Origin: Dechloromonas denitrificans
Lineage (GTDB): Bacteria > Pseudomonadota > Gammaproteobacteria > Burkholderiales > Rhodocyclaceae
NCBI RefSeq assembly: GCF_020510665.1
Contig: NZ_CP075187.1
Coordinates: 764,501-828,500, forward strand
DNA length: 64,000 nt
Reading direction: 5' to 3'
This document shows, in pieces, positions 1 through 64,000 of this stretch (positions within the stretch are counted from its first letter, which is position 1; each line of letters starts with the position of its first letter). The position numbers were made by a program, and so were the translations under genes. The notes under the pieces are model-generated. The model saw nothing but the letters and a program-made list of their open reading frames with translations, had not been told where the DNA came from and made no database searches.

Positions 1-1845
<1,845 letters not shown>

Positions 1846-1857
1846 GGGAGAGACAAC

Positions 1858-3489
1858 ATGAGCCAAATCATTGAAGTCACAGTCCCCGATATCGGCGACT
1901 TCGAAAGCGTTCCGGTCATTGAGCTGTTCGTCAAAGTCGGCGACAGCATCAAGGTCGACGATGCCATTGTTACCCTCGAATCCGACAAGGCTACGATGGA
2001 TGTGCCTTCCACGGTCGACGGCGTCGTCAAGGAAGTTTTGGTCCAGCTGGGTTCCAAGGTGGGCGAAGGCGCGCTGCTGATCAAGGTTGAAACCGGTGGC
2101 GCCGCAGCCGCTGCACCGGCTCCGGCCGCTCAGGCCGCAGCACCCGCCCCGGTGGCTGCGCCTGTTGCCGCCCCGGCTGCTGCCGGCGGTGGTGTGGTCG
2201 AGGTCAAGGTGCCGGATATTGGCGATTTCGCCGAAGTGCCGGTCATCGAACTGTTCGTCAAGGTCGGCGATACGATCAAGGTCGACGACGCGATTGTGAC
2301 CCTGGAATCCGACAAGGCGACGATGGATGTGCCTTCGACGGTGGCCGGTACGGTCAAGGAAGTTCTCATCCAGCTCGGTTCCAAGGTGGGTGAAGGTGCT
2401 GTTTTGATCAAGGTTGAAACGGGTGCTTCGGCCCCGGCTGCCGCGCCTGTCGCTCAAGCCGCTGCGCCGGTTGCCGCTGCCGCTCCGGCTGCGGTTTCTG
2501 CCCCGGTTGCCGCGTCGACCGCAGCAGCCCCAGTGGCGCTGGCGCCGGCCCTGCCGCTCGGTGCCAAGGTGCATGCTTCGCCGTCGGTCCGCGCTTATGC
2601 CCGCGAACTCGGTGTCGATCTGTCGAAGGTGCCGGCGACCGGTCCGAAGAACCGTATCGTCAAGGAAGACCTGACCAAGTACGTCAAGGGCGTCATGTCC
2701 GGTGTCATTTCCGGCCCGGTCGCTTCGGCGGCTGGCGGCGTCACCGGCGGTGGCGTGCTCGACCTGCTGCCCTGGCCAAAGGTCGATTTCGCCAAGTTCG
2801 GCGAGATCGAGGTCAAGCCGCTGTCGCGCATCAAGAAGATTTCCGGCCAGAACCTGTCGCGCAACTGGGTGATGATCCCGGCCGTGACTTATCACGAAGA
2901 TGCCGACATCACCGATCTGGAAGCCTTCCGCGTTCAGTTGAACAAGGAAAACGAGAAGTCCGGCAACAAGCTGACCATGCTTGCCTTCCTGATCAAGGCT
3001 TGCGTCAAGGCGATGCAGAAGTATCCGGAATTCAACGCCTCGCTTGACGGCGACAACCTGGTGCTGAAGAAGTATTTCAACATCGGTTTCGCGGCCGATA
3101 CGCCGAACGGCCTGGTCGTGCCGGTGATCAAGAATGCCGACAAGAAGGGCGTCTTCGAGATTGCCAAGGAATCCGGCGAACTGGCCAAGCAAGCCCGCGA
3201 CGGCAAGCTGAAGCCGGCCGACATGTCCGGTGCCTGCTTCACGATCTCCAGCCTGGGCGGCATCGGTGGCACTTACTTCGCACCGATCGTCAATGCGCCG
3301 GAAGTCGCCATCCTCGGCGTCAACAAGTCCTCGCTGAAGCCGGTTTGGGACGGCAAGCAGTTCGTGCCGCGCCTGACCCTGCCGATGTCGCTGACTGCCG
3401 ATCACCGCGTGATCGACGGCGCGCTGGCCACCCGCTTCAACGTCTATGTCGCCGAACTGCTGGCCGACATGCGCCGGATGATCGTTTAA
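1858..3489 (+). CDS. aceF: Dihydrolipoyl acetyltransferase (PDH E2) with two lipoyl domains
   Basis: 543 residues. E2 is the core of the pyruvate dehydrogenase complex and transfers acetyl from lipoamide to CoA. Two lipoyl domains (about 1-80 and 113-190) each carry the ESDKATMDVPS motif, with lipoyl lysines at about K44 and K153. They are joined by Ala/Pro-rich swinging arms. A peripheral subunit-binding domain follows (about 240-277, SPSVRAYARELGVDL). The catalytic domain ends with ADHRVIDG, placing the active-site His at about 516. The start has GGGAGAGACAAC just upstream. The gene lies between aceE and lpdA with gaps of about 10 bp, so translation of the three is probably coupled. Confidence 0.98.
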   Translation: MSQIIEVTVPDIGDFESVPVIELFVKVGDSIKVDDAIVTLESDKATMDVPSTVDGVVKEVLVQLGSKVGEGALLIKVETGGAAAAAPAPAAQAAAPAPVAAPVAAPAAAGGGVVEVKVPDIGDFAEVPVIELFVKVGDTIKVDDAIVTLESDKATMDVPSTVAGTVKEVLIQLGSKVGEGAVLIKVETGASAPAAAPVAQAAAPVAAAAPAAVSAPVAASTAAAPVALAPALPLGAKVHASPSVRAYARELGVDLSKVPATGPKNRIVKEDLTKYVKGVMSGVISGPVASAAGGVTGGGVLDLLPWPKVDFAKFGEIEVKPLSRIKKISGQNLSRNWVMIPAVTYHEDADITDLEAFRVQLNKENEKSGNKLTMLAFLIKACVKAMQKYPEFNASLDGDNLVLKKYFNIGFAADTPNGLVVPVIKNADKKGVFEIAKESGELAKQARDGKLKPADMSGACFTISSLGGIGGTYFAPIVNAPEVAILGVNKSSLKPVWDGKQFVPRLTLPMSLTADHRVIDGALATRFNVYVAELLADMRRMIV

Positions 3490-3499
3490 GGGGAATGCG

Positions 3500-5287
3500 A
3501 TGAGCCAGATTATTGAAGTCAAAGTCCCCGATATCGGCGATTTCGCCGAAGTGCCGGTCATCGAGCTGTTCGTCAAGGTTGGTGACAGCATCAAGGTCGA
3601 CGACGCCATCGTCACGCTGGAATCCGACAAGGCCACCATGGATGTGCCGAGCCCGGTTGAAGGCGTGGTCAAGGAAGTGCTGGTCCAGCTCGGCGCCAAG
3701 GTGGCCGAAGGTGCGCTGCTGATCAAAGTCGAAACGGGCGCTGCCGCAGCAGCACCGGTTTCTGCCCCGGCAGCACAGTCGACCCTAGGGCCAGCCGTTG
3801 CTCCTGTGGTCGCAGCAGTCGCCCCGGTTGCCGGCAGCCATACCGGCGGTGCCGACATCGAGTGCGAGATGCTCGTCCTCGGTGCCGGCCCGGGTGGCTA
3901 CTCCGCCGCTTTCCGTTCGGCCGACCTCGGCATGAAGACGGTGATCGTCGAACGCTACGCTACCCTGGGTGGCGTCTGCCTCAACGTTGGCTGCATTCCG
4001 TCCAAGGCACTGCTACACGTTGCTGCAGTGATCGAGGAGGCTGAACACGCCAACGACCTCGGCGTTACCTTCGCCGCACCGCAAGTCGACATCGACAAGC
4101 TGCGCGCCCACAAGGACAAGGTCGTCGGCAAGCTGACCGGCGGCCTGGCCGGCATGGCCAAGGGCCGCAAGGTCGACATCGTGCGCGGTTTCGGCACCTT
4201 CCTCGATCCGCACCACATCGAGGTTGAAGTCACCGAAGGTACGGGGCAGGACAAGACCGGTTCGAAGAAGGTCATCAAGTTCCAGAAATGCATCATCGCC
4301 GCCGGCTCGGCTGCGGTGCATCTGCCCTTCATTCCGAAGGACCCGCGCATTGTCGACTCGACCGGCGCGCTCGAACTGCGTTTCGTGCCGCAAAAGATGC
4401 TGGTTATCGGCGGCGGTATCATCGGCCTCGAAATGGCCACCGTCTATTCGACGCTGGGTGCCAAGGTTGATGTCGTCGAGATGATGGATGGCCTGATGCA
4501 AGGGCCTGACCACGATGCCGTCAAGGTCTGGGAGAAGCAGAATACGCATCGCTTCGACAAGATCATGCTGAAAACCAAGACTGTCGCGGTCGACGCCCGT
4601 GAAGATGGTCTTTACGTGACGTTCGAAGGTGAAGGCGTTTCGCCCGAGCCGGTCAAGTACGACATGATCCTGCAAGCCGCCGGCCGTGCGCCGAACGGCA
4701 AGAAGATCGGTGCCGACAAGGCCGGTGTCGCGGTCACCGACCGTGGCTTCATCAACGTCGATGCCCAGATGCGGACCAACGTGCCGCACATCTTCGCCAT
4801 CGGCGATGTGGTCGGCAACCCGATGCTGGCCCACAAGGCGGTGCATGAAGCGCACGTTGCGGCTGAAGTTGCGGCCGGTCACAAAGCCGCTTTCGACGCC
4901 ACCGTGATTCCGGGCGTTGCCTACACCCATCCGGAAGTGGCATGGGTTGGCTATACCGAGGAGCAGGCCAAGAAGGAAGGTCGCAAGGTCGAGTCCGCCA
5001 AGTTCCCGTGGGCCGCCTCCGGTCGCGCCATCGCCAATGGTGCCGATTACGGCTTCACCAAGCTGATTTTCGATGCCGAAACGCATCGCGTCATCGGCGG
5101 GGCCATCGTTGGTCCGAACGCCGGCGACATGATCGGCGAAGTCTGTCTGGCGATCGAAATGGGCTGCGACTCGGTCGATATCGGCAAAACCATTCACCCG
5201 CACCCGACGCTGGGCGAAACGGTGGGTATGGCGGCCGAAGTGGCGCATGGTACTTGTACCGACGTGCCGGCGCCACGCAAGAAATAG
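3500..5287 (+). CDS. lpdA: Dihydrolipoamide dehydrogenase (PDH E3) with N-terminal lipoyl domain
   Basis: 595 residues, about 120 longer than a plain E3. Residues 1-80 are a lipoyl domain nearly identical to those of the preceding E2 (ESDKATMDVPS, lipoyl Lys 44). An Ala/Pro linker follows and then the flavoprotein: FAD motif VLGAGPGGYSAA at about 130, redox pair C160/C165 in GGVCLNVGCIPSK, NAD motif VIGGGIIGLE, and the C-terminal His568/Glu573 pair (HPHPTLGE). E3 reoxidises dihydrolipoamide to NADH. Lipoyl-E3 fusions are known in other betaproteobacteria (for example Neisseria p64k). It is the last gene of the operon and is followed by a strong terminator. Confidence 0.97.
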   Translation: MSQIIEVKVPDIGDFAEVPVIELFVKVGDSIKVDDAIVTLESDKATMDVPSPVEGVVKEVLVQLGAKVAEGALLIKVETGAAAAAPVSAPAAQSTLGPAVAPVVAAVAPVAGSHTGGADIECEMLVLGAGPGGYSAAFRSADLGMKTVIVERYATLGGVCLNVGCIPSKALLHVAAVIEEAEHANDLGVTFAAPQVDIDKLRAHKDKVVGKLTGGLAGMAKGRKVDIVRGFGTFLDPHHIEVEVTEGTGQDKTGSKKVIKFQKCIIAAGSAAVHLPFIPKDPRIVDSTGALELRFVPQKMLVIGGGIIGLEMATVYSTLGAKVDVVEMMDGLMQGPDHDAVKVWEKQNTHRFDKIMLKTKTVAVDAREDGLYVTFEGEGVSPEPVKYDMILQAAGRAPNGKKIGADKAGVAVTDRGFINVDAQMRTNVPHIFAIGDVVGNPMLAHKAVHEAHVAAEVAAGHKAAFDATVIPGVAYTHPEVAWVGYTEEQAKKEGRKVESAKFPWAASGRAIANGADYGFTKLIFDAETHRVIGGAIVGPNAGDMIGEVCLAIEMGCDSVDIGKTIHPHPTLGETVGMAAEVAHGTCTDVPAPRKK

Positions 5288-5326
5288 TTTTTACGGTTCT
5301 TCTCTGCGCCGCAAGGCGTTCGGTTT

Positions 5327-5355
5327 GGGCGACGGTGACACCGTCGCCCTTTTTT
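5327..5355 (+). terminator. Rho-independent terminator of the PDH operon
   Basis: A 9-bp GC-rich stem (GGGCGACGG / CCGTCGCCC) with a short loop is followed by six T. It lies 40 bp after the lpdA stop and just before the next gene. Confidence 0.93.
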
Positions 5356-5371
5356 ATGCTAAAAACCGGCG

Positions 5372-5860
5372 ATGACTTCCATTCCGCTTCCCCGTCGCTC
5401 TCCCGAAGAGCAAGCCCGCCTTGAGGCTACGCTGCGCGATGTTTTCGAACATAAGCTCTGTTTCAACGAACTGCTCGGATTCAAGGTCGAATCGCTCGAT
5501 CCGGCAGCCCCGAAAATCAGTTTTGCCATGCGCCCCGACCTGATCGGGCACTTCCTGCATGGCCGCCTGCATGGCGGCGTGATCGCCACGGTGCTCGATA
5601 CTGTCGGCGGCCTGGCGGCAACGGTTGCCATCGCGGAAAAATTCAACAGCGAGACAACCGAGCAGGTTGGTCATCGTTTCGGCCGGATCGGCACCATCGA
5701 TCTGCGAACCGATTATCTGCACCAGGGGATCGGCAAAAAATTTACGGCCACCGGACGGATTACCCGTCTCGGTGGCCGTATTGCTTCGGTCCAGATGACC
5801 CTGGAGAACGATGCCGGCCAGTTGATTGCAACCGGCTGCGCCTCCTACGTCATCAGCTAG
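5372..5860 (+). CDS. yigI: YigI-type acyl-CoA thioesterase (hotdog fold)
   Basis: 162 residues, the usual length of the family. Hotdog thioesterases of the PaaI/YigI group hydrolyse acyl-CoA; E. coli YigI acts on medium and long chains. Visible signatures are the conserved LHGGVIATVLDTVGGLAA helix (catalytic acidic residue region) and GRIGTIDLRTDYLHQG, which resembles RMGTIDLRVDYL of YigI. It starts right after the PDH terminator and so has its own promoter. Its stop codon directly abuts the stop of the convergent ppk2 gene. The true substrate is not shown by sequence. Confidence 0.85.
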   Translation: MTSIPLPRRSPEEQARLEATLRDVFEHKLCFNELLGFKVESLDPAAPKISFAMRPDLIGHFLHGRLHGGVIATVLDTVGGLAATVAIAEKFNSETTEQVGHRFGRIGTIDLRTDYLHQGIGKKFTATGRITRLGGRIASVQMTLENDAGQLIATGCASYVIS

Positions 5861-6988
5861 TTACAGAATCGGCAGTCCCTGCTGCTCGCCACGTTCATAC
5901 ACGACGTTGGCGCGGCCGACAATCAGCGGGTCAAGGTTGCCGATCCTGTCCGTGTCCTTGTTGGCGTACGGCAGTTTGTGCAGGACATAGCGCATGGCGT
6001 TGAGTCGTGCGCGCTTCTTGCAATTCGACTTGATCACCGTCCACGGTGCATCGGCCGTATCGGTGTGGAAGAACATCGCTTCCTTGGCCTTGGTGTAGTC
6101 GTCCCACTTGTCGAGTGAGGCCATGTCGATCGGTGACAGCTTCCACTGTTTGAGCGGATGTACCTTGCGTTCGCCGAAGCGGCGGCGCTGCTCTTCACGG
6201 CTGACCGAGAACCAGAACTTGATCAGATGTGTTCCATTGCGCGCCAGCATGCGCTCGAACTCCGGCGCCTGACGGACGAATTCGGCGTATTCCTGGTCTG
6301 AGCAGAAGCCCATCACCCGTTCGACACCGGAGCGGTTGTACCACGAGCGGTCGAACATGACGATTTCACCATTGGTCGGCAGGTGCTGCACGTAACGCTG
6401 GAAGTACCATTGGCCGCGTTCGATTTCGCTCGGTTTTTCGAGTGCAACAACCCGTGCGCCGCGTGGGTTCAGGTGTTCCATGAAACGCTTGATGGTGCCG
6501 CCCTTGCCGGCCGCATCGCGTCCTTCGAACAGGATGACGACCTTCTGTCCGGTTTCCTTGACCCAGGCTTGCAACTTGAGCAATTCGACCTGGAGGCGGT
6601 ATTTCTGCCGCTCATAGTTGCGGCGCTGCATCAGGTTCTTGTACGGATAGCCGCCGTCGCGCCAGTCCTTGGCCAGTTCTTCATCCGGCGTCGTCGGCTG
6701 CTCGCCGGTCAGGATGCCTTGCTGCTTGAGCAGGTTCTTGAGCAATGCGGCGGACTCTTCCGGCGGCATGCCGGCAATCACGTCGCGCATGGCGCCGAGT
6801 TTTGATTCCTGGGCGCCGTCGACCGCGGCTTTAACGGTGAAGGATTCGATGCCCGACTGACTCAGGCTGGGGGGGCGGTCACCCAGATTGGCCGGCCTGG
6901 CCTTGACCTGGCGTGTTGCAGGTTTTTTCGGTGCAGCAGCAATAGTTGCGACCGGTGGTTTTGTGCTTGTTTTTTTTGTGGTGACCAT
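5861..6988 (-). CDS. ppk2: Polyphosphate kinase 2 family protein
   Basis: PPK2 transfers phosphate between polyphosphate and nucleoside diphosphates. 375 residues from the ATG at 6988, which has AGGAG six bases upstream; an upstream in-frame start at 7021 lacks such a site. A basic Ala/Pro/Lys-rich tail of about 90 residues precedes the catalytic core. The core has Walker A FEGRDAAGKGG (about 154-164), the lid region and Walker B MFDRSWYNRSGVERVMG, then SPIDMASLDKWDDYTKAKE. The single-domain architecture fits class I PPK2. The upstream neighbour sixA is on the same strand. Confidence 0.93.
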   Translation of the reverse strand: MVTTKKTSTKPPVATIAAAPKKPATRQVKARPANLGDRPPSLSQSGIESFTVKAAVDGAQESKLGAMRDVIAGMPPEESAALLKNLLKQQGILTGEQPTTPDEELAKDWRDGGYPYKNLMQRRNYERQKYRLQVELLKLQAWVKETGQKVVILFEGRDAAGKGGTIKRFMEHLNPRGARVVALEKPSEIERGQWYFQRYVQHLPTNGEIVMFDRSWYNRSGVERVMGFCSDQEYAEFVRQAPEFERMLARNGTHLIKFWFSVSREEQRRRFGERKVHPLKQWKLSPIDMASLDKWDDYTKAKEAMFFHTDTADAPWTVIKSNCKKRARLNAMRYVLHKLPYANKDTDRIGNLDPLIVGRANVVYERGEQQGLPIL

Positions 6989-7045
6989 GCCCTCTCCTGA
7001 CGTTAATGGGAAAAGGTTCATTTCACGCCTAAGCGTGGCGCTTGT

Positions 7046-7501
7046 CTAGTCCAGTAATTCTGCCGGGAGTACGGCGCGCAGAACGGTTTGCGTTTCACCG
7101 CGGCGAACGCGGTTGCTGAGCCACCACAAGGCGCCTTTTTTGATCGTCCATTCGGCCTCATGGCCGGCAAGCAGTAGCGATGCCATGCGGCCGAGTGAAG
7201 GCTGGTGACCGATGATCAGTACCGAACCATTGGCATTGGGCCAGCCCGAGGCGGCGATCAGCTCGGAAACGCAGGCTTCCGGACCGATCTTGCGGTGGGT
7301 TTCGAAAGGCAGCTTGAGCGCTTCGGCTGTTTGCTGGGTGCGGACCGACGGGCTGACGATGATGCGCAAATCCTTCGGTTGGTGGGCGTGAATCCACGTG
7401 GCCATCAAACGGGCCTGCTTTTCGCCGCGCTCGGTGAGCCGGCGTTTCATGTCTTCTTCGCCATCCTCCGCTTCGGCGTGGCGCCACAACAGCAAATCCA
7501 T
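7046..7501 (-). CDS. sixA: Phosphohistidine phosphatase SixA family
   Basis: About 151 residues. A histidine phosphatase fold is shown by the N-terminal LLLWRHAEAED (catalytic His 8, with RHA in place of the usual RHG), LTERGEKQA and the second catalytic His in IIGHQPSLGRM. SixA removes phosphate from histidine-phosphotransfer domains. The start is chosen by homology at the internal ATG (7501). An ATG at 7534 would add 11 residues, and neither has a strong ribosome site. It lies just upstream of ppk2 on the same strand. This genome region also contains several Hpt-domain proteins, which are possible substrates (inference). Confidence 0.85.
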   Translation of the reverse strand: MDLLLWRHAEAEDGEEDMKRRLTERGEKQARLMATWIHAHQPKDLRIIVSPSVRTQQTAEALKLPFETHRKIGPEACVSELIAASGWPNANGSVLIIGHQPSLGRMASLLLAGHEAEWTIKKGALWWLSNRVRRGETQTVLRAVLPAELLD

Positions 7502-7587
7502 GGTCGTGCTCGTACTCAGGGTCAAAGGCGGCATGATGAAGGTTTCATGTTACGGGGATATTTCATCGCGGGCGCCCGCTGTCCCGG

Positions 7588-9939
7588 TCAGTTGTTTTCG
7601 AGTCGGCTGTAATCAAGAATGGCCGCCTCATTCGGCGTTCTCTGGCGCCAGTCGGCGTGAATGGCGTCGCTCAACGGCCAGAAGCGCGGATCGGTCCGGC
7701 GAATACCGAAGCGTTCGGTCAGGCGAACCAAGTCTTCATTGCTCGACAGGCCGGCAACTGCCTGGCTGAAAAATGACAGTTCCGATGCGTCGACCGCAAA
7801 AATGGCGTTCGGATAGGCGCCGACCACGCCATCGAGCGCAAGCAGCGTATCTTCTTGCGGCAAGCGCCGCGTCGCCTCCCTGAAAAGTTCGGCGACGTTG
7901 CTGTGTGCGCTGTTGCGAATCAGCGATACGACATGAAGCCGGCCATCGTTCTGAGTGATTGCCAGCAGGCTGTTTTCCGGCATGTGGGAAGCCGCGATGC
8001 CGTGTGTTGTCGATAATTGCCGAAGTGCTCCCAGGGCAATTGCCGACCATTCGCTGGCCTTGAAGTCGAGCGTACTGTCACGAATTCCCGACATGCGTTG
8101 CTGCAGGATTTGGTACAACTCGTCGAGCGGCGATTTGCTGCGATAGCGCATGCCGCTTTCCTTGGGGAAGTAACTGGTTGCGTCGGCAAAGTACCGGATG
8201 TGGGGCTCGCTGCGCCCGCGATACCAGCGGTCGAGCACCGGTTGGCGTGCCTTGAGCGGTAACAGGGTGAGGAAATTCTGTTCGCCTTCCATGCGTAGAA
8301 AATCCATGTACAGCCGGGTGGCAACCTGATGGCCGAGGTTGCCATAGACATCGAAGCCGGCGACAAGCAGGTAGTGCATCCGCTCGAACAGCGGGTAGCC
8401 GAGGAGCAATGTGGTTTGCGGGCGTTCTCCCGCCAGGCCGCGGACAACCGAGGCGCTGTCGAAGTGACGGAAAACGGTGAGCGCGGCATTCGGGTTGTTG
8501 CCGTCGCCATCCCACAGATTACGGACATGGGGCAGGAATTCGCGTGTTGCCGAGCGCGCCAGGATGTTGCTTTTTGTTTCGAGATACTGGCTTTCGAGTT
8601 TTGCATACTGGCGCCATGCGAGGAGCCCGGCTGTGCTTTCGTGCTCGGCAGGCAGGCGTAGTGCCGGCGTGGCGGCATCCAGCATGGCGTTCATCAGCTT
8701 GGTTTCCTTGCTGTCCGGTGCCACGAAGACCACCCAGAAATGATCGTTGATCACATTCAGTGCGACTTGTCCGCGACAAACCGGCCCTTTCATGAAGCCC
8801 ATCAGCGTGAACTGGGCTTCGTCGAGCATGAAACGGTAGCGGGCGTCGACCGGGAGCGAATGGAACGTGGCAAAAGGATTCGAAGCTTGTTCCGGAGCGT
8901 AACCAGGGAGTTCGGCAACCGGGTAATCCGCCGAAATGAACCACTCGCGCAAGCGGGCCATGCGCGCGGCATCGAGCTTGAGCGGCATGTGCTTTTTGGC
9001 CACCGAGGTGGCTTCCATGCGCTGCAAGCGGTAATACACACGATCGGTCGCCGGGTCGTCGTACGGTCGACGGGTGGCGATCAGACGAATGGGCTGGCCG
9101 GGGGGCGTGCTGCTGCGTACCAGTTCAAAAAAGTGTCCGGGCCATTCGTCAAAGTGGAAGTGTCCGATGTACCAATGCTCGAAGATGTAGCGGGCCATCA
9201 AGCGTGATTTCAGGTCGTCCCCGTTGAGAAAGCTTTCCCAGTCGGCAACCTGGGTTTGTACTGTCTGGGGTACGGGGGGCGGTGGTGAATAAGGGGCGCC
9301 GGCTTCGATCCAGCGGGTCAGCGTACGATGCTCTGCGCTTGAGATCGGTGGCAGGCCGAAGGGCATGCCGCGGGTTGGATGGCTGCGGGTATAGAGATCG
9401 AGTCCCTCGGCTACCACGCATTGGGCGCTGCGATCGAGTGAGAAATCAATATCCGGATCATTCAGCGCTCCGATCCGGGGGCCGGGGTTTTCCTGTTTCA
9501 GGGTCAGCAAGCGGTGCATGACACCTGCTTCGCGATTGGCTTCAAGGCTGGGTTGCCGTTCGTTGAGGACAGGGAAAAAGCCCATCTGCCGCCATTCGAC
9601 ATTGCTTTGTGCATCAATGCCGAGCCGCGTTGGCTGAGCCGCAAGCAGGCGTGCGGCGGCATAGACGACTTCCGGGTTGGCGCCACGGGTCAGGCCGGCG
9701 TAACTGGTCAAGTTGAGTTGGCAGGGGGCGTCGTAGCAGGCGTGACAAGTGACACAGCGCTGATCGAGGATCGGCTGGATGTCTTTTTGATAGTCTGGCG
9801 CGGCGGCTGACGCGCCTGTTGGGCGTTGGTCAAAACGTGCCGGATCGGCCGGGCCGTAGCGATCTTCAAGCTGCAGGGCAACGACGGTGGCACAGCCTGC
9901 TAACAAGAAAACGATGAACAACGTGAGCAGGCGGCGCAT
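7588..9939 (-). CDS. cti: Fatty acid cis/trans isomerase, periplasmic haem lipoprotein
   Basis: 783 residues. Cti converts cis-unsaturated membrane fatty acids into trans forms as a rapid response to solvents and heat. The N-terminus is a lipoprotein-like signal (VFLLAGC lipobox, Cys 16). A cytochrome c-type haem site CVTCHACYD follows at about residue 62, as in known Cti proteins. The length matches the family (about 760-780). It appears to be transcribed alone; sixA lies 86 bp downstream on the same strand. No clear regulator is adjacent. Confidence 0.93.
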   Translation of the reverse strand: MRRLLTLFIVFLLAGCATVVALQLEDRYGPADPARFDQRPTGASAAAPDYQKDIQPILDQRCVTCHACYDAPCQLNLTSYAGLTRGANPEVVYAAARLLAAQPTRLGIDAQSNVEWRQMGFFPVLNERQPSLEANREAGVMHRLLTLKQENPGPRIGALNDPDIDFSLDRSAQCVVAEGLDLYTRSHPTRGMPFGLPPISSAEHRTLTRWIEAGAPYSPPPPVPQTVQTQVADWESFLNGDDLKSRLMARYIFEHWYIGHFHFDEWPGHFFELVRSSTPPGQPIRLIATRRPYDDPATDRVYYRLQRMEATSVAKKHMPLKLDAARMARLREWFISADYPVAELPGYAPEQASNPFATFHSLPVDARYRFMLDEAQFTLMGFMKGPVCRGQVALNVINDHFWVVFVAPDSKETKLMNAMLDAATPALRLPAEHESTAGLLAWRQYAKLESQYLETKSNILARSATREFLPHVRNLWDGDGNNPNAALTVFRHFDSASVVRGLAGERPQTTLLLGYPLFERMHYLLVAGFDVYGNLGHQVATRLYMDFLRMEGEQNFLTLLPLKARQPVLDRWYRGRSEPHIRYFADATSYFPKESGMRYRSKSPLDELYQILQQRMSGIRDSTLDFKASEWSAIALGALRQLSTTHGIAASHMPENSLLAITQNDGRLHVVSLIRNSAHSNVAELFREATRRLPQEDTLLALDGVVGAYPNAIFAVDASELSFFSQAVAGLSSNEDLVRLTERFGIRRTDPRFWPLSDAIHADWRQRTPNEAAILDYSRLENN

Positions 9940-10057
9940 GGCTGATTTTCGAGTCGATGTTCAAGTGACTCAAAAGTCTATTTTCTTCATCGCGGGAAGT
10001 AAAGGCGCAAGGGGAGGGCGGTGCTTGCCCTGCACCCTCGCGGGGCGATGCTTCAGG

Positions 10058-10519
10058 TCATGATGTGAAAGTGTCGGGCATTTGCAGGGCGACGACTTCG
10101 CCGCGTGCCGTGGCAATGCCTTCCGCGTAGACCGTAGCTTCGACCACCACTTTGCGCCCCTTGATTTCCTTGATACGTCCGCGAATTTCCAGTTGTGGGC
10201 CGAGTGGCGTGGGTTTCAGGTAGCTGACTTGCAGCGAGCCGGTGACAAAGCGAAAGGCCGGCAAGCTATTCATCGCCCTGTTTTCCGCACGATACATCGC
10301 TGCGGCGGCGGTTCCCGTGCCATGGCAGTCAATCAGTGAGGCCAGCAGGCCGCCATAGACAAACCCCGGAATGGCGGTGTGCTCAGGCCGTGGCTGGAAG
10401 TGGGTTACCGTTTCGTCGCCATCCCAGAATGTCTTGATTTGATGGCCGTCGTGATTGAGCCGACCGCAGCCGTAGCAGTGCGCGACGTTTTCGGGGTAAT
10501 ACTCCTGAAAAGCTTGCAT
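10058..10519 (-). CDS. PaaI-family hotdog thioesterase
   Basis: 153 residues from the ATG at 10519, which is preceded by AGGAT at suitable spacing; a start at 10552 would add 11 residues. The fold is indicated by AIPGFVYGGLLASLIDCHGTGTAAAAMY (hotdog helix with the catalytic acidic residue) and the later SLQVSYLKPTPLG strand. The N-terminal HCYGCGRLNHDG contains a CxxC pair, as found in a group of small betaproteobacterial thioesterases. The substrate is unknown. It is a second thioesterase in this 5-kb stretch, not closely similar to the YigI-like protein. Confidence 0.8.
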   Translation of the reverse strand: MQAFQEYYPENVAHCYGCGRLNHDGHQIKTFWDGDETVTHFQPRPEHTAIPGFVYGGLLASLIDCHGTGTAAAAMYRAENRAMNSLPAFRFVTGSLQVSYLKPTPLGPQLEIRGRIKEIKGRKVVVEATVYAEGIATARGEVVALQMPDTFTS

Positions 10520-10720
10520 GGGTAATCCTGTTCGTTGTTGATCCGGATGCATGCTAGGGCAGTCATCCTCAGGTGCCCATTGCCAAGTCTGACAGGGAGG
10601 ATGCAGATTCTGACAATCGGAATTTTCGGGGGCTTTGAAAGGGTGGGGTGGTGTTGCAATTTATGACAAGTGTTGCGATCCTTCCTTTACGATTTCTTAC
10701 AAATGAGGCGCTTGGCTCCC

Positions 10721-10740
10721 CTATACTGCCTCCCGTATAG
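10721..10740. promoter_or_regulatory. Inverted repeat upstream of the tolC-like gene
   Basis: CTATAC and GTATAG are perfect 6-bp arms with an 8-bp spacer, about 105 bp before the tolC-like ATG. The left arm contains TATACT, a possible -10 box with TTACAA 19 bp upstream (wide spacing). It could be an operator over the promoter. No experimental or family match is known to me. Confidence 0.3.
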
Positions 10741-10844
10741 CCCATTCGGGGTTAGTTGAACGATTTTTGGCCGACAACTTTTGGCTGTTTGATACGTTCA
10801 AGGCCCTTTGGCTCGATTGAAGACTTTTTGGATTGTTCGCATAT

Positions 10845-12707
10845 ATGAAACCGAATGCATTGCTCGTTCTGCTCCTTTCCGTTGTTTTTCCCACCCTTGG
10901 CCATAGTGCGCCGAGTTCGGAGGCACAGGGGACGTTGAAGGAGATAGCGCAGAAGGCAGTGCTGAACAGTCCTGAAGTGACGTCGAAGTGGCACAACTAC
11001 AAGGCCGCGGAAGAAGAGATTGGTGTTGGCCGGGGCGGCTACTTTCCGCGGGTTGATTTCACGGCCGGGACCGGCCGGGAAAGCCTGGAACAAGCCCCGA
11101 GCAGCACGACGAACAAATACACGCGCAGCGGCTACGGCCTGAGCCTGAACCAGATCCTGTTCGACGGCTTTGCCACGCGCAACGAAGTTCGTCGCCTGGA
11201 CAAGGCCCGGCTGGTTCGTTACTACGAACTGCTGGACGCCTCGGAAGCCGTTGCCCTGGAAGCCTCGCGCGCCTACCTTGATGTGCTGCGCTACCGCTTC
11301 CTGGTCAATCTGGCCGAAGACAACTACGTCCAGCACAAAGCGACCCACGAACAACTGCTGCGTCGTACGCAATCAGGCGTTGGTCGTCGGGTCGACCTTG
11401 AGCAAGCCGGCAGCCGCCTGGCCCTGGCCGAAATCAACCTGACCACCGAAACCGCCAACCTGCACGACGTCACGGCCCGCTACCAGCGCATCGTGAACAG
11501 CCAGCCGCCCAGCGTGATCGTTCCACCCAGCCAGGTTAGCAGCGGCTTGCCCGCCAGCCAGAAAGCTGCGCTGGACGTTCTGTACAAGAAAAACCCGACC
11601 CTGCTCGCCGCCGTCGAGAACACCGAAGCCGCCCAAAGCGAACTGGACGTCCGTCGCGCTGCCTACTCCCCCAAACTGGACCTGCGCGCCCGGACCGACA
11701 GCACCGACAACTACCTGGGCGCCAAAGGCGAACGGAACTACACCGTCGGCGAACTCGTCGTCAGCTTCAACCTCTTCAACGGCGGCGCCGACCGAGCCCG
11801 TGAAAAGCAATACATCGAGCGCAAGAACCTCTCGCTCGACCTACGGGAAAAAGCCTGCCGCGACACCCGGCAAACCCTGGCCATCGCCTACAACGACGTC
11901 GCCCGCCTGCGCGAACAAGCCACCGCCCTGGCCACCCAGGTCAGCCTGCTGGAAAAGACCCGTGACGCCTATCGCGACCAGTTCAACGTCGGTCAGCGCA
12001 CCCTGCTCGACCTGCTCGACACCGAAAACGAATTGCTCAGTGCGCGTCGCAACGCAGTCAATGCAGACTCCGACCTGAGCCTCGCCTACCTGCGGACCTA
12101 CGCCGGCATGGGCACACTCCTTGAACACCTGGGCCTGCAAAAGCTCGACACGCCGACCCCGGAAGCGAAAGAACTCGCCCAGGTCGACCTGGCAGAACTC
12201 TGCCCGAACGAAACCGCAGGCGTGCCGGTCCCGGATCGTGAAGCACTGAATGCCCGTGCGATGGCCCAACTGCAAGTCAAGCCAGCCCCCTTCGTGCCCG
12301 CAGCCTCGCCGGTCGCCGCAACCGCACCGGACAGCGAAGTCCTTTCGCGGGTCAAGGGCTGGGCAGCAGCCTGGGCGGCGAAAGACTACAACGCCTACAG
12401 CGGCTTCTATGCGCCGACCTTCACGCCGGATGGTGGGCTATCGCGGGAAGACTGGGCGCAACTGCGTCGCAGCCGTATCTCGACGCGTGAGCACATCAAT
12501 GTTGAATTGCAGGATGTTAGCGTTCGGATGGAAGGTGCCGATCGTGCGCAAGTCAGTTTCCGCCAGATCTATCAGTCGAACCGCTATAACGACACGACGC
12601 AGAAGGCCCTGGAAATGATTCTGGTTGGTGGCAAGTGGCTGATCAACCGCGAGAGCTCGGTACCTTGCGGCGGTAGCACCACCGGTGGATGCAAGTCCGT
12701 CAAGTAA
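10845..12707 (+). CDS. TolC-family outer membrane channel fused to a C-terminal NTF2-like domain
   Basis: 620 residues from the ATG at 10845; a TTG at 10833 is also in frame. A signal peptide (LLVLLLSVVFPTLGHSA) precedes a TolC/LapE-like domain (about 35-430) with the duplicated helical pattern LKEIAQKAVLNSPEV, YGLSLNQILFDGF and YTVGELVVSFNLFNGG. TolC proteins form the outer membrane duct of type I secretion or efflux. An Ala/Pro linker (about 455-505) leads to a C-terminal domain (about 505-605, VKGWAAAWAAKDYNAYSGFYAPTF region), which resembles the NTF2-like dimerisation domain seen on some L,D-transpeptidase-type proteins. No inner-membrane partner genes are adjacent. Codon usage between about 11,100 and 12,340 is more C/G-ending than at either end of the gene. 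Confidence 0.85.
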   Translation: MKPNALLVLLLSVVFPTLGHSAPSSEAQGTLKEIAQKAVLNSPEVTSKWHNYKAAEEEIGVGRGGYFPRVDFTAGTGRESLEQAPSSTTNKYTRSGYGLSLNQILFDGFATRNEVRRLDKARLVRYYELLDASEAVALEASRAYLDVLRYRFLVNLAEDNYVQHKATHEQLLRRTQSGVGRRVDLEQAGSRLALAEINLTTETANLHDVTARYQRIVNSQPPSVIVPPSQVSSGLPASQKAALDVLYKKNPTLLAAVENTEAAQSELDVRRAAYSPKLDLRARTDSTDNYLGAKGERNYTVGELVVSFNLFNGGADRAREKQYIERKNLSLDLREKACRDTRQTLAIAYNDVARLREQATALATQVSLLEKTRDAYRDQFNVGQRTLLDLLDTENELLSARRNAVNADSDLSLAYLRTYAGMGTLLEHLGLQKLDTPTPEAKELAQVDLAELCPNETAGVPVPDREALNARAMAQLQVKPAPFVPAASPVAATAPDSEVLSRVKGWAAAWAAKDYNAYSGFYAPTFTPDGGLSREDWAQLRRSRISTREHINVELQDVSVRMEGADRAQVSFRQIYQSNRYNDTTQKALEMILVGGKWLINRESSVPCGGSTTGGCKSVK

Positions 12708-12752
12708 TCCGTTTCCGGTTCTGATTTTCTTCGGAACCGGATGCTTTCAAAG

Positions 12753-12780
12753 AAAAGGCCACGCAATTGCGTGGCCTTTT
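12753..12780 (+). terminator. Terminator hairpin of the tolC-like gene, left copy of the IS direct repeat
   Basis: A perfect 28-bp palindrome (AAAAGGCCACGC...GCGTGGCCTTTT) lies 45 bp after the tolC-like stop. It directly abuts the left end of the insertion sequence. An identical copy abuts the right end at 14382-14409, so the whole hairpin is the target duplication. The palindrome ends exactly where the duplication ends. Confidence 0.95.
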
Positions 12781-12792
12781 CAGACCGCTGAC

Positions 12793-12827
12793 AAAGCCTC
12801 CAAGCGATTGGGGGCTTTATTTTTTAT
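12793..12827 (+). terminator. IS left-end inward-facing terminator hairpin
   Basis: AAAGCCTCC pairs with GGGGGCTTT (9 bp with one T-G pair) across an 8-nt loop, and ATTTTTT follows on the + strand. It would stop transcripts entering the element from the left, just before the transposase promoter box TATAAT (12825-12830). The same hairpin is at 62887-62912 in copy 2. Confidence 0.75.
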
Positions 12828-12836
12828 AATGTCGGC

Positions 12837-14309
12837 ATGCTCAAACCTGCCTACCCCGCCCAAACGGAACTGGAGATGGTGACGTTGGAGCAATTGGTCC
12901 CGAAAGACCACTTGCTCCGGCTGCTCGACCAACACATCCGGTTTGATTTCATTCGTGAAGCGACCCAGCACCTGTATTGCGAGAACAATGGCCGACCGGC
13001 GATTGATCCGGTGGTGTTGTTCAAGATGCTGTTTATTGGCTACTTGTTCGGGATTCGCTCCGAGCGCCGGCTGGTGAAGGAAATCGAGGTCAATGTGGCT
13101 TACCGCTGGTTTCTCGGCTTTCGGCTGACGGACAAAGTGCCAGATGCCTCGACGCTGTCGCAGAATCGCCGTCGCCGCTTTGTCGGGACGGACATTGAGC
13201 AACGCATCTTTGACGGGATTGTCGAGCAAGCCATTGAGCATAAGCTGATTGGCGGGCGGGTGCTGTACACCGACAGTACCCACCTGAAGGCGAACGCGAA
13301 CAAGCGGCACTTTGAAGTGCATCAGGTTGAGCAAACCCCTGCGGCCTACCTGGCCGAACTGGATGCAGCCATCGAAACGGACCGAGCCGCCGCGGGCAAG
13401 AAGCCGCTCAAGCGTGATGACGATGATTCGACACCGCCGATGAAGGAGGTCAAGGTCAGCACGGTCGATCCCGACGCAGGTTTCATGGCCCGCGACAACA
13501 AGCCGACCGGCTTCTTCTATCTGGATCACCGGACTGTCGATGGCGTGCATGCTTTGATCGTCGATACCCATGTCACGCCGGGCAATGTCCATGACAGCCA
13601 GCCCTACCTTGCCCGCCTGGATCGGGTCATGGAGCGCTTTGATCTGGCCGTGGGCGCCGTCGGGCTGGATGCCGGGTATTTCACCCCGCAAGTCTGCAAG
13701 GGCATTCTCGAGCGGGCACTGTTCGGGGTGATGGGCTACAAGCGACCCACACACCGCGATGGCTATTTCTACAAACGGGACTATCTCTACGATGCGGTCC
13801 AGGACTGCTACCGCTGCCCGGCCGGGGAGGTTCTACCGTACCGGACGACCAACCGGCTGGGTTATCGCGAATACGCCTCGAACCCGGCGCGGTGTGCCGA
13901 TTGCGGCGTGCGCGGGCAATGCACGCAGAGCCGGAACCATCAGAAGCTCGTGACCCGGCATCTCTGGGAAGGTTTCAAGGAAGCGATCAACGCCAATCGC
14001 CTGAGCGACCTGGGCAAACGGCTGTACGCCCGGCGCAAGGAAACGGTGGAGCGCAGTTTTGCCGATGCCAAGGAGTTGCACGGCCACCGTTACGCCCGTT
14101 TCCGTGGCTTGGCCAAGGTGCAAGCGCAGTGCCTGCTCTCGGCGGCCTGTCAGAACATGAAGAAGATGGCCCTGTTGCTGGCCCGCAAGGCGGCAGCCTT
14201 ATTGGCCAAAATCCTCGCACGAACCCGTTTTGCCGCCCCATTCGCCCGCCATCTTTGGCAGATCGGGGTTCCTAACCTGAATTTCAGAATCCGCCTCGCT
14301 TCGGCTTGA
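12837..14309 (+). CDS. IS1182-family DDE transposase, copy 1
   Basis: 490 residues. It catalyses cut and insertion of the element. The N-terminal region (LEQLVPKDHLLRLLDQHIRFDF, then RPAIDPVVLFKMLFIGYLFGIRSERRL) is typical of IS1182/IS5-related transposases. DDE-type blocks follow, with LYTDSTHLKANANK and AVGLDAGYFTPQV, and a Cys-rich stretch CADCGVRGQCTQS precedes the C-terminal ERSFADAKELHGHRYARFRG. TATAAT at 12825-12830 would start transcription at or next to the first ATG, so that form would be leaderless. An in-frame ATG at 12876 has GGAA upstream and is the alternative start. It differs from copy 2 at about four residues. Confidence 0.93.
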   Translation: MLKPAYPAQTELEMVTLEQLVPKDHLLRLLDQHIRFDFIREATQHLYCENNGRPAIDPVVLFKMLFIGYLFGIRSERRLVKEIEVNVAYRWFLGFRLTDKVPDASTLSQNRRRRFVGTDIEQRIFDGIVEQAIEHKLIGGRVLYTDSTHLKANANKRHFEVHQVEQTPAAYLAELDAAIETDRAAAGKKPLKRDDDDSTPPMKEVKVSTVDPDAGFMARDNKPTGFFYLDHRTVDGVHALIVDTHVTPGNVHDSQPYLARLDRVMERFDLAVGAVGLDAGYFTPQVCKGILERALFGVMGYKRPTHRDGYFYKRDYLYDAVQDCYRCPAGEVLPYRTTNRLGYREYASNPARCADCGVRGQCTQSRNHQKLVTRHLWEGFKEAINANRLSDLGKRLYARRKETVERSFADAKELHGHRYARFRGLAKVQAQCLLSAACQNMKKMALLLARKAAALLAKILARTRFAAPFARHLWQIGVPNLNFRIRLASA

Positions 14310-14346
14310 AGCCAGGAGTCTCCCTGATTTCCAACCAGAAAAACAA

Positions 14347-14368
14347 AACCCCCGAAAAATCGGGGGTT
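14347..14368 (-). terminator. IS right-end inward-facing terminator hairpin
   Basis: AACCCCCGA and TCGGGGGTT form a 9-bp stem with a 4-nt loop. Read on the minus strand it is followed by TTTTGTTTTT. It would stop transcripts entering the element from the right. The equivalent in copy 2 is at 61337-61358. Confidence 0.75.
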
Positions 14369-14381
14369 CGTCAGCAGTCTG

Positions 14382-14409
14382 AAAAGGCCACGCAATTGCG
14401 TGGCCTTTT
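14382..14409 (+). repeat. Right copy of the 28-bp hairpin direct repeat
   Basis: Identical to 12753-12780 and directly next to the right end of the insertion sequence. It is followed by two more T, which are probably the rest of the original terminator T-tract. Confidence 0.95.
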
Positions 14410-14428
14410 TTGTTTCGGACAAATATTT

Positions 14429-15139
14429 TCAGGGGGATGTTTCAACCGGTGCGATGAAGACATAGCCTTGCAGGCGCAATGTCTTGATGAAGCTGCTGCC
14501 ATCGGCTTGTTTGCCAAGAATGCGTCGAATCTGGCTGACGTGTACGTCAATGATCCGGTCGTAAGGTGTGTGTTCCCGTTTCAGGACCCGAGAGAGATGT
14601 TCGCGTGAGAGGGGTTCGAACGGGTGGTCGAGAAAGGATGAGAGCAGGGCGTAGCCAGGCACGCCGATCGGTGTCGGTCGGCCGTCTTGGTTGATCAGTT
14701 CGCGTGAGGCTGTATCCAGGGTCCATTGTCCGAAACGGATATGTCGCGCATCGTTGCGTGTCGGCAGAGCCGTACGGGCCTGACTGCGGCGCAGCAAGCC
14801 GCGGACTCGGGCCAGTAGTTCGCGCATGTTGCAGGGTTTGGGCATGAAATCATCAGCCCCGATTTCTATGCCAATGATGCGTTCGATTTCATCGGAGCGT
14901 GTCGAGTGAATCAGGACGGGGATTTCGGATTGCTGCCTCAGTTGTCGAAGCAGTTCCATGCCGTCTGCGTCGGGAAGGCTTAGGTCGAGGATGATGACGT
15001 CCGGGTTTTCACCCAGCTGGCGCCACATTGCAGCACCATTTTCGGCAAAGAGACATTCGATTCCTGCGGAGGCCAGGGTGGTCCGAAGGACGTGCCGTGT
15101 GCCAGGATCGTCTTCAACAATGAGCGCTGTCTGACGCAT
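14429..15139 (-). CDS. OmpR/PhoB-type DNA-binding response regulator
   Basis: 236 residues from the ATG at 15139; a TTG at 15157 is the other candidate. The receiver domain (1-120) has the acidic pocket E9-D10-D11, phospho-acceptor D52 in VIILDLSLPDADG, and conserved Lys in DDFMPKPCN. The C-terminal winged helix (about 140-232) shows YDRIIDVHVSQIRRILG and IKTLRLQGYVF. It is divergent from the Hpt/hybrid-kinase genes, which probably supply its phosphate. Its stop is close to the right hairpin of the insertion sequence. Confidence 0.93.
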   Translation of the reverse strand: MRQTALIVEDDPGTRHVLRTTLASAGIECLFAENGAAMWRQLGENPDVIILDLSLPDADGMELLRQLRQQSEIPVLIHSTRSDEIERIIGIEIGADDFMPKPCNMRELLARVRGLLRRSQARTALPTRNDARHIRFGQWTLDTASRELINQDGRPTPIGVPGYALLSSFLDHPFEPLSREHLSRVLKREHTPYDRIIDVHVSQIRRILGKQADGSSFIKTLRLQGYVFIAPVETSP

Positions 15140-15174
15140 GATGCTCGATTTGGCCAAGATTAAAGGGCGAATTG

Positions 15175-15194
15175 TAATGCAATGAAAAGCATTA
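15175..15194. promoter_or_regulatory. Inverted repeat in the divergent regulator/Hpt promoter region
   Basis: TAATGC and GCATTA form perfect 6-bp arms with an 8-bp A-rich spacer, 36 bp upstream of the response regulator start. The 164-bp divergent gap is otherwise AT-rich (for example GAATAATAATATC near 15240). It could be a site for autoregulation; this is inference. Confidence 0.3.
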
Positions 15195-15303
15195 GGAATA
15201 TTTTACGAATCTTAAAGCTGCTCTGCTTGTGCCTGACTGAATAATAATATCGGCTGCTCGGTGTTTATCGCACTTTTCCTTCCTTCCCCATTTCGGTTAT
15301 CCA

Positions 15304-15693
15304 ATGCCCATACCCGATGTACTTGATGGTTTTGATGTCCCTGCAGCTGTTGACCGCATGCTTGGTCAGCCAGCGTTGTGGCAGCAAGCCCTGGCTCTGT
15401 TTGTCGATCATTTTGCGGATTGGGAGACGTCTTGGCACGAGGCCGGCGACGATTTGATTCAGGAGCGCAAGCAGGTGCATGCATTGCGTAGCGCTGCGGC
15501 CAATGTGGGAGCGATTCGCCTGGCCGTGCGGGCGGCAGATCTGGAGTTGGCCGTGACATCCGTATCGAAGGGGGTGCCCGCCCATGGACTGGATGCCTTG
15601 CGCCAGCTTCTGCTCGATGAATTCAGGGGGACATGGAAAACAGCTTCCGTCGCACTGGTTTCGCTGACACACGATGCCGGAGGTTCAGCGTGA
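15304..15693 (+). CDS. Small Hpt-domain phosphotransfer protein
   Basis: 129 residues. The central region has [12 protein letters not shown], with the expected phospho-accepting His at position 59, and a helical pattern like Hpt domains. An aromatic stretch precedes it ([19 protein letters not shown]). No membrane segment is visible. It overlaps the next gene by four bases (GTGA), so the two are translationally coupled. Its likely role is to carry phosphate between the hybrid kinase and a response regulator. Confidence 0.8.
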
Positions 15694-18434
15694 GTTTGCT
15701 GGAAAAACATTTTTCGTTGCGTGCCCGTTTGGCACGCATTAATTTGCGCATGCTGGCCGTGGCGATTGCCTTTGTTTCGGTTGCCGTACTGTTTGTGGCT
15801 GCTGGGGTCGGGTTTCATCGCTCGCTTGAAGACGGTCGGCGACATGTTTCGCACTTGAATGAGCAACTGGCCGCCGGCTTGTCGGCTAATGATCAAGTTG
15901 CGGTCGGTGCTGCATTTGCGTCCCTGCGAACCTTGCATGATGTCACTGCCGTTGTTTTGCTGCGCCAGGATCGTTCCGTATTCTTCTCGGACGAAAAAAA
16001 TGCTGGGGAAAGCTCCTCGATACCGGCATTGATCCATTTGCCAGCAGGTTACAAATTTGGCTGGTCGAAACTTGACTTCATGGCCCCCGCGCAGCTCGGC
16101 GGGCAACAGGTCGGCTGGATAGGCCTGAGCCTTGATCTGGAAGATTTTTATCACGAACTGCTGCTGTATCTGGCGCTGATTCTGGTCAGTTTTGTGATTG
16201 CCCTGCTACTGGCCCTGCGCCTCCAGGCCCGGGAGCTTGACCGATTGATCGCTCCGCTGCAGGAATTCACCCGTTGCATGACGCAGGCGTCGACCGGCCA
16301 TCCTGACATTCGGGCGATGGCCACCGGGATTTCCGAGTTCGATGTCCTGGCCCATGGCTTCAACAGCATGCTGGAGCAGATTCAGGAGCGCGATCACTGG
16401 TTGGCGGCCCATCTTGGTAGCCTGGAGCAATTGGTCGAACAGCGGACGCGTGAATTGCGGCATGCCAAGGACGCAGCCGAGGCGGGTAGTCGTGCAAAAA
16501 GCGAATTTCTGGCAACGATGAGTCATGAAATCCGCACCCCGATGAATGGCGTACTCGGGATGACCGAGTTGTTGCTCAACACGCCTCTCGACAGCAGCCA
16601 GCGGAAATTCGTCGAGGCCGTTGAGCGTTCCGGCAAGCACCTGCTGGGCATCATCAACGACATTCTCGATTTTTCGAAAATTGAATCGGGCAAACTGGAG
16701 CTTGAAGCTGCAGATTTCAGCCTGCGACGAGTGCTTGAAGAGTCGATCGAGTTGTTTGCCCAAGGGGCCAGGAAAAAGGGGCTCGAATTGCTGGCCGACC
16801 TGCCGCCGGGCGATGGTCCGTTTGTTTGTGGAGACTCGTTGCGACTGCGCCAGATTGTGGCCAATTTGCTGAGCAATGCCGTCAAGTTTACCGAGCGTGG
16901 CGAGGTGATCCTTCGCTTGAGTTTGACTGAGCAAACAGAAAAGCACCTGAAATTCACGTTGACCGTGTCAGACACGGGGATTGGTATTGCCCCCGAGGCA
17001 CAGGAGAAGATATTCGAGCATTTCTCCCAGGCCGATGGTTCAACGACGCGCAAGTATGGCGGGACAGGTTTGGGGCTGGCCATTTGTCGGCGCCTGGTTG
17101 AAATGATGGGCGGAAGTTTCAGGCTGACCAGCTTGCTTGGCCAGGGTTCCTGTTTCGGTGTCGATTTGTGCCTGCCTGTCGCGGCTGCGCCCATCCTTCC
17201 CGCCGCCTTGCCCGAAGCGGCAATGAGCGGAGCGCGTCTGCTGGTGGTCGATGATCATTCGACGCACCGCAATATTCTTATTTCCCAGGTCGGCCGCGAA
17301 GGTTACCAGGTGGACAATGCGTCCTCCGGGCTGGAAGCTCTTTCCGGCATGCGTTCGGCGATCGATGAGGGGGAACCCTACAGTCTGCTGCTGATCGATC
17401 TGGAAATGCCTGATTTTTCGGGGCTTGATGTGGTTCGTGCCGTGCGCCTGGATTCGCGTTTTGCGTTGATGCGGATTGTCTTGTTGTCGGCTTCGTCGGA
17501 CGGGATCTCGGAGGAGGAGCGCCTCAGTCTCGATGTCACGGCGTGCCTGGCCAAACCAGTGCGGGAAAGTGAGTTGCTTGCCGTGATTGAGGCGGCTCTC
17601 AGTCGCCGTCCCTTGCCTGTGGCTGGCTCAGGGAACGAGCGCCAGCGTTTGCGTGGCCGGGTGCTGGTCGCCGAGGATAATGAAAGCAATCTGATTGTTG
17701 CCTGTACGCATCTGGAGCGCGCCGGGCTTGAAGTACGAACGGCAGCCAACGGGCGTCTGGCCCTCGATCTCATGGCGGTCGAGAATTTCGATCTGGTCCT
17801 GATGGATTGCCAGATGCCCGAACTCGATGGTTTTGCTGCAACGCAGGCCCTGCGTGAGCGGGAAATCGGCTCCGGACGGCGGATTCCCGTCGTCGCATTG
17901 ACGGCCAACGCCATGCAGGGAGATCGCGAACGCTGCGTTGCCGCAGGTATGGATGACTACCTGGCCAAGCCCTATAGCGGGGAGCAGATTCTTGCTGTCC
18001 TGAAGCGCTGGTTGCCGGTTGAGCGCCGCCAATCAGCGCCGCCGGCACCGGTTGCGGCGGTGCCGTTGCAGCGTGAGCCGCCGCTTGATCCTTCTGCGCT
18101 GGACAAGATTCGAGCCTTGTCGCCCGACAAATCCGACGTTTTGATTCGGCAACTGATCCAGGCTTATCTGAAGGGGGCGGCCCGAGAGTTGGCGCGTTTC
18201 GAGCAGGGCATTGAGGCGCAGAGCGCATCGACTTTGATCTCGGCTGCCCATGCGCTCAAATCAAGCAGTTTCAATGTGGGCGCCAACGGTTTGGCCGAGC
18301 GCTGCCGCGAAATTGAAATACTGGGCAATAACGCATCGATGGCGGAGATTATTGCCCGCGTCGAGGCCATGCGTGCCGAGTGGGGACGGGTTGAGGTGGC
18401 ATTGAATGTGGTGCTGGCGGAGGTTGCAACATGA
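15690..18434 (+). CDS. Hybrid sensor histidine kinase with two receivers and a C-terminal Hpt
   Basis: 914 residues. GTG at 15690 is chosen because GGAGG lies six bases upstream and the GTGA overlap with the Hpt gene is typical of coupling; longer in-frame starts lack this. Order: membrane helix (about 20-43), extracytoplasmic sensor (to about 155), second helix (about 158-180), HAMP-like linker, HisKA with H279 ([11 protein letters not shown]), ATPase ([18 protein letters not shown]), receiver 1 (D570, [12 protein letters not shown]), receiver 2 (D706, [11 protein letters not shown]) and Hpt (H854, [14 protein letters not shown]). This is the BarA-like His-Asp-His layout. The signal is unknown. 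Confidence 0.93.
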
Positions 18435-18808
18435 GTCGCTTGCCGTTTCGCGTTTTGGTGGCCGACGATGATCCAACCGTCGGCCTGTTGATGCAGGCTG
18501 CTCTGACTGAGCCTGACTTTGTCGTAACCGTTGTCGAAGAGGGGCTGGCCGCACTGACGGCTTTTCGTGCCGGAACGTTCGACCTGGTTTTGCTTGATGT
18601 CGAAATGCAAGGAATGGATGGGTTCGAAGTCTCTGCGGCCATTCGTGCAACACATGGCCGCAGCATCCCGATCATGCTGATTACCAGCCATTGCGATCCC
18701 GATTTCCTGGCGCGCGCCGAGAGCATGGCGCTCGGACATATTGCCAAGCCTGTCCAATGGCAAGCCTTGGCGGGGCTCCTGCTGAACCGGCTGAGTACCG
18801 CAGGTTGA
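18431..18808 (+). CDS. Stand-alone response-regulator receiver
   Basis: 125 residues, receiver domain only: acidic pocket D12-D14, acceptor D56 ([13 protein letters not shown]) and the Lys of HIAKPVQW. There is no output domain. It overlaps the hybrid kinase by ATGA. It probably acts as a phosphate sink or diffusible partner in this relay. Confidence 0.9.
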
Positions 18809-18823
18809 ATACCGTTTAAGTCC

Positions 18824-21031
18824 CTAGTATTCCTGCAACATCGCAATTTCAGTGTCGGCATGGCGCAGGCGAAGGGCCAGTGAGCGCGATATCGCGGTCA
18901 ACAGCGTAAAAGCGAGCTTTTTGTGTTCGTCGGCCAGAATGTTGAATTGTTCCAGCGACAGGACGTAGAACTCGGTTTCCGTGCCGGCAATTGCATCGTT
19001 GCCGCGCGGCCGTCCATCCAGGAACGCCAGCCCGCCGAAAAAGTCGCCACGCCCGAAGGTCGCGATGTGTCGTGTCCGGCCGGCACCCAGCGGGGCAAAA
19101 ATGCGGACCGACCCGCGCCGGATCAGGTACAGCGCATCACCCGGTTCGCCGCGCGCATAAATCGTTTCACCGGCCGCATAAATACGCTTGTCGAGGCGGG
19201 ACTCCAGATCGGCCAGCGTTTCGTCCTTACGATTGCGGAACAGTTCCATTTCGGAAAGTTGCAGGGCCACTTCGGTCTCGATTTGGGCTTTTTCCTCTTC
19301 GCCCAGCAATCGGTCTTCGACCCATTCGATGGCGCTGTCGAGTTCGTTGAACAGGCGAACGCTGTTTTCATCTTCGGTAACGCCTGTCTGCTCAAGGAAC
19401 TCGCGCAGATTTCGGCCGTTCGGCAGGTTCTCGCGGACATTCGACAAGAGCAGCAGCGCCTTTCGCTCGGCGAGTGAATTGCGCACTTGCCGTAGCAAAT
19501 GGGCCGCCGTGACGTCGACCGATTGAACCCGCTTCATATCGAGAATGATGAAGCCGCGCGTTTTGATTTCCGGGTCCAGCTGGGCATACAGTTGTTGCGT
19601 TGTGCCGAAGAAGAGGCTGCCTTGCAATTCGAAAATCACCGCCTGGTCGCCCTTTTGTTCGAGGATGCGCGTTTCGGATTCCGGGCGATGCCAGTTTGAC
19701 GACATCTGGTTGACATAGAACTTGTGGCGCACGACCGAGCCGCCAATCTGCTCGCGCAGGAAAAGCAGGATCGCCATCGCCACGCCAACGGCCGATGCCG
19801 CAATCAGGCCGATGCTCAAGGCGACCAGTACGACGGTGACGACCACGCCAAAATCGAAAACAGTAGCCGGTGACTGGATGAAGCGCAGCGGTTCGCGGTC
19901 GATCATGCGCAGTCCGACGACGATCAGGATGCCCGCCAGGGTTGCGACCGGAATCCAGGCGATGAAGCTGCTCAGCAGCAGGGCAAAGACCAGCGCCGAG
20001 ATGCCTTCGACCAAGCCCGAGGCACGGGTCGTCGCGCCGCTCGACAGATTGACCAGCGTCGCGCCCATCGTCCCGGCTCCGGGAATGCCACCGACCGAGG
20101 AGGAGGCGACATTGGCAATCCCTTGGGCAACCAGTTCGCGGTTGGGGTCATGCTGGCTGCGCGTCATCTGGTCGAGGACGACGCAGGTTTTCAGGGTGTC
20201 GATTGAGAGTAGAACAGCCAGGGTCAGCGCGCTGCCGAGCAGTGCGGCTATTTGCGACAGGCGGAGATCGCCGATTTCGCCCCAGCGGCTGGTGATCGAG
20301 CTGAGGTAGCCATCGCCGCTGGCGCCGAGCGCACCAATGATCAGCGGGTTGCCGGTAACTTCAAAAAGTCTTGCATCCTGGGCGGCCAACACGAAGTAGG
20401 TGGTAATCCCGACGATGATGCCGATGATCGTCCCGGGGAGTTTTCGGGTCAGGCTGGGCCCCAGACTCATGGCCAGGATGGTTGCCCCGCCGACGGCGAC
20501 GGCCCGCCAATCCCACAGCCAGGGAGAGACAATGGCATGAAACCAGTGGGTTGTCCCATCGACGCCGAGAAGCTTGTTGATCTGACTGCCGATGATGATC
20601 AGGCCGACGCCGGTCAGGTAGCCGCTGACAACCGGATAGGGGATGTATTTGATCAGTCGGCCGATGCCGACCATGCCGAACAGCACCTGGAACAGTCCGG
20701 CCAGGATGCCGAGCATCAGCAGCATCAGGATGATGTTGCCTTCCGGTACGCCTTGCCGGGTCAGCTCGATGGCGAAGGCGGAAAGCACGGCTGCCGCAGG
20801 CGCGCATGGTGCGCTGATCAGGCGGTCGGTGCCGCCCAGCGTCGATGCGATCAGCCCGATCACGGTTGCCCCGATGATGCCGGCCAGCGCACCGAGGGCG
20901 GCATGGCTGGGGGCGATGGCCGAGTAGATGGTGACACCGAAAGCGATGGCGGCCGGCAGGGCAACCAGCATGGCGGCCAGCCCGCCCCAGAAATCGCCGG
21001 TCATGTACAACTTCTTGAAGAACCCCTGCAT
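18824..21031 (-). CDS. SulP-family anion transporter with STAS and cyclic-nucleotide-binding-like domains
   Basis: 735 residues; the ATG at 21031 is preferred because GGGGAG lies four bases upstream. Residues 1-430 hold SulP membrane segments (LYMTGDFWGGLAAMLVALPAAIAFG, then SVGGIPGAGTMGATLVN). These proteins carry sulfate, bicarbonate or similar anions. A STAS domain (about 445-565, GFIILDMKRVQSVDVTA) and a C-terminal CAP-like domain (about 610-735, IYARGEPGDALYLIRRGSVRIF) follow. In the expected phosphate-binding cassette the sequence is FFGGLAFLDGRPRGN. Arg is kept, but the usual Glu after Gly is replaced by Gly, so cyclic nucleotide binding is uncertain. It is divergent from the cation transport genes. 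Confidence 0.88.
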   Translation of the reverse strand: MQGFFKKLYMTGDFWGGLAAMLVALPAAIAFGVTIYSAIAPSHAALGALAGIIGATVIGLIASTLGGTDRLISAPCAPAAAVLSAFAIELTRQGVPEGNIILMLLMLGILAGLFQVLFGMVGIGRLIKYIPYPVVSGYLTGVGLIIIGSQINKLLGVDGTTHWFHAIVSPWLWDWRAVAVGGATILAMSLGPSLTRKLPGTIIGIIVGITTYFVLAAQDARLFEVTGNPLIIGALGASGDGYLSSITSRWGEIGDLRLSQIAALLGSALTLAVLLSIDTLKTCVVLDQMTRSQHDPNRELVAQGIANVASSSVGGIPGAGTMGATLVNLSSGATTRASGLVEGISALVFALLLSSFIAWIPVATLAGILIVVGLRMIDREPLRFIQSPATVFDFGVVVTVVLVALSIGLIAASAVGVAMAILLFLREQIGGSVVRHKFYVNQMSSNWHRPESETRILEQKGDQAVIFELQGSLFFGTTQQLYAQLDPEIKTRGFIILDMKRVQSVDVTAAHLLRQVRNSLAERKALLLLSNVRENLPNGRNLREFLEQTGVTEDENSVRLFNELDSAIEWVEDRLLGEEEKAQIETEVALQLSEMELFRNRKDETLADLESRLDKRIYAAGETIYARGEPGDALYLIRRGSVRIFAPLGAGRTRHIATFGRGDFFGGLAFLDGRPRGNDAIAGTETEFYVLSLEQFNILADEHKKLAFTLLTAISRSLALRLRHADTEIAMLQEY

Positions 21032-21137
21032 CACGCTCCCCTGTTTTTAGATGCGCTTTTGATGATCTTACTGCTGTTCTTGCCCGTCGCGTAAGGCAAA
21101 AGCAGCGATGTCGCGGCGATCTCCGGAGAGCTATGGC

Positions 21138-21155
21138 AGAATTGTGGCGAATTCT
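21138..21155. promoter_or_regulatory. Inverted repeat between SulP and DUF3124 genes
   Basis: AGAATT and AATTCT form perfect 6-bp arms with a 6-bp spacer, in the 176-bp divergent gap and about 50 bp before the DUF3124 start. It could regulate either gene. Low confidence. Confidence 0.25.
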
Positions 21156-21207
21156 GATATTCGCTTGCCGAACCAGTCGTGCGGGGAAAAAACAGAGCGG
21201 GGGAGTG

Positions 21208-21705
21208 ATGAGACAATTCAAGTTCGGCCGAGCCTGCTGGCAGGTGCTCATTTTGGCCATGTTCACCTGGTCGACCGCAGCATTCGCCCAGGAGGCCCGG
21301 TCTTTGGTCAAGGCCCAGACGCTTTACCTGCCGGTCTATTCGCACATGCTTTACGGCAACCTGGGGAAAAGCGGCAAGGCCTCCCAGGTGCTCCTCTCCA
21401 CGCTGGTCAGTGTTCGTAATACCGACAGCAAGCGCCCGCTGCGGGTCAGTTCGGCCAAGTATTTCGATACCAACGGCAAGCTGCTCGGCGAGCGAGTGCC
21501 GATCCCGATGCTGATTCCCCCGCTGGGAACGCTGGAGCTTTTTGTCGAACTGAATGATGCCTCGGGCGGTTCCGGTGCCAATTTCGTGATCCGCTGGGAT
21601 GCCGAACAACCGATCAATCCGCCGCTGGTTGAGTCACTCCATGCCAACATGGATGGCGGCAAGGCAGTTATTTTCATGACCCAGGCCGTGCCGGTCAGCG
21701 ACTAG
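21208..21705 (+). CDS. DUF3124 family exported protein
   Basis: 165 residues from the ATG at 21208, preceded by GGGGGAG; a longer frame from 21133 lacks such a site. A signal peptide (VLILAMFTWSTAAFA, cut before QEAR) is followed by a beta-rich domain with LYLPVYSHMLYG, LSTLVSVRNTD and the hydrophobic IPMLIPPLGTLELFVE block. These match the uncharacterised DUF3124 family as I recall it. The function is unknown. It lies 12 bp before a K+ channel gene and heads a run of ion transport genes, so a role linked to ion or osmotic stress is a guess from context. Confidence 0.75.
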   Translation: MRQFKFGRACWQVLILAMFTWSTAAFAQEARSLVKAQTLYLPVYSHMLYGNLGKSGKASQVLLSTLVSVRNTDSKRPLRVSSAKYFDTNGKLLGERVPIPMLIPPLGTLELFVELNDASGGSGANFVIRWDAEQPINPPLVESLHANMDGGKAVIFMTQAVPVSD

Positions 21706-21717
21706 GCGGACAGCGAA

Positions 21718-22758
21718 TTGTCTGTCATCAACGCCAGCCAGACCGGCTACATCGTTCGTCTGGTTTATATCGCCGTCGGCATGCTGTTTGCCGTGCATGT
21801 CTTCGGGACCGTCGGTTACATGGTCCTGACCGAAGGCAAGTATTCCTGGTTCGACTGCTTTTACATGACCTTCATCACCGTGGCCACCATCGGTTTCGGT
21901 GAAATCATCGACATGTCGAGCAATCAGCCGGCCCGCATCCTGACCGTAATCATCGGCATTCTGGGCGCCGGCAACCTCTCGATGCTCTTCTCGGTCGTGA
22001 CGGTGGCGCTGCTGGAAACAGATCTCAATGGAACATTGCAGAGAAAACGTATGGAAAAAGCGATCAAGAAACTGAAAGGGCATTACATCCTGTGCGGCTT
22101 TGGCCGCGTTGGCCGGAATATTGCGCACGAACTTGAAGCGACCAACCGCCATTACGTCGCCGTTGATGAAGACACCTTGCGCTTGCTTGAGTACAAGGAA
22201 AAAAGCCCGGGTTTCCTTTATCTGCATGGCGATGCCAGTGACGACGACATCTTGTTGGCGGCCGATCTCGAACACGCCAAGGGTGTCTTTGCCGTAACCG
22301 GCGACGATTCGCGCAATCTGATGATCGTCATTACCGCCAAGCAACTGAAACCCGATGTACGCATCGTGGCGCGCTGCCAGGAAACCCGGAATATCGAGAA
22401 AATGCGCAAGGCGGGGGCCGATGCCATTGTTTCGCCGGACTTTACCGGCGGCATGCGCATCGCTTCGGCCATGATTCGGCCGCACGTTGTTTCATTCCTC
22501 GATGAAATGCTCAAGTCGGAAAAGAATCTCCGGGTCGAAGAGGTGCTGGTGCCCGCCGGGTTCATTCCAAAACCGCTCGGGTCGCTCAAGTTGCGCAGCG
22601 CCAACTATGTTTTGCTGGCGGTACGGGAGCGGAACGGTAACTGGCAATTCAATCCGGATGGCGATTTTCTGCTCAAACCCGGATTCACACTGATTGCGAT
22701 GGCCGGCCCGGTGGGACGGCTTGAAATCGAAACCCTGCTGATTGAAATGGCCGCCTGA
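21718..22758 (+). CDS. Potassium channel protein with RCK (TrkA-N/TrkA-C) domains
   Basis: 346 residues, TTG start. Two membrane helices flank the pore loop [10 protein letters not shown] at about residue 55. TxGFG is a K+ selectivity filter variant. After a second helix, the cytoplasmic part begins with [15 protein letters not shown], a Rossmann RCK-N domain, and ends with an RCK-C-like domain ([21 protein letters not shown]). It is a Kch/MthK-type gated channel. The upstream neighbour is DUF3124 and the downstream neighbours are antiporters. Confidence 0.88.
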
Positions 22759-22836
22759 GTTAAGGGTTTTCCACACTCGGCAGAGCTTTGGGGGTGGGTG
22801 TTAAAATCGGGCGAATATCAAAATTCCGGGATTCGC

Positions 22837-24174
22837 ATGACACTCCGCCATCTTTCAGTTTTCGTCCTTGGCCTGATCGCCGCGCCTGCATTTGCTGCCA
22901 GTGGCCCGGCTGTCGCCGGCATTCCGGTTGATTTCATTCTCTTCGCGCTGACCCTGCTCGGGGTGGCGCTGTTTCACAACCACACCTTCTATGTCGCACT
23001 GACCGGGTTGTTCACCGTGTCAGTCTACAAAATCCTGTTCACGGGGTTCAAGACGGGCATCGGCGTGGCGGGCTTTTTCAGCCACCTGGGGCATGAGTGG
23101 GTGACGCTGGCCAACCTGTTCTGCCTGTTGATGGGGTTTGCCTTGCTGGCCCGTCATTTCGAGAAGAGCCACGTGCCGGTCATTCTGCCGAAATTCCTGC
23201 CGGATGACTGGAAAGGCGCCTTTCTGTTGCTGGTCATGGTCTGGTTCATTTCCAGCTTCCTCGACAACATTGCAGCAGCCTTGATTGGCGGTGCGATGGC
23301 GCACCAGTTGTTCCGGGCGCGTGTGCATATCGGTTACCTGGCGGGCATCGTGGCGGCATCGAATGCCGGCGGAGCCTGGTCGGTGGTTGGCGATACGACG
23401 ACGACCATGATGTGGATTGCCGGCGTTCGTCCGGATCAGGTTTTTGAGGCGATTGTCGCGTCGACCGTGGCATTGTGTATCTGCGGCGTGATTGCCGCCA
23501 AACAGCAGCATGCTTATTCGCCGATCCTGAAAAATGCACATGACCATACCAAGGTCGATTGGGCGCGCGTCGGGATCGTGCTGCTGATTCTGGTTTTTGC
23601 AATTATCACCAACGTCCTGATGAATACCCGCTTCTCCTCGCTGGCAGAGAGTTTTCCGGCGATTGGCGTGGCTGTCTGGGCGGCGATCCTGCTGACGGTC
23701 GGTATTCGCCGGCCGGATTGGGAAATCCTTCCGGAAAACCTCAAGGGAACGATTTTCCTGCTCTCACTGGTGGTGATTGCCTCGATGATGCCGGTCGAGG
23801 AATTGCCGGCCGCTTCATGGCCGACCGCATTGGGAATTGGTTTTGTCTCTGCCGTGTTCGACAATATTCCGCTGACCGCCCTGGCGCTCAAGCAAGGCGG
23901 CTATGACTTCGGTTTCCTGGCCTATGCCGTCGGTTTTGGCGGCTCGATGCTGTGGTTCGGCTCGTCGGCCGGGGTGGCGCTGTCCAATATGTACCCTGAA
24001 GCCAAGTCGGTCGGTCAGTGGATGCGCCACGGCTGGCACGTTGCCGTGGCCTATGTGGTCGGCTTCTTCGTCATGCTCGCCGTGCTCGGCTGGCATCCCG
24101 AGACAATCGTTGCCAAGGGCGATGCTGGAGCCGTTGTCGAGTCGGCTCACGTCGTTCCTGCCGAGGTGAAGTAA
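22837..24174 (+). CDS. NhaD-like sodium:proton antiporter (ArsB/NhaD superfamily)
   Basis: 445 residues from the ATG at 22837; a GTG at 22798 would add 13. There is a signal-like first helix, then about 11 further hydrophobic segments. Conserved-looking blocks are FISSFLDNIAAALIGGAMA, ASNAGGAWSVVGDTTTTMMW and VFDNIPLTALAL, with charged or Asn residues inside helices as in NhaD-type carriers. It is 3 bp before the Kef-like gene, so the two are probably co-translated. The transported ion is not proven by sequence; a citrate-transporter-type label is the alternative. Confidence 0.75.
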   Translation: MTLRHLSVFVLGLIAAPAFAASGPAVAGIPVDFILFALTLLGVALFHNHTFYVALTGLFTVSVYKILFTGFKTGIGVAGFFSHLGHEWVTLANLFCLLMGFALLARHFEKSHVPVILPKFLPDDWKGAFLLLVMVWFISSFLDNIAAALIGGAMAHQLFRARVHIGYLAGIVAASNAGGAWSVVGDTTTTMMWIAGVRPDQVFEAIVASTVALCICGVIAAKQQHAYSPILKNAHDHTKVDWARVGIVLLILVFAIITNVLMNTRFSSLAESFPAIGVAVWAAILLTVGIRRPDWEILPENLKGTIFLLSLVVIASMMPVEELPAASWPTALGIGFVSAVFDNIPLTALALKQGGYDFGFLAYAVGFGGSMLWFGSSAGVALSNMYPEAKSVGQWMRHGWHVAVAYVVGFFVMLAVLGWHPETIVAKGDAGAVVESAHVVPAEVK

Positions 24175-24177
24175 ACC

Positions 24178-25533
24178 ATGTCCCTGCCTTTGCGTCGCTT
24201 GATCCCCGTGGTGTTGCTGGCAGCTGCCTGGCCAGCCTTGGCGGCAGGCTCCGACGTGATTGGCGAAAATCTGTTGTGGCTGGCCATCATCATCCTGTCC
24301 GCCCGTTTCTTTGCCCCGCTGGCCCAGCGCATCGGCTTTCCTGCCGTGCTGGGCGAGTTGCTGCTCGGCGTGGCGCTGGGCAATCTCGGTTTGTTCGGGA
24401 TTGAGTATTTCGACAGCATTGCCCGCGATCCGATCATCATGTTCATGGCGGAGCTCGGGGTCATCATCCTGCTGCTCCAGATCGGCCTGGAAACCCGGCT
24501 GGGTGATTTGGTCAGCGTTGGTGTGCGTGCTTCGGCTGTCGGCACCGTGGGAATCATCGTGCCATTCGCCCTTGGTGCGTTTGTCGTTGGCCCGTTGCTG
24601 TTGCCGGGCAAGGATTTCAATGCCTACCTGTTTCTCGGGGCAACGTTGTCGGCCACGTCGGTCGGCATTACCGGACGGGTGTTCCGCGATCTGGGCCGGC
24701 TGAAAATGCCTGAGGCGCAGATCGTCCTCGGTGCTGCGGTGATCGACGATGTGCTGGGGCTGGTCATTCTGGCCGTCGTTTCCAGCCTCGTTCAGGCCGG
24801 GAGCGTCAGCTTCGGCCAGGTGGGGATGATCATCGGTGAGGCCGTGCTTTTCCTGGGCGGCTCGATTGCCCTGGGTCGGGCGATTGCGCCGCACCTGCTG
24901 CGTCGGGTGTCGCGCCTCGATGACAGTCACTCGATGCTTTTTTCGATGGTTTTGGCCGTTGGCCTGTTGATGGCCTGGCTGGCTCATGCTGTCGGCCTGG
25001 CGCCGATCATCGGTGCTTTTGCCGCCGGCTTGCTCTTCGAGCCGGTTTTCCTCAAGGAGTTCGAGACGCCAAAGATGGTTCAGGAAATCGAACCCTTGCT
25101 TGGCCCCGAACTGCCGGCCGGTCGTCTTGCCGAGATTCGCGCCGTCCTGACGCGCCATACGCATCACCAGCATGAACATTTGATCGAGCCGATCGGCTTC
25201 TTCTTCGTACCGGTATTTTTCGTGTTGACCGGCATGCAGGTCGATCTGGCGACGCTCGGCGATCCGCAGACAGTCGTGGTTGCCCTGGGAGTTACCGCGG
25301 CAGCTGTCGTCGGTAAATTGCTGGCCGGATTCGCTGCCGGCAAAGGCCAGAACCCTTGGGTGGTCGGTTGGGGCATGGTTCCCCGCGGTGAAGTCGGCCT
25401 GATTTTTGCGATGGTCGGCAAGTCGCTGGGGGTGATGAGTGAAACGATGTTCTCGGTCATTGTCATCATGGTCATTCTGACCACCTTGCTGACGCCGCCT
25501 GTTCTCACGGTGTTGTTGCGCCGCAAGGGGTAG
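24178..25533 (+). CDS. Kef-type cation:proton antiporter (CPA2 family)
   Basis: 451 residues with a signal-like start and about 12 membrane segments. CPA2 features include GFPAVLGELLLGVALGNLG, LGAAVIDDVLGLVIL (paired Asp) and GLAPIIGAFAAGLLFEP. A His-rich loop (TRHTHHQHEH, about residue 325) lies between helices. No C-terminal RCK domain is present, unlike KefB/KefC; the upstream RCK channel may supply regulation (inference). It is the last gene of the ion transport run. Confidence 0.85.
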   Translation: MSLPLRRLIPVVLLAAAWPALAAGSDVIGENLLWLAIIILSARFFAPLAQRIGFPAVLGELLLGVALGNLGLFGIEYFDSIARDPIIMFMAELGVIILLLQIGLETRLGDLVSVGVRASAVGTVGIIVPFALGAFVVGPLLLPGKDFNAYLFLGATLSATSVGITGRVFRDLGRLKMPEAQIVLGAAVIDDVLGLVILAVVSSLVQAGSVSFGQVGMIIGEAVLFLGGSIALGRAIAPHLLRRVSRLDDSHSMLFSMVLAVGLLMAWLAHAVGLAPIIGAFAAGLLFEPVFLKEFETPKMVQEIEPLLGPELPAGRLAEIRAVLTRHTHHQHEHLIEPIGFFFVPVFFVLTGMQVDLATLGDPQTVVVALGVTAAAVVGKLLAGFAAGKGQNPWVVGWGMVPRGEVGLIFAMVGKSLGVMSETMFSVIVIMVILTTLLTPPVLTVLLRRKG

Positions 25534-25608
25534 GTTGCGTTTCATCTCCGGGTTAGACTGCGCAGGCAAGCCGGCATTCGACTGGCTATCAACGACCTGG
25601 AGGTTTGC

Positions 25609-25911
25609 ATGAAACATTGCATCGCATTGCTCGGCCTGTCCGTTGCCATGATGGGGGGCGCGCTGGCCTCGGAAGATCTGGCCAAAGCCAAGAACTGCAT
25701 GACCTGTCATTCGGTCGACAAGAAGATTGTCGGCCCGAGCTACAAGGATATCGTTGCCAAACGAGGTGCCGAGAAAGGTGCCGAAGCAGCGCTGGCCGCC
25801 AAGATCAAGGGCGGCAGCAAGAATGAGTGGGGGATGGTCCCGATGCCGCCGAACAATGTCAGCGATGCGGAAGCCGCCACGCTGGCCAAGTGGGTTCTGA
25901 CGCTCAAGTAA
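25609..25911 (+). CDS. Small monohaem cytochrome c (class I, c551/c552-like)
   Basis: 100 residues: signal peptide (ALLGLSVAMMGGALA), haem site CMTCH at about 30-34, then VGPSYKDIVAKR and the likely Met ligand in WGMVPMPPNNVSD. This is a periplasmic electron carrier. GGAGG lies six bases before the ATG. It appears monocistronic between the Kef-like and MFS genes. Confidence 0.93.
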   Translation: MKHCIALLGLSVAMMGGALASEDLAKAKNCMTCHSVDKKIVGPSYKDIVAKRGAEKGAEAALAAKIKGGSKNEWGMVPMPPNNVSDAEAATLAKWVLTLK

Positions 25912-25979
25912 TTCCCGTTCCATCCAGAGCGCCCGTCAAGAGCGCCATATAACTAAAAATCCCGATTCGGAGAGACAGC

Positions 25980-27257
25980 ATGAAAAGCCTTAGCCCGGCG
26001 CAGCGGCGTAGTCGCTGGTGGATTCTTGGCGTTGTCGCGGTGACCTACGTCCTTTCGTTTTTTCAGCGCTTTGCGCCCGCTGGCATTGCCCAGGATCTGG
26101 CTGCCTCGTTCCAGACCTCCGCGGCTTCTCTGGGCGTACTGGCGGCGACTTATTTCTACGTCTATACGGTGATGCAGATCCCGACCGGTATTCTGGCCGA
26201 CACGCTCGGGCCGCGCCGGATCTTGGTGCTCGGCTGCTTGATCGGCGGCATCGGCAGCTTTCTTTTCGGTTTTGCACCGACGCTCGATCAGGCCTTGATG
26301 GGTAGAACCCTGGTGGGTCTGGGCGTATCGGTGACGTTCATTGCGATGCTGAAACTGGTGGCCGTGTGGTTTGAGGAGAATCGCTTTGCGACCCTCGTCG
26401 GCGTCTGCATGTTGATTGGTAATCTGGGCTCCGTGCTGGCTGGCGCCCCCTTGTCGACCCTGGCTCAAATCACCGGCTGGCGCGGTGTGTTCATTGGGGT
26501 CGGCGCCGTATCGCTGGTTTTGGGCGTGTTGTGCTGGATCATGGTGCGGGATAGTCCGCAACAGCATGAAGGAGGAAGCCGGCCTGTCTTTGACCGGACT
26601 GTCGTTATTTCAGGTTTGCTGTCGGTGATTCGGAATCGCGCCACCTGGCCTGCCGCTCTGGTTAATACCGGGATGTCGGGGTCTTTCTTCACGTTTGCCG
26701 GATTGTGGGCGACACCTTATCTGGTTCAGGTGCATGGCTTGTCGCGTGCCGTAGCGACGACCCATTTGTCGCTCTGGTTTGGCGGATTTGCCATCGGATG
26801 TTTTTTCATCGGCACGATTTCCGACCGCCTCGGCCGCCGGAAGCCGGTGCTGATCGTCACGTCCCATGTTTTTGTGGCGATCTGGCTGGTTCTGCTGTCC
26901 TGCATCACGATGCCACTATCGCTTTCCTACGCGCTTTTCGCCCTGCTGGGACTGTCGACCGCAGGATTCAGTTTGACCTGGGCTTGCGCCAAGGAAGTGA
27001 ATCCTCCTTTGCTGTCCGGCATGTCGACCAGCGTGGCAAACATGGGGGGATTCATGGCCGGGGCCTTGCTCCAGCCGCTGGTGGGCTGGGTCATGGATAG
27101 AGGTTGGCAAGGCGCCATGGTGAGTGGCGCCCGGTTTTATGATGTGGCCGCCTGGCAGGGGGGCGTGCTGATTGTGACCCTGTGCGCAGCCATGGGCGCG
27201 GCGGCAACCTGGTGGCTGGTGGAAACCGGTTGCAGGAATATCTGGAAATCTGACTAA
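25980..27257 (+). CDS. Major facilitator superfamily transporter
   Basis: 425 residues with 12 predicted hydrophobic segments. The MFS loop 2-3 signature is GILADTLGPRRILVLG, and the equivalent in the second half is TISDRLGRRKPVLIV. The N-terminal pattern (VTYVLSFFQRFAPAGIAQDLAASF) is seen in MFS proteins annotated as hexuronate or nitrate-type carriers, but I cannot name the substrate. GGAGAG lies upstream. It is followed 31 bp later by a sensor kinase gene. Confidence 0.85.
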   Translation: MKSLSPAQRRSRWWILGVVAVTYVLSFFQRFAPAGIAQDLAASFQTSAASLGVLAATYFYVYTVMQIPTGILADTLGPRRILVLGCLIGGIGSFLFGFAPTLDQALMGRTLVGLGVSVTFIAMLKLVAVWFEENRFATLVGVCMLIGNLGSVLAGAPLSTLAQITGWRGVFIGVGAVSLVLGVLCWIMVRDSPQQHEGGSRPVFDRTVVISGLLSVIRNRATWPAALVNTGMSGSFFTFAGLWATPYLVQVHGLSRAVATTHLSLWFGGFAIGCFFIGTISDRLGRRKPVLIVTSHVFVAIWLVLLSCITMPLSLSYALFALLGLSTAGFSLTWACAKEVNPPLLSGMSTSVANMGGFMAGALLQPLVGWVMDRGWQGAMVSGARFYDVAAWQGGVLIVTLCAAMGAAATWWLVETGCRNIWKSD

Positions 27258-27288
27258 AGTTGTAGTTTCATAGCACTGGGAGCTGACT

Positions 27289-29886
27289 ATGACTTTAGGC
27301 AATACCAGTGAAGACCGAAGCAGGCCGAGCGGGCGCAATTGGGCGCTCGTTGGTGCTGCAGTGGGTTTTGTGCTGGTTGCGTTGCTCGGCGCCTATGTGG
27401 CTTACGTTGTCGAGCGCTCGGCTCGCCAGCAGAATGAAATTCAGGCGCGCCAACTGGCTTCTGCCGTTGCTCATGACCTGGGCGGGCGCCTGGATCGTTC
27501 GCTGTCGGCGGCTGGCGCCTTGGCTGCCGTGTTGCGGCAGGGGGGCGGGCGGATCGACCATTTTCCGCTGTTGGCGCGTGAACTGATCGAGCAATTTGGT
27601 GGCATTACAGCCCTGCAGCTGGCCCCCGGCGGGGTGATCAGCGATGTCGAGCCACTGGTCGGCAATGAGCGGGTTATCGGTTTCAGCCCTTTGGCCGATC
27701 CCCTTCAGGGGCCAGAGGCGCGTCAGGTCATCGAGCGCCGGGCGCTTGGGTTGACCGGGCCGTTCGAACTGCGTCAGGGCGGCGTCGGCGTGGTTGGTCG
27801 CAATCCGGTGTTTATCAAGGACAAGGCGGGCCATGAGCAATTCTGGGGATTGATCCAGGTCCTGATCCGGGTTCCCGATTTGCTCTCGGCGACCAAACTC
27901 GATGCCATTGAAACCGCCGGTTATGGGTTTGAATTGTGGCGTGTGCGTCCCGGTACGCAGGAGCGCCATGTTTTTGCCCGCACCTCGGATCGTCCGCTCG
28001 ATAGTCCCGTCGATAGCCCGATTGTCGTGCCGAACGGTGAGTGGATCTTGAGTGTGGCACCGGAGGGCGGCTGGTATTCATGGCGCAGCTTGTTGCTGGA
28101 TAGTCTGGCGGTCAGCCTGCTGGCATCGTTTGCCGGGTTCGTCATTTATCTGCTGTTGCATCAGCCGCAACTGTTGCGACGGAAAGTCGCCGAACAAACC
28201 CTTGCGCTTCGCTTGTCGGAAGAGAAATACCGCGAATTGGTCGAGTCGGCGGCAAGCATCCTGTTGAAATGGGACAAGGATGGCAACATTCTTTTCCTGA
28301 ATGAATTCGGCCTCGAATTTTTTGGTTTTGCCGAACACGAAATCATCGGTCACTCGGTGATTGGAACAATCGTTCCGGTGCAGGAGTCTTCCGGTCGGGA
28401 TCTGGTTCGGTTGATGAGTGATATTTTCGAGAACCCGGCTGCTTACGAAAGCGGCTTGAACGAGAATATCCGCAAGAATGGCCAGCGCGTCTGGGTGGCC
28501 TGGCGCAACCGCATCGTGCGCGATGAAGCGGGGCAGCCGATCGGTGTCTTCAGCGTTGGCATCGACATGACCGACCGCCTGCGCATCGAGCGGGAAAAGA
28601 AACTGGCCAGCGAGCAACTGGCCATGCGCCACCAGTGGTTGCGCTCGGTGCTCGAACACTTTCCCGGCGGTGTCTCGGTGGTGGATTCTGAGTTCGGCCT
28701 GGTGGAATACAACCACCAGTTCCAGGAGTTGCTGGCCTTCCCTGATGAATTGCTGACCCGTCCGGGGGTGACGCTGATCGACCTGATTCGCTTCAATGCC
28801 GAACGAGGCGAATACGGTCAAGTTGATATTGAAACCTATATGACCCAGGCGGTGGCCCAGCTGAAGCTGAATGTGCCCCACCGCTTCGAGCGAACCCGGC
28901 CGGATGGTTGTGTGCTGGAGGTGCGCGGCACACCGCTGCCGGACGGCGGGTTTGTCAGTTCTTACGTCGATGTGACTGAACGCAAGCAGGCCGAGGCCGA
29001 GCTGCGTGCGGTGAATGCTCGCTATGAGGCACTCAACCAGGAGCTGGAGTTGCGGGTCGATGAACGTACCGAGCAATTGCACAATGAAACGGAAGAGCGT
29101 CGGGCAGCAGAAAAGGCGCTGGCCCGCAATGAGCGCATGGCTTCGCTGGGCGGCCTGGTAGCCGGCGTGGCGCATGAAATCAATACGCCGATTGGCAATG
29201 CCCTGATGGTGGCGACCACCGTCCAGGATCGTATCCGCACCCTGGCCCGCCTGGTCGATGAGGGCCAGTTGCGGCGCTCGGTGCTGGATGGGTTCATCAC
29301 CGACCTGCGTGACTCGGGTAGCCTGATTGAGCGCAATTTGCACCGGGCCGCCGAATTGATCCGCAATTTCAAGCAGGTGGCGGTTGATCAGACCAGTGAT
29401 CGGCGGCGCCATTTCGATCTGGCAACCGCGCTGGATGAAATCCGCATGACACTGGCGCCGCGCTTTCTGCTGTTGCCGCAGGAACTGGTGCTCGATGCGG
29501 AGTCCGGGATACCGATGGACAGCTATCCCGGCGCCCTCGGGCAGATCATGACCAATCTGGTCGAAAATGCCCTGCTGCATGCCTTTGCCGGGCAGGACGA
29601 TGGGTGCTTGCGCGTCACGGCCCGACGCTGCGGCGAGGCTTCGGTCGAGCTGGTTTTTGAAGATGATGGCCGGGGGATTCCCGAGGACACGCAGGGCCGG
29701 GTTTTCGATCCCTTCTTCACCACGCGCCTGGGCCAGGGCGGCAGTGGTCTGGGCTTGTCAATCGTGCTCAATCTGGCGCGTGACTTGCTTGGTGGCGATA
29801 TCGTCATGAGCAGCACGGCCGGGTGCGGGACGCGCTTCGTCCTGACGATTCCCCGCGTCGCCCCGATTCCCGCCAGGCACGACTGA
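27289..29886 (+). CDS. CHASE/PAS sensor histidine kinase
   Basis: 865 residues. A membrane helix (about 19-41) is followed by a periplasmic CHASE domain (about 60-255, with ITALQLAPGGVIS and VIGFSPLADP). A second helix (about 270-292), a PAS/PAC domain (about 310-430), a PAS-7-like domain (about 445-565) and a coiled segment come next. The kinase core has H629 (GVAHEINTPIGN), the N-box NLVENALLHAF and GGSGLGLSIV. The H-box and ATPase type are those of the group with HEINTP. No response regulator is adjacent, so its partner lies elsewhere. Confidence 0.92.
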   Translation: MTLGNTSEDRSRPSGRNWALVGAAVGFVLVALLGAYVAYVVERSARQQNEIQARQLASAVAHDLGGRLDRSLSAAGALAAVLRQGGGRIDHFPLLARELIEQFGGITALQLAPGGVISDVEPLVGNERVIGFSPLADPLQGPEARQVIERRALGLTGPFELRQGGVGVVGRNPVFIKDKAGHEQFWGLIQVLIRVPDLLSATKLDAIETAGYGFELWRVRPGTQERHVFARTSDRPLDSPVDSPIVVPNGEWILSVAPEGGWYSWRSLLLDSLAVSLLASFAGFVIYLLLHQPQLLRRKVAEQTLALRLSEEKYRELVESAASILLKWDKDGNILFLNEFGLEFFGFAEHEIIGHSVIGTIVPVQESSGRDLVRLMSDIFENPAAYESGLNENIRKNGQRVWVAWRNRIVRDEAGQPIGVFSVGIDMTDRLRIEREKKLASEQLAMRHQWLRSVLEHFPGGVSVVDSEFGLVEYNHQFQELLAFPDELLTRPGVTLIDLIRFNAERGEYGQVDIETYMTQAVAQLKLNVPHRFERTRPDGCVLEVRGTPLPDGGFVSSYVDVTERKQAEAELRAVNARYEALNQELELRVDERTEQLHNETEERRAAEKALARNERMASLGGLVAGVAHEINTPIGNALMVATTVQDRIRTLARLVDEGQLRRSVLDGFITDLRDSGSLIERNLHRAAELIRNFKQVAVDQTSDRRRHFDLATALDEIRMTLAPRFLLLPQELVLDAESGIPMDSYPGALGQIMTNLVENALLHAFAGQDDGCLRVTARRCGEASVELVFEDDGRGIPEDTQGRVFDPFFTTRLGQGGSGLGLSIVLNLARDLLGGDIVMSSTAGCGTRFVLTIPRVAPIPARHD

Positions 29887-29915
29887 GCGACTCGTTCCGG
29901 AGCGGTGGGCCGGCT

Positions 29916-29944
29916 TTGGTCGATACACTAAATTAGTGTATTCT
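29916..29944 (+). promoter_or_regulatory. RND operon promoter with an operator palindrome in its spacer
   Basis: A perfect 19-bp palindrome ATACACTAAATTAGTGTAT (29923-29941) lies 10 bp before the adaptor ATG. It fills the 17-bp spacer between a possible -35 TTGGTC (29916-29921) and -10 TATTCT (29939-29944). Transcription would begin next to the ATG at 29952, giving an almost leaderless mRNA. The layout suits a dimeric repressor such as a TetR-type protein, as is common for RND pumps. No such regulator gene is within the window. Confidence 0.6.
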
Positions 29945-29951
29945 TATATAA

Positions 29952-30929
29952 ATGAAAGCAAATCTGATTTTCGGGCTTTTTCTGGCGTTGACCGCAGCGG
30001 TCCAGGCTCAGACCCTGCCTGTCGTGACCGTCCAGCTGCATCCGGTTGATTTGAGTTTTCCGGCCGATTCGCTGGTCGAAGCCGTGCAGCAGGCGACGGT
30101 CGGTGCCCAGGTGGCTGGCCGCGTGCTTGAGGTCAGGGCGGATGCCGGCCAGCGCGTCAAAAAAGGCCAACTGCTGATGCGGATCGATGCGCGTGAGGCG
30201 GAGGAGTCGATGCGTGCAGCCGAGGCGCTGCAGGCCAATGCCAAGGTCAATTACGAACGCACGAAAAGCCTGGTGGCGCAGAAGTTCATGAGCCCGGCGG
30301 CGCTCGACAAGGCGCGGGCCGAGCTGGATTCAGCCAATGCCAATCGTGCCGCAGCCGGTGCCAGCCAGAGTCACGCCAGTATCGTCTCGCCGATCAATGG
30401 CGTCGTTGCTCGCCGCCATGCCGAAATGGGCGACATGGCGACGCCTGGCAAGGCACTGTTTACGATCTACGAGCCGGAGGATTTGCGGGTCACGGCCAGC
30501 GTGCCGCAAGCCCGATTGAAGGACATGCGTACGGTCAGGGCGGCGCGGGTTGAGTTTCCGGAACTGGGCAAATGGGTCGACGCTGTTGCGGTCAACCTGT
30601 TGCCGACGGCTGATTTGACAACCCATGTCGCCCAGGTCCGGGTCAGTCTGCCGGCCATGCCGGAAGCGACGCCGGGTATGTCGGCGCGGGTCCATTTCGT
30701 GATCGGCCGGGCCGACAAGCTGACCGTGCCGATGGCCGCGGTGGTGCGGCGCGGTGAAGTGGCCGCCGTTTATGTGCAAATGCCGGATCAGCGTCTCAGC
30801 CTGCGCCAGTTGCGTCTGGGCGAAGTGGTCGGGGCCGGCGAGGTCGAGGTGCTGGCCGGCTTGGCCAGTGGCGACAAAGTGGTGACCGAGCCGGTCAAGG
30901 CAGCCATTCAGCTGAAGTCGGGAAAGTAG
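29952..30929 (+). CDS. RND efflux periplasmic adaptor (membrane fusion protein)
   Basis: 325 residues with a signal peptide (LIFGLFLALTAAVQA). Lipoyl-like half motifs (VGAQVAGRVLEVRADAGQRVKKGQLLMRID and the later ASIVSPINGVVARR) flank an alpha-hairpin of about 50 residues. Beta-barrel regions follow. Such adaptors link an inner membrane RND pump to an outer membrane channel. No good ribosome site is seen before the ATG. The RND gene begins 3 bp after the stop. No TolC-like gene is in this operon. Confidence 0.9.
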   Translation: MKANLIFGLFLALTAAVQAQTLPVVTVQLHPVDLSFPADSLVEAVQQATVGAQVAGRVLEVRADAGQRVKKGQLLMRIDAREAEESMRAAEALQANAKVNYERTKSLVAQKFMSPAALDKARAELDSANANRAAAGASQSHASIVSPINGVVARRHAEMGDMATPGKALFTIYEPEDLRVTASVPQARLKDMRTVRAARVEFPELGKWVDAVAVNLLPTADLTTHVAQVRVSLPAMPEATPGMSARVHFVIGRADKLTVPMAAVVRRGEVAAVYVQMPDQRLSLRQLRLGEVVGAGEVEVLAGLASGDKVVTEPVKAAIQLKSGK

Positions 30930-30932
30930 GCG

Positions 30933-33900
30933 ATGGGCCGCGCCAATCATTCTTCGCCGGGTATTTCCGGGCGTATCGCCGCCGCCTTCCAGGCTTCGCG
31001 GATGACGCCCTTGCTGGCGCTGGTCGCCTTCCTGATGGGCATTTTTGCCACCTTGGTGACACCGCGTGAAGAAGAGCCGCAAATCGACGTGACCATGGCC
31101 GACGTGCTGGTCGCCTTTCCCGGAGCGTCGGCCAAGGATGTCGAGAATCTGGTAGCTCGCCCGGCCGAGCAGGTCTTGTCGCGCATGCACGGTGTTGAAC
31201 ACGTTTATTCGATGTCGCGGCCGGGCATGGCGGTGATCACCGTCCAGTTCGATGTCGGGGTCAAATACAACGACGCAGTACTGCGTCTGTACGACACCGT
31301 GCATTCGCATCGCGATTGGCTGGCGCCCAATCTGGGCGTCCAGGAGCCGGTGATCAAGCCGCGTGGCATCGATGACGTGCCCATCGTTTCCCTGACTTTC
31401 TGGAGCAAGGATGCCGAGCGTTCGGCTTTCGACCTGCAGCAGGTGGCTCGTGCCGTCGAGATCGAACTGAAGCGGATCAAGGGGACGCGCGATGTGTCTA
31501 CCCTCGGTGGGCCGGAGCATGCGATCCGTGTGCTGATGGATGGCGAGCGAATGAACGCCTATGGTGTGACGCCGCAGGACATTGCCGGGGCGCTGAAAAT
31601 GTCGAATGCTCTGCAGTCGTCCGGCAGCCTGATCGCCGGCAACCGCGAAATGCTGCTGCAAACCGGGACTTACCTCGAATCGGCGGCCGATGTGAAACAG
31701 CTGGTTATTGCCGTGCGCGGCGAGGCCGGCAAGCGGACCCCGGTTTTCATGAGCGATGTGGCCACGGTCCAAGATGGGCCGGACCAGCCTCGGGCTTATG
31801 CCTGGTTTGGTAGTCGGGAGGGGGAGTTTCCTGCTGTCACCTTGCAGCTTTCCAAGCAGCCCGGCGTCAATGCCGCCGATGTGGCCAGTGCCGCGGTCAA
31901 CCGGATAGAAAGCCTGAAAAACACCGTGATTCCGGAAGGCATCGAGGTCAGCGTGACGCGCAATTACGGCGAAACGGCGACCGAGAAGGCGCAGAAACTG
32001 ATTGGCAAGCTGATCTTCGCGACGGCTTTTGTCGTCCTGCTCGTTTTCTTCGCGCTCGGCCGGCGCGAGGCGGTGATCGTCGGCGTGGCCGTGACGCTGA
32101 CCCTGGCTGCGACGCTGTTCGCCTCGTGGGCCTGGGGTTTCACGCTCAACCGCGTTTCATTGTTTGCCTTGATTTTCTCGATTGGTATCCTGGTCGATGA
32201 CGCGATTGTCGTGGTTGAAAATATCCATCGCTGGCAGGGTCTGCATCCGGAAAAAACCTTGCTGGAAATCATTCCCGGTGCGGTTGATGAGGTCGGCGGG
32301 CCGACCATCCTGGCAACGTTGACAGTGATCGCCGCGCTCTTGCCGATGGCCTTTGTGACCGGCTTGATGGGGCCGTACATGAGCCCGATCCCGATCAATT
32401 CGTCGATGGGCATGGCCATTTCGCTGGCCGTCGCTTTCATCGTCACGCCGTGGTTGGCGGCGAAATTGATGAAGTCGCACGGCGATGCGCCCGGTGCACC
32501 CAAAGTCTCGAAACTCGACGCCCGGCTCGATGCCACTTTCCGCAAGCTGCTGACGCCCTTCCTCGATCCGCTGACCGGCGGGACTGCCCGCATCAAGCTG
32601 GCCATCACCGTGGTGCTGCTCATTCTCGGCTCGGTGTCGCTGGCCTACTTCCAGCTCGTCGTGCTGAAAATGCTGCCTTTCGACAACAAGAGCGAGTTCC
32701 AGGTGATTGTCGATCTGCCGGTCGGTACGCCGCTGGAAGAAACCGCGCGCGTGCTGCACGAGATCGGCGCCGAACTGGCGCAGGAGGCCGACGTGGTCAA
32801 TTACCAGGCCTACGCCGGGACGGCCAGCCCGATCAATTTCAATGGCCTGGTGCGCCAGTATTACCTGCGCTCGGCACCTGAAAAGGGCGATATCCAGGTC
32901 AATCTGGCCGACAAGCATCACCGTTCGCGGCAGAGCCACCAGATTGCCGTTGCCCTGCGCGAACGCATCGAGGCAATCGGCCAGCGTAACGGCGGCGTCG
33001 CCAAGGTGGTCGAAGTGCCGCCCGGGCCGCCGGTTGTCTCGCCGATCGTGGCAGAAATCTACGGGCCGGACATGAACGGGCAACGAACAGTCGGCAAGCA
33101 GGTGCGTGCCGCCTTCGCGCAGACAGCGGACATTGTCGCGGTCGACGACTATATCGAGGCCGATTCGCGAAAAATCGTTCTCCACGTCCTGCAAAGCAAG
33201 GCGGCACTGCTCGGCGTGGCCCAGAGCGATATCGTCGGGGTGGTCGGCATGGGGCTGGCCGGGCAGGATGTGACGCCGGCCCGCAACGCCGACTCAAAAT
33301 TCGAGATCCCGGTGCGCATTGCCTTGCCGGCTGAAAAACAGTCCTCGCTCGATGCCTTGCTCAAGCTGCGCGTGCGGGCGCGTGACGGCCAGTTGGTGCC
33401 GGTTTCGGAACTGGTCGAGGTGCGCGACCAGGCGCGCGAAAAGACGATTTATCACAAGGACCTGCTGCCGGTCGTCTATGTCGTCGGCGACATGGGCGGC
33501 AAGCTTGACTCACCGCTCTACGGCATGTTCGACATCCGTTCGAAAATCAACGGCATGACACTCAAGGAGGGGGGCACGCTGTCCGAAACCTTCATCCGCC
33601 AGCCGCAGGATCCGTATGCCGGCTACAGCGTCAAATGGGATGGCGAGTGGCAGGTGACTTACGAAACCTTCCGCGACATGGGCATCGCTTACGCGGTCGG
33701 CCTGATCCTGATCTACCTGCTGGTCGTGGCCCATTTCGGCAGTTATCTCGTGCCGCTGATCATCATGGCGCCGATTCCGCTGACCATCATCGGCGTGATG
33801 CCCGGCCACGCACTGTTCGGCTCGCAATTCACCGCCACCTCGATGATCGGCATGATCGCGCTGGCCGGCATCATTGTCCGCAACTCGATTTTGCTGGTCG

Positions 33901-34154
33901 ATTTCATTCGCCAGCAGGTCGACGCCGGGATGAATTTCCACGATGCGGTGATCCAGTCGGCCGCCGTCCGGGCCAAGCCGATTGCGCTGACCGCACTGGC
34001 GGCGATGCTCGGCGCCTTGTTCATCCTCGACGATCCGATCTTCAACGGGCTGGCACTCAGCCTGATCTTCGGCATCCTGGTGTCCACGCTGCTCACGCTG
34101 GTGGTTATCCCGGTGCTCTACTACGCCGCTTTCCGCAAGGAGTATCAATCATGA
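30933..34154 (+). CDS. RND-family efflux pump, inner membrane permease
   Basis: 1073 residues, the usual size. The first helix is followed by a periplasmic half with EEEPQIDVTMADVLVAFPGASAKDVENLVARPAEQ. The central helix bundle contains the proton-relay motif GILVDDAIVVVENIHRW (paired Asp), and the second periplasmic half and C-terminal helices (GMIALAGIIVRNSILLVDFI) follow. It resembles pumps with a NolG/AcrB-type fold; drug or other substrate is not shown by sequence. Its stop overlaps the next ATG. Confidence 0.92.
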   Translation: MGRANHSSPGISGRIAAAFQASRMTPLLALVAFLMGIFATLVTPREEEPQIDVTMADVLVAFPGASAKDVENLVARPAEQVLSRMHGVEHVYSMSRPGMAVITVQFDVGVKYNDAVLRLYDTVHSHRDWLAPNLGVQEPVIKPRGIDDVPIVSLTFWSKDAERSAFDLQQVARAVEIELKRIKGTRDVSTLGGPEHAIRVLMDGERMNAYGVTPQDIAGALKMSNALQSSGSLIAGNREMLLQTGTYLESAADVKQLVIAVRGEAGKRTPVFMSDVATVQDGPDQPRAYAWFGSREGEFPAVTLQLSKQPGVNAADVASAAVNRIESLKNTVIPEGIEVSVTRNYGETATEKAQKLIGKLIFATAFVVLLVFFALGRREAVIVGVAVTLTLAATLFASWAWGFTLNRVSLFALIFSIGILVDDAIVVVENIHRWQGLHPEKTLLEIIPGAVDEVGGPTILATLTVIAALLPMAFVTGLMGPYMSPIPINSSMGMAISLAVAFIVTPWLAAKLMKSHGDAPGAPKVSKLDARLDATFRKLLTPFLDPLTGGTARIKLAITVVLLILGSVSLAYFQLVVLKMLPFDNKSEFQVIVDLPVGTPLEETARVLHEIGAELAQEADVVNYQAYAGTASPINFNGLVRQYYLRSAPEKGDIQVNLADKHHRSRQSHQIAVALRERIEAIGQRNGGVAKVVEVPPGPPVVSPIVAEIYGPDMNGQRTVGKQVRAAFAQTADIVAVDDYIEADSRKIVLHVLQSKAALLGVAQSDIVGVVGMGLAGQDVTPARNADSKFEIPVRIALPAEKQSSLDALLKLRVRARDGQLVPVSELVEVRDQAREKTIYHKDLLPVVYVVGDMGGKLDSPLYGMFDIRSKINGMTLKEGGTLSETFIRQPQDPYAGYSVKWDGEWQVTYETFRDMGIAYAVGLILIYLLVVAHFGSYLVPLIIMAPIPLTIIGVMPGHALFGSQFTATSMIGMIALAGIIVRNSILLVDFIRQQVDAGMNFHDAVIQSAAVRAKPIALTALAAMLGALFILDDPIFNGLALSLIFGILVSTLLTLVVIPVLYYAAFRKEYQS

Positions 34155-34381
34155 CCATCGAACGCATCATCCGCATCATGGCTGGCTTTTTTGTCCTGCT
34201 GTCGCTGGCGCTGGGCTATCACGCCAGCCCGGTTTTTGTTTCGGAATGGTTTCTTGCCTTTACCGCGTTTGTCGGCTTCAACCTGTTGCAAAGCGGGTTT
34301 ACCGGGTTTTGCCCGCCGGAAAAGCTGCTGGCTCGCCTGGGTGTCAAGAAAAGTGCTGGAAAGGGTGGCTGTTGTGGCTGA
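34151..34381 (+). CDS. DUF2892 (YgaP-like) small membrane protein
   Basis: 76 residues with two membrane segments (RIMAGFFVLLSLALGYHA and WFLAFTAFVGFNLLQSGFTGFCP) and a C-terminal Lys/Gly/Cys tail (KSAGKGGCCG). The TGFCP motif is typical of DUF2892 proteins. It overlaps the RND pump gene by ATGA and is therefore translated with it. Its role in the pump operon is unknown. Confidence 0.85.
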   Translation: MTIERIIRIMAGFFVLLSLALGYHASPVFVSEWFLAFTAFVGFNLLQSGFTGFCPPEKLLARLGVKKSAGKGGCCG

Positions 34382-34493
34382 AAAAGCGACAAATCTTATT
34401 GATATCAAGGCTTAGTATCCGGCGCTAAGTATCTGTCCTATATGCCTTTGGCGTGCTTCGTGGCGCTGGAGAATTATATGCTGAAACATTGTT

Positions 34494-36422
34494 GTGTCTC
34501 GGTTAAACTGCCGGCCTCAAAAAGGGTTTGGTAACACAATCTTGATTCACAATCCGGTCGTTGCCGGCCGTCGGCTTATCGCTGTTTCGCTGAGTGTCAT
34601 CGCGCTGCTCTGGCTCTCTGCCGTCTTCGGACTGGCAGACTGGCACGCTTCACCGTTGTCTGCCACCTCCCTGGTTTCTTTCCTCCTGCTCGCCTGTGCC
34701 GGCTTTTCCGCTTACTTGTTGCGCCATGCCGGGCAGCAACTCGAGTTGCATCGAACCCTGGTCAGTCATTCGTCCGAGGCGATCATGCTGACCGATGCCA
34801 ACTTGCGGATTGTCGCGGTCAACCCGGCGTTTGAACGGATTACCGACTTTTCCGCCGCGGACGTGATCGGTAATAAACCAAGTATTTTGAGCTCGGGCCG
34901 GCATGGCCCCGATTTCTATCAGTCGATGTGGACAGCGATCCGCGAGTCTTGCCGCTGGGAAGGCGAAATCTGGAATCGGCGCAAAGGCGGCGAGATTTAC
35001 CCCCAGCAATTGACCATCAGTGCGATCCGCCAAGGCCGTCGCGAGACGCTGACCCACTATGTCGCCGTTTTCGCCGATCTCAGCGCCCGCAAGGCGCAAG
35101 AGGCGCGCATCGAATACATGGCCCATCACGATCCGCTGACCGGCTTGCCCAACCGCCTGGCGCTCAACCAGCTGCTGGAGTCGGCCATCCCCGCCATTCG
35201 TCGCAATGCCGGACAGCTCGCGGTGCTGGTCATCGATCTCGATAATTTCAAAACGGTCAATGATTCGCTCGGCCATCACGCCGGCGACAAGTTGCTCTGC
35301 GAAGTGGCGTCGCGCCTTCGCCGGGTACTCGGCGCGGGGGAGCATGTCATGCGGCTCGGGGGCGACGAGTTCGTCGTTGTGCTCGAAGCGTTTACCTGCG
35401 AAAGCCGGGTGGTTGAAGTCGTGCACCAGTTGGTGCGCGAAGTCAGCGAACCTTGCCTGGTCGACGGCTGTGAATTGCATACCAGCCCATCGATCGGAAT
35501 TGCCCTGTTTCCGAACGATGGTGACTCTCCTGAAACATTGATACGTAATGCCGATACCGCGATGTATTACGCGAAATCGACCGGCCGTAACAATTACCAG
35601 TTTTTTGCCGCCCCGATGAACGCGGCAGCCAACAAGCGCCTGCATCTTGAAAACGAGTTGTGGAAGGCGCTGGCCGAACGCCAGTTGGTGCTGCATTACC
35701 AGCCGCAGGTGGATTTGCCGAGCGGTCGGGTGGTTGGCCTGGAGGCGCTGGTCCGCTGGCAGCATCCCGAGCGCGGCATGATCCCCCCGGCTGATTTCAT
35801 CCCGGTGGCGGAGGAAAGCGGCTTGATTCTGCCGCTCGGTCACTGGGTGCTGCGGACGGCCTGCGAGCAGGCGCGTGCCTGGCTCGATCAGGGCATCGAC
35901 CTGGGGGAGATCGCCGTCAATATTTCGGCCCTCCAGTTCCGCCAGCCGGAGTTTGCCCAGTCGGTCAAAGCCATTCTCGACGAAACAGGCTTGCCGGCCA
36001 GCCGGCTGGAGCTTGAAATCACCGAGAGCGTCGTGATGCACAGCGCCGATTCCTCGATCAGCGTGTTGAACGAATTGAAGGCGATGGGCGTCAAGCTGGC
36101 GATTGACGATTTCGGGACCGGCTATTCCTCGTTGTCCTACCTGCGCCGTTTCCCGGTTGATCGTCTGAAGATCGACCACAGCTTCGTGGCCGATGTCGAA
36201 TCGGACGGCGATGCCGCATCGCTGGTCTCGTCGATCATTGCGCTCGGCCGTTCGCTCGGCCTGAACCTCGTTGCCGAAGGCGTCGAGAGTCCGGGGCAGG
36301 CGGCCTTCCTGCGCGACATGGCTTGCGAACGGGTGCAGGGCTTCCATTTCTTCCGTCCGGTTGCCGCCGATAAAATTGTCGAACTCGATGCTTTTCTCGG
36401 CGCGACGGCCAAAAAGCATTAA
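34494..36422 (+). CDS. PAS-GGDEF-EAL cyclic-di-GMP enzyme
   Basis: About 642 residues; the start is uncertain (GTG 34494, or TTG 34542 giving 626). Two membrane helices are at the N-terminus (VSLSVIALLWLSAVFGL, SLVSFLLLACAGFSAYLL). A PAS domain follows (about 95-205), then GGDEF with intact MRLGGDEFVVV and EAL with intact GLEALVRWQHP, NISALQF, DDFGTGYSSL and AEGVES. Both synthesis and breakdown of c-di-GMP are therefore possible. It stands alone between the RND operon and the dehydrogenase pair. A PilZ-domain c-di-GMP receptor gene lies 1.8 kb downstream. Confidence 0.92.
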   Translation: MSRLNCRPQKGFGNTILIHNPVVAGRRLIAVSLSVIALLWLSAVFGLADWHASPLSATSLVSFLLLACAGFSAYLLRHAGQQLELHRTLVSHSSEAIMLTDANLRIVAVNPAFERITDFSAADVIGNKPSILSSGRHGPDFYQSMWTAIRESCRWEGEIWNRRKGGEIYPQQLTISAIRQGRRETLTHYVAVFADLSARKAQEARIEYMAHHDPLTGLPNRLALNQLLESAIPAIRRNAGQLAVLVIDLDNFKTVNDSLGHHAGDKLLCEVASRLRRVLGAGEHVMRLGGDEFVVVLEAFTCESRVVEVVHQLVREVSEPCLVDGCELHTSPSIGIALFPNDGDSPETLIRNADTAMYYAKSTGRNNYQFFAAPMNAAANKRLHLENELWKALAERQLVLHYQPQVDLPSGRVVGLEALVRWQHPERGMIPPADFIPVAEESGLILPLGHWVLRTACEQARAWLDQGIDLGEIAVNISALQFRQPEFAQSVKAILDETGLPASRLELEITESVVMHSADSSISVLNELKAMGVKLAIDDFGTGYSSLSYLRRFPVDRLKIDHSFVADVESDGDAASLVSSIIALGRSLGLNLVAEGVESPGQAAFLRDMACERVQGFHFFRPVAADKIVELDAFLGATAKKH

Positions 36423-36481
36423 GCGCTTGACCGGCCGGCCGGCTCCCCTAAAATTCGAGCCTCACTGACTCGGAGTCCAGC

Positions 36482-37348
36482 ATGAAAATCGGTTTCGTCG
36501 GCCTTGGCATCATGGGGCGCCCGATGGCGCTCAATCTCATCAAGGGCGGTCATACAGTGACCGTCTGGGCGCGTCGCGCCGAATCCATGCAGCCCCTGAT
36601 CGAGGCCGGCGCGATTGCCGCAGCCAGCCCGGCCGAGGCAGCGCGTGGCAATGAATTGCTGGTTTCAATGGTGGCTGATGCCCCGGACGTCGCCGAAGTC
36701 ATGCGTAGCGTGGCGCAGGGCGCCAGCCCCGGACTGGTTGCGGTCGACATGAGCACCATCGCACCGGCTGCGGCGCGTGCCATTCACGCCGAACTGGCGG
36801 CGGCCGGGGTCGATTTCATGGATGCCCCGGTGTCCGGCGGCGAGGTCGGGGCCATTGCCGGCACCTTGTCGATCATGGCGGGCGGCTCAGCAGCGGCCTT
36901 CGCCACGGCGCATCCGGCTTTCGAATGCATGGGCAAGAATATCGTCCATGTCGGCGAAAGCGGCGCCGGACAAGTGACCAAGGCGGCCAATCAGATCATC
37001 ACCGGCATGGGCGTGCTGGCCGTTGCCGAGGCCTTTGCTTTTGCCTCCAAGAATGGCGTCGACCGCAGCAAGGTGCGCGAGGCGCTGCTCGGTGGTTTTG
37101 CCTACTCGAAAATCCTCGAAAACCACGGTCAACGCATGCTGGACCGCAATTTCAAGCCCGGCTTCAAGAGCTGGATGCATGAAAAGGATTTGAATATCGT
37201 GATGCAGACGGCGCATGAACTGGGCCTCAGCCTGCCGGGGTCGGCGGCCACGGCGCAGATGTTCAATGCCATGGTCGGCTCCGGCCACGGCGAGGAAGAT
37301 TCGATTGCCGTGCTCAAATTGCTTGAAAGCCTGTCGGGACAAACATGA
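36482..37348 (+). CDS. NAD-binding beta-hydroxyacid dehydrogenase, first of a tandem pair
   Basis: 288 residues. The 3-hydroxyisobutyrate / tartronate semialdehyde reductase family is shown by N-terminal KIGFVGLGIMGRPMALNL (NAD(P) fold), the substrate motif FMDAPVSGGEVGA and the catalytic Lys in GAGQVTKAANQIITG. The SD GGAGTCCAGC lies just upstream. It overlaps the next gene by ATGA. The exact substrate cannot be read from sequence; glyoxylate or tartronate semialdehyde reduction is the most common role for close relatives. Confidence 0.87.
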   Translation: MKIGFVGLGIMGRPMALNLIKGGHTVTVWARRAESMQPLIEAGAIAAASPAEAARGNELLVSMVADAPDVAEVMRSVAQGASPGLVAVDMSTIAPAAARAIHAELAAAGVDFMDAPVSGGEVGAIAGTLSIMAGGSAAAFATAHPAFECMGKNIVHVGESGAGQVTKAANQIITGMGVLAVAEAFAFASKNGVDRSKVREALLGGFAYSKILENHGQRMLDRNFKPGFKSWMHEKDLNIVMQTAHELGLSLPGSAATAQMFNAMVGSGHGEEDSIAVLKLLESLSGQT

Positions 37349-38208
37349 AAGTCGGTTTCATCGGCCTGGGCGTGATGGGGCGTCCGATGGCGCTGCATCT
37401 GCAGCGTGCCGGACACGGCTTGCACGTCTGGGCACGGCGCCCTGAGTCGGTCGGCGATTTGCCGGCGACGGTCTGCGCCACACCGGCCGAATTGGGCCGC
37501 GCCTGCGAGGTCGTGTTTACCGTGATCACGTCGAGCGCCGATGTCGAATCGGTCGCGCTCGGCCAGTCCGGGCTGATCGAGGGTATGGCGCCCGGTTCGG
37601 TGCTGGTCGATTGCTCGACCATCGCGCCGGATGCAGCGCGCCGGATTGCCGACGGACTGCGGGAAAAGGGTATCGAGATGCTGGATGCCCCGGTGTCCGG
37701 CGGCGTTCAGGGCGCGATCGACGCCTCGCTGGCGATCATGGCCGGTGGCCAGGCCGAGGTGCTGGAACGGGTTCGTCCGCTGCTCGACTGTCTCGGCCAG
37801 CGGATTGTCCATGTCGGCCCGAATGGCGCCGGTCAGGTGGCCAAGGCGTGCAATCAGATGATCATGGTCGCGGCGATTCAGGCCGCCGCCGAAGCCATGC
37901 ACCTGGCAGCTGCCTCCGGGGTCGATTGTGCTGCGGTCAAACAGGCACTGGCTGGCGGATCGGCGGCTTCGCGTGTGCTCGATGTGATGGGCGAGCGTAT
38001 GGTTCGGCGCGATTTTTCGGCTGGCATCGAGGCGCGCCTGCATCACAAGGATTTCGGTCTGGTGCTTGAGGCGGCACGCAAAAGCGGCGTTCCGGTGGCG
38101 TTGACCGCAGCCGTCGGCCAGCAATTGAACGCCTTGATGGCGCAAGGCTGGGGGCGCGACGACACCTCGTCGCTGTTGCGCGTGCTCGAAGTGATGGGGC
38201 CGGCATGA
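37345..38208 (+). CDS. NAD-binding beta-hydroxyacid dehydrogenase, second of a tandem pair
   Basis: 287 residues, a diverged paralogue of the preceding gene with the same motifs: KVGFIGLGVMGRPMALHL, MLDAPVSGGVQGA and the catalytic Lys in GAGQVAKACNQMI. The two probably arose by tandem duplication and may have split substrates. It is coupled at both ends by ATGA overlaps, to the first dehydrogenase and to the YcgR-like gene. Confidence 0.87.
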   Translation: MKVGFIGLGVMGRPMALHLQRAGHGLHVWARRPESVGDLPATVCATPAELGRACEVVFTVITSSADVESVALGQSGLIEGMAPGSVLVDCSTIAPDAARRIADGLREKGIEMLDAPVSGGVQGAIDASLAIMAGGQAEVLERVRPLLDCLGQRIVHVGPNGAGQVAKACNQMIMVAAIQAAAEAMHLAAASGVDCAAVKQALAGGSAASRVLDVMGERMVRRDFSAGIEARLHHKDFGLVLEAARKSGVPVALTAAVGQQLNALMAQGWGRDDTSSLLRVLEVMGPA

Positions 38209-38948
38209 GCCAGATTGCCCAATTGTCCGAAGCGGAAATCGAGGCGCGTTTCCATATCACCGGGCGGACCGAAATCCAGTTCATGTTGCTCGGCTTCGGT
38301 CGCGAACGTACGCCATTCACGGTTCTTTTCGGCCCGGAGCGCGAACCGTTTCCGACCCGCCTGCTCGGTGTTTTGCCGGACAAGGGACAGTTGGTTTTCG
38401 ATTGCAGCGGAAGTCCGGAGCTTAATCGTCGCTTCCGCGAGAGCGAGCAGCATCTGTTCGTCGGGCGGCCCGGCGGCATTCAGGTCCAGTTTTCGGCCGG
38501 CCCGGCGATGGACGTCAATTTCGAGGGCGCCCGGGCCTTTGTCGTGACGCTGCCCAAGGTGCTGGTGCGTTTGCAGCGGCGCGAGAATTTTCGCATCGAG
38601 ACGCCGCGCGTCCAGCCCTTGCAGTTTTTCGGTCGCTTGTCGGGCGGCGCGCTGCTCAATTTGCCGGCCCACGACATTTCGGTGTCGGGGATCGGGTTGA
38701 CCGCAGCGATGCTACCCGATGATCTGATCGTCGGCCTGAAAATGGAGAATTGCCGGATTACCCTACCCGAGGACAGTGGCCCGCTGTTTACGGCCGTGTC
38801 GGTGCATCACCTGACCGAGCAGGAAGCTCGCTCGGGGCAGCGGCAATGGCGTATCGGCCTGAATTTCGACGACTTGCCCTTCGCCGATCAGAACCGGATT
38901 CAGCGTTACATCGTGCGGGTCGAGCACGAACGGCACGAACTGAGCTGA
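38205..38948 (+). CDS. ycgR: YcgR-like flagellar brake protein with PilZ domain
   Basis: 247 residues. An N-terminal YcgR domain (about 1-115) precedes a PilZ domain carrying the c-di-GMP binding signature: RLQRRENFRIETP (RxxxR) and HDISVSGIGL (D-x-S-x-x-G). YcgR-type proteins slow the flagellar motor when c-di-GMP is high. It overlaps the dehydrogenase gene by ATGA, an unusual partner. No flagellar gene is in the window. Its stop abuts the stop of the convergent SafE gene. Confidence 0.88.
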   Translation: MSQIAQLSEAEIEARFHITGRTEIQFMLLGFGRERTPFTVLFGPEREPFPTRLLGVLPDKGQLVFDCSGSPELNRRFRESEQHLFVGRPGGIQVQFSAGPAMDVNFEGARAFVVTLPKVLVRLQRRENFRIETPRVQPLQFFGRLSGGALLNLPAHDISVSGIGLTAAMLPDDLIVGLKMENCRITLPEDSGPLFTAVSVHHLTEQEARSGQRQWRIGLNFDDLPFADQNRIQRYIVRVEHERHELS

Positions 38949-39698
38949 TCAGGAAACAGGCCTGATATGTATGGTTCGTCGCATCGGTGCTTGTGTCCGG
39001 CGCACACGTAGTAACTTCCAGAATACGATCAGGCCGGCAATCGCCAGGAGAGCAGCGCCGCTGCCTGGCATGAACAGGTCGATGCGCCGCATACCGAGCA
39101 GCCCCATGACCAGTGCAGCGCCGTGGCGCAACCAGATGACCAGCCATTCATGTTCCTGCCGGAGCACACGGCCGACACCGGCTGCGGCGGGAATCAGGAC
39201 CAGCATTGGTGTAAGTAGCGCCCCGAGGCCGAAAAGCAGCCCGAACCAGGCGCCGTGCGCGGCACTCCCGCCATGTGCGGCCGCTGCCAGCAAGGTGGCC
39301 AGTGGCGCGCAGGGGATCAGGGTCAGCCCCATGCCGAGCAGTATTGGCGATAGACCGTTCAGGCGCTTGATCGAGCCGCAACGGGCATGGCTTGGCCAAC
39401 TTAGCCATGCCGCAGCAAACAGGCTGCTTAAGCCAATCACCAAATTTCCGATGCCGGATGCCAGTTCGCGCACAAACCACGCACCCAGCAAGCCGGCGAG
39501 TCCGCCAAGCAGGGTGTAGGAAATGAGCCGGCCGCCGAGAAAGAATGCGGTGTCACGCAGGCCGCTCGCGGCACCTTCTGCTTTGCCAAAGGCCAGTGTG
39601 CCGATGAAGGGCAGGCAGGTGACGGCGCAGGCGGTCAGGCCGAGCGACAGGCCCAGCAGAAAAACCGAAAATGCCGAAACTTCAGCTTCAGCCAGCAT
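38949..39698 (-). CDS. TauE/SafE-type membrane permease (COG2836-like)
   Basis: 249 residues from the ATG at 39698, with GAG five bases upstream; a frame open to 39812 lies inside the preceding gene. Six or seven hydrophobic segments are seen, with paired Cys/Pro motifs in the first and fourth (LTACAVTCLPFIGTLAFG, LGMGLTLIPCAPLATLLAAA), as in the half-repeat SafE/UreH-like family often found near metal-handling genes. It overlaps the polyferredoxin gene by 11 bp and ends the TonB receptor operon. It is a probable inner-membrane metal or sulfur carrier; the direction of transport is not shown. Confidence 0.78.
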   Translation of the reverse strand: MLAEAEVSAFSVFLLGLSLGLTACAVTCLPFIGTLAFGKAEGAASGLRDTAFFLGGRLISYTLLGGLAGLLGAWFVRELASGIGNLVIGLSSLFAAAWLSWPSHARCGSIKRLNGLSPILLGMGLTLIPCAPLATLLAAAAHGGSAAHGAWFGLLFGLGALLTPMLVLIPAAAGVGRVLRQEHEWLVIWLRHGAALVMGLLGMRRIDLFMPGSGAALLAIAGLIVFWKLLRVRRTQAPMRRTIHIRPVS

Positions 39699-40752
39699 CG
39701 CTGCTCGCCACGACTGGTTTGCGGACAAACTTGATCGGTTTAGGCATGCCTTCTGGTGACTCGATCTTGACCCGATTTTTGTAATAGTCGCGGCTTGACG
39801 AGAAGAGTGCAAAGGGCCCGAATTTCACTTTGATGATGCCATCGTCCGGGCAGAATTCGGCGCAACGGCCGCACAGGGTGCAGTCCTCGCTGAATGCTTT
39901 CAGGCCATGCTCATGGTGTATTTCGGGAATGTCCATCGGGCAGGCTTTGGTGCAGATGCCGCACTTGTCGCATTTGTCGTTTTCGACCTTGACGAGTCTC
40001 GTCAGCGACAGATGACGGAAAGTGGCATTCATCGCCAGCATCGGGCAAATCCGGCAGAACGGCTGGCGCATGGCAAGCGCGCCGATCAGCGTGAAGCCGG
40101 TCAGGATGTTGGCAATCGCGCTGAGAATCATGCTGCCGGTCGATGTTTGCTTGAGCGCAATTTGCTCAGGGTCGCCGGTCAGCAGTGTGGTGGCGATGCG
40201 TGAGGGACAGATATCGCAATATGGATTACCCATCGAGTGTGGGGCAACGCCCATGCCGGCAAGAATCGGGACAAGAAAAACCAGCCCGAGCAGGATCAGC
40301 CATTTGACTGGCCGTGCCCGTTTCGCGGTTTTGTTGTCCAGCAGGTGTTGCGGGCGATTGAAACGTCGGCCGATTTTGTTGATCCACTCCTGGATCGTGC
40401 CGAGTGGGCAGACCCAGCCGCAGAAAGCCTTGCCGAGTACCGCAAAGAAAATCAGGAAGGTGCCGAGTGCGATCAGCGTCGGCATGATGACTCGCTGCGT
40501 GATCTGCTGTGCCTTGACCAGTGACTCGCCAATTCGGTGATGCATCTGGTGCTGCAGCGGGATCAGGACGCAATAGCCTCCGTTGCTCTTGTCGTAAGCG
40601 CAGGAAAGGGAAGGGAGCGCCGTAGAAATTTTATCGGCGGCGTAGTAACCGACGACGGTGCTTCCCCAGACGGTGATGAATAGCGTCAGTATCTGAACGA
40701 TGAAGCGCAGGCGAGACAGGTTAGGGAGCATTTTTTTGATGAAATCAGGCAT
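39688..40752 (-). CDS. NapH-like membrane polyferredoxin
   Basis: 354 residues; the start at 40752 has AAGGAGA six bases upstream. Membrane segments alternate with Cys motifs FCGWVCPLGTIQEW and FCRICPMLAMN, as in NapH/FtrD/CcoG-type proteins. Two soluble 4Fe-4S sites follow (CDKCGICTKACPMD and CTLCGRCAEFCPDD). It passes electrons across or along the membrane. No nitrate reductase genes are present. The neighbours are a TonB receptor, a periplasmic protein and SafE, so metal reduction during uptake is more likely. It overlaps the preceding gene by 8 bp. Confidence 0.85.
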   Translation of the reverse strand: MPDFIKKMLPNLSRLRFIVQILTLFITVWGSTVVGYYAADKISTALPSLSCAYDKSNGGYCVLIPLQHQMHHRIGESLVKAQQITQRVIMPTLIALGTFLIFFAVLGKAFCGWVCPLGTIQEWINKIGRRFNRPQHLLDNKTAKRARPVKWLILLGLVFLVPILAGMGVAPHSMGNPYCDICPSRIATTLLTGDPEQIALKQTSTGSMILSAIANILTGFTLIGALAMRQPFCRICPMLAMNATFRHLSLTRLVKVENDKCDKCGICTKACPMDIPEIHHEHGLKAFSEDCTLCGRCAEFCPDDGIIKVKFGPFALFSSSRDYYKNRVKIESPEGMPKPIKFVRKPVVASSDAG

Positions 40753-41629
40753 GTCCGGTCTCCTTGCGACGCAGTAGCGGCAGGGCCAGCAATATGCCAA
40801 GCGCCAGGAAGCCGAACCCCCCGGAAAGACTGCGTTCGCGCATCAGATCCGGGTAGTAGAAAAAATTGAAGGCACTGAGATGGTGTGTTTCGCCGTGTTG
40901 GTGTTCGGCCGCCAGGACAAATCCCTTGCGCGTTCGGGTCGCACCGGCTTGAGGATCAATCTCGGCCGGGTCGATGTCGCGCGGGAACGCGATATGAGCC
41001 ACGCCTTGTGCATCGGTGATGACGCGTGACCGGGTTCCTGATTCCGTTTCGAATCGCACGCCGGTTCCGGCGAGTGGGGCGCCATCGTAGCGAACGTGAA
41101 AGGCCCAATCCTCACCTTCGCGCATGCCGCCGTGTTCCGGAATGTGGTCTGGGACAATTTCCAGCCCGGAGCGTTGCTGCTTGAGCAGACGGGTCGGTGC
41201 GTCGCCTTTGGCCGGGAAAGTCCATGCGGTGGTCGCCGTGACGATGGTATTGCCCCGGACTTCACGGGCGATGAGCCAGTGATGTCCGCCTTTGTCCGGG
41301 CTGGACGGGCTGACTAGCCAGCGATTGTTTTCAGGCGTCAGCTTTGCCGGCAATTCGGGATCGTTCGGGCTGTAGACCAGCAGTTCAGGGGCGCTCAGGT
41401 TGCGTGCTACCAGGCTCGCCTGGCCGCGTTCGGGGCGACCGCCACCCGGCGAAATAGCGGGCAGGGCGGTCCAGAAAGTTTCGCTGGCCGGCCTGCTATC
41501 GTTGCGCGTCGCCGCGTTGGGGGCGTGTGATTCGCCATGGCTGTAGGCGTTGCTGACGAACATCGATAGTCCGAGGAGGAAAGCGGCTTTCCCCATGGAA
41601 TTTTGCTGTTGTACTGGTGTTGACCGCAT
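40745..41629 (-). CDS. Periplasmic DUF4198-like protein with C-terminal membrane anchor
   Basis: 294 residues; the start at 41629 has GGAGG at good spacing. A signal peptide is followed by a His-containing mature start (SHGESHAP). A beta-rich region (about 145-245) includes DWAFHVRYDGAPLAGTGVRFETESG and ITDAQGVAHIAFP, as in DUF4198-type proteins, some of which accompany nickel/cobalt carriers. A C-terminal helix (FGFLALGILLALPLL) ends in RRKETGHA. It lies between the TonB receptor and the polyferredoxin. The family assignment is by eye and moderate. Confidence 0.65.
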   Translation of the reverse strand: MRSTPVQQQNSMGKAAFLLGLSMFVSNAYSHGESHAPNAATRNDSRPASETFWTALPAISPGGGRPERGQASLVARNLSAPELLVYSPNDPELPAKLTPENNRWLVSPSSPDKGGHHWLIAREVRGNTIVTATTAWTFPAKGDAPTRLLKQQRSGLEIVPDHIPEHGGMREGEDWAFHVRYDGAPLAGTGVRFETESGTRSRVITDAQGVAHIAFPRDIDPAEIDPQAGATRTRKGFVLAAEHQHGETHHLSAFNFFYYPDLMRERSLSGGFGFLALGILLALPLLRRKETGHA

Positions 41630-41647
41630 TGCTTCCTCCCCGCGAGA

Positions 41648-43702
41648 TCAGAATTTGGCGATCAGGCCGCTACTGACGGTGAAGCCCGGTGCTATGTAGC
41701 CGATACCTTCGTATTTTTTATCGCCAAGGTTGATCAGGGTCAGGCGCAGGCTGACGTCTTTGGTCAGCGTCTTGCTCAGGCCGGCATCGAAGGTCGTGTA
41801 GCCTTTATAAACGGTCGTGTTTGCTTCGTTCGAGTAGCGAGTGCCAACATAGTTGGCGACCCCGAAAGCGGTCAGGCCGAAGGGAAGGCTGAGGTCTGCT
41901 CTCAGGTAGGCCTGATGCTGGGGAACATTGGTCAGTTGCTTGCCTTCGAGGCTGCGGTTCTGGTCGTATTTGGTAATGATCGAGTCATTCTTGGTGTAGC
42001 TGGCGTAAAGCGTGGCCCATTCGGTGGCGCGCAACATGCCTTCAAATTCGAATCCGCGCGCCCGCACGCCGCCATAGTTCACCTTGTCTGTGGTGCCGGC
42101 CGGCGAGCCTGCGCGTTGAATGGTCGAGATGAAATCTTCCGCCGTCGTGTAGTAATAGGTCGATTTTGCGTAGGCGGTCTTGCCGAAATAGTAGTCAAGG
42201 CCAACATCGCGTGAGGTGGCTTTTTCCGGCTCAAGCAGAGGATTGCCATAAGCGACGGTCGTTCCGCGACGGCTGTTGCCGTACAACTGAGAAACGTCGG
42301 GGGAGTTGAACGACTTGCCGATCGATCCGCGTGCGATCAAGTCGTCCAGCAAGCGGTAACTGATGCCGCCTTTGGGCAAAAAAGCGGTTTCAGAACGTTC
42401 GGTCCAGGTGCCCTGATTCGGGAAGGAGGTCTTCGTGTCGCGGAAACTGCCGCTTGTCTTCCAGTTATCCCAGCGTCCGGCCAGGTTCAGGTTCAGGCCG
42501 CCGAAAGTCAGTTCATCCTGAATGAACAGGCCGCTACGCGTGACGTTGCCCCTGGTGACTTGCTGGCGTCCCGGTTCGGCCGGGTAGCGGTTGGTCATGG
42601 TCATCTCGCCATCGGCATATTCACCGCCGAAGGTCAGCTTCTGGTGCTGGCCGAGACGGTGGCTGCTCTGGGCGTGGAAGCCGGTTTCGCGGTCATCGAA
42701 GTTGCCGCTGTAGGCAATCCGGCTGGCCGCCGGTGTGCCGGGGGCTGAGACATCGGGGCTGGTGGCGTTCGGGGCATTGGCACTGTCGGCATCCATCTGG
42801 CCAATCCGGCTGTAGAGTACGACGGTGGTTTCCGATGACTCACCGAAGTGGCGGTAACGCGCTGAGCCCAGATATTGTTGACGATCCTGGGCGTTGTAGT
42901 CGGGGATGTTGTAGAGGCCGGTGGTGACGTCGCGCAGGTAGGAGAAATTGAAATCGAGCAGGTTGGCGTTATTGATTTCGTGAAAGAATTTTGCGCCGAC
43001 ATTGGTCTTTTCTGTCCCCGTCTTGGCGCGTTGGGAGAGCGGTGTGCTCGATGTCGAGGTATCCGGGCGCCACATGTTGTAGCCATCGCTTTCCAGATAG
43101 CTGGCGGAAAGCGCGAATCCGCTGCTTTCCCCGCGATACGACACCACACCGGCGCCGCGTTTGGTGTCCAGGCTGCCGTAATCCGCCTCAACGCGACCGT
43201 GCATGCCCGGTGCAGGCACCTTGGAAATGACGTTGATCACGCCGCCCATGGCATGGTTGCCATACAGCGCAGAGCCGGCGCCGCGTACGACTTCAATCCG
43301 TTCGACATCAATGGTGCCGAGCTGCGACCAGTCAACCTGGCTGTCATATTGGACATTCATCGGAATGCCATCGACCAGAACCAGTGTCCGGCCATTGCCA
43401 GGCAGGCCGCGCGAGTAGGTCTGGGCGATACGGTTCGGTGAAGAAGCATCCATGCGGGCCGCGTAAACGCCGGGGACGCCTTGCAATACCTGGTCGACCG
43501 TGGTGGCTCCAGACTTCTCGATGCGTTCCTTGTCAATCACCGTTACGGCAGACGAAATATCCTTGATGCTGCGCTCGGTTTTGGTGGCTGTAACAACCAT
43601 TTCTGAGAGCAGGGGATTGTTTTCTGCGGCCTGGATGGCCAATGGGAAACTGAGCGCAAAGACCAGCGAAAGCTGTCTGTTAACAGGTGAAAGGGGAAAC
43701 AT
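41648..43702 (-). CDS. TonB-dependent outer membrane receptor
   Basis: 684 residues from the ATG at 43702, with GAGG five bases upstream; a frame open to 43786 lacks a site. A signal peptide (LSLVFALSFPLAIQA) and TonB box region (SEMVVTATKTE) come first. The plug has VDQVLQGVPGVYAAR, GRTLVLVDGIPMN and IEVVRGAGSALYGNHAMGG, and a 22-strand barrel ends in Phe. It resembles the BtuB/CirA class. It is the first gene of a four-gene operon whose other members (DUF4198-like, polyferredoxin, SafE) suggest metal uptake. Confidence 0.92.
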   Translation of the reverse strand: MFPLSPVNRQLSLVFALSFPLAIQAAENNPLLSEMVVTATKTERSIKDISSAVTVIDKERIEKSGATTVDQVLQGVPGVYAARMDASSPNRIAQTYSRGLPGNGRTLVLVDGIPMNVQYDSQVDWSQLGTIDVERIEVVRGAGSALYGNHAMGGVINVISKVPAPGMHGRVEADYGSLDTKRGAGVVSYRGESSGFALSASYLESDGYNMWRPDTSTSSTPLSQRAKTGTEKTNVGAKFFHEINNANLLDFNFSYLRDVTTGLYNIPDYNAQDRQQYLGSARYRHFGESSETTVVLYSRIGQMDADSANAPNATSPDVSAPGTPAASRIAYSGNFDDRETGFHAQSSHRLGQHQKLTFGGEYADGEMTMTNRYPAEPGRQQVTRGNVTRSGLFIQDELTFGGLNLNLAGRWDNWKTSGSFRDTKTSFPNQGTWTERSETAFLPKGGISYRLLDDLIARGSIGKSFNSPDVSQLYGNSRRGTTVAYGNPLLEPEKATSRDVGLDYYFGKTAYAKSTYYYTTAEDFISTIQRAGSPAGTTDKVNYGGVRARGFEFEGMLRATEWATLYASYTKNDSIITKYDQNRSLEGKQLTNVPQHQAYLRADLSLPFGLTAFGVANYVGTRYSNEANTTVYKGYTTFDAGLSKTLTKDVSLRLTLINLGDKKYEGIGYIAPGFTVSSGLIAKF

Positions 43703-43767
43703 GATGACCTCGGGTATGAATGCGGATTTCAAGCAAAACTTGAAATAATCGGCCCGGAGTCTAGTTT

Positions 43768-43815
43768 TTGTGGCTTTTGCCCACAATGTGGCATATTGCC
43801 GCGCGACAAATTGTC
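43768..43815. promoter_or_regulatory. Three adjacent inverted repeats upstream of the TonB operon
   Basis: Within 48 bp there are TTGTGG...CCACAA (43768-43786, 7-bp spacer), GGCATATTGCC (43790-43800) and GACAAATTGTC (43805-43815). They lie 66-113 bp upstream of the receptor ATG, where regulator sites for metal operons often lie. They do not match a Fur, Zur or NikR box that I recognise. Confidence 0.35.
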
Positions 43816-43935
43816 ACATTAGTTTGGGGAGATATAAAAATCTACCTGTCGGCGAGATTTTGAGCTGGCTTGTTTTTATGTACGCAGCAGGCTCAGGTTT
43901 TATTCGGTGTGGGGGCTACCATTGCGCAGGGGAAA

Positions 43936-44973
43936 CTATTTGTGCGGGGCTTTCGGCGCATGAATCCGGATCGGCTTGCTTGAAGCGCGCGCCCGCAGTT
44001 GCCCGCAGCCGCCATCGACATCCTGACCGGCCGAGTCGCGCAGGCGGGCCAGGATGCCGCTCTGGTGCAGGCGTCCGGCCATTTCACCGGCGCGTGCCGC
44101 CGACGGGCGCTCGAAGCCCAAGCCTTCGTTGCTGTTGTAGGGGATGAAATTCATCATCGCGTACTTGCCCTTGAGCAGACGAATGATGCCCTCCAGTTCC
44201 TCATCGCTGTCATTGACGCCGGCCAGCAGCGTCCATTGATACTGGATCGGGTAGCCGGTGGCGCGGGCGTATTGCTCGCCCAGTTCGACCAGTTCCTCGG
44301 GGGCTATGCGCGGCGCCTTGGGCAGCAGTCTGGCGCGCAGATCGGCCTTGGTCGTGTGCAATGACAGGGCCAGCGCCGGCTTGACCGGGCCTTGCGGCAG
44401 ACGCTCGAAGGCACGGTGGTCGCCAACCGTCGAGAAAACCAGGTTCTTGTGACCGATGCCGGCCGAGGTGCCGAGCGTTTCAATCGCTTCCATCACGTTG
44501 TCGAGATTGTGCGACGGCTCGCCCATGCCCATGAAAACGACCCGGCTGATCTTGCGCATGCGTCGGGCGAGAACCACCTGGGCAACAATTTCGGCGCTGC
44601 CGACCTGGCGCAGCAAACCTTCCTGGCCGGTCATGCAGAACAGGCAGCCGACGGCGCAACCGACCTGGGTGGAAACGCACAGCCCGTCGCGCGGCAGCAG
44701 TACGCTTTCAACGGTCTGGCCATCGGCCAGTTCGACGAGCAGGCGGGCCGAACCATCCTCGCCGGGGTGTTCGGAGCGCAGGCGGACCAGACCGTCGAGT
44801 TGTGCGGTCAGTGCCGGCAGCAGATTGCGTACGGCCAGCGGCAGGAAATCCTCGGCCTTGCGGTGCCGGGTATCGAGGCCGACCAACTGGGTCCAGGCAC
44901 GCAGCACGCGCTCTTCATGGCAGGATTTGGCGCCGGCCGCACGCAGCTGCTGGCGGATTTCTTCGATGCGCAT
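43936..44973 (-). CDS. RlmN/Cfr-family radical SAM methyltransferase (RlmN-like paralogue)
   Basis: 345 residues. The radical SAM cluster motif CAVGCLFC (C-x3-C-x2-C) is followed by FMGMGEPSHNLDNV, SLHTTKADLR and the second catalytic Cys in DGGCGQLRAR, the pattern of enzymes that methylate C2 or C8 of adenine in RNA. The N-terminal region is divergent from housekeeping RlmN, and the genomic setting is not the usual ndk/ispG neighbourhood. It is thus probably a second family member. Its start overlaps the dmeF stop by one base (TGATG), so it is the last gene of the mtnA operon. Confidence 0.82.
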   Translation of the reverse strand: MRIEEIRQQLRAAGAKSCHEERVLRAWTQLVGLDTRHRKAEDFLPLAVRNLLPALTAQLDGLVRLRSEHPGEDGSARLLVELADGQTVESVLLPRDGLCVSTQVGCAVGCLFCMTGQEGLLRQVGSAEIVAQVVLARRMRKISRVVFMGMGEPSHNLDNVMEAIETLGTSAGIGHKNLVFSTVGDHRAFERLPQGPVKPALALSLHTTKADLRARLLPKAPRIAPEELVELGEQYARATGYPIQYQWTLLAGVNDSDEELEGIIRLLKGKYAMMNFIPYNSNEGLGFERPSAARAGEMAGRLHQSGILARLRDSAGQDVDGGCGQLRARASSKPIRIHAPKAPHK

Positions 44974-45959
44974 CAGGCTTGGGCGGGAATTTCGCCGCAG
45001 GTGTCGCAGCGGTGGATTTCGATGGTCGCATGCACGATTTCTTCGTGGATGGCGAGTTGCTGGCGGATGTCCAGCGCCTGCAAGCTGGTGTCGTGGGTCA
45101 GCACGCTGAGCGCGCAGGCATAAGCGCCGTTACCGACGCGCCAGACGTGCAGGTCGGTCAGTTCGGTCTGGCCGGCAGCCGGCAGGCTGGCGATCACCTC
45201 ACGGATTTCCTCGACAACCGGGTGGTCCATCTCGCGGTCGAGCAGTACGCGGCCGGACTGGAGCAGCAGGTTCTTGGCCCACAGTGCGACGAGTACGGCG
45301 CCGACCAGACCCATCGCTGGATCGAGCCAGTCCCAGCCGTAGAACCAGCCGCCGAGCAGCGCGACGATGGCCAGTACCGAGGTGGCTGCGTCGGTGATGA
45401 CGTGGATGTAGGCGGCCTTGAGGTTGAGGTCTTCGTGATGGTGGTGGTCGTGTGCGTGGTCATGGCCGTGGTGGTGATCGTGGCCATGACCATGATCGTG
45501 ATGCTCGTGCGAGTGGCCGAGAATCAGCGCACAGGCGAGGTTGACCGCAAGACCGAGTACGGCGACGGCAATTGCTTCCGGGTAGTGGATGGTTTGCGGC
45601 GACCACAGGCGTTCGAGCGAGCCGGCCACCATCAGGCCGGCGACGCCGAGCAGGGCGATGGCGCTGGTGTAGCTGGCCAGGATCTCGATTTTCCAGGTGC
45701 CGAAGGCGAAGCTCGGGTCGTTGGCGTATTTGCGCGCCGCGCCGTAGGCAAAGGCAGCCAGGCCGATGGCCAGTGCGTGCGAACTCATGTGCCAGCCGTC
45801 GGCAAGCAGAGCCATCGAGTTGAACCACCAGCCGGCGACGATTTCGAGCAGCATGGTGGCGATGGTGATCCACATCACGATGCGTGTACTGCGTTCGGCT
45901 GCGGCGTTGCCCTGGCTGAATTGGTGGTCGTGCAGCCAGCGGGAAAGATCGTGTTTCAT
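44973..45959 (-). CDS. dmeF: Cation diffusion facilitator, DmeF-like
   Basis: 328 residues from the ATG at 45959, which overlaps the aldolase stop as ATGA. Six helices with metal-site residues (SMALLADGWHMSSHA and YIHVITDAATS) are separated by a long His-rich cytoplasmic loop (about 30 residues, mostly His/Asp/Gly, near residue 155-185). A C-terminal domain with Cys-containing RCDTCGEIP closes the protein. DmeF members export Co2+, Ni2+ or Mn2+-like ions. Its place between a class II aldolase (metal enzyme) and a radical SAM gene is unusual. Confidence 0.87.
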   Translation of the reverse strand: MKHDLSRWLHDHQFSQGNAAAERSTRIVMWITIATMLLEIVAGWWFNSMALLADGWHMSSHALAIGLAAFAYGAARKYANDPSFAFGTWKIEILASYTSAIALLGVAGLMVAGSLERLWSPQTIHYPEAIAVAVLGLAVNLACALILGHSHEHHDHGHGHDHHHGHDHAHDHHHHEDLNLKAAYIHVITDAATSVLAIVALLGGWFYGWDWLDPAMGLVGAVLVALWAKNLLLQSGRVLLDREMDHPVVEEIREVIASLPAAGQTELTDLHVWRVGNGAYACALSVLTHDTSLQALDIRQQLAIHEEIVHATIEIHRCDTCGEIPAQA

Positions 45960-46585
45960 TGTTGTCCGTAAGTGGCGAATTGCTGCAGCACGGCGTTCAT
46001 TTCGTCGTCGGACAAAAGGATCGGTTGGCCAAGCTGGCAGGCGCGCCAGTATTGTTCGCAAAGCTCTTCGAGTTCGCCGGCCAGCGCCAGGGCTTCGTCG
46101 AGATCGCGGCCGGCCACCAGCATGCCGTGATTGGCCAGCAGGCAGGCCTTACGCTGGTGCATGGCGGCCATTGCTGCGGTCGACAGGGCTTCCGAGCCGA
46201 AAATGGCGTAATCGGCGCAGCGGATGGTGTTGCCGCCGAAACGGGCAATCATGTAATGGAAGGGCGGAATGTCGGCGCGCAGGCAGGCCAGGCTGACGGC
46301 AAACGGCGAATGGGCGTGCAGCGCGGCGCCGACTTCCGGGCGCGCGGCGTAAAGGTCGCGGTGAAAGCGCCATTCGGAGGAGGGCTTGCGCCGTCCCTGA
46401 TGCGAACCGTCGAGCGCCATCAGCGGAATATCATCGGCGAGCAGTTGCTCGTAGCGCATCCCGGTCGGCGTGATGTAAAAACCGTCGCCGCTGCGCACGC
46501 TGACATTGCCGGAGGTGCCGCGATTCAGGCCGGCCGGACCCATGGCGCAGGCGGTGGCGATCAGTTGCTGGCGCGGGTCAGACAC
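45956..46585 (-). CDS. Class II aldolase, Ald2/fuculose-phosphate aldolase type
   Basis: 209 residues. Class II aldolase motifs are NRGTSGNVSVRSGDGFYITPTGM, the metal-binding LHAHSPF (His-x-His) and ANHGMLVAG. The pattern is closer to fuculose-phosphate aldolase than to MtnB dehydratase. Next to mtnA it fits the aldolase of the so-called DHAP shunt, which splits 5-deoxyribulose-1-phosphate or methylthioribulose-1-phosphate into DHAP and an aldehyde. Overlaps of 8 bp (mtnA) and 4 bp (dmeF) show tight coupling. An MtnB role remains the alternative. Confidence 0.8.
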   Translation of the reverse strand: MSDPRQQLIATACAMGPAGLNRGTSGNVSVRSGDGFYITPTGMRYEQLLADDIPLMALDGSHQGRRKPSSEWRFHRDLYAARPEVGAALHAHSPFAVSLACLRADIPPFHYMIARFGGNTIRCADYAIFGSEALSTAAMAAMHQRKACLLANHGMLVAGRDLDEALALAGELEELCEQYWRACQLGQPILLSDDEMNAVLQQFATYGQQ

Positions 46586-47666
46586 CGGCTTCTTCCGGAT
46601 AGAGTGCGAGCAGTCCGGCCTGGCTGGCCGGGCAGACGCCGCGTTCGGTGATGATCGCCTTGACCAGCCAGTTGGGGGTCACGTCGAAGGCCGGGTTGGC
46701 GACATCCTCGCCGGCCGGCAATTGCCGCAGGGCGGCGGGCTGGCCGTGTTGGTCGAGACCGTGAACCAGACGGAATTCATCGCCGTCGCGCTCTTCGATC
46801 GGGATGTCGGCGCCGTCGGCACAGGCAAAATCGAGCGTCGAGCGCGGCGCAGCAACGTAGAAGGGAATGCCGTTGTCGGCGCAGGCGAGGGCTTTCAGGT
46901 AAGTGCCGACCTTGTTGGCCACATCGCCGTTGGCGGCGATACGGTCGGCGCCAACGATCACCGCATCGACTTTGCCGCTGCGCATCAGCAAGCCGGCGGC
47001 GTTGTCGGCAATCAGCGTGTGCGGCACGCCGTGTTGTTCCAGTTCCCAGGCGGTGAGCAGCCCCTGGTTGCGCGGCCGGGTTTCCGAGACCCAGACATGA
47101 ACCGGTACCCCGGCATCGTGCGCGGCGTAGACCGGTGACAGGGCGGTGCCCCAGTCGACGGTGGCCAGCCAGCCGGCGTTGCAGTGGGTCATGATGTTCA
47201 GTGTCTGGCCGTCGGCGACGATCAAGTCATTCCACAATTTCAGGCCGTGCTGGCCGATGGCCGCATTCTGGGCGACATCTTCCTCGGCGATCGCTTCGGC
47301 TTCGGCCCAGGCAGCAGCGCAGCGCAGTTCGGGCGGGACGGTGCGCAGGACTTTTTCCATGCGCGCCAGCGCCCAGTGCAGATTGACCGCTGTCGGCCGG
47401 GTCGACCGCAGTACGGCTGCTGCGCTGGCCAGATGGGTATCGTCAGCCGTCGTGCCGAGCGCGATGGCCAGCCCGTAAGCCGCCGTTGCACCGATCAGTG
47501 GTGCACCGCGTACCTGCATGGCGCGGATGGCGTGTGCCGCCTCGGCCAGCGTCGTGAGGCGAACCCAATGCAGCGCATGCGGCAACCGCGTTTGGTCGAT
47601 GATGTCGATGACGCGCTGTTCGGGATGGGCGCGCAGGGTGCGGGTCGGAATGCCGTTGATGTTCAT
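46578..47666 (-). CDS. mtnA: Methylthioribose-1-phosphate isomerase
   Basis: 362 residues, normal for MtnA. It isomerises 5-methylthioribose-1-phosphate (or 5-deoxyribose-1-phosphate) to the ribulose form. Key features are AMQVRGAPLIGATAAYG, catalytic Cys in THCNAGWLAT and catalytic Asp in IVGADRIAANGDVANKVGT. It is the first gene of the four-gene operon. No nucleoside phosphorylase (mtnP) or mtnC/D genes are nearby. A 14-bp palindrome lies 22 bp before the ATG. Confidence 0.95.
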   Translation of the reverse strand: MNINGIPTRTLRAHPEQRVIDIIDQTRLPHALHWVRLTTLAEAAHAIRAMQVRGAPLIGATAAYGLAIALGTTADDTHLASAAAVLRSTRPTAVNLHWALARMEKVLRTVPPELRCAAAWAEAEAIAEEDVAQNAAIGQHGLKLWNDLIVADGQTLNIMTHCNAGWLATVDWGTALSPVYAAHDAGVPVHVWVSETRPRNQGLLTAWELEQHGVPHTLIADNAAGLLMRSGKVDAVIVGADRIAANGDVANKVGTYLKALACADNGIPFYVAAPRSTLDFACADGADIPIEERDGDEFRLVHGLDQHGQPAALRQLPAGEDVANPAFDVTPNWLVKAIITERGVCPASQAGLLALYPEEAGV

Positions 47667-47687
47667 GTTTGCCGTGGGATTGATTCA

Positions 47688-47701
47688 GGCGAAATTTCGC
47701 C
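47688..47701. promoter_or_regulatory. 14-bp perfect palindrome before mtnA
   Basis: GGCGAAATTTCGCC is fully self-complementary and lies 22-35 bp upstream of the mtnA ATG, in the 181-bp gap shared with the divergent aminotransferase gene. It could be an operator for either gene or a small hairpin in the mtnA leader. No known regulator site is recognised. Confidence 0.4.
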
Positions 47702-47847
47702 ACAGCCGACATTTTGCCGGTCCCGGCCCGGCCTAGGAAGTGTTGCTTGCAATTTCACGCCATCGCTTCGCCGCTGGGGCGGGCCGAGACTTGTTGAATG
47801 ACGCCGGATGCCGCAAGATTTGCCCCTTTCCGACCGTGGACCGCAGC

Positions 47848-49011
47848 ATGCAAACCTCCCTCCAGATCGACTCCCGTTTCCCGCAGATGGGCACGACCAT
47901 CTTCACCGTGATGAGCCGCATGGCCGCCGAGTGCGGCGCGGTCAACCTGTCGCAGGGCTTTCCGGATTTTCAGGCCGATCCGGCGCTGTTCGACGCGGTG
48001 CACAAGCATATGCGCCAGGGCCGCAACCAGTACGCGCCGATGGCCGGTATGCCGGAGTTGCGCCAGGCCATTTCAGACAAGGTCGCTGCGCTGTACGGTC
48101 CGCGCTACGACGTCGAGTCCGAGGTGACGGTGACGGCCGGGGCGACGCAGGCCCTTTTTACGGCGATTGCCGCCTTTGTCCGACCGGGCGATGAGGTCAT
48201 CGTCTTCGATCCGGTCTACGACAGCTACGTGCCGGCGATTGAAACGGTCGGCGGCAAGGCGGTTTATGCCCGTTTGCAGTTTCCCGACTACACGCCGGAC
48301 TGGAATCAGGTGGCGCAGCTGATCACGCCGAGGACGCGGATGATCGTGCTCAACTCGCCGCACAACCCGACCGGTAGCCTGCTGAGTGCGGTCGACCTCG
48401 ACAAACTGGCCGAATTGCTGCGTGGCACGAATATCGTCGTGCTCTCCGACGAAGTTTACGAACACATCCTGTTCGATGGCGAAAAACACGCCAGCCTTTG
48501 CGCCCATCCCGAACTGGCCGAGCGCAGCATCATCGTTTCCAGCTTCGGCAAGACCTACCACATCACCGGCTGGAAAATCGGTTACGTCGTCAGCCCGGCC
48601 GAACTGATGGCCGAATTCCGCAAGGTGCACCAGTTCAATGTCTTCACCGTCCACACCCCATCGCAACTGGGTTTGGCGGAATACATGCAGGATGCTTCCC
48701 GGCACCTCGGTTTGGCCGATTTTTATCAGGAAAAGCGTGATTTCTTCCGCAAATTGATGGCTGAAACACCTTTCGAACTGCTGCCCTGTCGCGGCACCTA
48801 TTTCCAGCTGGCGCGTTACAACGCGATCTCCGATTTGCCCGATCGCGCCTTTGCCGAATGGATGACGCGCGAAGTCGGCGTCGCCGTGATCCCGGTCTCG
48901 GTCTTTTATTCAGATGGCCGCGACGATCGTGTCGTCCGTTTTTGCTTCGCCAAAAAGGAGGAAACCCTTCTGGCCGCGGCCGATCGCCTATGTAAAGCAT
49001 TTGTGAAGTAG
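47848..49011 (+). CDS. PLP aminotransferase, methionine aminotransferase type (YbdL-like)
   Basis: 387 residues from the ATG at 47848; the longer frame from 47740 lacks homology at its start. Fold-type I motifs are VNLSQGFPDFQADP, YAPMAGMPELRQA, LNSPHNPTGSLL and the PLP Lys in SSFGKTYHITGWKIGY. The family includes YbdL, which converts 4-methylthio-2-oxobutyrate to methionine, the last step of methionine salvage. Its divergent position next to mtnA supports that role. General glutamine/aromatic transaminase activity is the alternative. Confidence 0.87.
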   Translation: MQTSLQIDSRFPQMGTTIFTVMSRMAAECGAVNLSQGFPDFQADPALFDAVHKHMRQGRNQYAPMAGMPELRQAISDKVAALYGPRYDVESEVTVTAGATQALFTAIAAFVRPGDEVIVFDPVYDSYVPAIETVGGKAVYARLQFPDYTPDWNQVAQLITPRTRMIVLNSPHNPTGSLLSAVDLDKLAELLRGTNIVVLSDEVYEHILFDGEKHASLCAHPELAERSIIVSSFGKTYHITGWKIGYVVSPAELMAEFRKVHQFNVFTVHTPSQLGLAEYMQDASRHLGLADFYQEKRDFFRKLMAETPFELLPCRGTYFQLARYNAISDLPDRAFAEWMTREVGVAVIPVSVFYSDGRDDRVVRFCFAKKEETLLAAADRLCKAFVK

Positions 49012-49097
49012 CGTTAAATTATGAGTGGCGCCTTGACGCTGGTCGGGGCCGCCGAGAATAATCCCGCCATTACATAACATTCAACAGAGGAACCCGT

Positions 49098-49526
49098 ATG
49101 AGCATGCTTCAGGAATTCAAGGAATTTGCAGTCAAGGGCAACGCCATGGATCTCGCCGTCGGCGTGATCATCGGTGGCGCCTTCGGCAAGATTGTCGACT
49201 CCATCGTCGGCGATCTGATCATGCCGCTGGTCAGCCGCATTGTCGGCAAGCTGGATTTTTCCAACCTTTTCATCGTGCTCGGCGACAACCCGAACAACCT
49301 GATGGCGCTGGCCGAAATCAAGAAAGCCGGCATCCCGGTTTTTGCCTACGGCTCCTTCCTGACCATCCTGGTTAACTTCATCATCCTGGCCTTCATCATC
49401 TTCATCATGATCAAGCAGATGAACCGCCTGCGTACGCCGGCCGCACCCGCTGCCGATGCCGCACCCGCCCCGACGCCGGAAGACATCACGCTGCTGCGTG
49501 AAATCCGCGATTCGCTGAAGAAATAA
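49098..49526 (+). CDS. mscL: Large-conductance mechanosensitive channel
   Basis: 142 residues, the standard size. The first helix [31 protein letters not shown] is nearly invariant in MscL. The second helix ([19 protein letters not shown]) and a charged C-terminal tail follow. It opens under membrane tension to release solutes. AGAGGAA lies before the ATG. It is monocistronic, with a terminator 16 bp after the stop. Confidence 0.97.
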
Positions 49527-49542
49527 ATTTCTTCCGCCCAAG

Positions 49543-49571
49543 AAAAAAGCCGCTTTCGAGCGGCTTTTTTT
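49543..49571. terminator. Terminator between mscL and glnE
   Basis: AAAAAAGCCGCT and AGCGGCTTTTTT form a symmetric stem with a TTCG loop. It can act for mscL and, read on the other strand, for the convergent glnE gene. Confidence 0.93.
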
Positions 49572-49598
49572 ACGTCTGCACTTTCGGTCGCCGTCGGT

Positions 49599-52307
49599 TT
49601 ACGCCCCGAAAACCGCCTTCCACAGCAGGTTGACCGCAGCAATGTGTTTTTCGATCGGCTCGCACTCGATCCGGGCGGCTGGCGTGGCGCTCAGTCGCTT
49701 GGCGTGTTGCAGGCGGCGATATTCGCGATAGGCATTGCCCGCCGCGTCGGCTTGCCCGGCATCGATCAGGCCGAGCTCGGCGGCCATCCTGAGCAGGGCG
49801 ATATTGCCGAGATTGCCGGTCAGGCTGGCGTGCTGATGGGCGTGGCCGAGAATCAGATATTGCACGATGAACTCGACATCGATAATGCCGCCGCTGTCGT
49901 GTTTCAGGTCGAATTCGGTTTCGCTGTGCGAGGCGTGGGCATCGGCCATTTTCTGGCGCATGGCGATGACTTCGGCCTTCAGCGTGCCCAGATCGCGCGG
50001 CTGGCGCAGGATTTCGGTGCGGATCGCTTCGAAGCGGGCGCCAACCGCCGGGTCGCCGGCGCAGAAACGGGCGCGGGTGAGCGCCTGATGCTCCCAGACC
50101 CAGGCATTTTTCAATTGATAGTCGCGGAAGGCGTCGACCGAGACAGCGAGCAGGCCAGAATCACCGTTCGGGCGCAGGCGCAGGTCGGTTTCAAACAGGA
50201 TGCCGGCCGATGTCTGGCTCGATAGCCACGAATTCAGACGCTGGCCGAGTCGGGCGTAGTTTTCGCCTGCATCCTGATCGTCGTCTTCGAACAGGTAAAC
50301 CATGTCGAGGTCGGAAGCGTAGCCGAGTTCCTTGCCGCCCATCTTGCCATAGCCGATCACGGCAAATTTCGGTGCCTCGCAATGCCGTTTCTTGATCGTG
50401 TTCCAGCACAGCGGCAGGGTTTCCTGAACCAGCGTGTCGGCCAGTTCGGTCAGGTGGTCGGAGAGATGTTCGATGGTCTGCAGCCCGGCCAGATCCTGGG
50501 CGAGCAGCCGGAAAACCTGGGCGTGATGCACTTCGCGCAGGATATCCATCTCGCGCTCGGTATCACCGGCATGGTCGGCCAGCGTGCGGCGCAGCGATTC
50601 GCGGAAGCCGGCCCAGTCGGTGGCGATTTCGTAAAGCCGGGGGTCGAGCAGTTCGTCGAGTAGCAGCGGGTAACGGTTGAGATACTCGGTTGCCCAGCTG
50701 GAGGCGCAGATCATGTCGGCGACGCGGCGCAGGGCCATCGGGTATTGCTGCAGCAAGGCCAGGTAAGAGCCGCGCCGGGCGATGCTTTCAAGGAAATTCA
50801 GGCCACGAACCAGGGTGGTGTCGGGGTCGTTCGTCGCGCCGGCTGCTTCGATCAGGCGCGGGCCGACGGCATCGATGCGTGAGCGATTGGTGCTCGGCAA
50901 TTGCTGGTAGCGACTGGAGTCGCGCAGTTCGGCAAGCCGGGCGATGGCGTCTTTCGGACGGCGGAAGCCGAGATTGCCGAAAGCTTCGATCGCCGTGTCT
51001 TCGTCGAGCTGGCTCATCCACAAGCCGGTTAGCGGGTGTTCGCCGGCTTCCGGGTCGGAAAAAACGGCTTCGAAATGCTTGCTGACCTTGTTGCGGTGGG
51101 CGTTCAGCTCGGCCAGCATGCTCGCCCAGTCCGCGAAATTCATGCTCTGCGCGACGCTGGCCTGGCCGGCCGGATCGGTCGGCAGCATGTGTGTCTGCTT
51201 GTCTTCGACGTATTGCAGGCGATGTTCGAGGCGACGAAGGAAAACATAGGCTTCGCGCAGCTCGATTTCGGTTTCGGCCGGGAGAAGCTTGCGGTCGACG
51301 AGCAATTTGAGCACGGAAAGCGTCGGGCGGATTTGCAGGCCGGGATCGCGTCCGCCGCGAATCAGCTGGAAGACCTGGGCCATGAATTCGATTTCACGAA
51401 TCCCGCCGGGGCCGAGCTTGACGTGGTCGGCCATGTCCTTGCGCGCCACTTCGCGGCGAATCTGGGCGTGCAGGTCGCGCATGGCGTTGATCGCGCCGAA
51501 ATCGAGGTATTTGCGGAAGACGAAGGGGCGGGAAATGCGGCGCAGCGCCGCCATCCATTCGCCGAGCGCCGCACCGTCGGCATTCGGGCCGGCGTTCATG
51601 ACGCGCGACTTGATCCAGGCGTAGCGTTCCCACTCGCGGCCCTGGGTGATGAAATAGTTCTCCAGCGCATCGAGCGAGCAGACCAGCGGACCGGAGTCGC
51701 CATTCGGGCGCAGGCGCATGTCGACGCGGAATACCTGGCCGTTCGCCGTCAGTTCGCCGAGTGCGGCAATCACCCGCTTGCCGAGACGGGTGAAGAAATC
51801 GTAGTTCTCGATGCTCTTCGGGCCGGCGGTGTCGCCTTCTTCCGGGTAGATGAAGATGTAATCGACGTCGGACGAGACATTCAGCTCGCGCCCGCCCAGC
51901 TTGCCCATGCCGATGATCAGCAGGCGCTGCGGCTGGCCGGCCTTGTCGAGTGGTTCGCCGTAGGTGGCGACGAGCTGGCGGTGGTAATGGTCGAGCGCGA
52001 AGTTGGTCGTCACGTCGGCCAGCATGGTCATGCTTTCGACAATTTCACCGAGCGGCGCCAGGCCGCACAGGTCGCGCAGCGCAATGTGACACATGGCGCG
52101 GTGGCGCAGTCGGCGCAGTGCCGCCTTGACCGCATCGTCATCGGTGAAATCCTGCTTGAGCGGCGCCAGCAGCAGGTCTTCGGAGAGTGGGGCAAGCCAG
52201 GTGGCAGCCAGTTCCGGAATCAGGCCGGGGTTCGCCTGAAGCTGATTGGCCAGGTAACGGCTGTGAGCCAGGGCGGCTTGCCAGCGTGGGTCGAGTGTGT
52301 TGTCCAT
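49599..52307 (-). CDS. glnE: Bifunctional glutamine synthetase adenylyltransferase/deadenylase
   Basis: 902 residues, slightly shorter than E. coli GlnE. Two nucleotidyltransferase domains are seen: N-terminal adenylyl-removing (IIGMGKLGGRELNVSSDVDYIF, about residue 130) and C-terminal adenylylating (IGYGKMGGKELGYASDLDMVYLF, about residue 650). It controls glutamine synthetase activity together with PII. It is divergent from yhdP, with 102 bp between them. Confidence 0.97.
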   Translation of the reverse strand: MDNTLDPRWQAALAHSRYLANQLQANPGLIPELAATWLAPLSEDLLLAPLKQDFTDDDAVKAALRRLRHRAMCHIALRDLCGLAPLGEIVESMTMLADVTTNFALDHYHRQLVATYGEPLDKAGQPQRLLIIGMGKLGGRELNVSSDVDYIFIYPEEGDTAGPKSIENYDFFTRLGKRVIAALGELTANGQVFRVDMRLRPNGDSGPLVCSLDALENYFITQGREWERYAWIKSRVMNAGPNADGAALGEWMAALRRISRPFVFRKYLDFGAINAMRDLHAQIRREVARKDMADHVKLGPGGIREIEFMAQVFQLIRGGRDPGLQIRPTLSVLKLLVDRKLLPAETEIELREAYVFLRRLEHRLQYVEDKQTHMLPTDPAGQASVAQSMNFADWASMLAELNAHRNKVSKHFEAVFSDPEAGEHPLTGLWMSQLDEDTAIEAFGNLGFRRPKDAIARLAELRDSSRYQQLPSTNRSRIDAVGPRLIEAAGATNDPDTTLVRGLNFLESIARRGSYLALLQQYPMALRRVADMICASSWATEYLNRYPLLLDELLDPRLYEIATDWAGFRESLRRTLADHAGDTEREMDILREVHHAQVFRLLAQDLAGLQTIEHLSDHLTELADTLVQETLPLCWNTIKKRHCEAPKFAVIGYGKMGGKELGYASDLDMVYLFEDDDQDAGENYARLGQRLNSWLSSQTSAGILFETDLRLRPNGDSGLLAVSVDAFRDYQLKNAWVWEHQALTRARFCAGDPAVGARFEAIRTEILRQPRDLGTLKAEVIAMRQKMADAHASHSETEFDLKHDSGGIIDVEFIVQYLILGHAHQHASLTGNLGNIALLRMAAELGLIDAGQADAAGNAYREYRRLQHAKRLSATPAARIECEPIEKHIAAVNLLWKAVFGA

Positions 52308-52409
52308 GATTGCTCAATCGGCAGGTCGGCCGAAAAGGATAGAATGCGGGTTTTACCGAATTTTTGATTGTAGTGATCTATTACCCATTCTGGCAAAACG
52401 GTTTGACGC

Positions 52410-55400
52410 GTGAATAGCGAAAGCGCTCGCGCCTGCGCAGCGTCGCATCAGCAAGTGCGTGCCGCGGTCTACCATCGGCTGCACTGGTTATGGCCCGTGC
52501 TGGCCCATCCGGCAGTGCGTCTGCTCGGTTGGCTGCTGTTCGCTGCCTGGCTGGTTTTCGCAGCACTGATCCTTGCCTTGCGCTATGCCGTCCTGCCGAA
52601 TGTGGCGGCCTACCAGCCGCAAATCGAGGCTGCGGCCAGCCGCGCCATCGGCCAGCCGGTGCGCATCGGCCGTATCGAGGCGCGCTGGGAAGGGCTGAAT
52701 CCCGATCTTGTGTTGAATGACGTGCTGCTGCTCGATCGCAATGGCGTGCCGGCTTTTTCACTGGCCAGCGTCGAGAGCGTGTTGTCTTGGGAAAGTTTGT
52801 GGCGTTTGCAGATACGCCTTGATCTGCTGGCTTTCGAACGGCCGGTGCTGCATGTCCGGCGCGAAACCAGCGGCAAGATCACCGTGGCCGGGCTGGATAC
52901 CGAAGGCGAGAGCGATCCGGCTTTTGCCGAGTGGGTGCTGCAGCAAAAGCATATTCGCATCCGCAATGCCAGCATCGTCTGGGAAGATCGCCTGCGCAAG
53001 GCGCCGCCGCTGGCGCTGGAGGACTTGCAGTTCGGGCTGGACAACAGCGGTCGGCGCCATCGCTTCGGGCTGTCTGCCGCTCCACCGGCCGAACTGGCGG
53101 CGCGCATCGACATTCGTGGCGAGGTGCGTGGCGATCTCGGCGAGGCGCTCGAATTGCTCAAGGGCAAGATATTTGTCGAGCTGGATTATGCCGATCTGGC
53201 CGGCTGGCAAAAATGGGTCGATTACCCGGTGCACCTGCCGCAAGGCCGCGGCGCAATTCGCGTCTGGGGCGATCTGGCCGAGGGCGATGGCAAGGTAACG
53301 GCCGACGTGGCGCTTGAAGAGTTGCGCGTCCGGCTCGGCAAGAAATTGCCCGAACTCGATCTGGCCAGCCTGCGCGGTCGCTTCGAAGGACGCTACAAGG
53401 CGGATCAGTGGATGCTGGCCGGGCGCAAGGTTGAACTGCTGACGCTGGATGGCCTGCGCATCGCCCCGACCGATTTCCAGGTCGAGCTGCGCCAGAATAC
53501 CCAGACTGCTGCGGTCAACGGCAATGCCAGTGCCAGTTTTCTTGATCTCTCGATTCTCGCCCGCTTGGCGGCCTACATGCCGCTCGATGCGCGCAGTCGC
53601 GAGTTGTTGCAAAAGCACCAGCCACAAGGGCGGATTGCCGAGTTGCGCGCCAGTTGGGGCCTGGAGGGCGAGGAACTCAAGCGCTATGCCCTCAAGGCCG
53701 CGTTCAGCGAAATGGGCATCCGGGCTGATGGTTATGTGCCCGGAGCTTCGGGCATTACCGGCAAACTCGATCTGACTGAAAAGGGCGGCGAACTCAGTTT
53801 CGATGCGGGAACGTCCGGCCTGTCGTTGCCCGCGGTGTTTCCCGTACCGGATATCGCGCTGGATAGCCTGAAAGCTCGCCTGAACTGGAAAACAAGCGCC
53901 GACGCGGTCGATATCAAGCTGGAGAAGCTCGACTTCGCCGGCCCCGAGGCCGCCGGTTCGGCGCGCGGCACTTACCGTTATAGCGGTGACGGTCCGGGTG
54001 AAATCGACCTGCTGGCAACAGTCGACCGCGCCGATGGCCGGGCGGTCTGGCGTTACATGCCGCACGCCGTCAATGCCGAAGCGCGCAACTGGATTCGGCG
54101 CGGCATTGTCGCCGGACGTGGCTACGATGGCCGCCTGGTGCTCAAGGGCAACCTCAGGGATTTCCCCTTCCGCGATGCCAGCAAGGGCCAGTTCATCGTC
54201 ACCGCCAAGGCGGCCGATGCCAAGGTTGATTACGTGGCTGGCTGGCCGACGATCGAGAATATCGACGCCAACATGACTTTCGGTGTTGGCATGAAAATCG
54301 AAGCCGACAAGGGCGCTATCCTGGGGGCCAAGCTGTCGGCGGTGACGGTCGAGTTGCCCGATTTCGAATCGCACGAAGAAATGCTGCTGGTGCGCGGTGT
54401 GGCGCAGGGGCCGACCAGCGAATTCTTCAAATTCATCGAGCGCAGCCCGGTGGCGGCGACCATCGACCATTTCACCGATGGCATGAAGGCCACGGGCAGC
54501 GGCCGGCTCAATCTGGAACTCGATATTCCCTTGCGCCATGCGCTCGATACCAAGATGCGCGGCGATTATCGCTTCCAGAACAACGTGCTTGAGCCGCTTG
54601 CCGCATTGCCGCCGATCACCCAGGTCAATGGTCGCCTGGTGCTGACCGAAAATACGGTGGCGGCGCAGGATATTGTCGGCAAGGTTTTTGGCGGGCCGAT
54701 CAAGGTCAATGTCAAAAGTGCCGGCGACAAGGTGGGGGTCGTGGCGAGCGGAACGGCCAATGTGGCTGAGGTGCATCGACATTTCGGCTTTCCGCTGATG
54801 GAGCATCTGACCGGCAGCGCCGGCTGGAAGGCCGATATCGCGATCCGCAAGCGGAATGCCGATTTCGTCATCGAGTCCGACTTGCTGGGCGTCAGCTCCC
54901 CCTTGCCCGATCCGCTCAACAAGAATGCGACGACAGCCTTGCCCTTGCGCATCGAACGCAGTGCGCCAGATGCCACGCGCGAGCAATACCGGATCGTCCT
55001 GGGCAAGGTGGCTCAGGGGCTGATGGTGCGCCGCCAGGGGAATTGGGAGCGCGGGGTCTTTGCCGTGGGCGAGGCCGATTTGCGTCTGCCAGAAAAGGGA
55101 CTGGCGGTGCGTGTCGCTGCGCCGCAGATCGATGCCGATGCCTGGAAAAACTTCATCCCGGCCGGCTCGGCTCAGGAAAACACGTCGGGAGGCGGGCTGG
55201 CGCTCAGTCTGCTGACCCTGAAAACGCCGCGCCTGCATTTGTTCGGACGTGATTACAGCCAGGTTGAAAGCACCCTGAGACCGCGTGATGGCGGCTGGCA
55301 GATCGGCCTGAGTACGCGCGATGCGGTCGGCGATATTTTCTGGCGCAGCGCCGGTGAAGGCTGGGTCGAGGGCAGTTTCAAGCGCCTGGTCATCCGCCCC

Positions 55401-56288
55401 GCCAGTGAGGGCGGCGATGCACACAGCGAACTGGTTAACTCGCTGCCCGGGATGAATCTTGCGGTCGACGACTTCTACATCGGCGAAAAGGCCTTGGGCA
55501 AGCTGGAGTTGCGGGCGCGTAACGACAAGGGGGCCTGGAATCTCGATAACTTCAGCCTGCACAATCCGGACGGCAGCCTCAAGGGGCGGGCGACCTGGCT
55601 GAATACCGGGCGCCACCAGACGCGGATGAATTTTGAACTGAATGCGGCCGATGCGGGCAAGTTGCTTGCCCGTCTTGGCTATGTCGATGCTGTTCGCCGG
55701 GGAACAGCGAAGCTGAGCGGCGACCTGCAGTGGAGCGGGCCGCTGACGGCTATCCATTACCCGTCGCTGACCGGTCAGTTGAATGTGCTGGCTGAAAAAG
55801 GGCAGTTCAACAAGCTGGAACCGGGCGTCGGCAAGTTGCTCGGGCTGATTTCGCTGCAATCGCTGCCGCGTCGCCTGACGCTAGATTTCCGCGATATTTT
55901 CAGTGACGGGCTGGCTTTCGACAGCATCGAGGGCAGCCTGTCGGTGCGCAAGGGCATCATGCGGACGACTGAACCTTTGCGTATTTCCGGTCCGGCTGCG
56001 CAGATCGAAATGCGCGGCGAAACCGATCTGCGGGCCGAAACGCAGGATTTGCAGGTTGTCGTGCGTCCCGAGCTGGGCGGCCTGGCGGCGGTCGGGGCGG
56101 CGGCGCTGGTCAATCCGGTGGTCGGCGCGGCGGCATTGGTTGCCAATACCGTGCTGCAAAAGCCGCTCAATCGCCTGTTCAGCTACCGTTATCATGTCAC
56201 CGGCAGCTGGAGCGATCCGCTGGTCGATAAGGCCGGAGAACCTGCCCCCGAGGTCAAATCATCCGCTGAAGAGGGAAACAAGCCGTGA
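52410..56288 (+). CDS. yhdP: YhdP-family AsmA-like envelope protein
   Basis: 1292 residues, GTG start, normal for the family. One N-terminal membrane helix (RLLGWLLFAAWLVFAALILAL, about 32-54) is followed by a very long periplasmic beta-rich region. The AsmA-type end includes LGLISLQSLPRRLTLDFRDIFSDGLAFD. YhdP and relatives span the periplasm and move phospholipids to the outer membrane. The downstream nitrilase gene overlaps by GTGA. The same gene order (glnE, yhdP, nitrilase, tldD) is common in related bacteria. Confidence 0.93.
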   Translation: MNSESARACAASHQQVRAAVYHRLHWLWPVLAHPAVRLLGWLLFAAWLVFAALILALRYAVLPNVAAYQPQIEAAASRAIGQPVRIGRIEARWEGLNPDLVLNDVLLLDRNGVPAFSLASVESVLSWESLWRLQIRLDLLAFERPVLHVRRETSGKITVAGLDTEGESDPAFAEWVLQQKHIRIRNASIVWEDRLRKAPPLALEDLQFGLDNSGRRHRFGLSAAPPAELAARIDIRGEVRGDLGEALELLKGKIFVELDYADLAGWQKWVDYPVHLPQGRGAIRVWGDLAEGDGKVTADVALEELRVRLGKKLPELDLASLRGRFEGRYKADQWMLAGRKVELLTLDGLRIAPTDFQVELRQNTQTAAVNGNASASFLDLSILARLAAYMPLDARSRELLQKHQPQGRIAELRASWGLEGEELKRYALKAAFSEMGIRADGYVPGASGITGKLDLTEKGGELSFDAGTSGLSLPAVFPVPDIALDSLKARLNWKTSADAVDIKLEKLDFAGPEAAGSARGTYRYSGDGPGEIDLLATVDRADGRAVWRYMPHAVNAEARNWIRRGIVAGRGYDGRLVLKGNLRDFPFRDASKGQFIVTAKAADAKVDYVAGWPTIENIDANMTFGVGMKIEADKGAILGAKLSAVTVELPDFESHEEMLLVRGVAQGPTSEFFKFIERSPVAATIDHFTDGMKATGSGRLNLELDIPLRHALDTKMRGDYRFQNNVLEPLAALPPITQVNGRLVLTENTVAAQDIVGKVFGGPIKVNVKSAGDKVGVVASGTANVAEVHRHFGFPLMEHLTGSAGWKADIAIRKRNADFVIESDLLGVSSPLPDPLNKNATTALPLRIERSAPDATREQYRIVLGKVAQGLMVRRQGNWERGVFAVGEADLRLPEKGLAVRVAAPQIDADAWKNFIPAGSAQENTSGGGLALSLLTLKTPRLHLFGRDYSQVESTLRPRDGGWQIGLSTRDAVGDIFWRSAGEGWVEGSFKRLVIRPASEGGDAHSELVNSLPGMNLAVDDFYIGEKALGKLELRARNDKGAWNLDNFSLHNPDGSLKGRATWLNTGRHQTRMNFELNAADAGKLLARLGYVDAVRRGTAKLSGDLQWSGPLTAIHYPSLTGQLNVLAEKGQFNKLEPGVGKLLGLISLQSLPRRLTLDFRDIFSDGLAFDSIEGSLSVRKGIMRTTEPLRISGPAAQIEMRGETDLRAETQDLQVVVRPELGGLAAVGAAALVNPVVGAAALVANTVLQKPLNRLFSYRYHVTGSWSDPLVDKAGEPAPEVKSSAEEGNKP

Positions 56289-57094
56289 TCAAGAAAAATT
56301 GCCGGATCGCTGCATTACAGATGGTTTCCGGGCCGCGTGTGGCCGATAACCTGGAAGTGGCCGGGCGCCTGGTTGCCGAGGCAGTCGATCAAGGTGCGCA
56401 GCTGGTTGCGCTGCCGGAGTATTTTCCGATTATCGGCGCGGCCGACGCGGACCGGGTACGGGCGCGCGAACAGTTCGGCAACGGCCCGGTGCAGGACTGG
56501 CTGGCGGCCACGGCGGCGCGGCACGATGTCTGGATTATTGCCGGTTCCATCCCGTTGACCGCGACGCAGCCGCACCAGATGCGCAACAGCACGCTGGTTT
56601 TCAACGATGGCGGCGATTGCGTCGCGCGCTACGACAAAATTCACCTGTTCGGCTTCAAGAAGGGGGCCGAGGCGTATAACGAATCGGCCTTCATCGAACC
56701 GGGCGATACGCCGGTCGCGGTCGATACGCCGTTTGGCCGCATCGCGCTGTCGATCTGCTACGACCTGCGTTTTCCCGAGCTGTACCGCTCGCTCGGGCCG
56801 GTCGACCTGATCCTGATGCCGGCCGCCTTCACCGATACGACCGGCCGGGCGCACTGGGAAATCCTGCTGCGCGCCCGCGCCATCGAGAACCAATGCTACC
56901 TGCTCGCGGTCGGACAGGGCGGCCAGCATGAAAATGGCCGAATGACCCACGGCAACAGCATGATTGTCGATCCCTGGGGCGAAATCCTCGACCGCAAGGT
57001 GAAGGGGCCGGGCGTGGTTATCGCCGACCTCGATCACGCCCGCATTGCCGAAATCCGCGAGAGCCTGCCGGCGCTCGCCCACCGTATTCTCTGA
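56285..57094 (+). CDS. Carbon-nitrogen hydrolase (nitrilase superfamily, Nit1-like)
   Basis: 269 residues. The Glu-Lys-Cys catalytic triad is visible in [21 protein letters not shown] and [14 protein letters not shown]. Close relatives include deaminated glutathione amidase and omega-amidase. If omega-amidase-like, it could pair with the methionine aminotransferase pathway, but that is a guess. GTG start overlapping yhdP; tldD follows after 10 bp. Confidence 0.9.
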
Positions 57095-57104
57095 CGGAGC
57101 TTCA

Positions 57105-58550
57105 ATGAATTCACAAAGCGCACTGGCCCAGGCCGAATCGCTGCTGCTGACCCCTTTTTCGCTGAACGAAGGTGATTTGTCGCGCACCTTCGGCCAGATT
57201 CTGACGCATCAGGTCGATTACGCCGATCTCTACTTCCAGTACTCCCGCTCCGAAGCGTGGAGTCTCGATGAAGGCATCGTCAAGTCGGGCAGTTTCAATA
57301 TCGATCAGGGCGTTGGCGTGCGCGCCATCTCCGGCGAAAAAACGGCCTTTGCCTACTCGGACGACATCAGTTCGCTGGCGCTGAATGATGCTGCCGTGGC
57401 CGTGCGGGCGATTGCCGCCGCTGGCCAGAATGGCATTTTGCCGGCTTTCAAGGCGTCGACCGCAGCACGTGCGCTGTATTTGCCCAATGATCCGATTGCC
57501 TCCTTGCCGGCCGAGGCCAAGGTCAAGTTGCTCGAACGGCTCGAAGGTTTTGCCCGGGCGCTCGACTCCCGCGTCGTTCAAGTCATGGCTTCGCTGGCCG
57601 GTGAATACGATGTTGTCCTGGTGGCCGGGTCGGATGGTCGCCTGGCGGCCGATATTCGTCCACTGGTCCGTTGCTCGGTGTCGGTCATCGTCGAGGAAAA
57701 CGGCAAGCGCGAGCAGGGCGGCGCCGGTGGTGGCGGTCGTTTCGACTTTGCCTATTTTGACGACGAAGTGCTCCAGCGCTACGCCAAGGAAGCGGTTCAT
57801 CAGGCCGTCATCAACCTGCACGCCGAAGCGGCGCCGGCCGGCCAGATGACCGTTGTACTCGGTTCCGGTTGGCCCGGCATCCTGCTGCACGAAGCGGTCG
57901 GCCACGGCCTGGAAGGTGATTTCAATCGCAAGGGCAGTTCGGCGTTCAGCGGCCGGGTTGGCCAGCGCGTTGCGGCCAAGGGCGTTACCGTGATCGATGA
58001 CGGCACTATTGCCGATCGCCGTGGTTCCTTGAATATCGACGATGAAGGCAATACCACGCAGCGCACCGTGCTGATCGAAGACGGCATTCTCAAGGGCTAC
58101 ATGCAGGACAGCCTGAATGCCCGTCTGATGGGCGTTGCCCCGACCGGTAACGGCCGGCGCGAATCCTTCGCCCACCTGCCGCTGCCGCGCATGACCAACA
58201 CCATGATGCTGGCCGGCGAGCACGACCCGCAGGAAATCATCAAGTCGGTCAAGAAGGGCATCTACGCGGCCAATTTCGGTGGCGGGCAGGTCGATATCAC
58301 GAGCGGCAAGTTTGTTTTCTCGATGAGCGAGGCCTACCTGATTGAGGACGGCAAGGTGACGCGCCCGATCAAGGGGGCGACGCTGATCGGCAACGGGCCG
58401 GATGCGATGACGCGCATTTCGATGATCGGCAACGATCTGCAGCTTGATCCCGGTGTCGGCACCTGCGGCAAGGATGGCCAGAGCGTCCCGGTCGGTGTCG
58501 GTCAGCCGACCTTGCGTATTGATGGACTGACGGTGGGTGGTACGGCATAA
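57105..58550 (+). CDS. tldD: Metalloprotease TldD
   Basis: 481 residues from the ATG at 57105, with GGAG five bases upstream. The zinc motif [11 protein letters not shown] is intact, and [26 protein letters not shown] is typical of TldD. With TldE/PmbA it degrades unfolded peptides and matures some modified peptides and antitoxins. No tldE is in the window. Confidence 0.97.
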
Positions 58551-58579
58551 TATGTAGTCATTTTGAAGGGGTTGGTGTC

Positions 58580-59200
58580 ATGCGGTCTTGGTTTTATGTG
58601 CTGGGAATCTTGGCCGCAAGCGGTATGGCGCATGCCCAGCCGGCGCTGCAAGAGCGCCTGAAATCAGTTTCGGCAGACCCGGCTGCCCTCAAGCAGGCCG
58701 TCGAAGCCGGCAAGAAAGCGTCGTTTTTCTGTGCCAATTGCCATGGTGAAGACGGCATCAGCAAGTCGCCGGAAGTCCCCAATCTGGCCGGGCAAAATCC
58801 GGCTTACCTGCTGGAGCAGATTCGCAAGTTCGGCAGTGGCGAACGCAAGGATCCCTTCATGCAGGGCCTGATCAAGGTGCTCAAGGACGATGAGCGCCTC
58901 CAGATCACCTTGTATTACGCCGGGGTCAGCGTTCGTCCCTCGTCGGCCGATCCGGTTCAGGTTGCCCGCGGCAAGGGCTTGTTCGACAAATTGTGCGTTC
59001 GCTGTCATGGTGAGCAGGCGCATGGCAACGATGCCTATCCTCGACTGGCCGGCCAGAAGCTACCTTATCTGCAGACGTCGATCGCGCGCTATCGTGACCA
59101 GACCGGGGTGCGCAACAACCAGTTGATGTCGATCGCGACGGCGCCGCTGAAGAACGAAGACATCGTTGCCATCGCCCATTACCTGACCCAGCTTCCTTGA
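58580..59200 (+). CDS. Dihaem cytochrome c4
   Basis: 206 residues. A signal peptide (GILAASGMAHAQ) precedes two similar haem domains: CANCH at about residue 51 with PNLAGQNPAYLLEQIRKF, and CVRCH at about 139 with PRLAGQKLPYLQTSIARY. Cytochrome c4 carries electrons to terminal oxidases in the periplasm. A GGGG-containing ribosome site precedes the ATG. It is a single gene after tldD. Confidence 0.94.
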   Translation: MRSWFYVLGILAASGMAHAQPALQERLKSVSADPAALKQAVEAGKKASFFCANCHGEDGISKSPEVPNLAGQNPAYLLEQIRKFGSGERKDPFMQGLIKVLKDDERLQITLYYAGVSVRPSSADPVQVARGKGLFDKLCVRCHGEQAHGNDAYPRLAGQKLPYLQTSIARYRDQTGVRNNQLMSIATAPLKNEDIVAIAHYLTQLP

Positions 59201-59298
59201 TTTGATTGTGTCGCATCAGGCACGGTTGATGCAGATCATGGCAAATATGTTACATCCGCCGATAAGCTGGCACATCGCATTTTTCCGATGGATTCATT

Positions 59299-60081
59299 GT
59301 GAAATATCTGCTTGGCCTCTTCCTGGCATGCCTGCTTTGCCTTCCCTCACCCGAGGCGATGGCCCAGATCAGCGATATCAATTCAGCCATCAACAAGGCC
59401 GGGCGCCAGCGCATGCTTTCACAGCGCATTGCCAAGGCTTATTTTCAGATTGGCCAGAAAATCGATGTCGACCGCAGCAAAAAGGCGCTGGATGTCTCGG
59501 TGGCCTTGTTTGATCGCCAATTGGTTGAATTGAAAGGTTTTGCGCCGACCCCGGAAATACGCGAGACCTATCTCAAGCTTGAAAAATCCTGGCTGGCCTA
59601 CAAGGACATCCTGCTCGGCGCGCCGTCTTCGCCCGATAACGGCCGCAAGGTGCTTGACCTGTCTGAAGAAGTCCTGTTGCTGGCCAATCAGGGCACCGAA
59701 CAGCTCGAAAAGCGTTCCGGCACGACCGCCGGTCGCCTGCTCAATCTCTCCGGTCGCCAGCGCATGTTGTCGCAGCGCATGGCCAAGTATTACCAGGCGA
59801 TGGCCTGGGGGGTTGGCGATGCCAATAGCTCGGCCGGGCTGGGCAAGGCACGGCGTGAATTCGCCGATGCGCAAGCCGAATTGCTGGCTTCGTCGGTCAA
59901 CACGCCGCAGCTCAAGGACGCGCTTGGGTTGGTCGGCCAGCAGTGGTTTTTCTTCGAAAATGCCCTCGGCCAGAAAAGCGGCGCCGACAATCGCCCGCAG
60001 ACCGCGGTGGCGACAACCAGCGAACGTATCCTCGAAGAAATGGAATCGGTGGTCACCTTGTACGAGCGCTTGCCGCACTAA
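59299..60081 (+). CDS. Exported protein with two PilJ N-terminal-type domains
   Basis: 260 residues, GTG start. A signal peptide (LLGLFLACLLCLPSPEAMA) is followed by two repeats of the PilJ-N (type IV pili methyl-accepting sensor) motif: KAGRQRMLSQRIAKAYFQ (about 33) and LSGRQRMLSQRMAKYYQAM (about 150). There is no further membrane helix and no cytoplasmic signalling domain, so the mature protein should be periplasmic. It may bind a ligand (such domains resemble NarX/NarQ-type nitrate sensors) for an unknown partner. Confidence 0.82.
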   Translation: MKYLLGLFLACLLCLPSPEAMAQISDINSAINKAGRQRMLSQRIAKAYFQIGQKIDVDRSKKALDVSVALFDRQLVELKGFAPTPEIRETYLKLEKSWLAYKDILLGAPSSPDNGRKVLDLSEEVLLLANQGTEQLEKRSGTTAGRLLNLSGRQRMLSQRMAKYYQAMAWGVGDANSSAGLGKARREFADAQAELLASSVNTPQLKDALGLVGQQWFFFENALGQKSGADNRPQTAVATTSERILEEMESVVTLYERLPH

Positions 60082-60145
60082 GCCTGAATCTTCCATGCCG
60101 ATCCGGTAGAATGCCAGGTTTTCAGGCTTTTTACTGGGGTTGGCC

Positions 60146-61225
60146 ATGACGCCGCAAAGCAAACCGAATACTGACGACGTTCGCATCAAGGAAATCAAGG
60201 AACTGGTTCCGCCGGCTCACGTCTTCCGCGAATACCCGCTGTCGAATCGCGCCGCACAGACCACCTACACCGCACGCCAGGCGATCCACCGCATTCTGCA
60301 CGGTGCCGATGACCGCTTGCTGGTCGTGATCGGCCCCTGCTCGATTCACGATTACGACCTGGCGCTGGATTACGCCAAGAAACTGGCCAAGGAGGCCGGC
60401 AAATATGCCGACGATCTCGTTGTGCTGATGCGTGTCTATTTCGAAAAACCGCGTACGACGGTGGGCTGGAAAGGCCTGATCAACGACCCGCGCCTCGACA
60501 ACACCTTCCGCATCAACGAAGGCATCCGCCTGGCACGCAAGATTCTGCTCGACATCAACGAACTCGATCTGCCCTGTGCCACCGAGTTCCTCGATACCAT
60601 CACCCCGCAATACACTGCCGACCTGATCGCCTGGGGCGCCATCGGGGCGCGTACCACCGAGTCGCAAGTGCATCGCGAACTGGCCTCCGGCCTGTCCTGC
60701 CCGGTCGGTTTCAAGAACGGCACCGACGGCAACATGCGTATCGCGGTCGACGCCATCCGTTCGGCCAATTCGCCGCACCATTTCCTGTCGGTCACCAAGT
60801 CCGGTCACACCGCTATCGTGTCGACGATGGGCAACGAGGACTGCCACGTCATCCTGCGCGGTGGCAAGGAACCGAACTATGACGCCGCCAGCGTTGACGC
60901 TGCCGCCACCGAAATCGCCAAGGCCGGTCTGGCCGCACGGCTGATGGTCGATTTCTCGCACGGCAACAGCCGCAAGCAGTTCAAGCTGCAGATGGAAGTG
61001 AATGACAGCATCTGCGAACAGCTGAACAGCGGCGAAGACCGTATCGTCGGCGTGATGGTCGAATCCCACCTGGTCGAAGGCCGTCAGGATCTCTCGCCCG
61101 AAAAGGAACTGACCTACGGCCAGAGCATCACCGATGCCTGCATCAACTGGGACGACAGCCTGCTCGTGCTGGAAAAACTGGCCGCCGCCGTCCGCGCCCG
61201 CCGCGCAGCTAAGGCTGCTGAATAA
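60146..61225 (+). CDS. aroG: 3-deoxy-7-phosphoheptulonate (DAHP) synthase, class I
   Basis: 359 residues from the ATG at 60146; a TTG at 60140 is also possible. Signatures are LLVVIGPCSIHDYDLALDYA, MRVYFEKPRTTVGWKGLINDP, GARTTESQVHRELASGLSCPVGFKNGT split over the substrate site, and DFSHGNSRKQ. It condenses PEP and erythrose-4-phosphate in the first shikimate step. Which aromatic amino acid inhibits it cannot be read here. Its terminator has been the target of insertion sequence copy 2. Confidence 0.95.
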   Translation: MTPQSKPNTDDVRIKEIKELVPPAHVFREYPLSNRAAQTTYTARQAIHRILHGADDRLLVVIGPCSIHDYDLALDYAKKLAKEAGKYADDLVVLMRVYFEKPRTTVGWKGLINDPRLDNTFRINEGIRLARKILLDINELDLPCATEFLDTITPQYTADLIAWGAIGARTTESQVHRELASGLSCPVGFKNGTDGNMRIAVDAIRSANSPHHFLSVTKSGHTAIVSTMGNEDCHVILRGGKEPNYDAASVDAAATEIAKAGLAARLMVDFSHGNSRKQFKLQMEVNDSICEQLNSGEDRIVGVMVESHLVEGRQDLSPEKELTYGQSITDACINWDDSLLVLEKLAAAVRARRAAKAAE

Positions 61226-61291
61226 GCGGTTGTGACGTCGGATGAGGGGGGCGGGTAATCCCCGCTTAGCATCTCGTTACTGGCAATAAAG

Positions 61292-61323
61292 AAAAGCCAC
61301 ACCCTGTTGGGGGTGTGGCTTTT
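61292..61323 (+). terminator. Terminator hairpin of aroG, left copy of the IS direct repeat
   Basis: A 13-bp stem (AAAAGCCACACCC / GGGTGTGGCTTTT) with loop TGTTGG, 32 bp in total, lies 66 bp after the aroG stop. It directly abuts the left end of insertion sequence copy 2. An identical copy is at 62925-62956. The sequence is unrelated to the 28-bp repeat of copy 1. Confidence 0.95.
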
Positions 61324-62924
61324 CAGACTGCTGACGAACCCCCGATTTTTCGGGGGTTTTGTTTTTCTGGTTGGAAATCAGGGAGACTCCTGGCTTCAAG
61401 CCGAAGCGAGGCGGATTCTGAAATTCAGGTTAGGAACCCCGATCTGCCAAAGATGGCGGGCGAATGGGGCGGCAAAACGGGTTCGTGCGAGGATTTTGGC
61501 CAATAAGGCTGCCGCCTTGCGGGCCAGCAACAGGGCCATCTTCTTCATGTTCTGACAGGCCGCCGAGAGCAGGCACTGCGCTTGCACCTTGGCCAAGCCA
61601 CGGAAACGGGCGTAACGGTGGCCGTGCAACTCCTTGGCATCGGCAAAGCTGCGCTCCACTGTTTCCTTGCGCCGGGCGTACAGCCGTTTGCCCAGGTCGC
61701 TCAGGCGATTGGCGTTGATCGCTTCCTTGAAACCTTCCCAGAGATGCCGGGTCACGAGCTTCTGATGGTTCCGGCTCTGCGTGCATTGCCCGCGCACGGC
61801 GCAATCGGCACACCGCGCCGGGTTCGAGGCGTATTCCCGATAGCCCAGCCGATTGGTCGTCCGGTACGGTAGAACTTCCCCGGCCGGGCAGCGGTAGCAG
61901 TCCTGGACCGCATCGTAGAGATAGTCCCGTTTGTAGAAATAGCCATCGCGGTGTGTGGGTCGCTTGTAGCCCATCACCCCGAACAGTGCCCGCTCGAGAA
62001 TGCCCTTGCAGACTTGCGGGGTGAAATACCCGGCATCCAGCCCGACGGCGCCCACGGCCAGATCAAAGCGCTCCATGACCCGATCCAGGCGGGCAAGGTA
62101 GGGCTGGCTGTCATGGACATTGCCCGGCGTGACATGGGTATCGACGATCAAAGCATGCACGCCATCGACAGTCCGGTGATCCAGATAGAAGAAGCCGGTC
62201 GGCTTGTTGTCGCGGGCCATGAAACCTGCGTCGGGATCGACCGTGCTGACCTTGACCTCCTTCATCGGCGGTGTCGAATCATCGTCATCACGCTTGAGCG
62301 GCTTCTTGCCCGCGGCGGCTCGGTCCGTTTCGATGGCTGCATCCAGTTCGGCCAGGTAGGCCGCAGGGGTTTGCTCAACCTGATGCACTTCAAAGTGCCG
62401 CTTGTTCGCGTTCGCCTTCAGGTGGGTACTGTCGGTGTACAGCACCCGCCCGCCAATCAGCTTATGCTCAATGGCTTGCTCGACAATCCCGTCAAAGATG
62501 CGTTGCTCAATGTCCGTCCCGACAAAGCGGCGACGGCGATTCTGCGACAGCGTCGAGGCATCTGGCACTTTGTCCGTCAGCCGAAAGCCGAGAAACCAGC
62601 GGTAAGCCACATTGACCTCGATTTCCTTCACCAGCCGGCGCTCGGAGCGAATCCCGAACAAGTAGCCAATGAACAACATCTTGAACAACACCACCGGATC
62701 AATCGCGGGTCGGCCATTGTTCTCGCAATACAGGTGCTGGGTCGCTTCACGAATGAAATTAAACCGGATGTGCTGGTCGAGCAGCCGGAGCCAGTGGTCT
62801 TTCGGGACCAATTGCTCCAACGTCACCATCTCCAGTTCCGTTTGGGCAGGGTAGACAGGCTTGAGCATACCTGCATTATAAAAAATAAAGCCCCCAATCG
62901 CTTGGAGGCTTTGTCAGCGGTCTG
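61324..62924 (-). mobile_element. IS1182-like insertion sequence, copy 2 (1601 bp)
   Basis: Same length, ends and gene as copy 1, but inverted. Ends are CAGACTGCTGAC at the left and GTCAGCGGTCTG at the right. It is flanked by 32-bp direct repeats that are the complete aroG terminator hairpin. Internal inward-facing hairpins are at 61337-61358 and 62887-62912. The right end lies 119 bp before the first CRISPR repeat. Confidence 0.95.
61396..62868 (-). CDS. IS1182-family DDE transposase, copy 2
   Basis: 490 residues. It differs from copy 1 at about four positions: A5V, L26W, D37N and a Gly-to-Ala change in the CADC-VRGQC stretch. There is also scattered silent change, so the copies are close but not fresh duplicates. 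TATAAT lies immediately upstream of the ATG as in copy 1, while the six bases between them differ (GCAGGT here, GTCGGC in copy 1). Transcription runs towards aroG. Confidence 0.93.
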   Translation of the reverse strand: MLKPVYPAQTELEMVTLEQLVPKDHWLRLLDQHIRFNFIREATQHLYCENNGRPAIDPVVLFKMLFIGYLFGIRSERRLVKEIEVNVAYRWFLGFRLTDKVPDASTLSQNRRRRFVGTDIEQRIFDGIVEQAIEHKLIGGRVLYTDSTHLKANANKRHFEVHQVEQTPAAYLAELDAAIETDRAAAGKKPLKRDDDDSTPPMKEVKVSTVDPDAGFMARDNKPTGFFYLDHRTVDGVHALIVDTHVTPGNVHDSQPYLARLDRVMERFDLAVGAVGLDAGYFTPQVCKGILERALFGVMGYKRPTHRDGYFYKRDYLYDAVQDCYRCPAGEVLPYRTTNRLGYREYASNPARCADCAVRGQCTQSRNHQKLVTRHLWEGFKEAINANRLSDLGKRLYARRKETVERSFADAKELHGHRYARFRGLAKVQAQCLLSAACQNMKKMALLLARKAAALLAKILARTRFAAPFARHLWQIGVPNLNFRIRLASA

Positions 62925-62956
62925 AAAAGCCACACCCTGTTGGGGGTGTGGCTTTT
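62925..62956 (+). repeat. Right copy of the 32-bp hairpin direct repeat
   Basis: Identical to 61292-61323, directly next to the right end of insertion sequence copy 2 and followed by three more T of the original terminator. Confidence 0.95.
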
Positions 62957-63043
62957 TTTGAGCTGTTTTGGGGGATATCAAGGTGTCGCATGCCGAACAG
63001 AAATTTATGTTGCCAAGCAATGGGCGACGATCCGAACTGTAGA
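62957..63043. other. Short unique segment between IS copy 2 and the CRISPR array
   Basis: 87 bp with no gene and no anti-repeat that I can see. Before the insertion it would have lain between the aroG terminator and the first repeat. It may be a leader or trailer of the array; sequence alone does not say which. Confidence 0.5.
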
Positions 63044-64000
63044 GTTGTAGCTCCCTCTCTCACCCCGGAAAGCTACAATCGATAAGAATCTCTTCAGAAA
63101 TGGGATCCACGTTGTAGCTCCCTCTCTCACCCCGGAAAGCTACAATCCCTGAATCCTGCTGTTACGACTGACCTGATGTTGTAGCTCCCTCTCTCACCCC
63201 GGAAAGCTACAATCCACGAACGCTGTCGGATTCTCGTAGGCGCGGTTGTAGCTCCCTCTCTCACCCCGGAAAGCTACAATCTCGCCGTGTCGCGGAAGGA
63301 ATGGAAGACCTGTTGTAGCTCCCTCTCTCACCCCGGAAAGCTACAATCGGTTAATGTCGTCATGCAGCCGGCGAGCAAGTTGTAGCTCCCTCTCTCACCC
63401 CGGAAAGCTACAATCAGCAACCCGGCGCTTTCGACACGCCGCAGGGTTGTAGCTCCCTCTCTCACCCCGGAAAGCTACAATCTGCGACCGGGACGGGTGC
63501 GCAGACGTTGGCGTTGTAGCTCCCTCTCTCACCCCGGAAAGCTACAATCCTGCTGGCCTCGAAGGGCTGTGAGTTTGAGGTTGTAGCTCCCTCTCTCACC
63601 CCGGAAAGCTACAATCGAGGCCCATGGCGAGGACCACATCCCCGCGGTTGTAGCTCCCTCTCTCACCCCGGAAAGCTACAATCGCTTTCGACCGGTGGCA
63701 TTGCGATGGCGGCGTTGTAGCTCCCTCTCTCACCCCGGAAAGCTACAATCGCTGTCTGGCGTAAATGCCGCGATCTTGAGGTTGTAGCTCCCTCTCTCAC
63801 CCCGGAAAGCTACAATGATTATTTTTCGCTCTACAAGAGCCATTCGGTTGTAGCTCCCTCTCTCACCCCGGAAAGCTACAATCCGCGTCTGGCGCTCGAT
63901 CAGGCTGTTCTTGGTTGTAGCTCCCTCTCTCACCCCGGAAAGCTACAATCTGCCCGTTGTGCGCCCAGGTTGATCTATTGGTTGTAGCTCCCTCTCTCAC
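63044..64000 (+). CRISPR. Type II-C-like CRISPR array, truncated by window end
   Basis: Fourteen complete identical repeats and the first 20 bases of a fifteenth (63981) are present, with 14 spacers. The repeat is 36 nt, begins GTTGTAGCTCCC and ends GGAAAGCTACAAT. It closely resembles the Neisseria meningitidis type II-C repeat in both end segments and length. Repeat starts are 63044, 63111, 63178, 63245, 63312, 63379, 63446, 63513, 63580, 63647, 63714, 63781, 63847, 63914 and 63981. The period is 67 except for one 66. In all but one case a C follows the repeat, so the working repeat is probably 37 nt with 30-nt spacers. By analogy the + strand is the crRNA sense. No cas9, cas1, cas2 or tracrRNA is in the window; they may lie to the right. 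Confidence 0.97.

Follow-up and report, generated by a model that had tools for sequence, protein, structure and literature searches.

Introduction

An insertion sequence in the chromosome of Dechloromonas denitrificans is framed by two copies of a long palindrome located at the end of a gene, and this locus raises the question of whether a transposable element can select a folded target and duplicate the fold as a whole. DDE transposases usually generate target duplications whose length is a constant of the enzyme, determined by a fixed stagger; by contrast, the duplication length in the present element tracks the folded target, while the cuts remain symmetric. The locus is contained in a window of 64,000 nucleotides (contig NZ_CP075187.1, positions 764,501 to 828,500), i.e., the whole stretch of DNA analyzed here. 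An earlier note, prepared from the letters of this window, had suggested that a hairpin or cruciform is recognized and cut at its base. Herein, all copies of the element in the genome, their predicted empty sites, and relatives of the element in public genomes are compared, and we consider it probable that this DDE element, a member of one clade of the IS1182 family, targets DNA hairpins without a fixed sequence, mostly intrinsic terminators, and that the whole hairpin (13–32 bp) is duplicated via a cruciform.

The Element and Its Target in the Window

The features of the window are listed in Table 1. The transposase scored 475.3 bits against the NCBIfam model of the IS1182 family (NF033551; curated cut-off, 270), and the element has the layout of this family, in which one DDE transposase is framed by short terminal inverted repeats. 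The IS5 family was also considered and rejected because the score against NF033581 (108.5 bits) was below the curated cut-off of 140. An AlphaFold2 model obtained from a 70-sequence alignment (pLDDT 83.9) predicts a Tn5-like DDE fold, and a model from a 13-sequence alignment was dropped because its pLDDT was only 50.3. When solved structures were searched by sequence with the transposase, no relative was found, the top rows being ribosomal protein L13 (E 0.005).

Table 1. Coordinates of the insertion sequence copies, target hairpins, and neighboring genes in the window.
Feature	Position	Strand	Basis
IS1182-family insertion sequence, window copy 1, 1601 bp	12781..14381	+	20 genome copies and NF033551
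Left terminal inverted repeat	12781..12796	+	Matches the right end, read on the other strand, at 13/16 bases
Right terminal inverted repeat	14366..14381	-	Same end-to-end comparison, 13/16 bases
Transposase, 490 aa, likely triad D146, D278, E405	12837..14309	+	Pfam, NCBIfam, conserved columns, AlphaFold2, fold comparison
Inward-facing terminator-like hairpin with T tract, inside the left end	12793..12825	+	Sequence, RNA fold
Inward-facing terminator-like hairpin (14347–14368) with T tract, inside the right end	14338..14368	-	Sequence, RNA fold
Duplicated 28-bp target hairpin, left copy, perfect palindrome	12753..12780	.	Identical to 14382–14409; single at the empty site of G222
Duplicated 28-bp target hairpin, right copy	14382..14409	.	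Identical to 12753–12780
Gene upstream of the terminator, TolC-like outer membrane efflux protein	10833..12707	+	Pfam OEP
Convergent gene downstream of the terminator, response regulator	14429..15157	-	Pfam Response_reg, Trans_reg_C
Second window copy (L008; chromosome 825824–827424)	61324..62924	-	Genome copy search
Target hairpin of copy 2, 32 bp, left	61292..61323	.	Duplication analysis
Target hairpin of copy 2, 32 bp, right	62925..62956	.	Duplication analysis

The two 28-bp palindromes directly adjoin the ends of copy 1. The description of these sequences in the earlier note as identical and perfectly palindromic was confirmed, each consisting of 14 + 14 bases. Its assignment of the palindrome to the terminator of the tolC-like gene likewise stands, in that the hairpin is of the terminator type: a T tract is present, the left palindrome and its flanking sequence fold at -27.1 kcal/mol (shuffle mean, -13.95; z, -4.83), the upstream gene belongs to Pfam OEP, and the response regulator gene beyond the hairpin is convergent.

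Copies in the Home Genome and Their Empty Sites

The complete chromosome (3,457,400 bases) contains 19 full-length copies, one split copy (L018 with L021), and one end remnant (L022). Exact hairpin duplications of 17–32 bp were found in 18 of the 20 copies, comprising 17 of the 19 full-length copies and the split copy (25 bp), and the duplications of the remaining two are inexact, i.e., 18 bp with one mismatch in L012 and 18 bp with two mismatches in L013. The earlier note had held that copies flanked by repeats other than hairpins would speak against its reading; all 20 copies, including the two with mismatches, carry a hairpin of the terminator type on both sides, and all 20 target sequences are different. 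The first base of the duplication is A and the last base is T in every home copy. Hairpins present at the sites by chance are excluded because a perfect-stem hairpin lies over 20/20 home sites, compared with 215 (5.4%) of 4000 positions drawn at random from 400 kb of this genome. Furthermore, A and T tracts occur on both sides of 14/20 targets vs 8/45 background terminator-like hairpins (p 1.1e-4). The target stems are longer than those of all background terminator-like hairpins taken together (p 5e-4), but the difference disappears when only background stems of at least 8 bp are considered (p 0.45).

Two of the incomplete copies have features of their own. Another insertion of ~1.3 kb, whose ends carry GACCCGTCC / GGACGGGTC, is located near the left end of the split copy, and the remnant L022 consists of 50 bases of the left end at a hairpin foot, without a right end. 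A reading of the orientation of the home copies relative to neighboring genes, based on the longest open frame, was set aside as too crude.

Empty sites were predicted for all 20 sites by joining the flanks with one copy of the duplication, and these were searched in 60 genomes of the genus and then in the nearest one, G222, a sister species in which a search with the element gave no match. In G222, the alignment covers all 300 bases at 16 of the 20 sites, with 90–98% identity and one hairpin each; three sites (L003, L008, and L010) are matched in part, the aligned portion containing one hairpin, and the best alignment for L009 fails to span the site. The comparison with empty sites called for in the earlier note therefore revealed one hairpin instead of a tandem pair, and because the empty sites hold a single hairpin, the hairpin was single before insertion and was doubled by it. 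At the L010 site of G222 (L117), a different insertion of 1356 bases with similar GACCCGTCC ends is present 15 bases rightward of the single hairpin.

Symmetry of the Cuts

The home targets consist of a perfect stem of 8–18 bp and a loop of 2–6 bases (20 sites). Sliding of the duplication borders is precluded by the terminal C and G of the element, which differ from the A and T of the shoulders. The earlier note had equated the borders of the duplication with those of the palindrome, which is correct for the perfectly palindromic 28-bp duplication at the window copy and does not hold in general: in 7/20 home copies, the two cuts coincide with the outermost pair of the perfect stem, in 10/20 both lie equally deep inside it (1–4 pairs), and in 3/20 the left and right depths are unequal by 1–2 bases. 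Equal depth on both sides in 17 of the 20 copies, counted without restriction on the hairpin centre, compares with 4.7 expected, and none of 100,000 permutations gave a count as high; among the copies cut inside the stem, depth is equal in 10 of 13 vs 3.0 by permutation. At the level of sequence, the home copies and the empty sites establish that the element entered a single hairpin, that the duplication corresponds to the hairpin and follows it in length, and that the cuts are symmetric about its centre.

Distribution of the Hairpin Duplication in the IS1182 Family

A search with the family model covered 397 genomes of the phylum, with matches in 53, and 40 further stretches were fetched; plasmid records additionally contributed loci from Klebsiella, Providencia, Bacillus pumilus, and Enterococcus. 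Close relatives in public genomes (60–94% identity) include those of Desulfuromonadales, Acidobacteria, Alteromonadaceae, Pseudoalteromonas, and Zoogloea, and hairpin duplication was found with relatives in four phyla. Hairpin duplications of 13–27 bp are present in 26 of 27 chosen in-clade relatives, loci already seen with two different hairpins or a one-sided hairpin being excluded from the 27, and 24 of the 26 are symmetric. The remaining locus, L039, lacked a duplication in this test, though a decayed one of 16 bases is visible, and duplications read by eye are 17 bp in L146/L147 and 28 bp in L220 (Bacillus pumilus). Equal cut depth was observed in 20 of the 22 relatives that could be located (23 given), in a count that restricts the hairpin centre to the vicinity of the duplication centre and thereby favors symmetry. 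The duplication starts inside the GC stem or at a non-A base in 5 of the 26 relatives, and therefore the foot does not correspond to a single chemically fixed position. Moreover, L041 and L146/L147 have triloop hairpins of 4 and 6 bp without obvious terminator context, suggesting that the hairpin rather than the terminator function is read.

The transposase tree was built from 83 of 98 prepared loci, the others lacking a frame, having only a short one, or being identical in sequence. All hairpin-labelled rows fall in one clade of 30/83 rows with a support of 100/99, which holds all 20 hairpin rows and all four rows with two different hairpins, and 37/37 rows with 4-bp duplications fall outside it; the branches outside the clade are long and unsure, and the label shuffles ignore the kinship of near-copies. 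Before the tree was built, the end calls of L132, L150, L158, L161, L220, L042, L023, and L040 were relabelled by hand, and the in-clade loci L030, L034, and L037 were labelled unknown because the contig starts at the element. Twelve residues distinguish the transposases of the hairpin clade, and in the conserved columns several of these adjoin the likely catalytic residues D146 and E405.

Less regular flanks are also present within the clade. Two different hairpins flank L023, L040, L042, L158, and the three copies L132/L136/L140. The last three (= L025, L026, and L027), from Dechloromonas denitrificans, share three hairpins that are circularly permuted (A|B, B|C, and C|A), and these flanks look like the products of recombination among three clean insertions or of contigs mis-joined at the element. 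The hairpin is one-sided in L144 and L222 (right only in L222) and weak and on one side in L221, and L028 is without a clean pattern. No clean duplication was found in the ISEfa7 copies of Enterococcus plasmids (L221–L225), and one is present in L229, a 78% relative in the genus of ISEfa7. Every clean duplication found among the in-clade loci is a hairpin. Together with the tree, these loci establish hairpin duplication, as judged from flanking sequences, as a trait of one transposase clade.

The groups with 4-bp duplications use a different kind of site. A perfect hairpin lies over 5/41 of these sites, compared with 5.4% of random home-genome positions (p 0.07). A symmetric consensus of ~32 bp, GAAnGTCCGCTTTn-GGCC-nAAAGCGGACnTTC, centred on the duplication, is common to 39 sites of this type (L149–L218 and plasmid loci), and 5.9 of 14 positions in its arms pair vs 3.6 in shuffles; the motif was built from 39 of the 41 sites after two with odd ends were dropped, and related copies are included. 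The home element, with duplications of 17–32 bp, lacks the arrangement in which a palindromic motif is centred on a 4-bp duplication. Because few hairpins lie over the 4-bp sites and a symmetric consensus is common to them, these neighbors appear to read sequence, and the hairpin clade would thus read structure.

Proposed Mechanism and Alternatives

Symmetric cuts that are independent of length point to action on an extruded four-way junction. A single element here produces duplications of 17–32 bp, which a fixed stagger on B-DNA can hardly explain, whereas a cruciform always places both cut sites at its junction. In the proposed mechanism, the terminator palindrome would extrude as a cruciform, a transition that AT-rich flanks may ease, and the transposase would bind the junction and there link each 3′ end of the element to the 5′ foot of a hairpin, after which repair synthesis would copy the hairpin and leave one on each side. 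Branch migration within the A:T shoulder would shift both feet in step, and cut depth could vary with left and right remaining equal because both hairpins of the cruciform are shortened together. The geometry thus leaves recognition of a hairpin or cruciform, as first suggested, as the best reading, with the amendment that the cuts fall within the A:T shoulder and not always at the last pair. Regarding its evolution, we lean toward a switch in this clade from a palindrome read as sequence, with a 4-bp stagger, to capture of the cruciform four-way junction and insertion at both hairpin feet, such that the hairpin sets the length of the duplication.

Among the alternatives, the one that survives best, which we nevertheless regard as unlikely, assumes that the palindrome is recognized in ordinary double-stranded DNA by its A:T to G:C shoulders, with flexible spacing of the active sites and without a hairpin. 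Such recognition would accord with the sister 4-bp groups, in which a palindromic motif is used apparently as B-DNA (39 sites), and with the A-start and T-end of the duplications in 20/20 home copies; however, the stagger would have to range over 13–32 bp and yet remain symmetric, no common sequence extends beyond the shoulders, and the leading A is missing in 5/26 relatives. Slightly less credible is a separate attack on each strand as a single-stranded hairpin, e.g., on the lagging strand or beside an RNA polymerase stalled at the terminator. In line with this possibility, polymerase pauses at terminators and single strands readily fold into hairpins, but independent events should not equalize the cut depth, on which 17/20 copies agree, and 7/20 copies are co-directional with replication, revealing no clear bias in a rough count with the origin assumed near base 1. 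Survivorship, by which insertions occur anywhere and persist at gene ends, where they are harmless, would suit the terminator-type hairpins at all home copies examined; it is refuted as a full account and very improbable, since it cannot render a duplication hairpin-sized and symmetric, two relatives are inserted in hairpins that lack an obvious terminator context, and only 5/41 sites of the 4-bp type are covered by a hairpin. The notion that tandem hairpins pre-existed or that the hairpins belong to the element, for which no supporting point was found, is refuted by the distinct hairpin at each site and the single hairpin at 16/20 full-query sites of G222, and can practically be dismissed.

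Comparison With Known Systems

Two staphylococcal elements of the IS1182 family, IS1272 and TnSha1, are likewise described to target hairpins without a common sequence, many of which are terminators (PMC5678879, PMC4923244), as the 20 different hairpins of the home element do. The outcome differs: in IS1272 and TnSha1, the hairpin is replaced or partly deleted without target duplication (PMC5678879, PMC4923244), whereas the home element duplicates the whole hairpin, which is present on both sides in 20/20 copies and single at the empty sites. A cruciform model for IS1272, with hairpin loss as the observed outcome, was proposed by Wan and colleagues, and duplication through attack at the 5′ feet features in that model only as a hypothetical branch, pathway b (PMC5678879). 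Furthermore, Furi and colleagues described partly deleted hairpins, 5/7 of which were confirmed as terminators by RNA reads (PMC4923244). ISSau3 (L234), a related staphylococcal element, falls outside the hairpin clade on a long, unsure branch.

The 4-bp members, such as ISCfr1 (L227) as well as ISPse1 and ISCaa15 (PMC3281130, PMC3196728), resemble the home element in belonging to the NF033551 family and in having targets centred on a two-fold symmetric site. They lie outside the hairpin clade and differ in that 4 bp are duplicated at the centre of the ~32-bp palindromic consensus, whereas the hairpin clade duplicates the whole hairpin. Insertion sequences targeting REP sequences, e.g., ISPpu9, also select palindromic extragenic sequences, but their target is a repeated sequence family (PMC8450116), whereas the targets of the home element all differ in sequence.

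A 2015 review, as cited in PMC4923244 and PMC5678879, notes that some members of the IS1182 family target palindromes. For hairpin targeting in the IS1182 family, a search of the open-access literature, with ISfinder, TnPedia, and the 2015 review outside its coverage, found only PMC4923244 and PMC5678879. The target behavior of the present element differs from the two published for the family, and ISfinder or the 2015 review may already list palindromic duplications of this length.

Significance and Genomic Arrangement

If the cruciform reading is true, the element reports naturally on cruciforms extruded in living cells, and its family allows targeting by sequence, duplication of hairpins, and their replacement to be compared on one tree. 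The behavior may also offer a safe-site strategy, in which insertion occurs at gene ends and predicted outward terminators are kept on both sides. The earlier note had proposed that a terminator is kept on both sides of the insertion, and, as predicted from sequence, this is borne out only for transcription leaving the element: the flanking hairpins of the home copies have a full T tract facing outward, whereas facing inward they retain just 1–5 T. At each of its ends, window copy 1 carries a terminator-like hairpin of its own that faces inward (Table 1).

Regarding the arrangement of the copies, 8/20 are located within ~340 kb (577–917 kb, the window included) of the 3457-kb chromosome, with a binomial p of 4e-4 for a stretch picked post hoc. 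The two copies in the window are ~47 kb apart in opposite orientation and constitute a possible inversion substrate.
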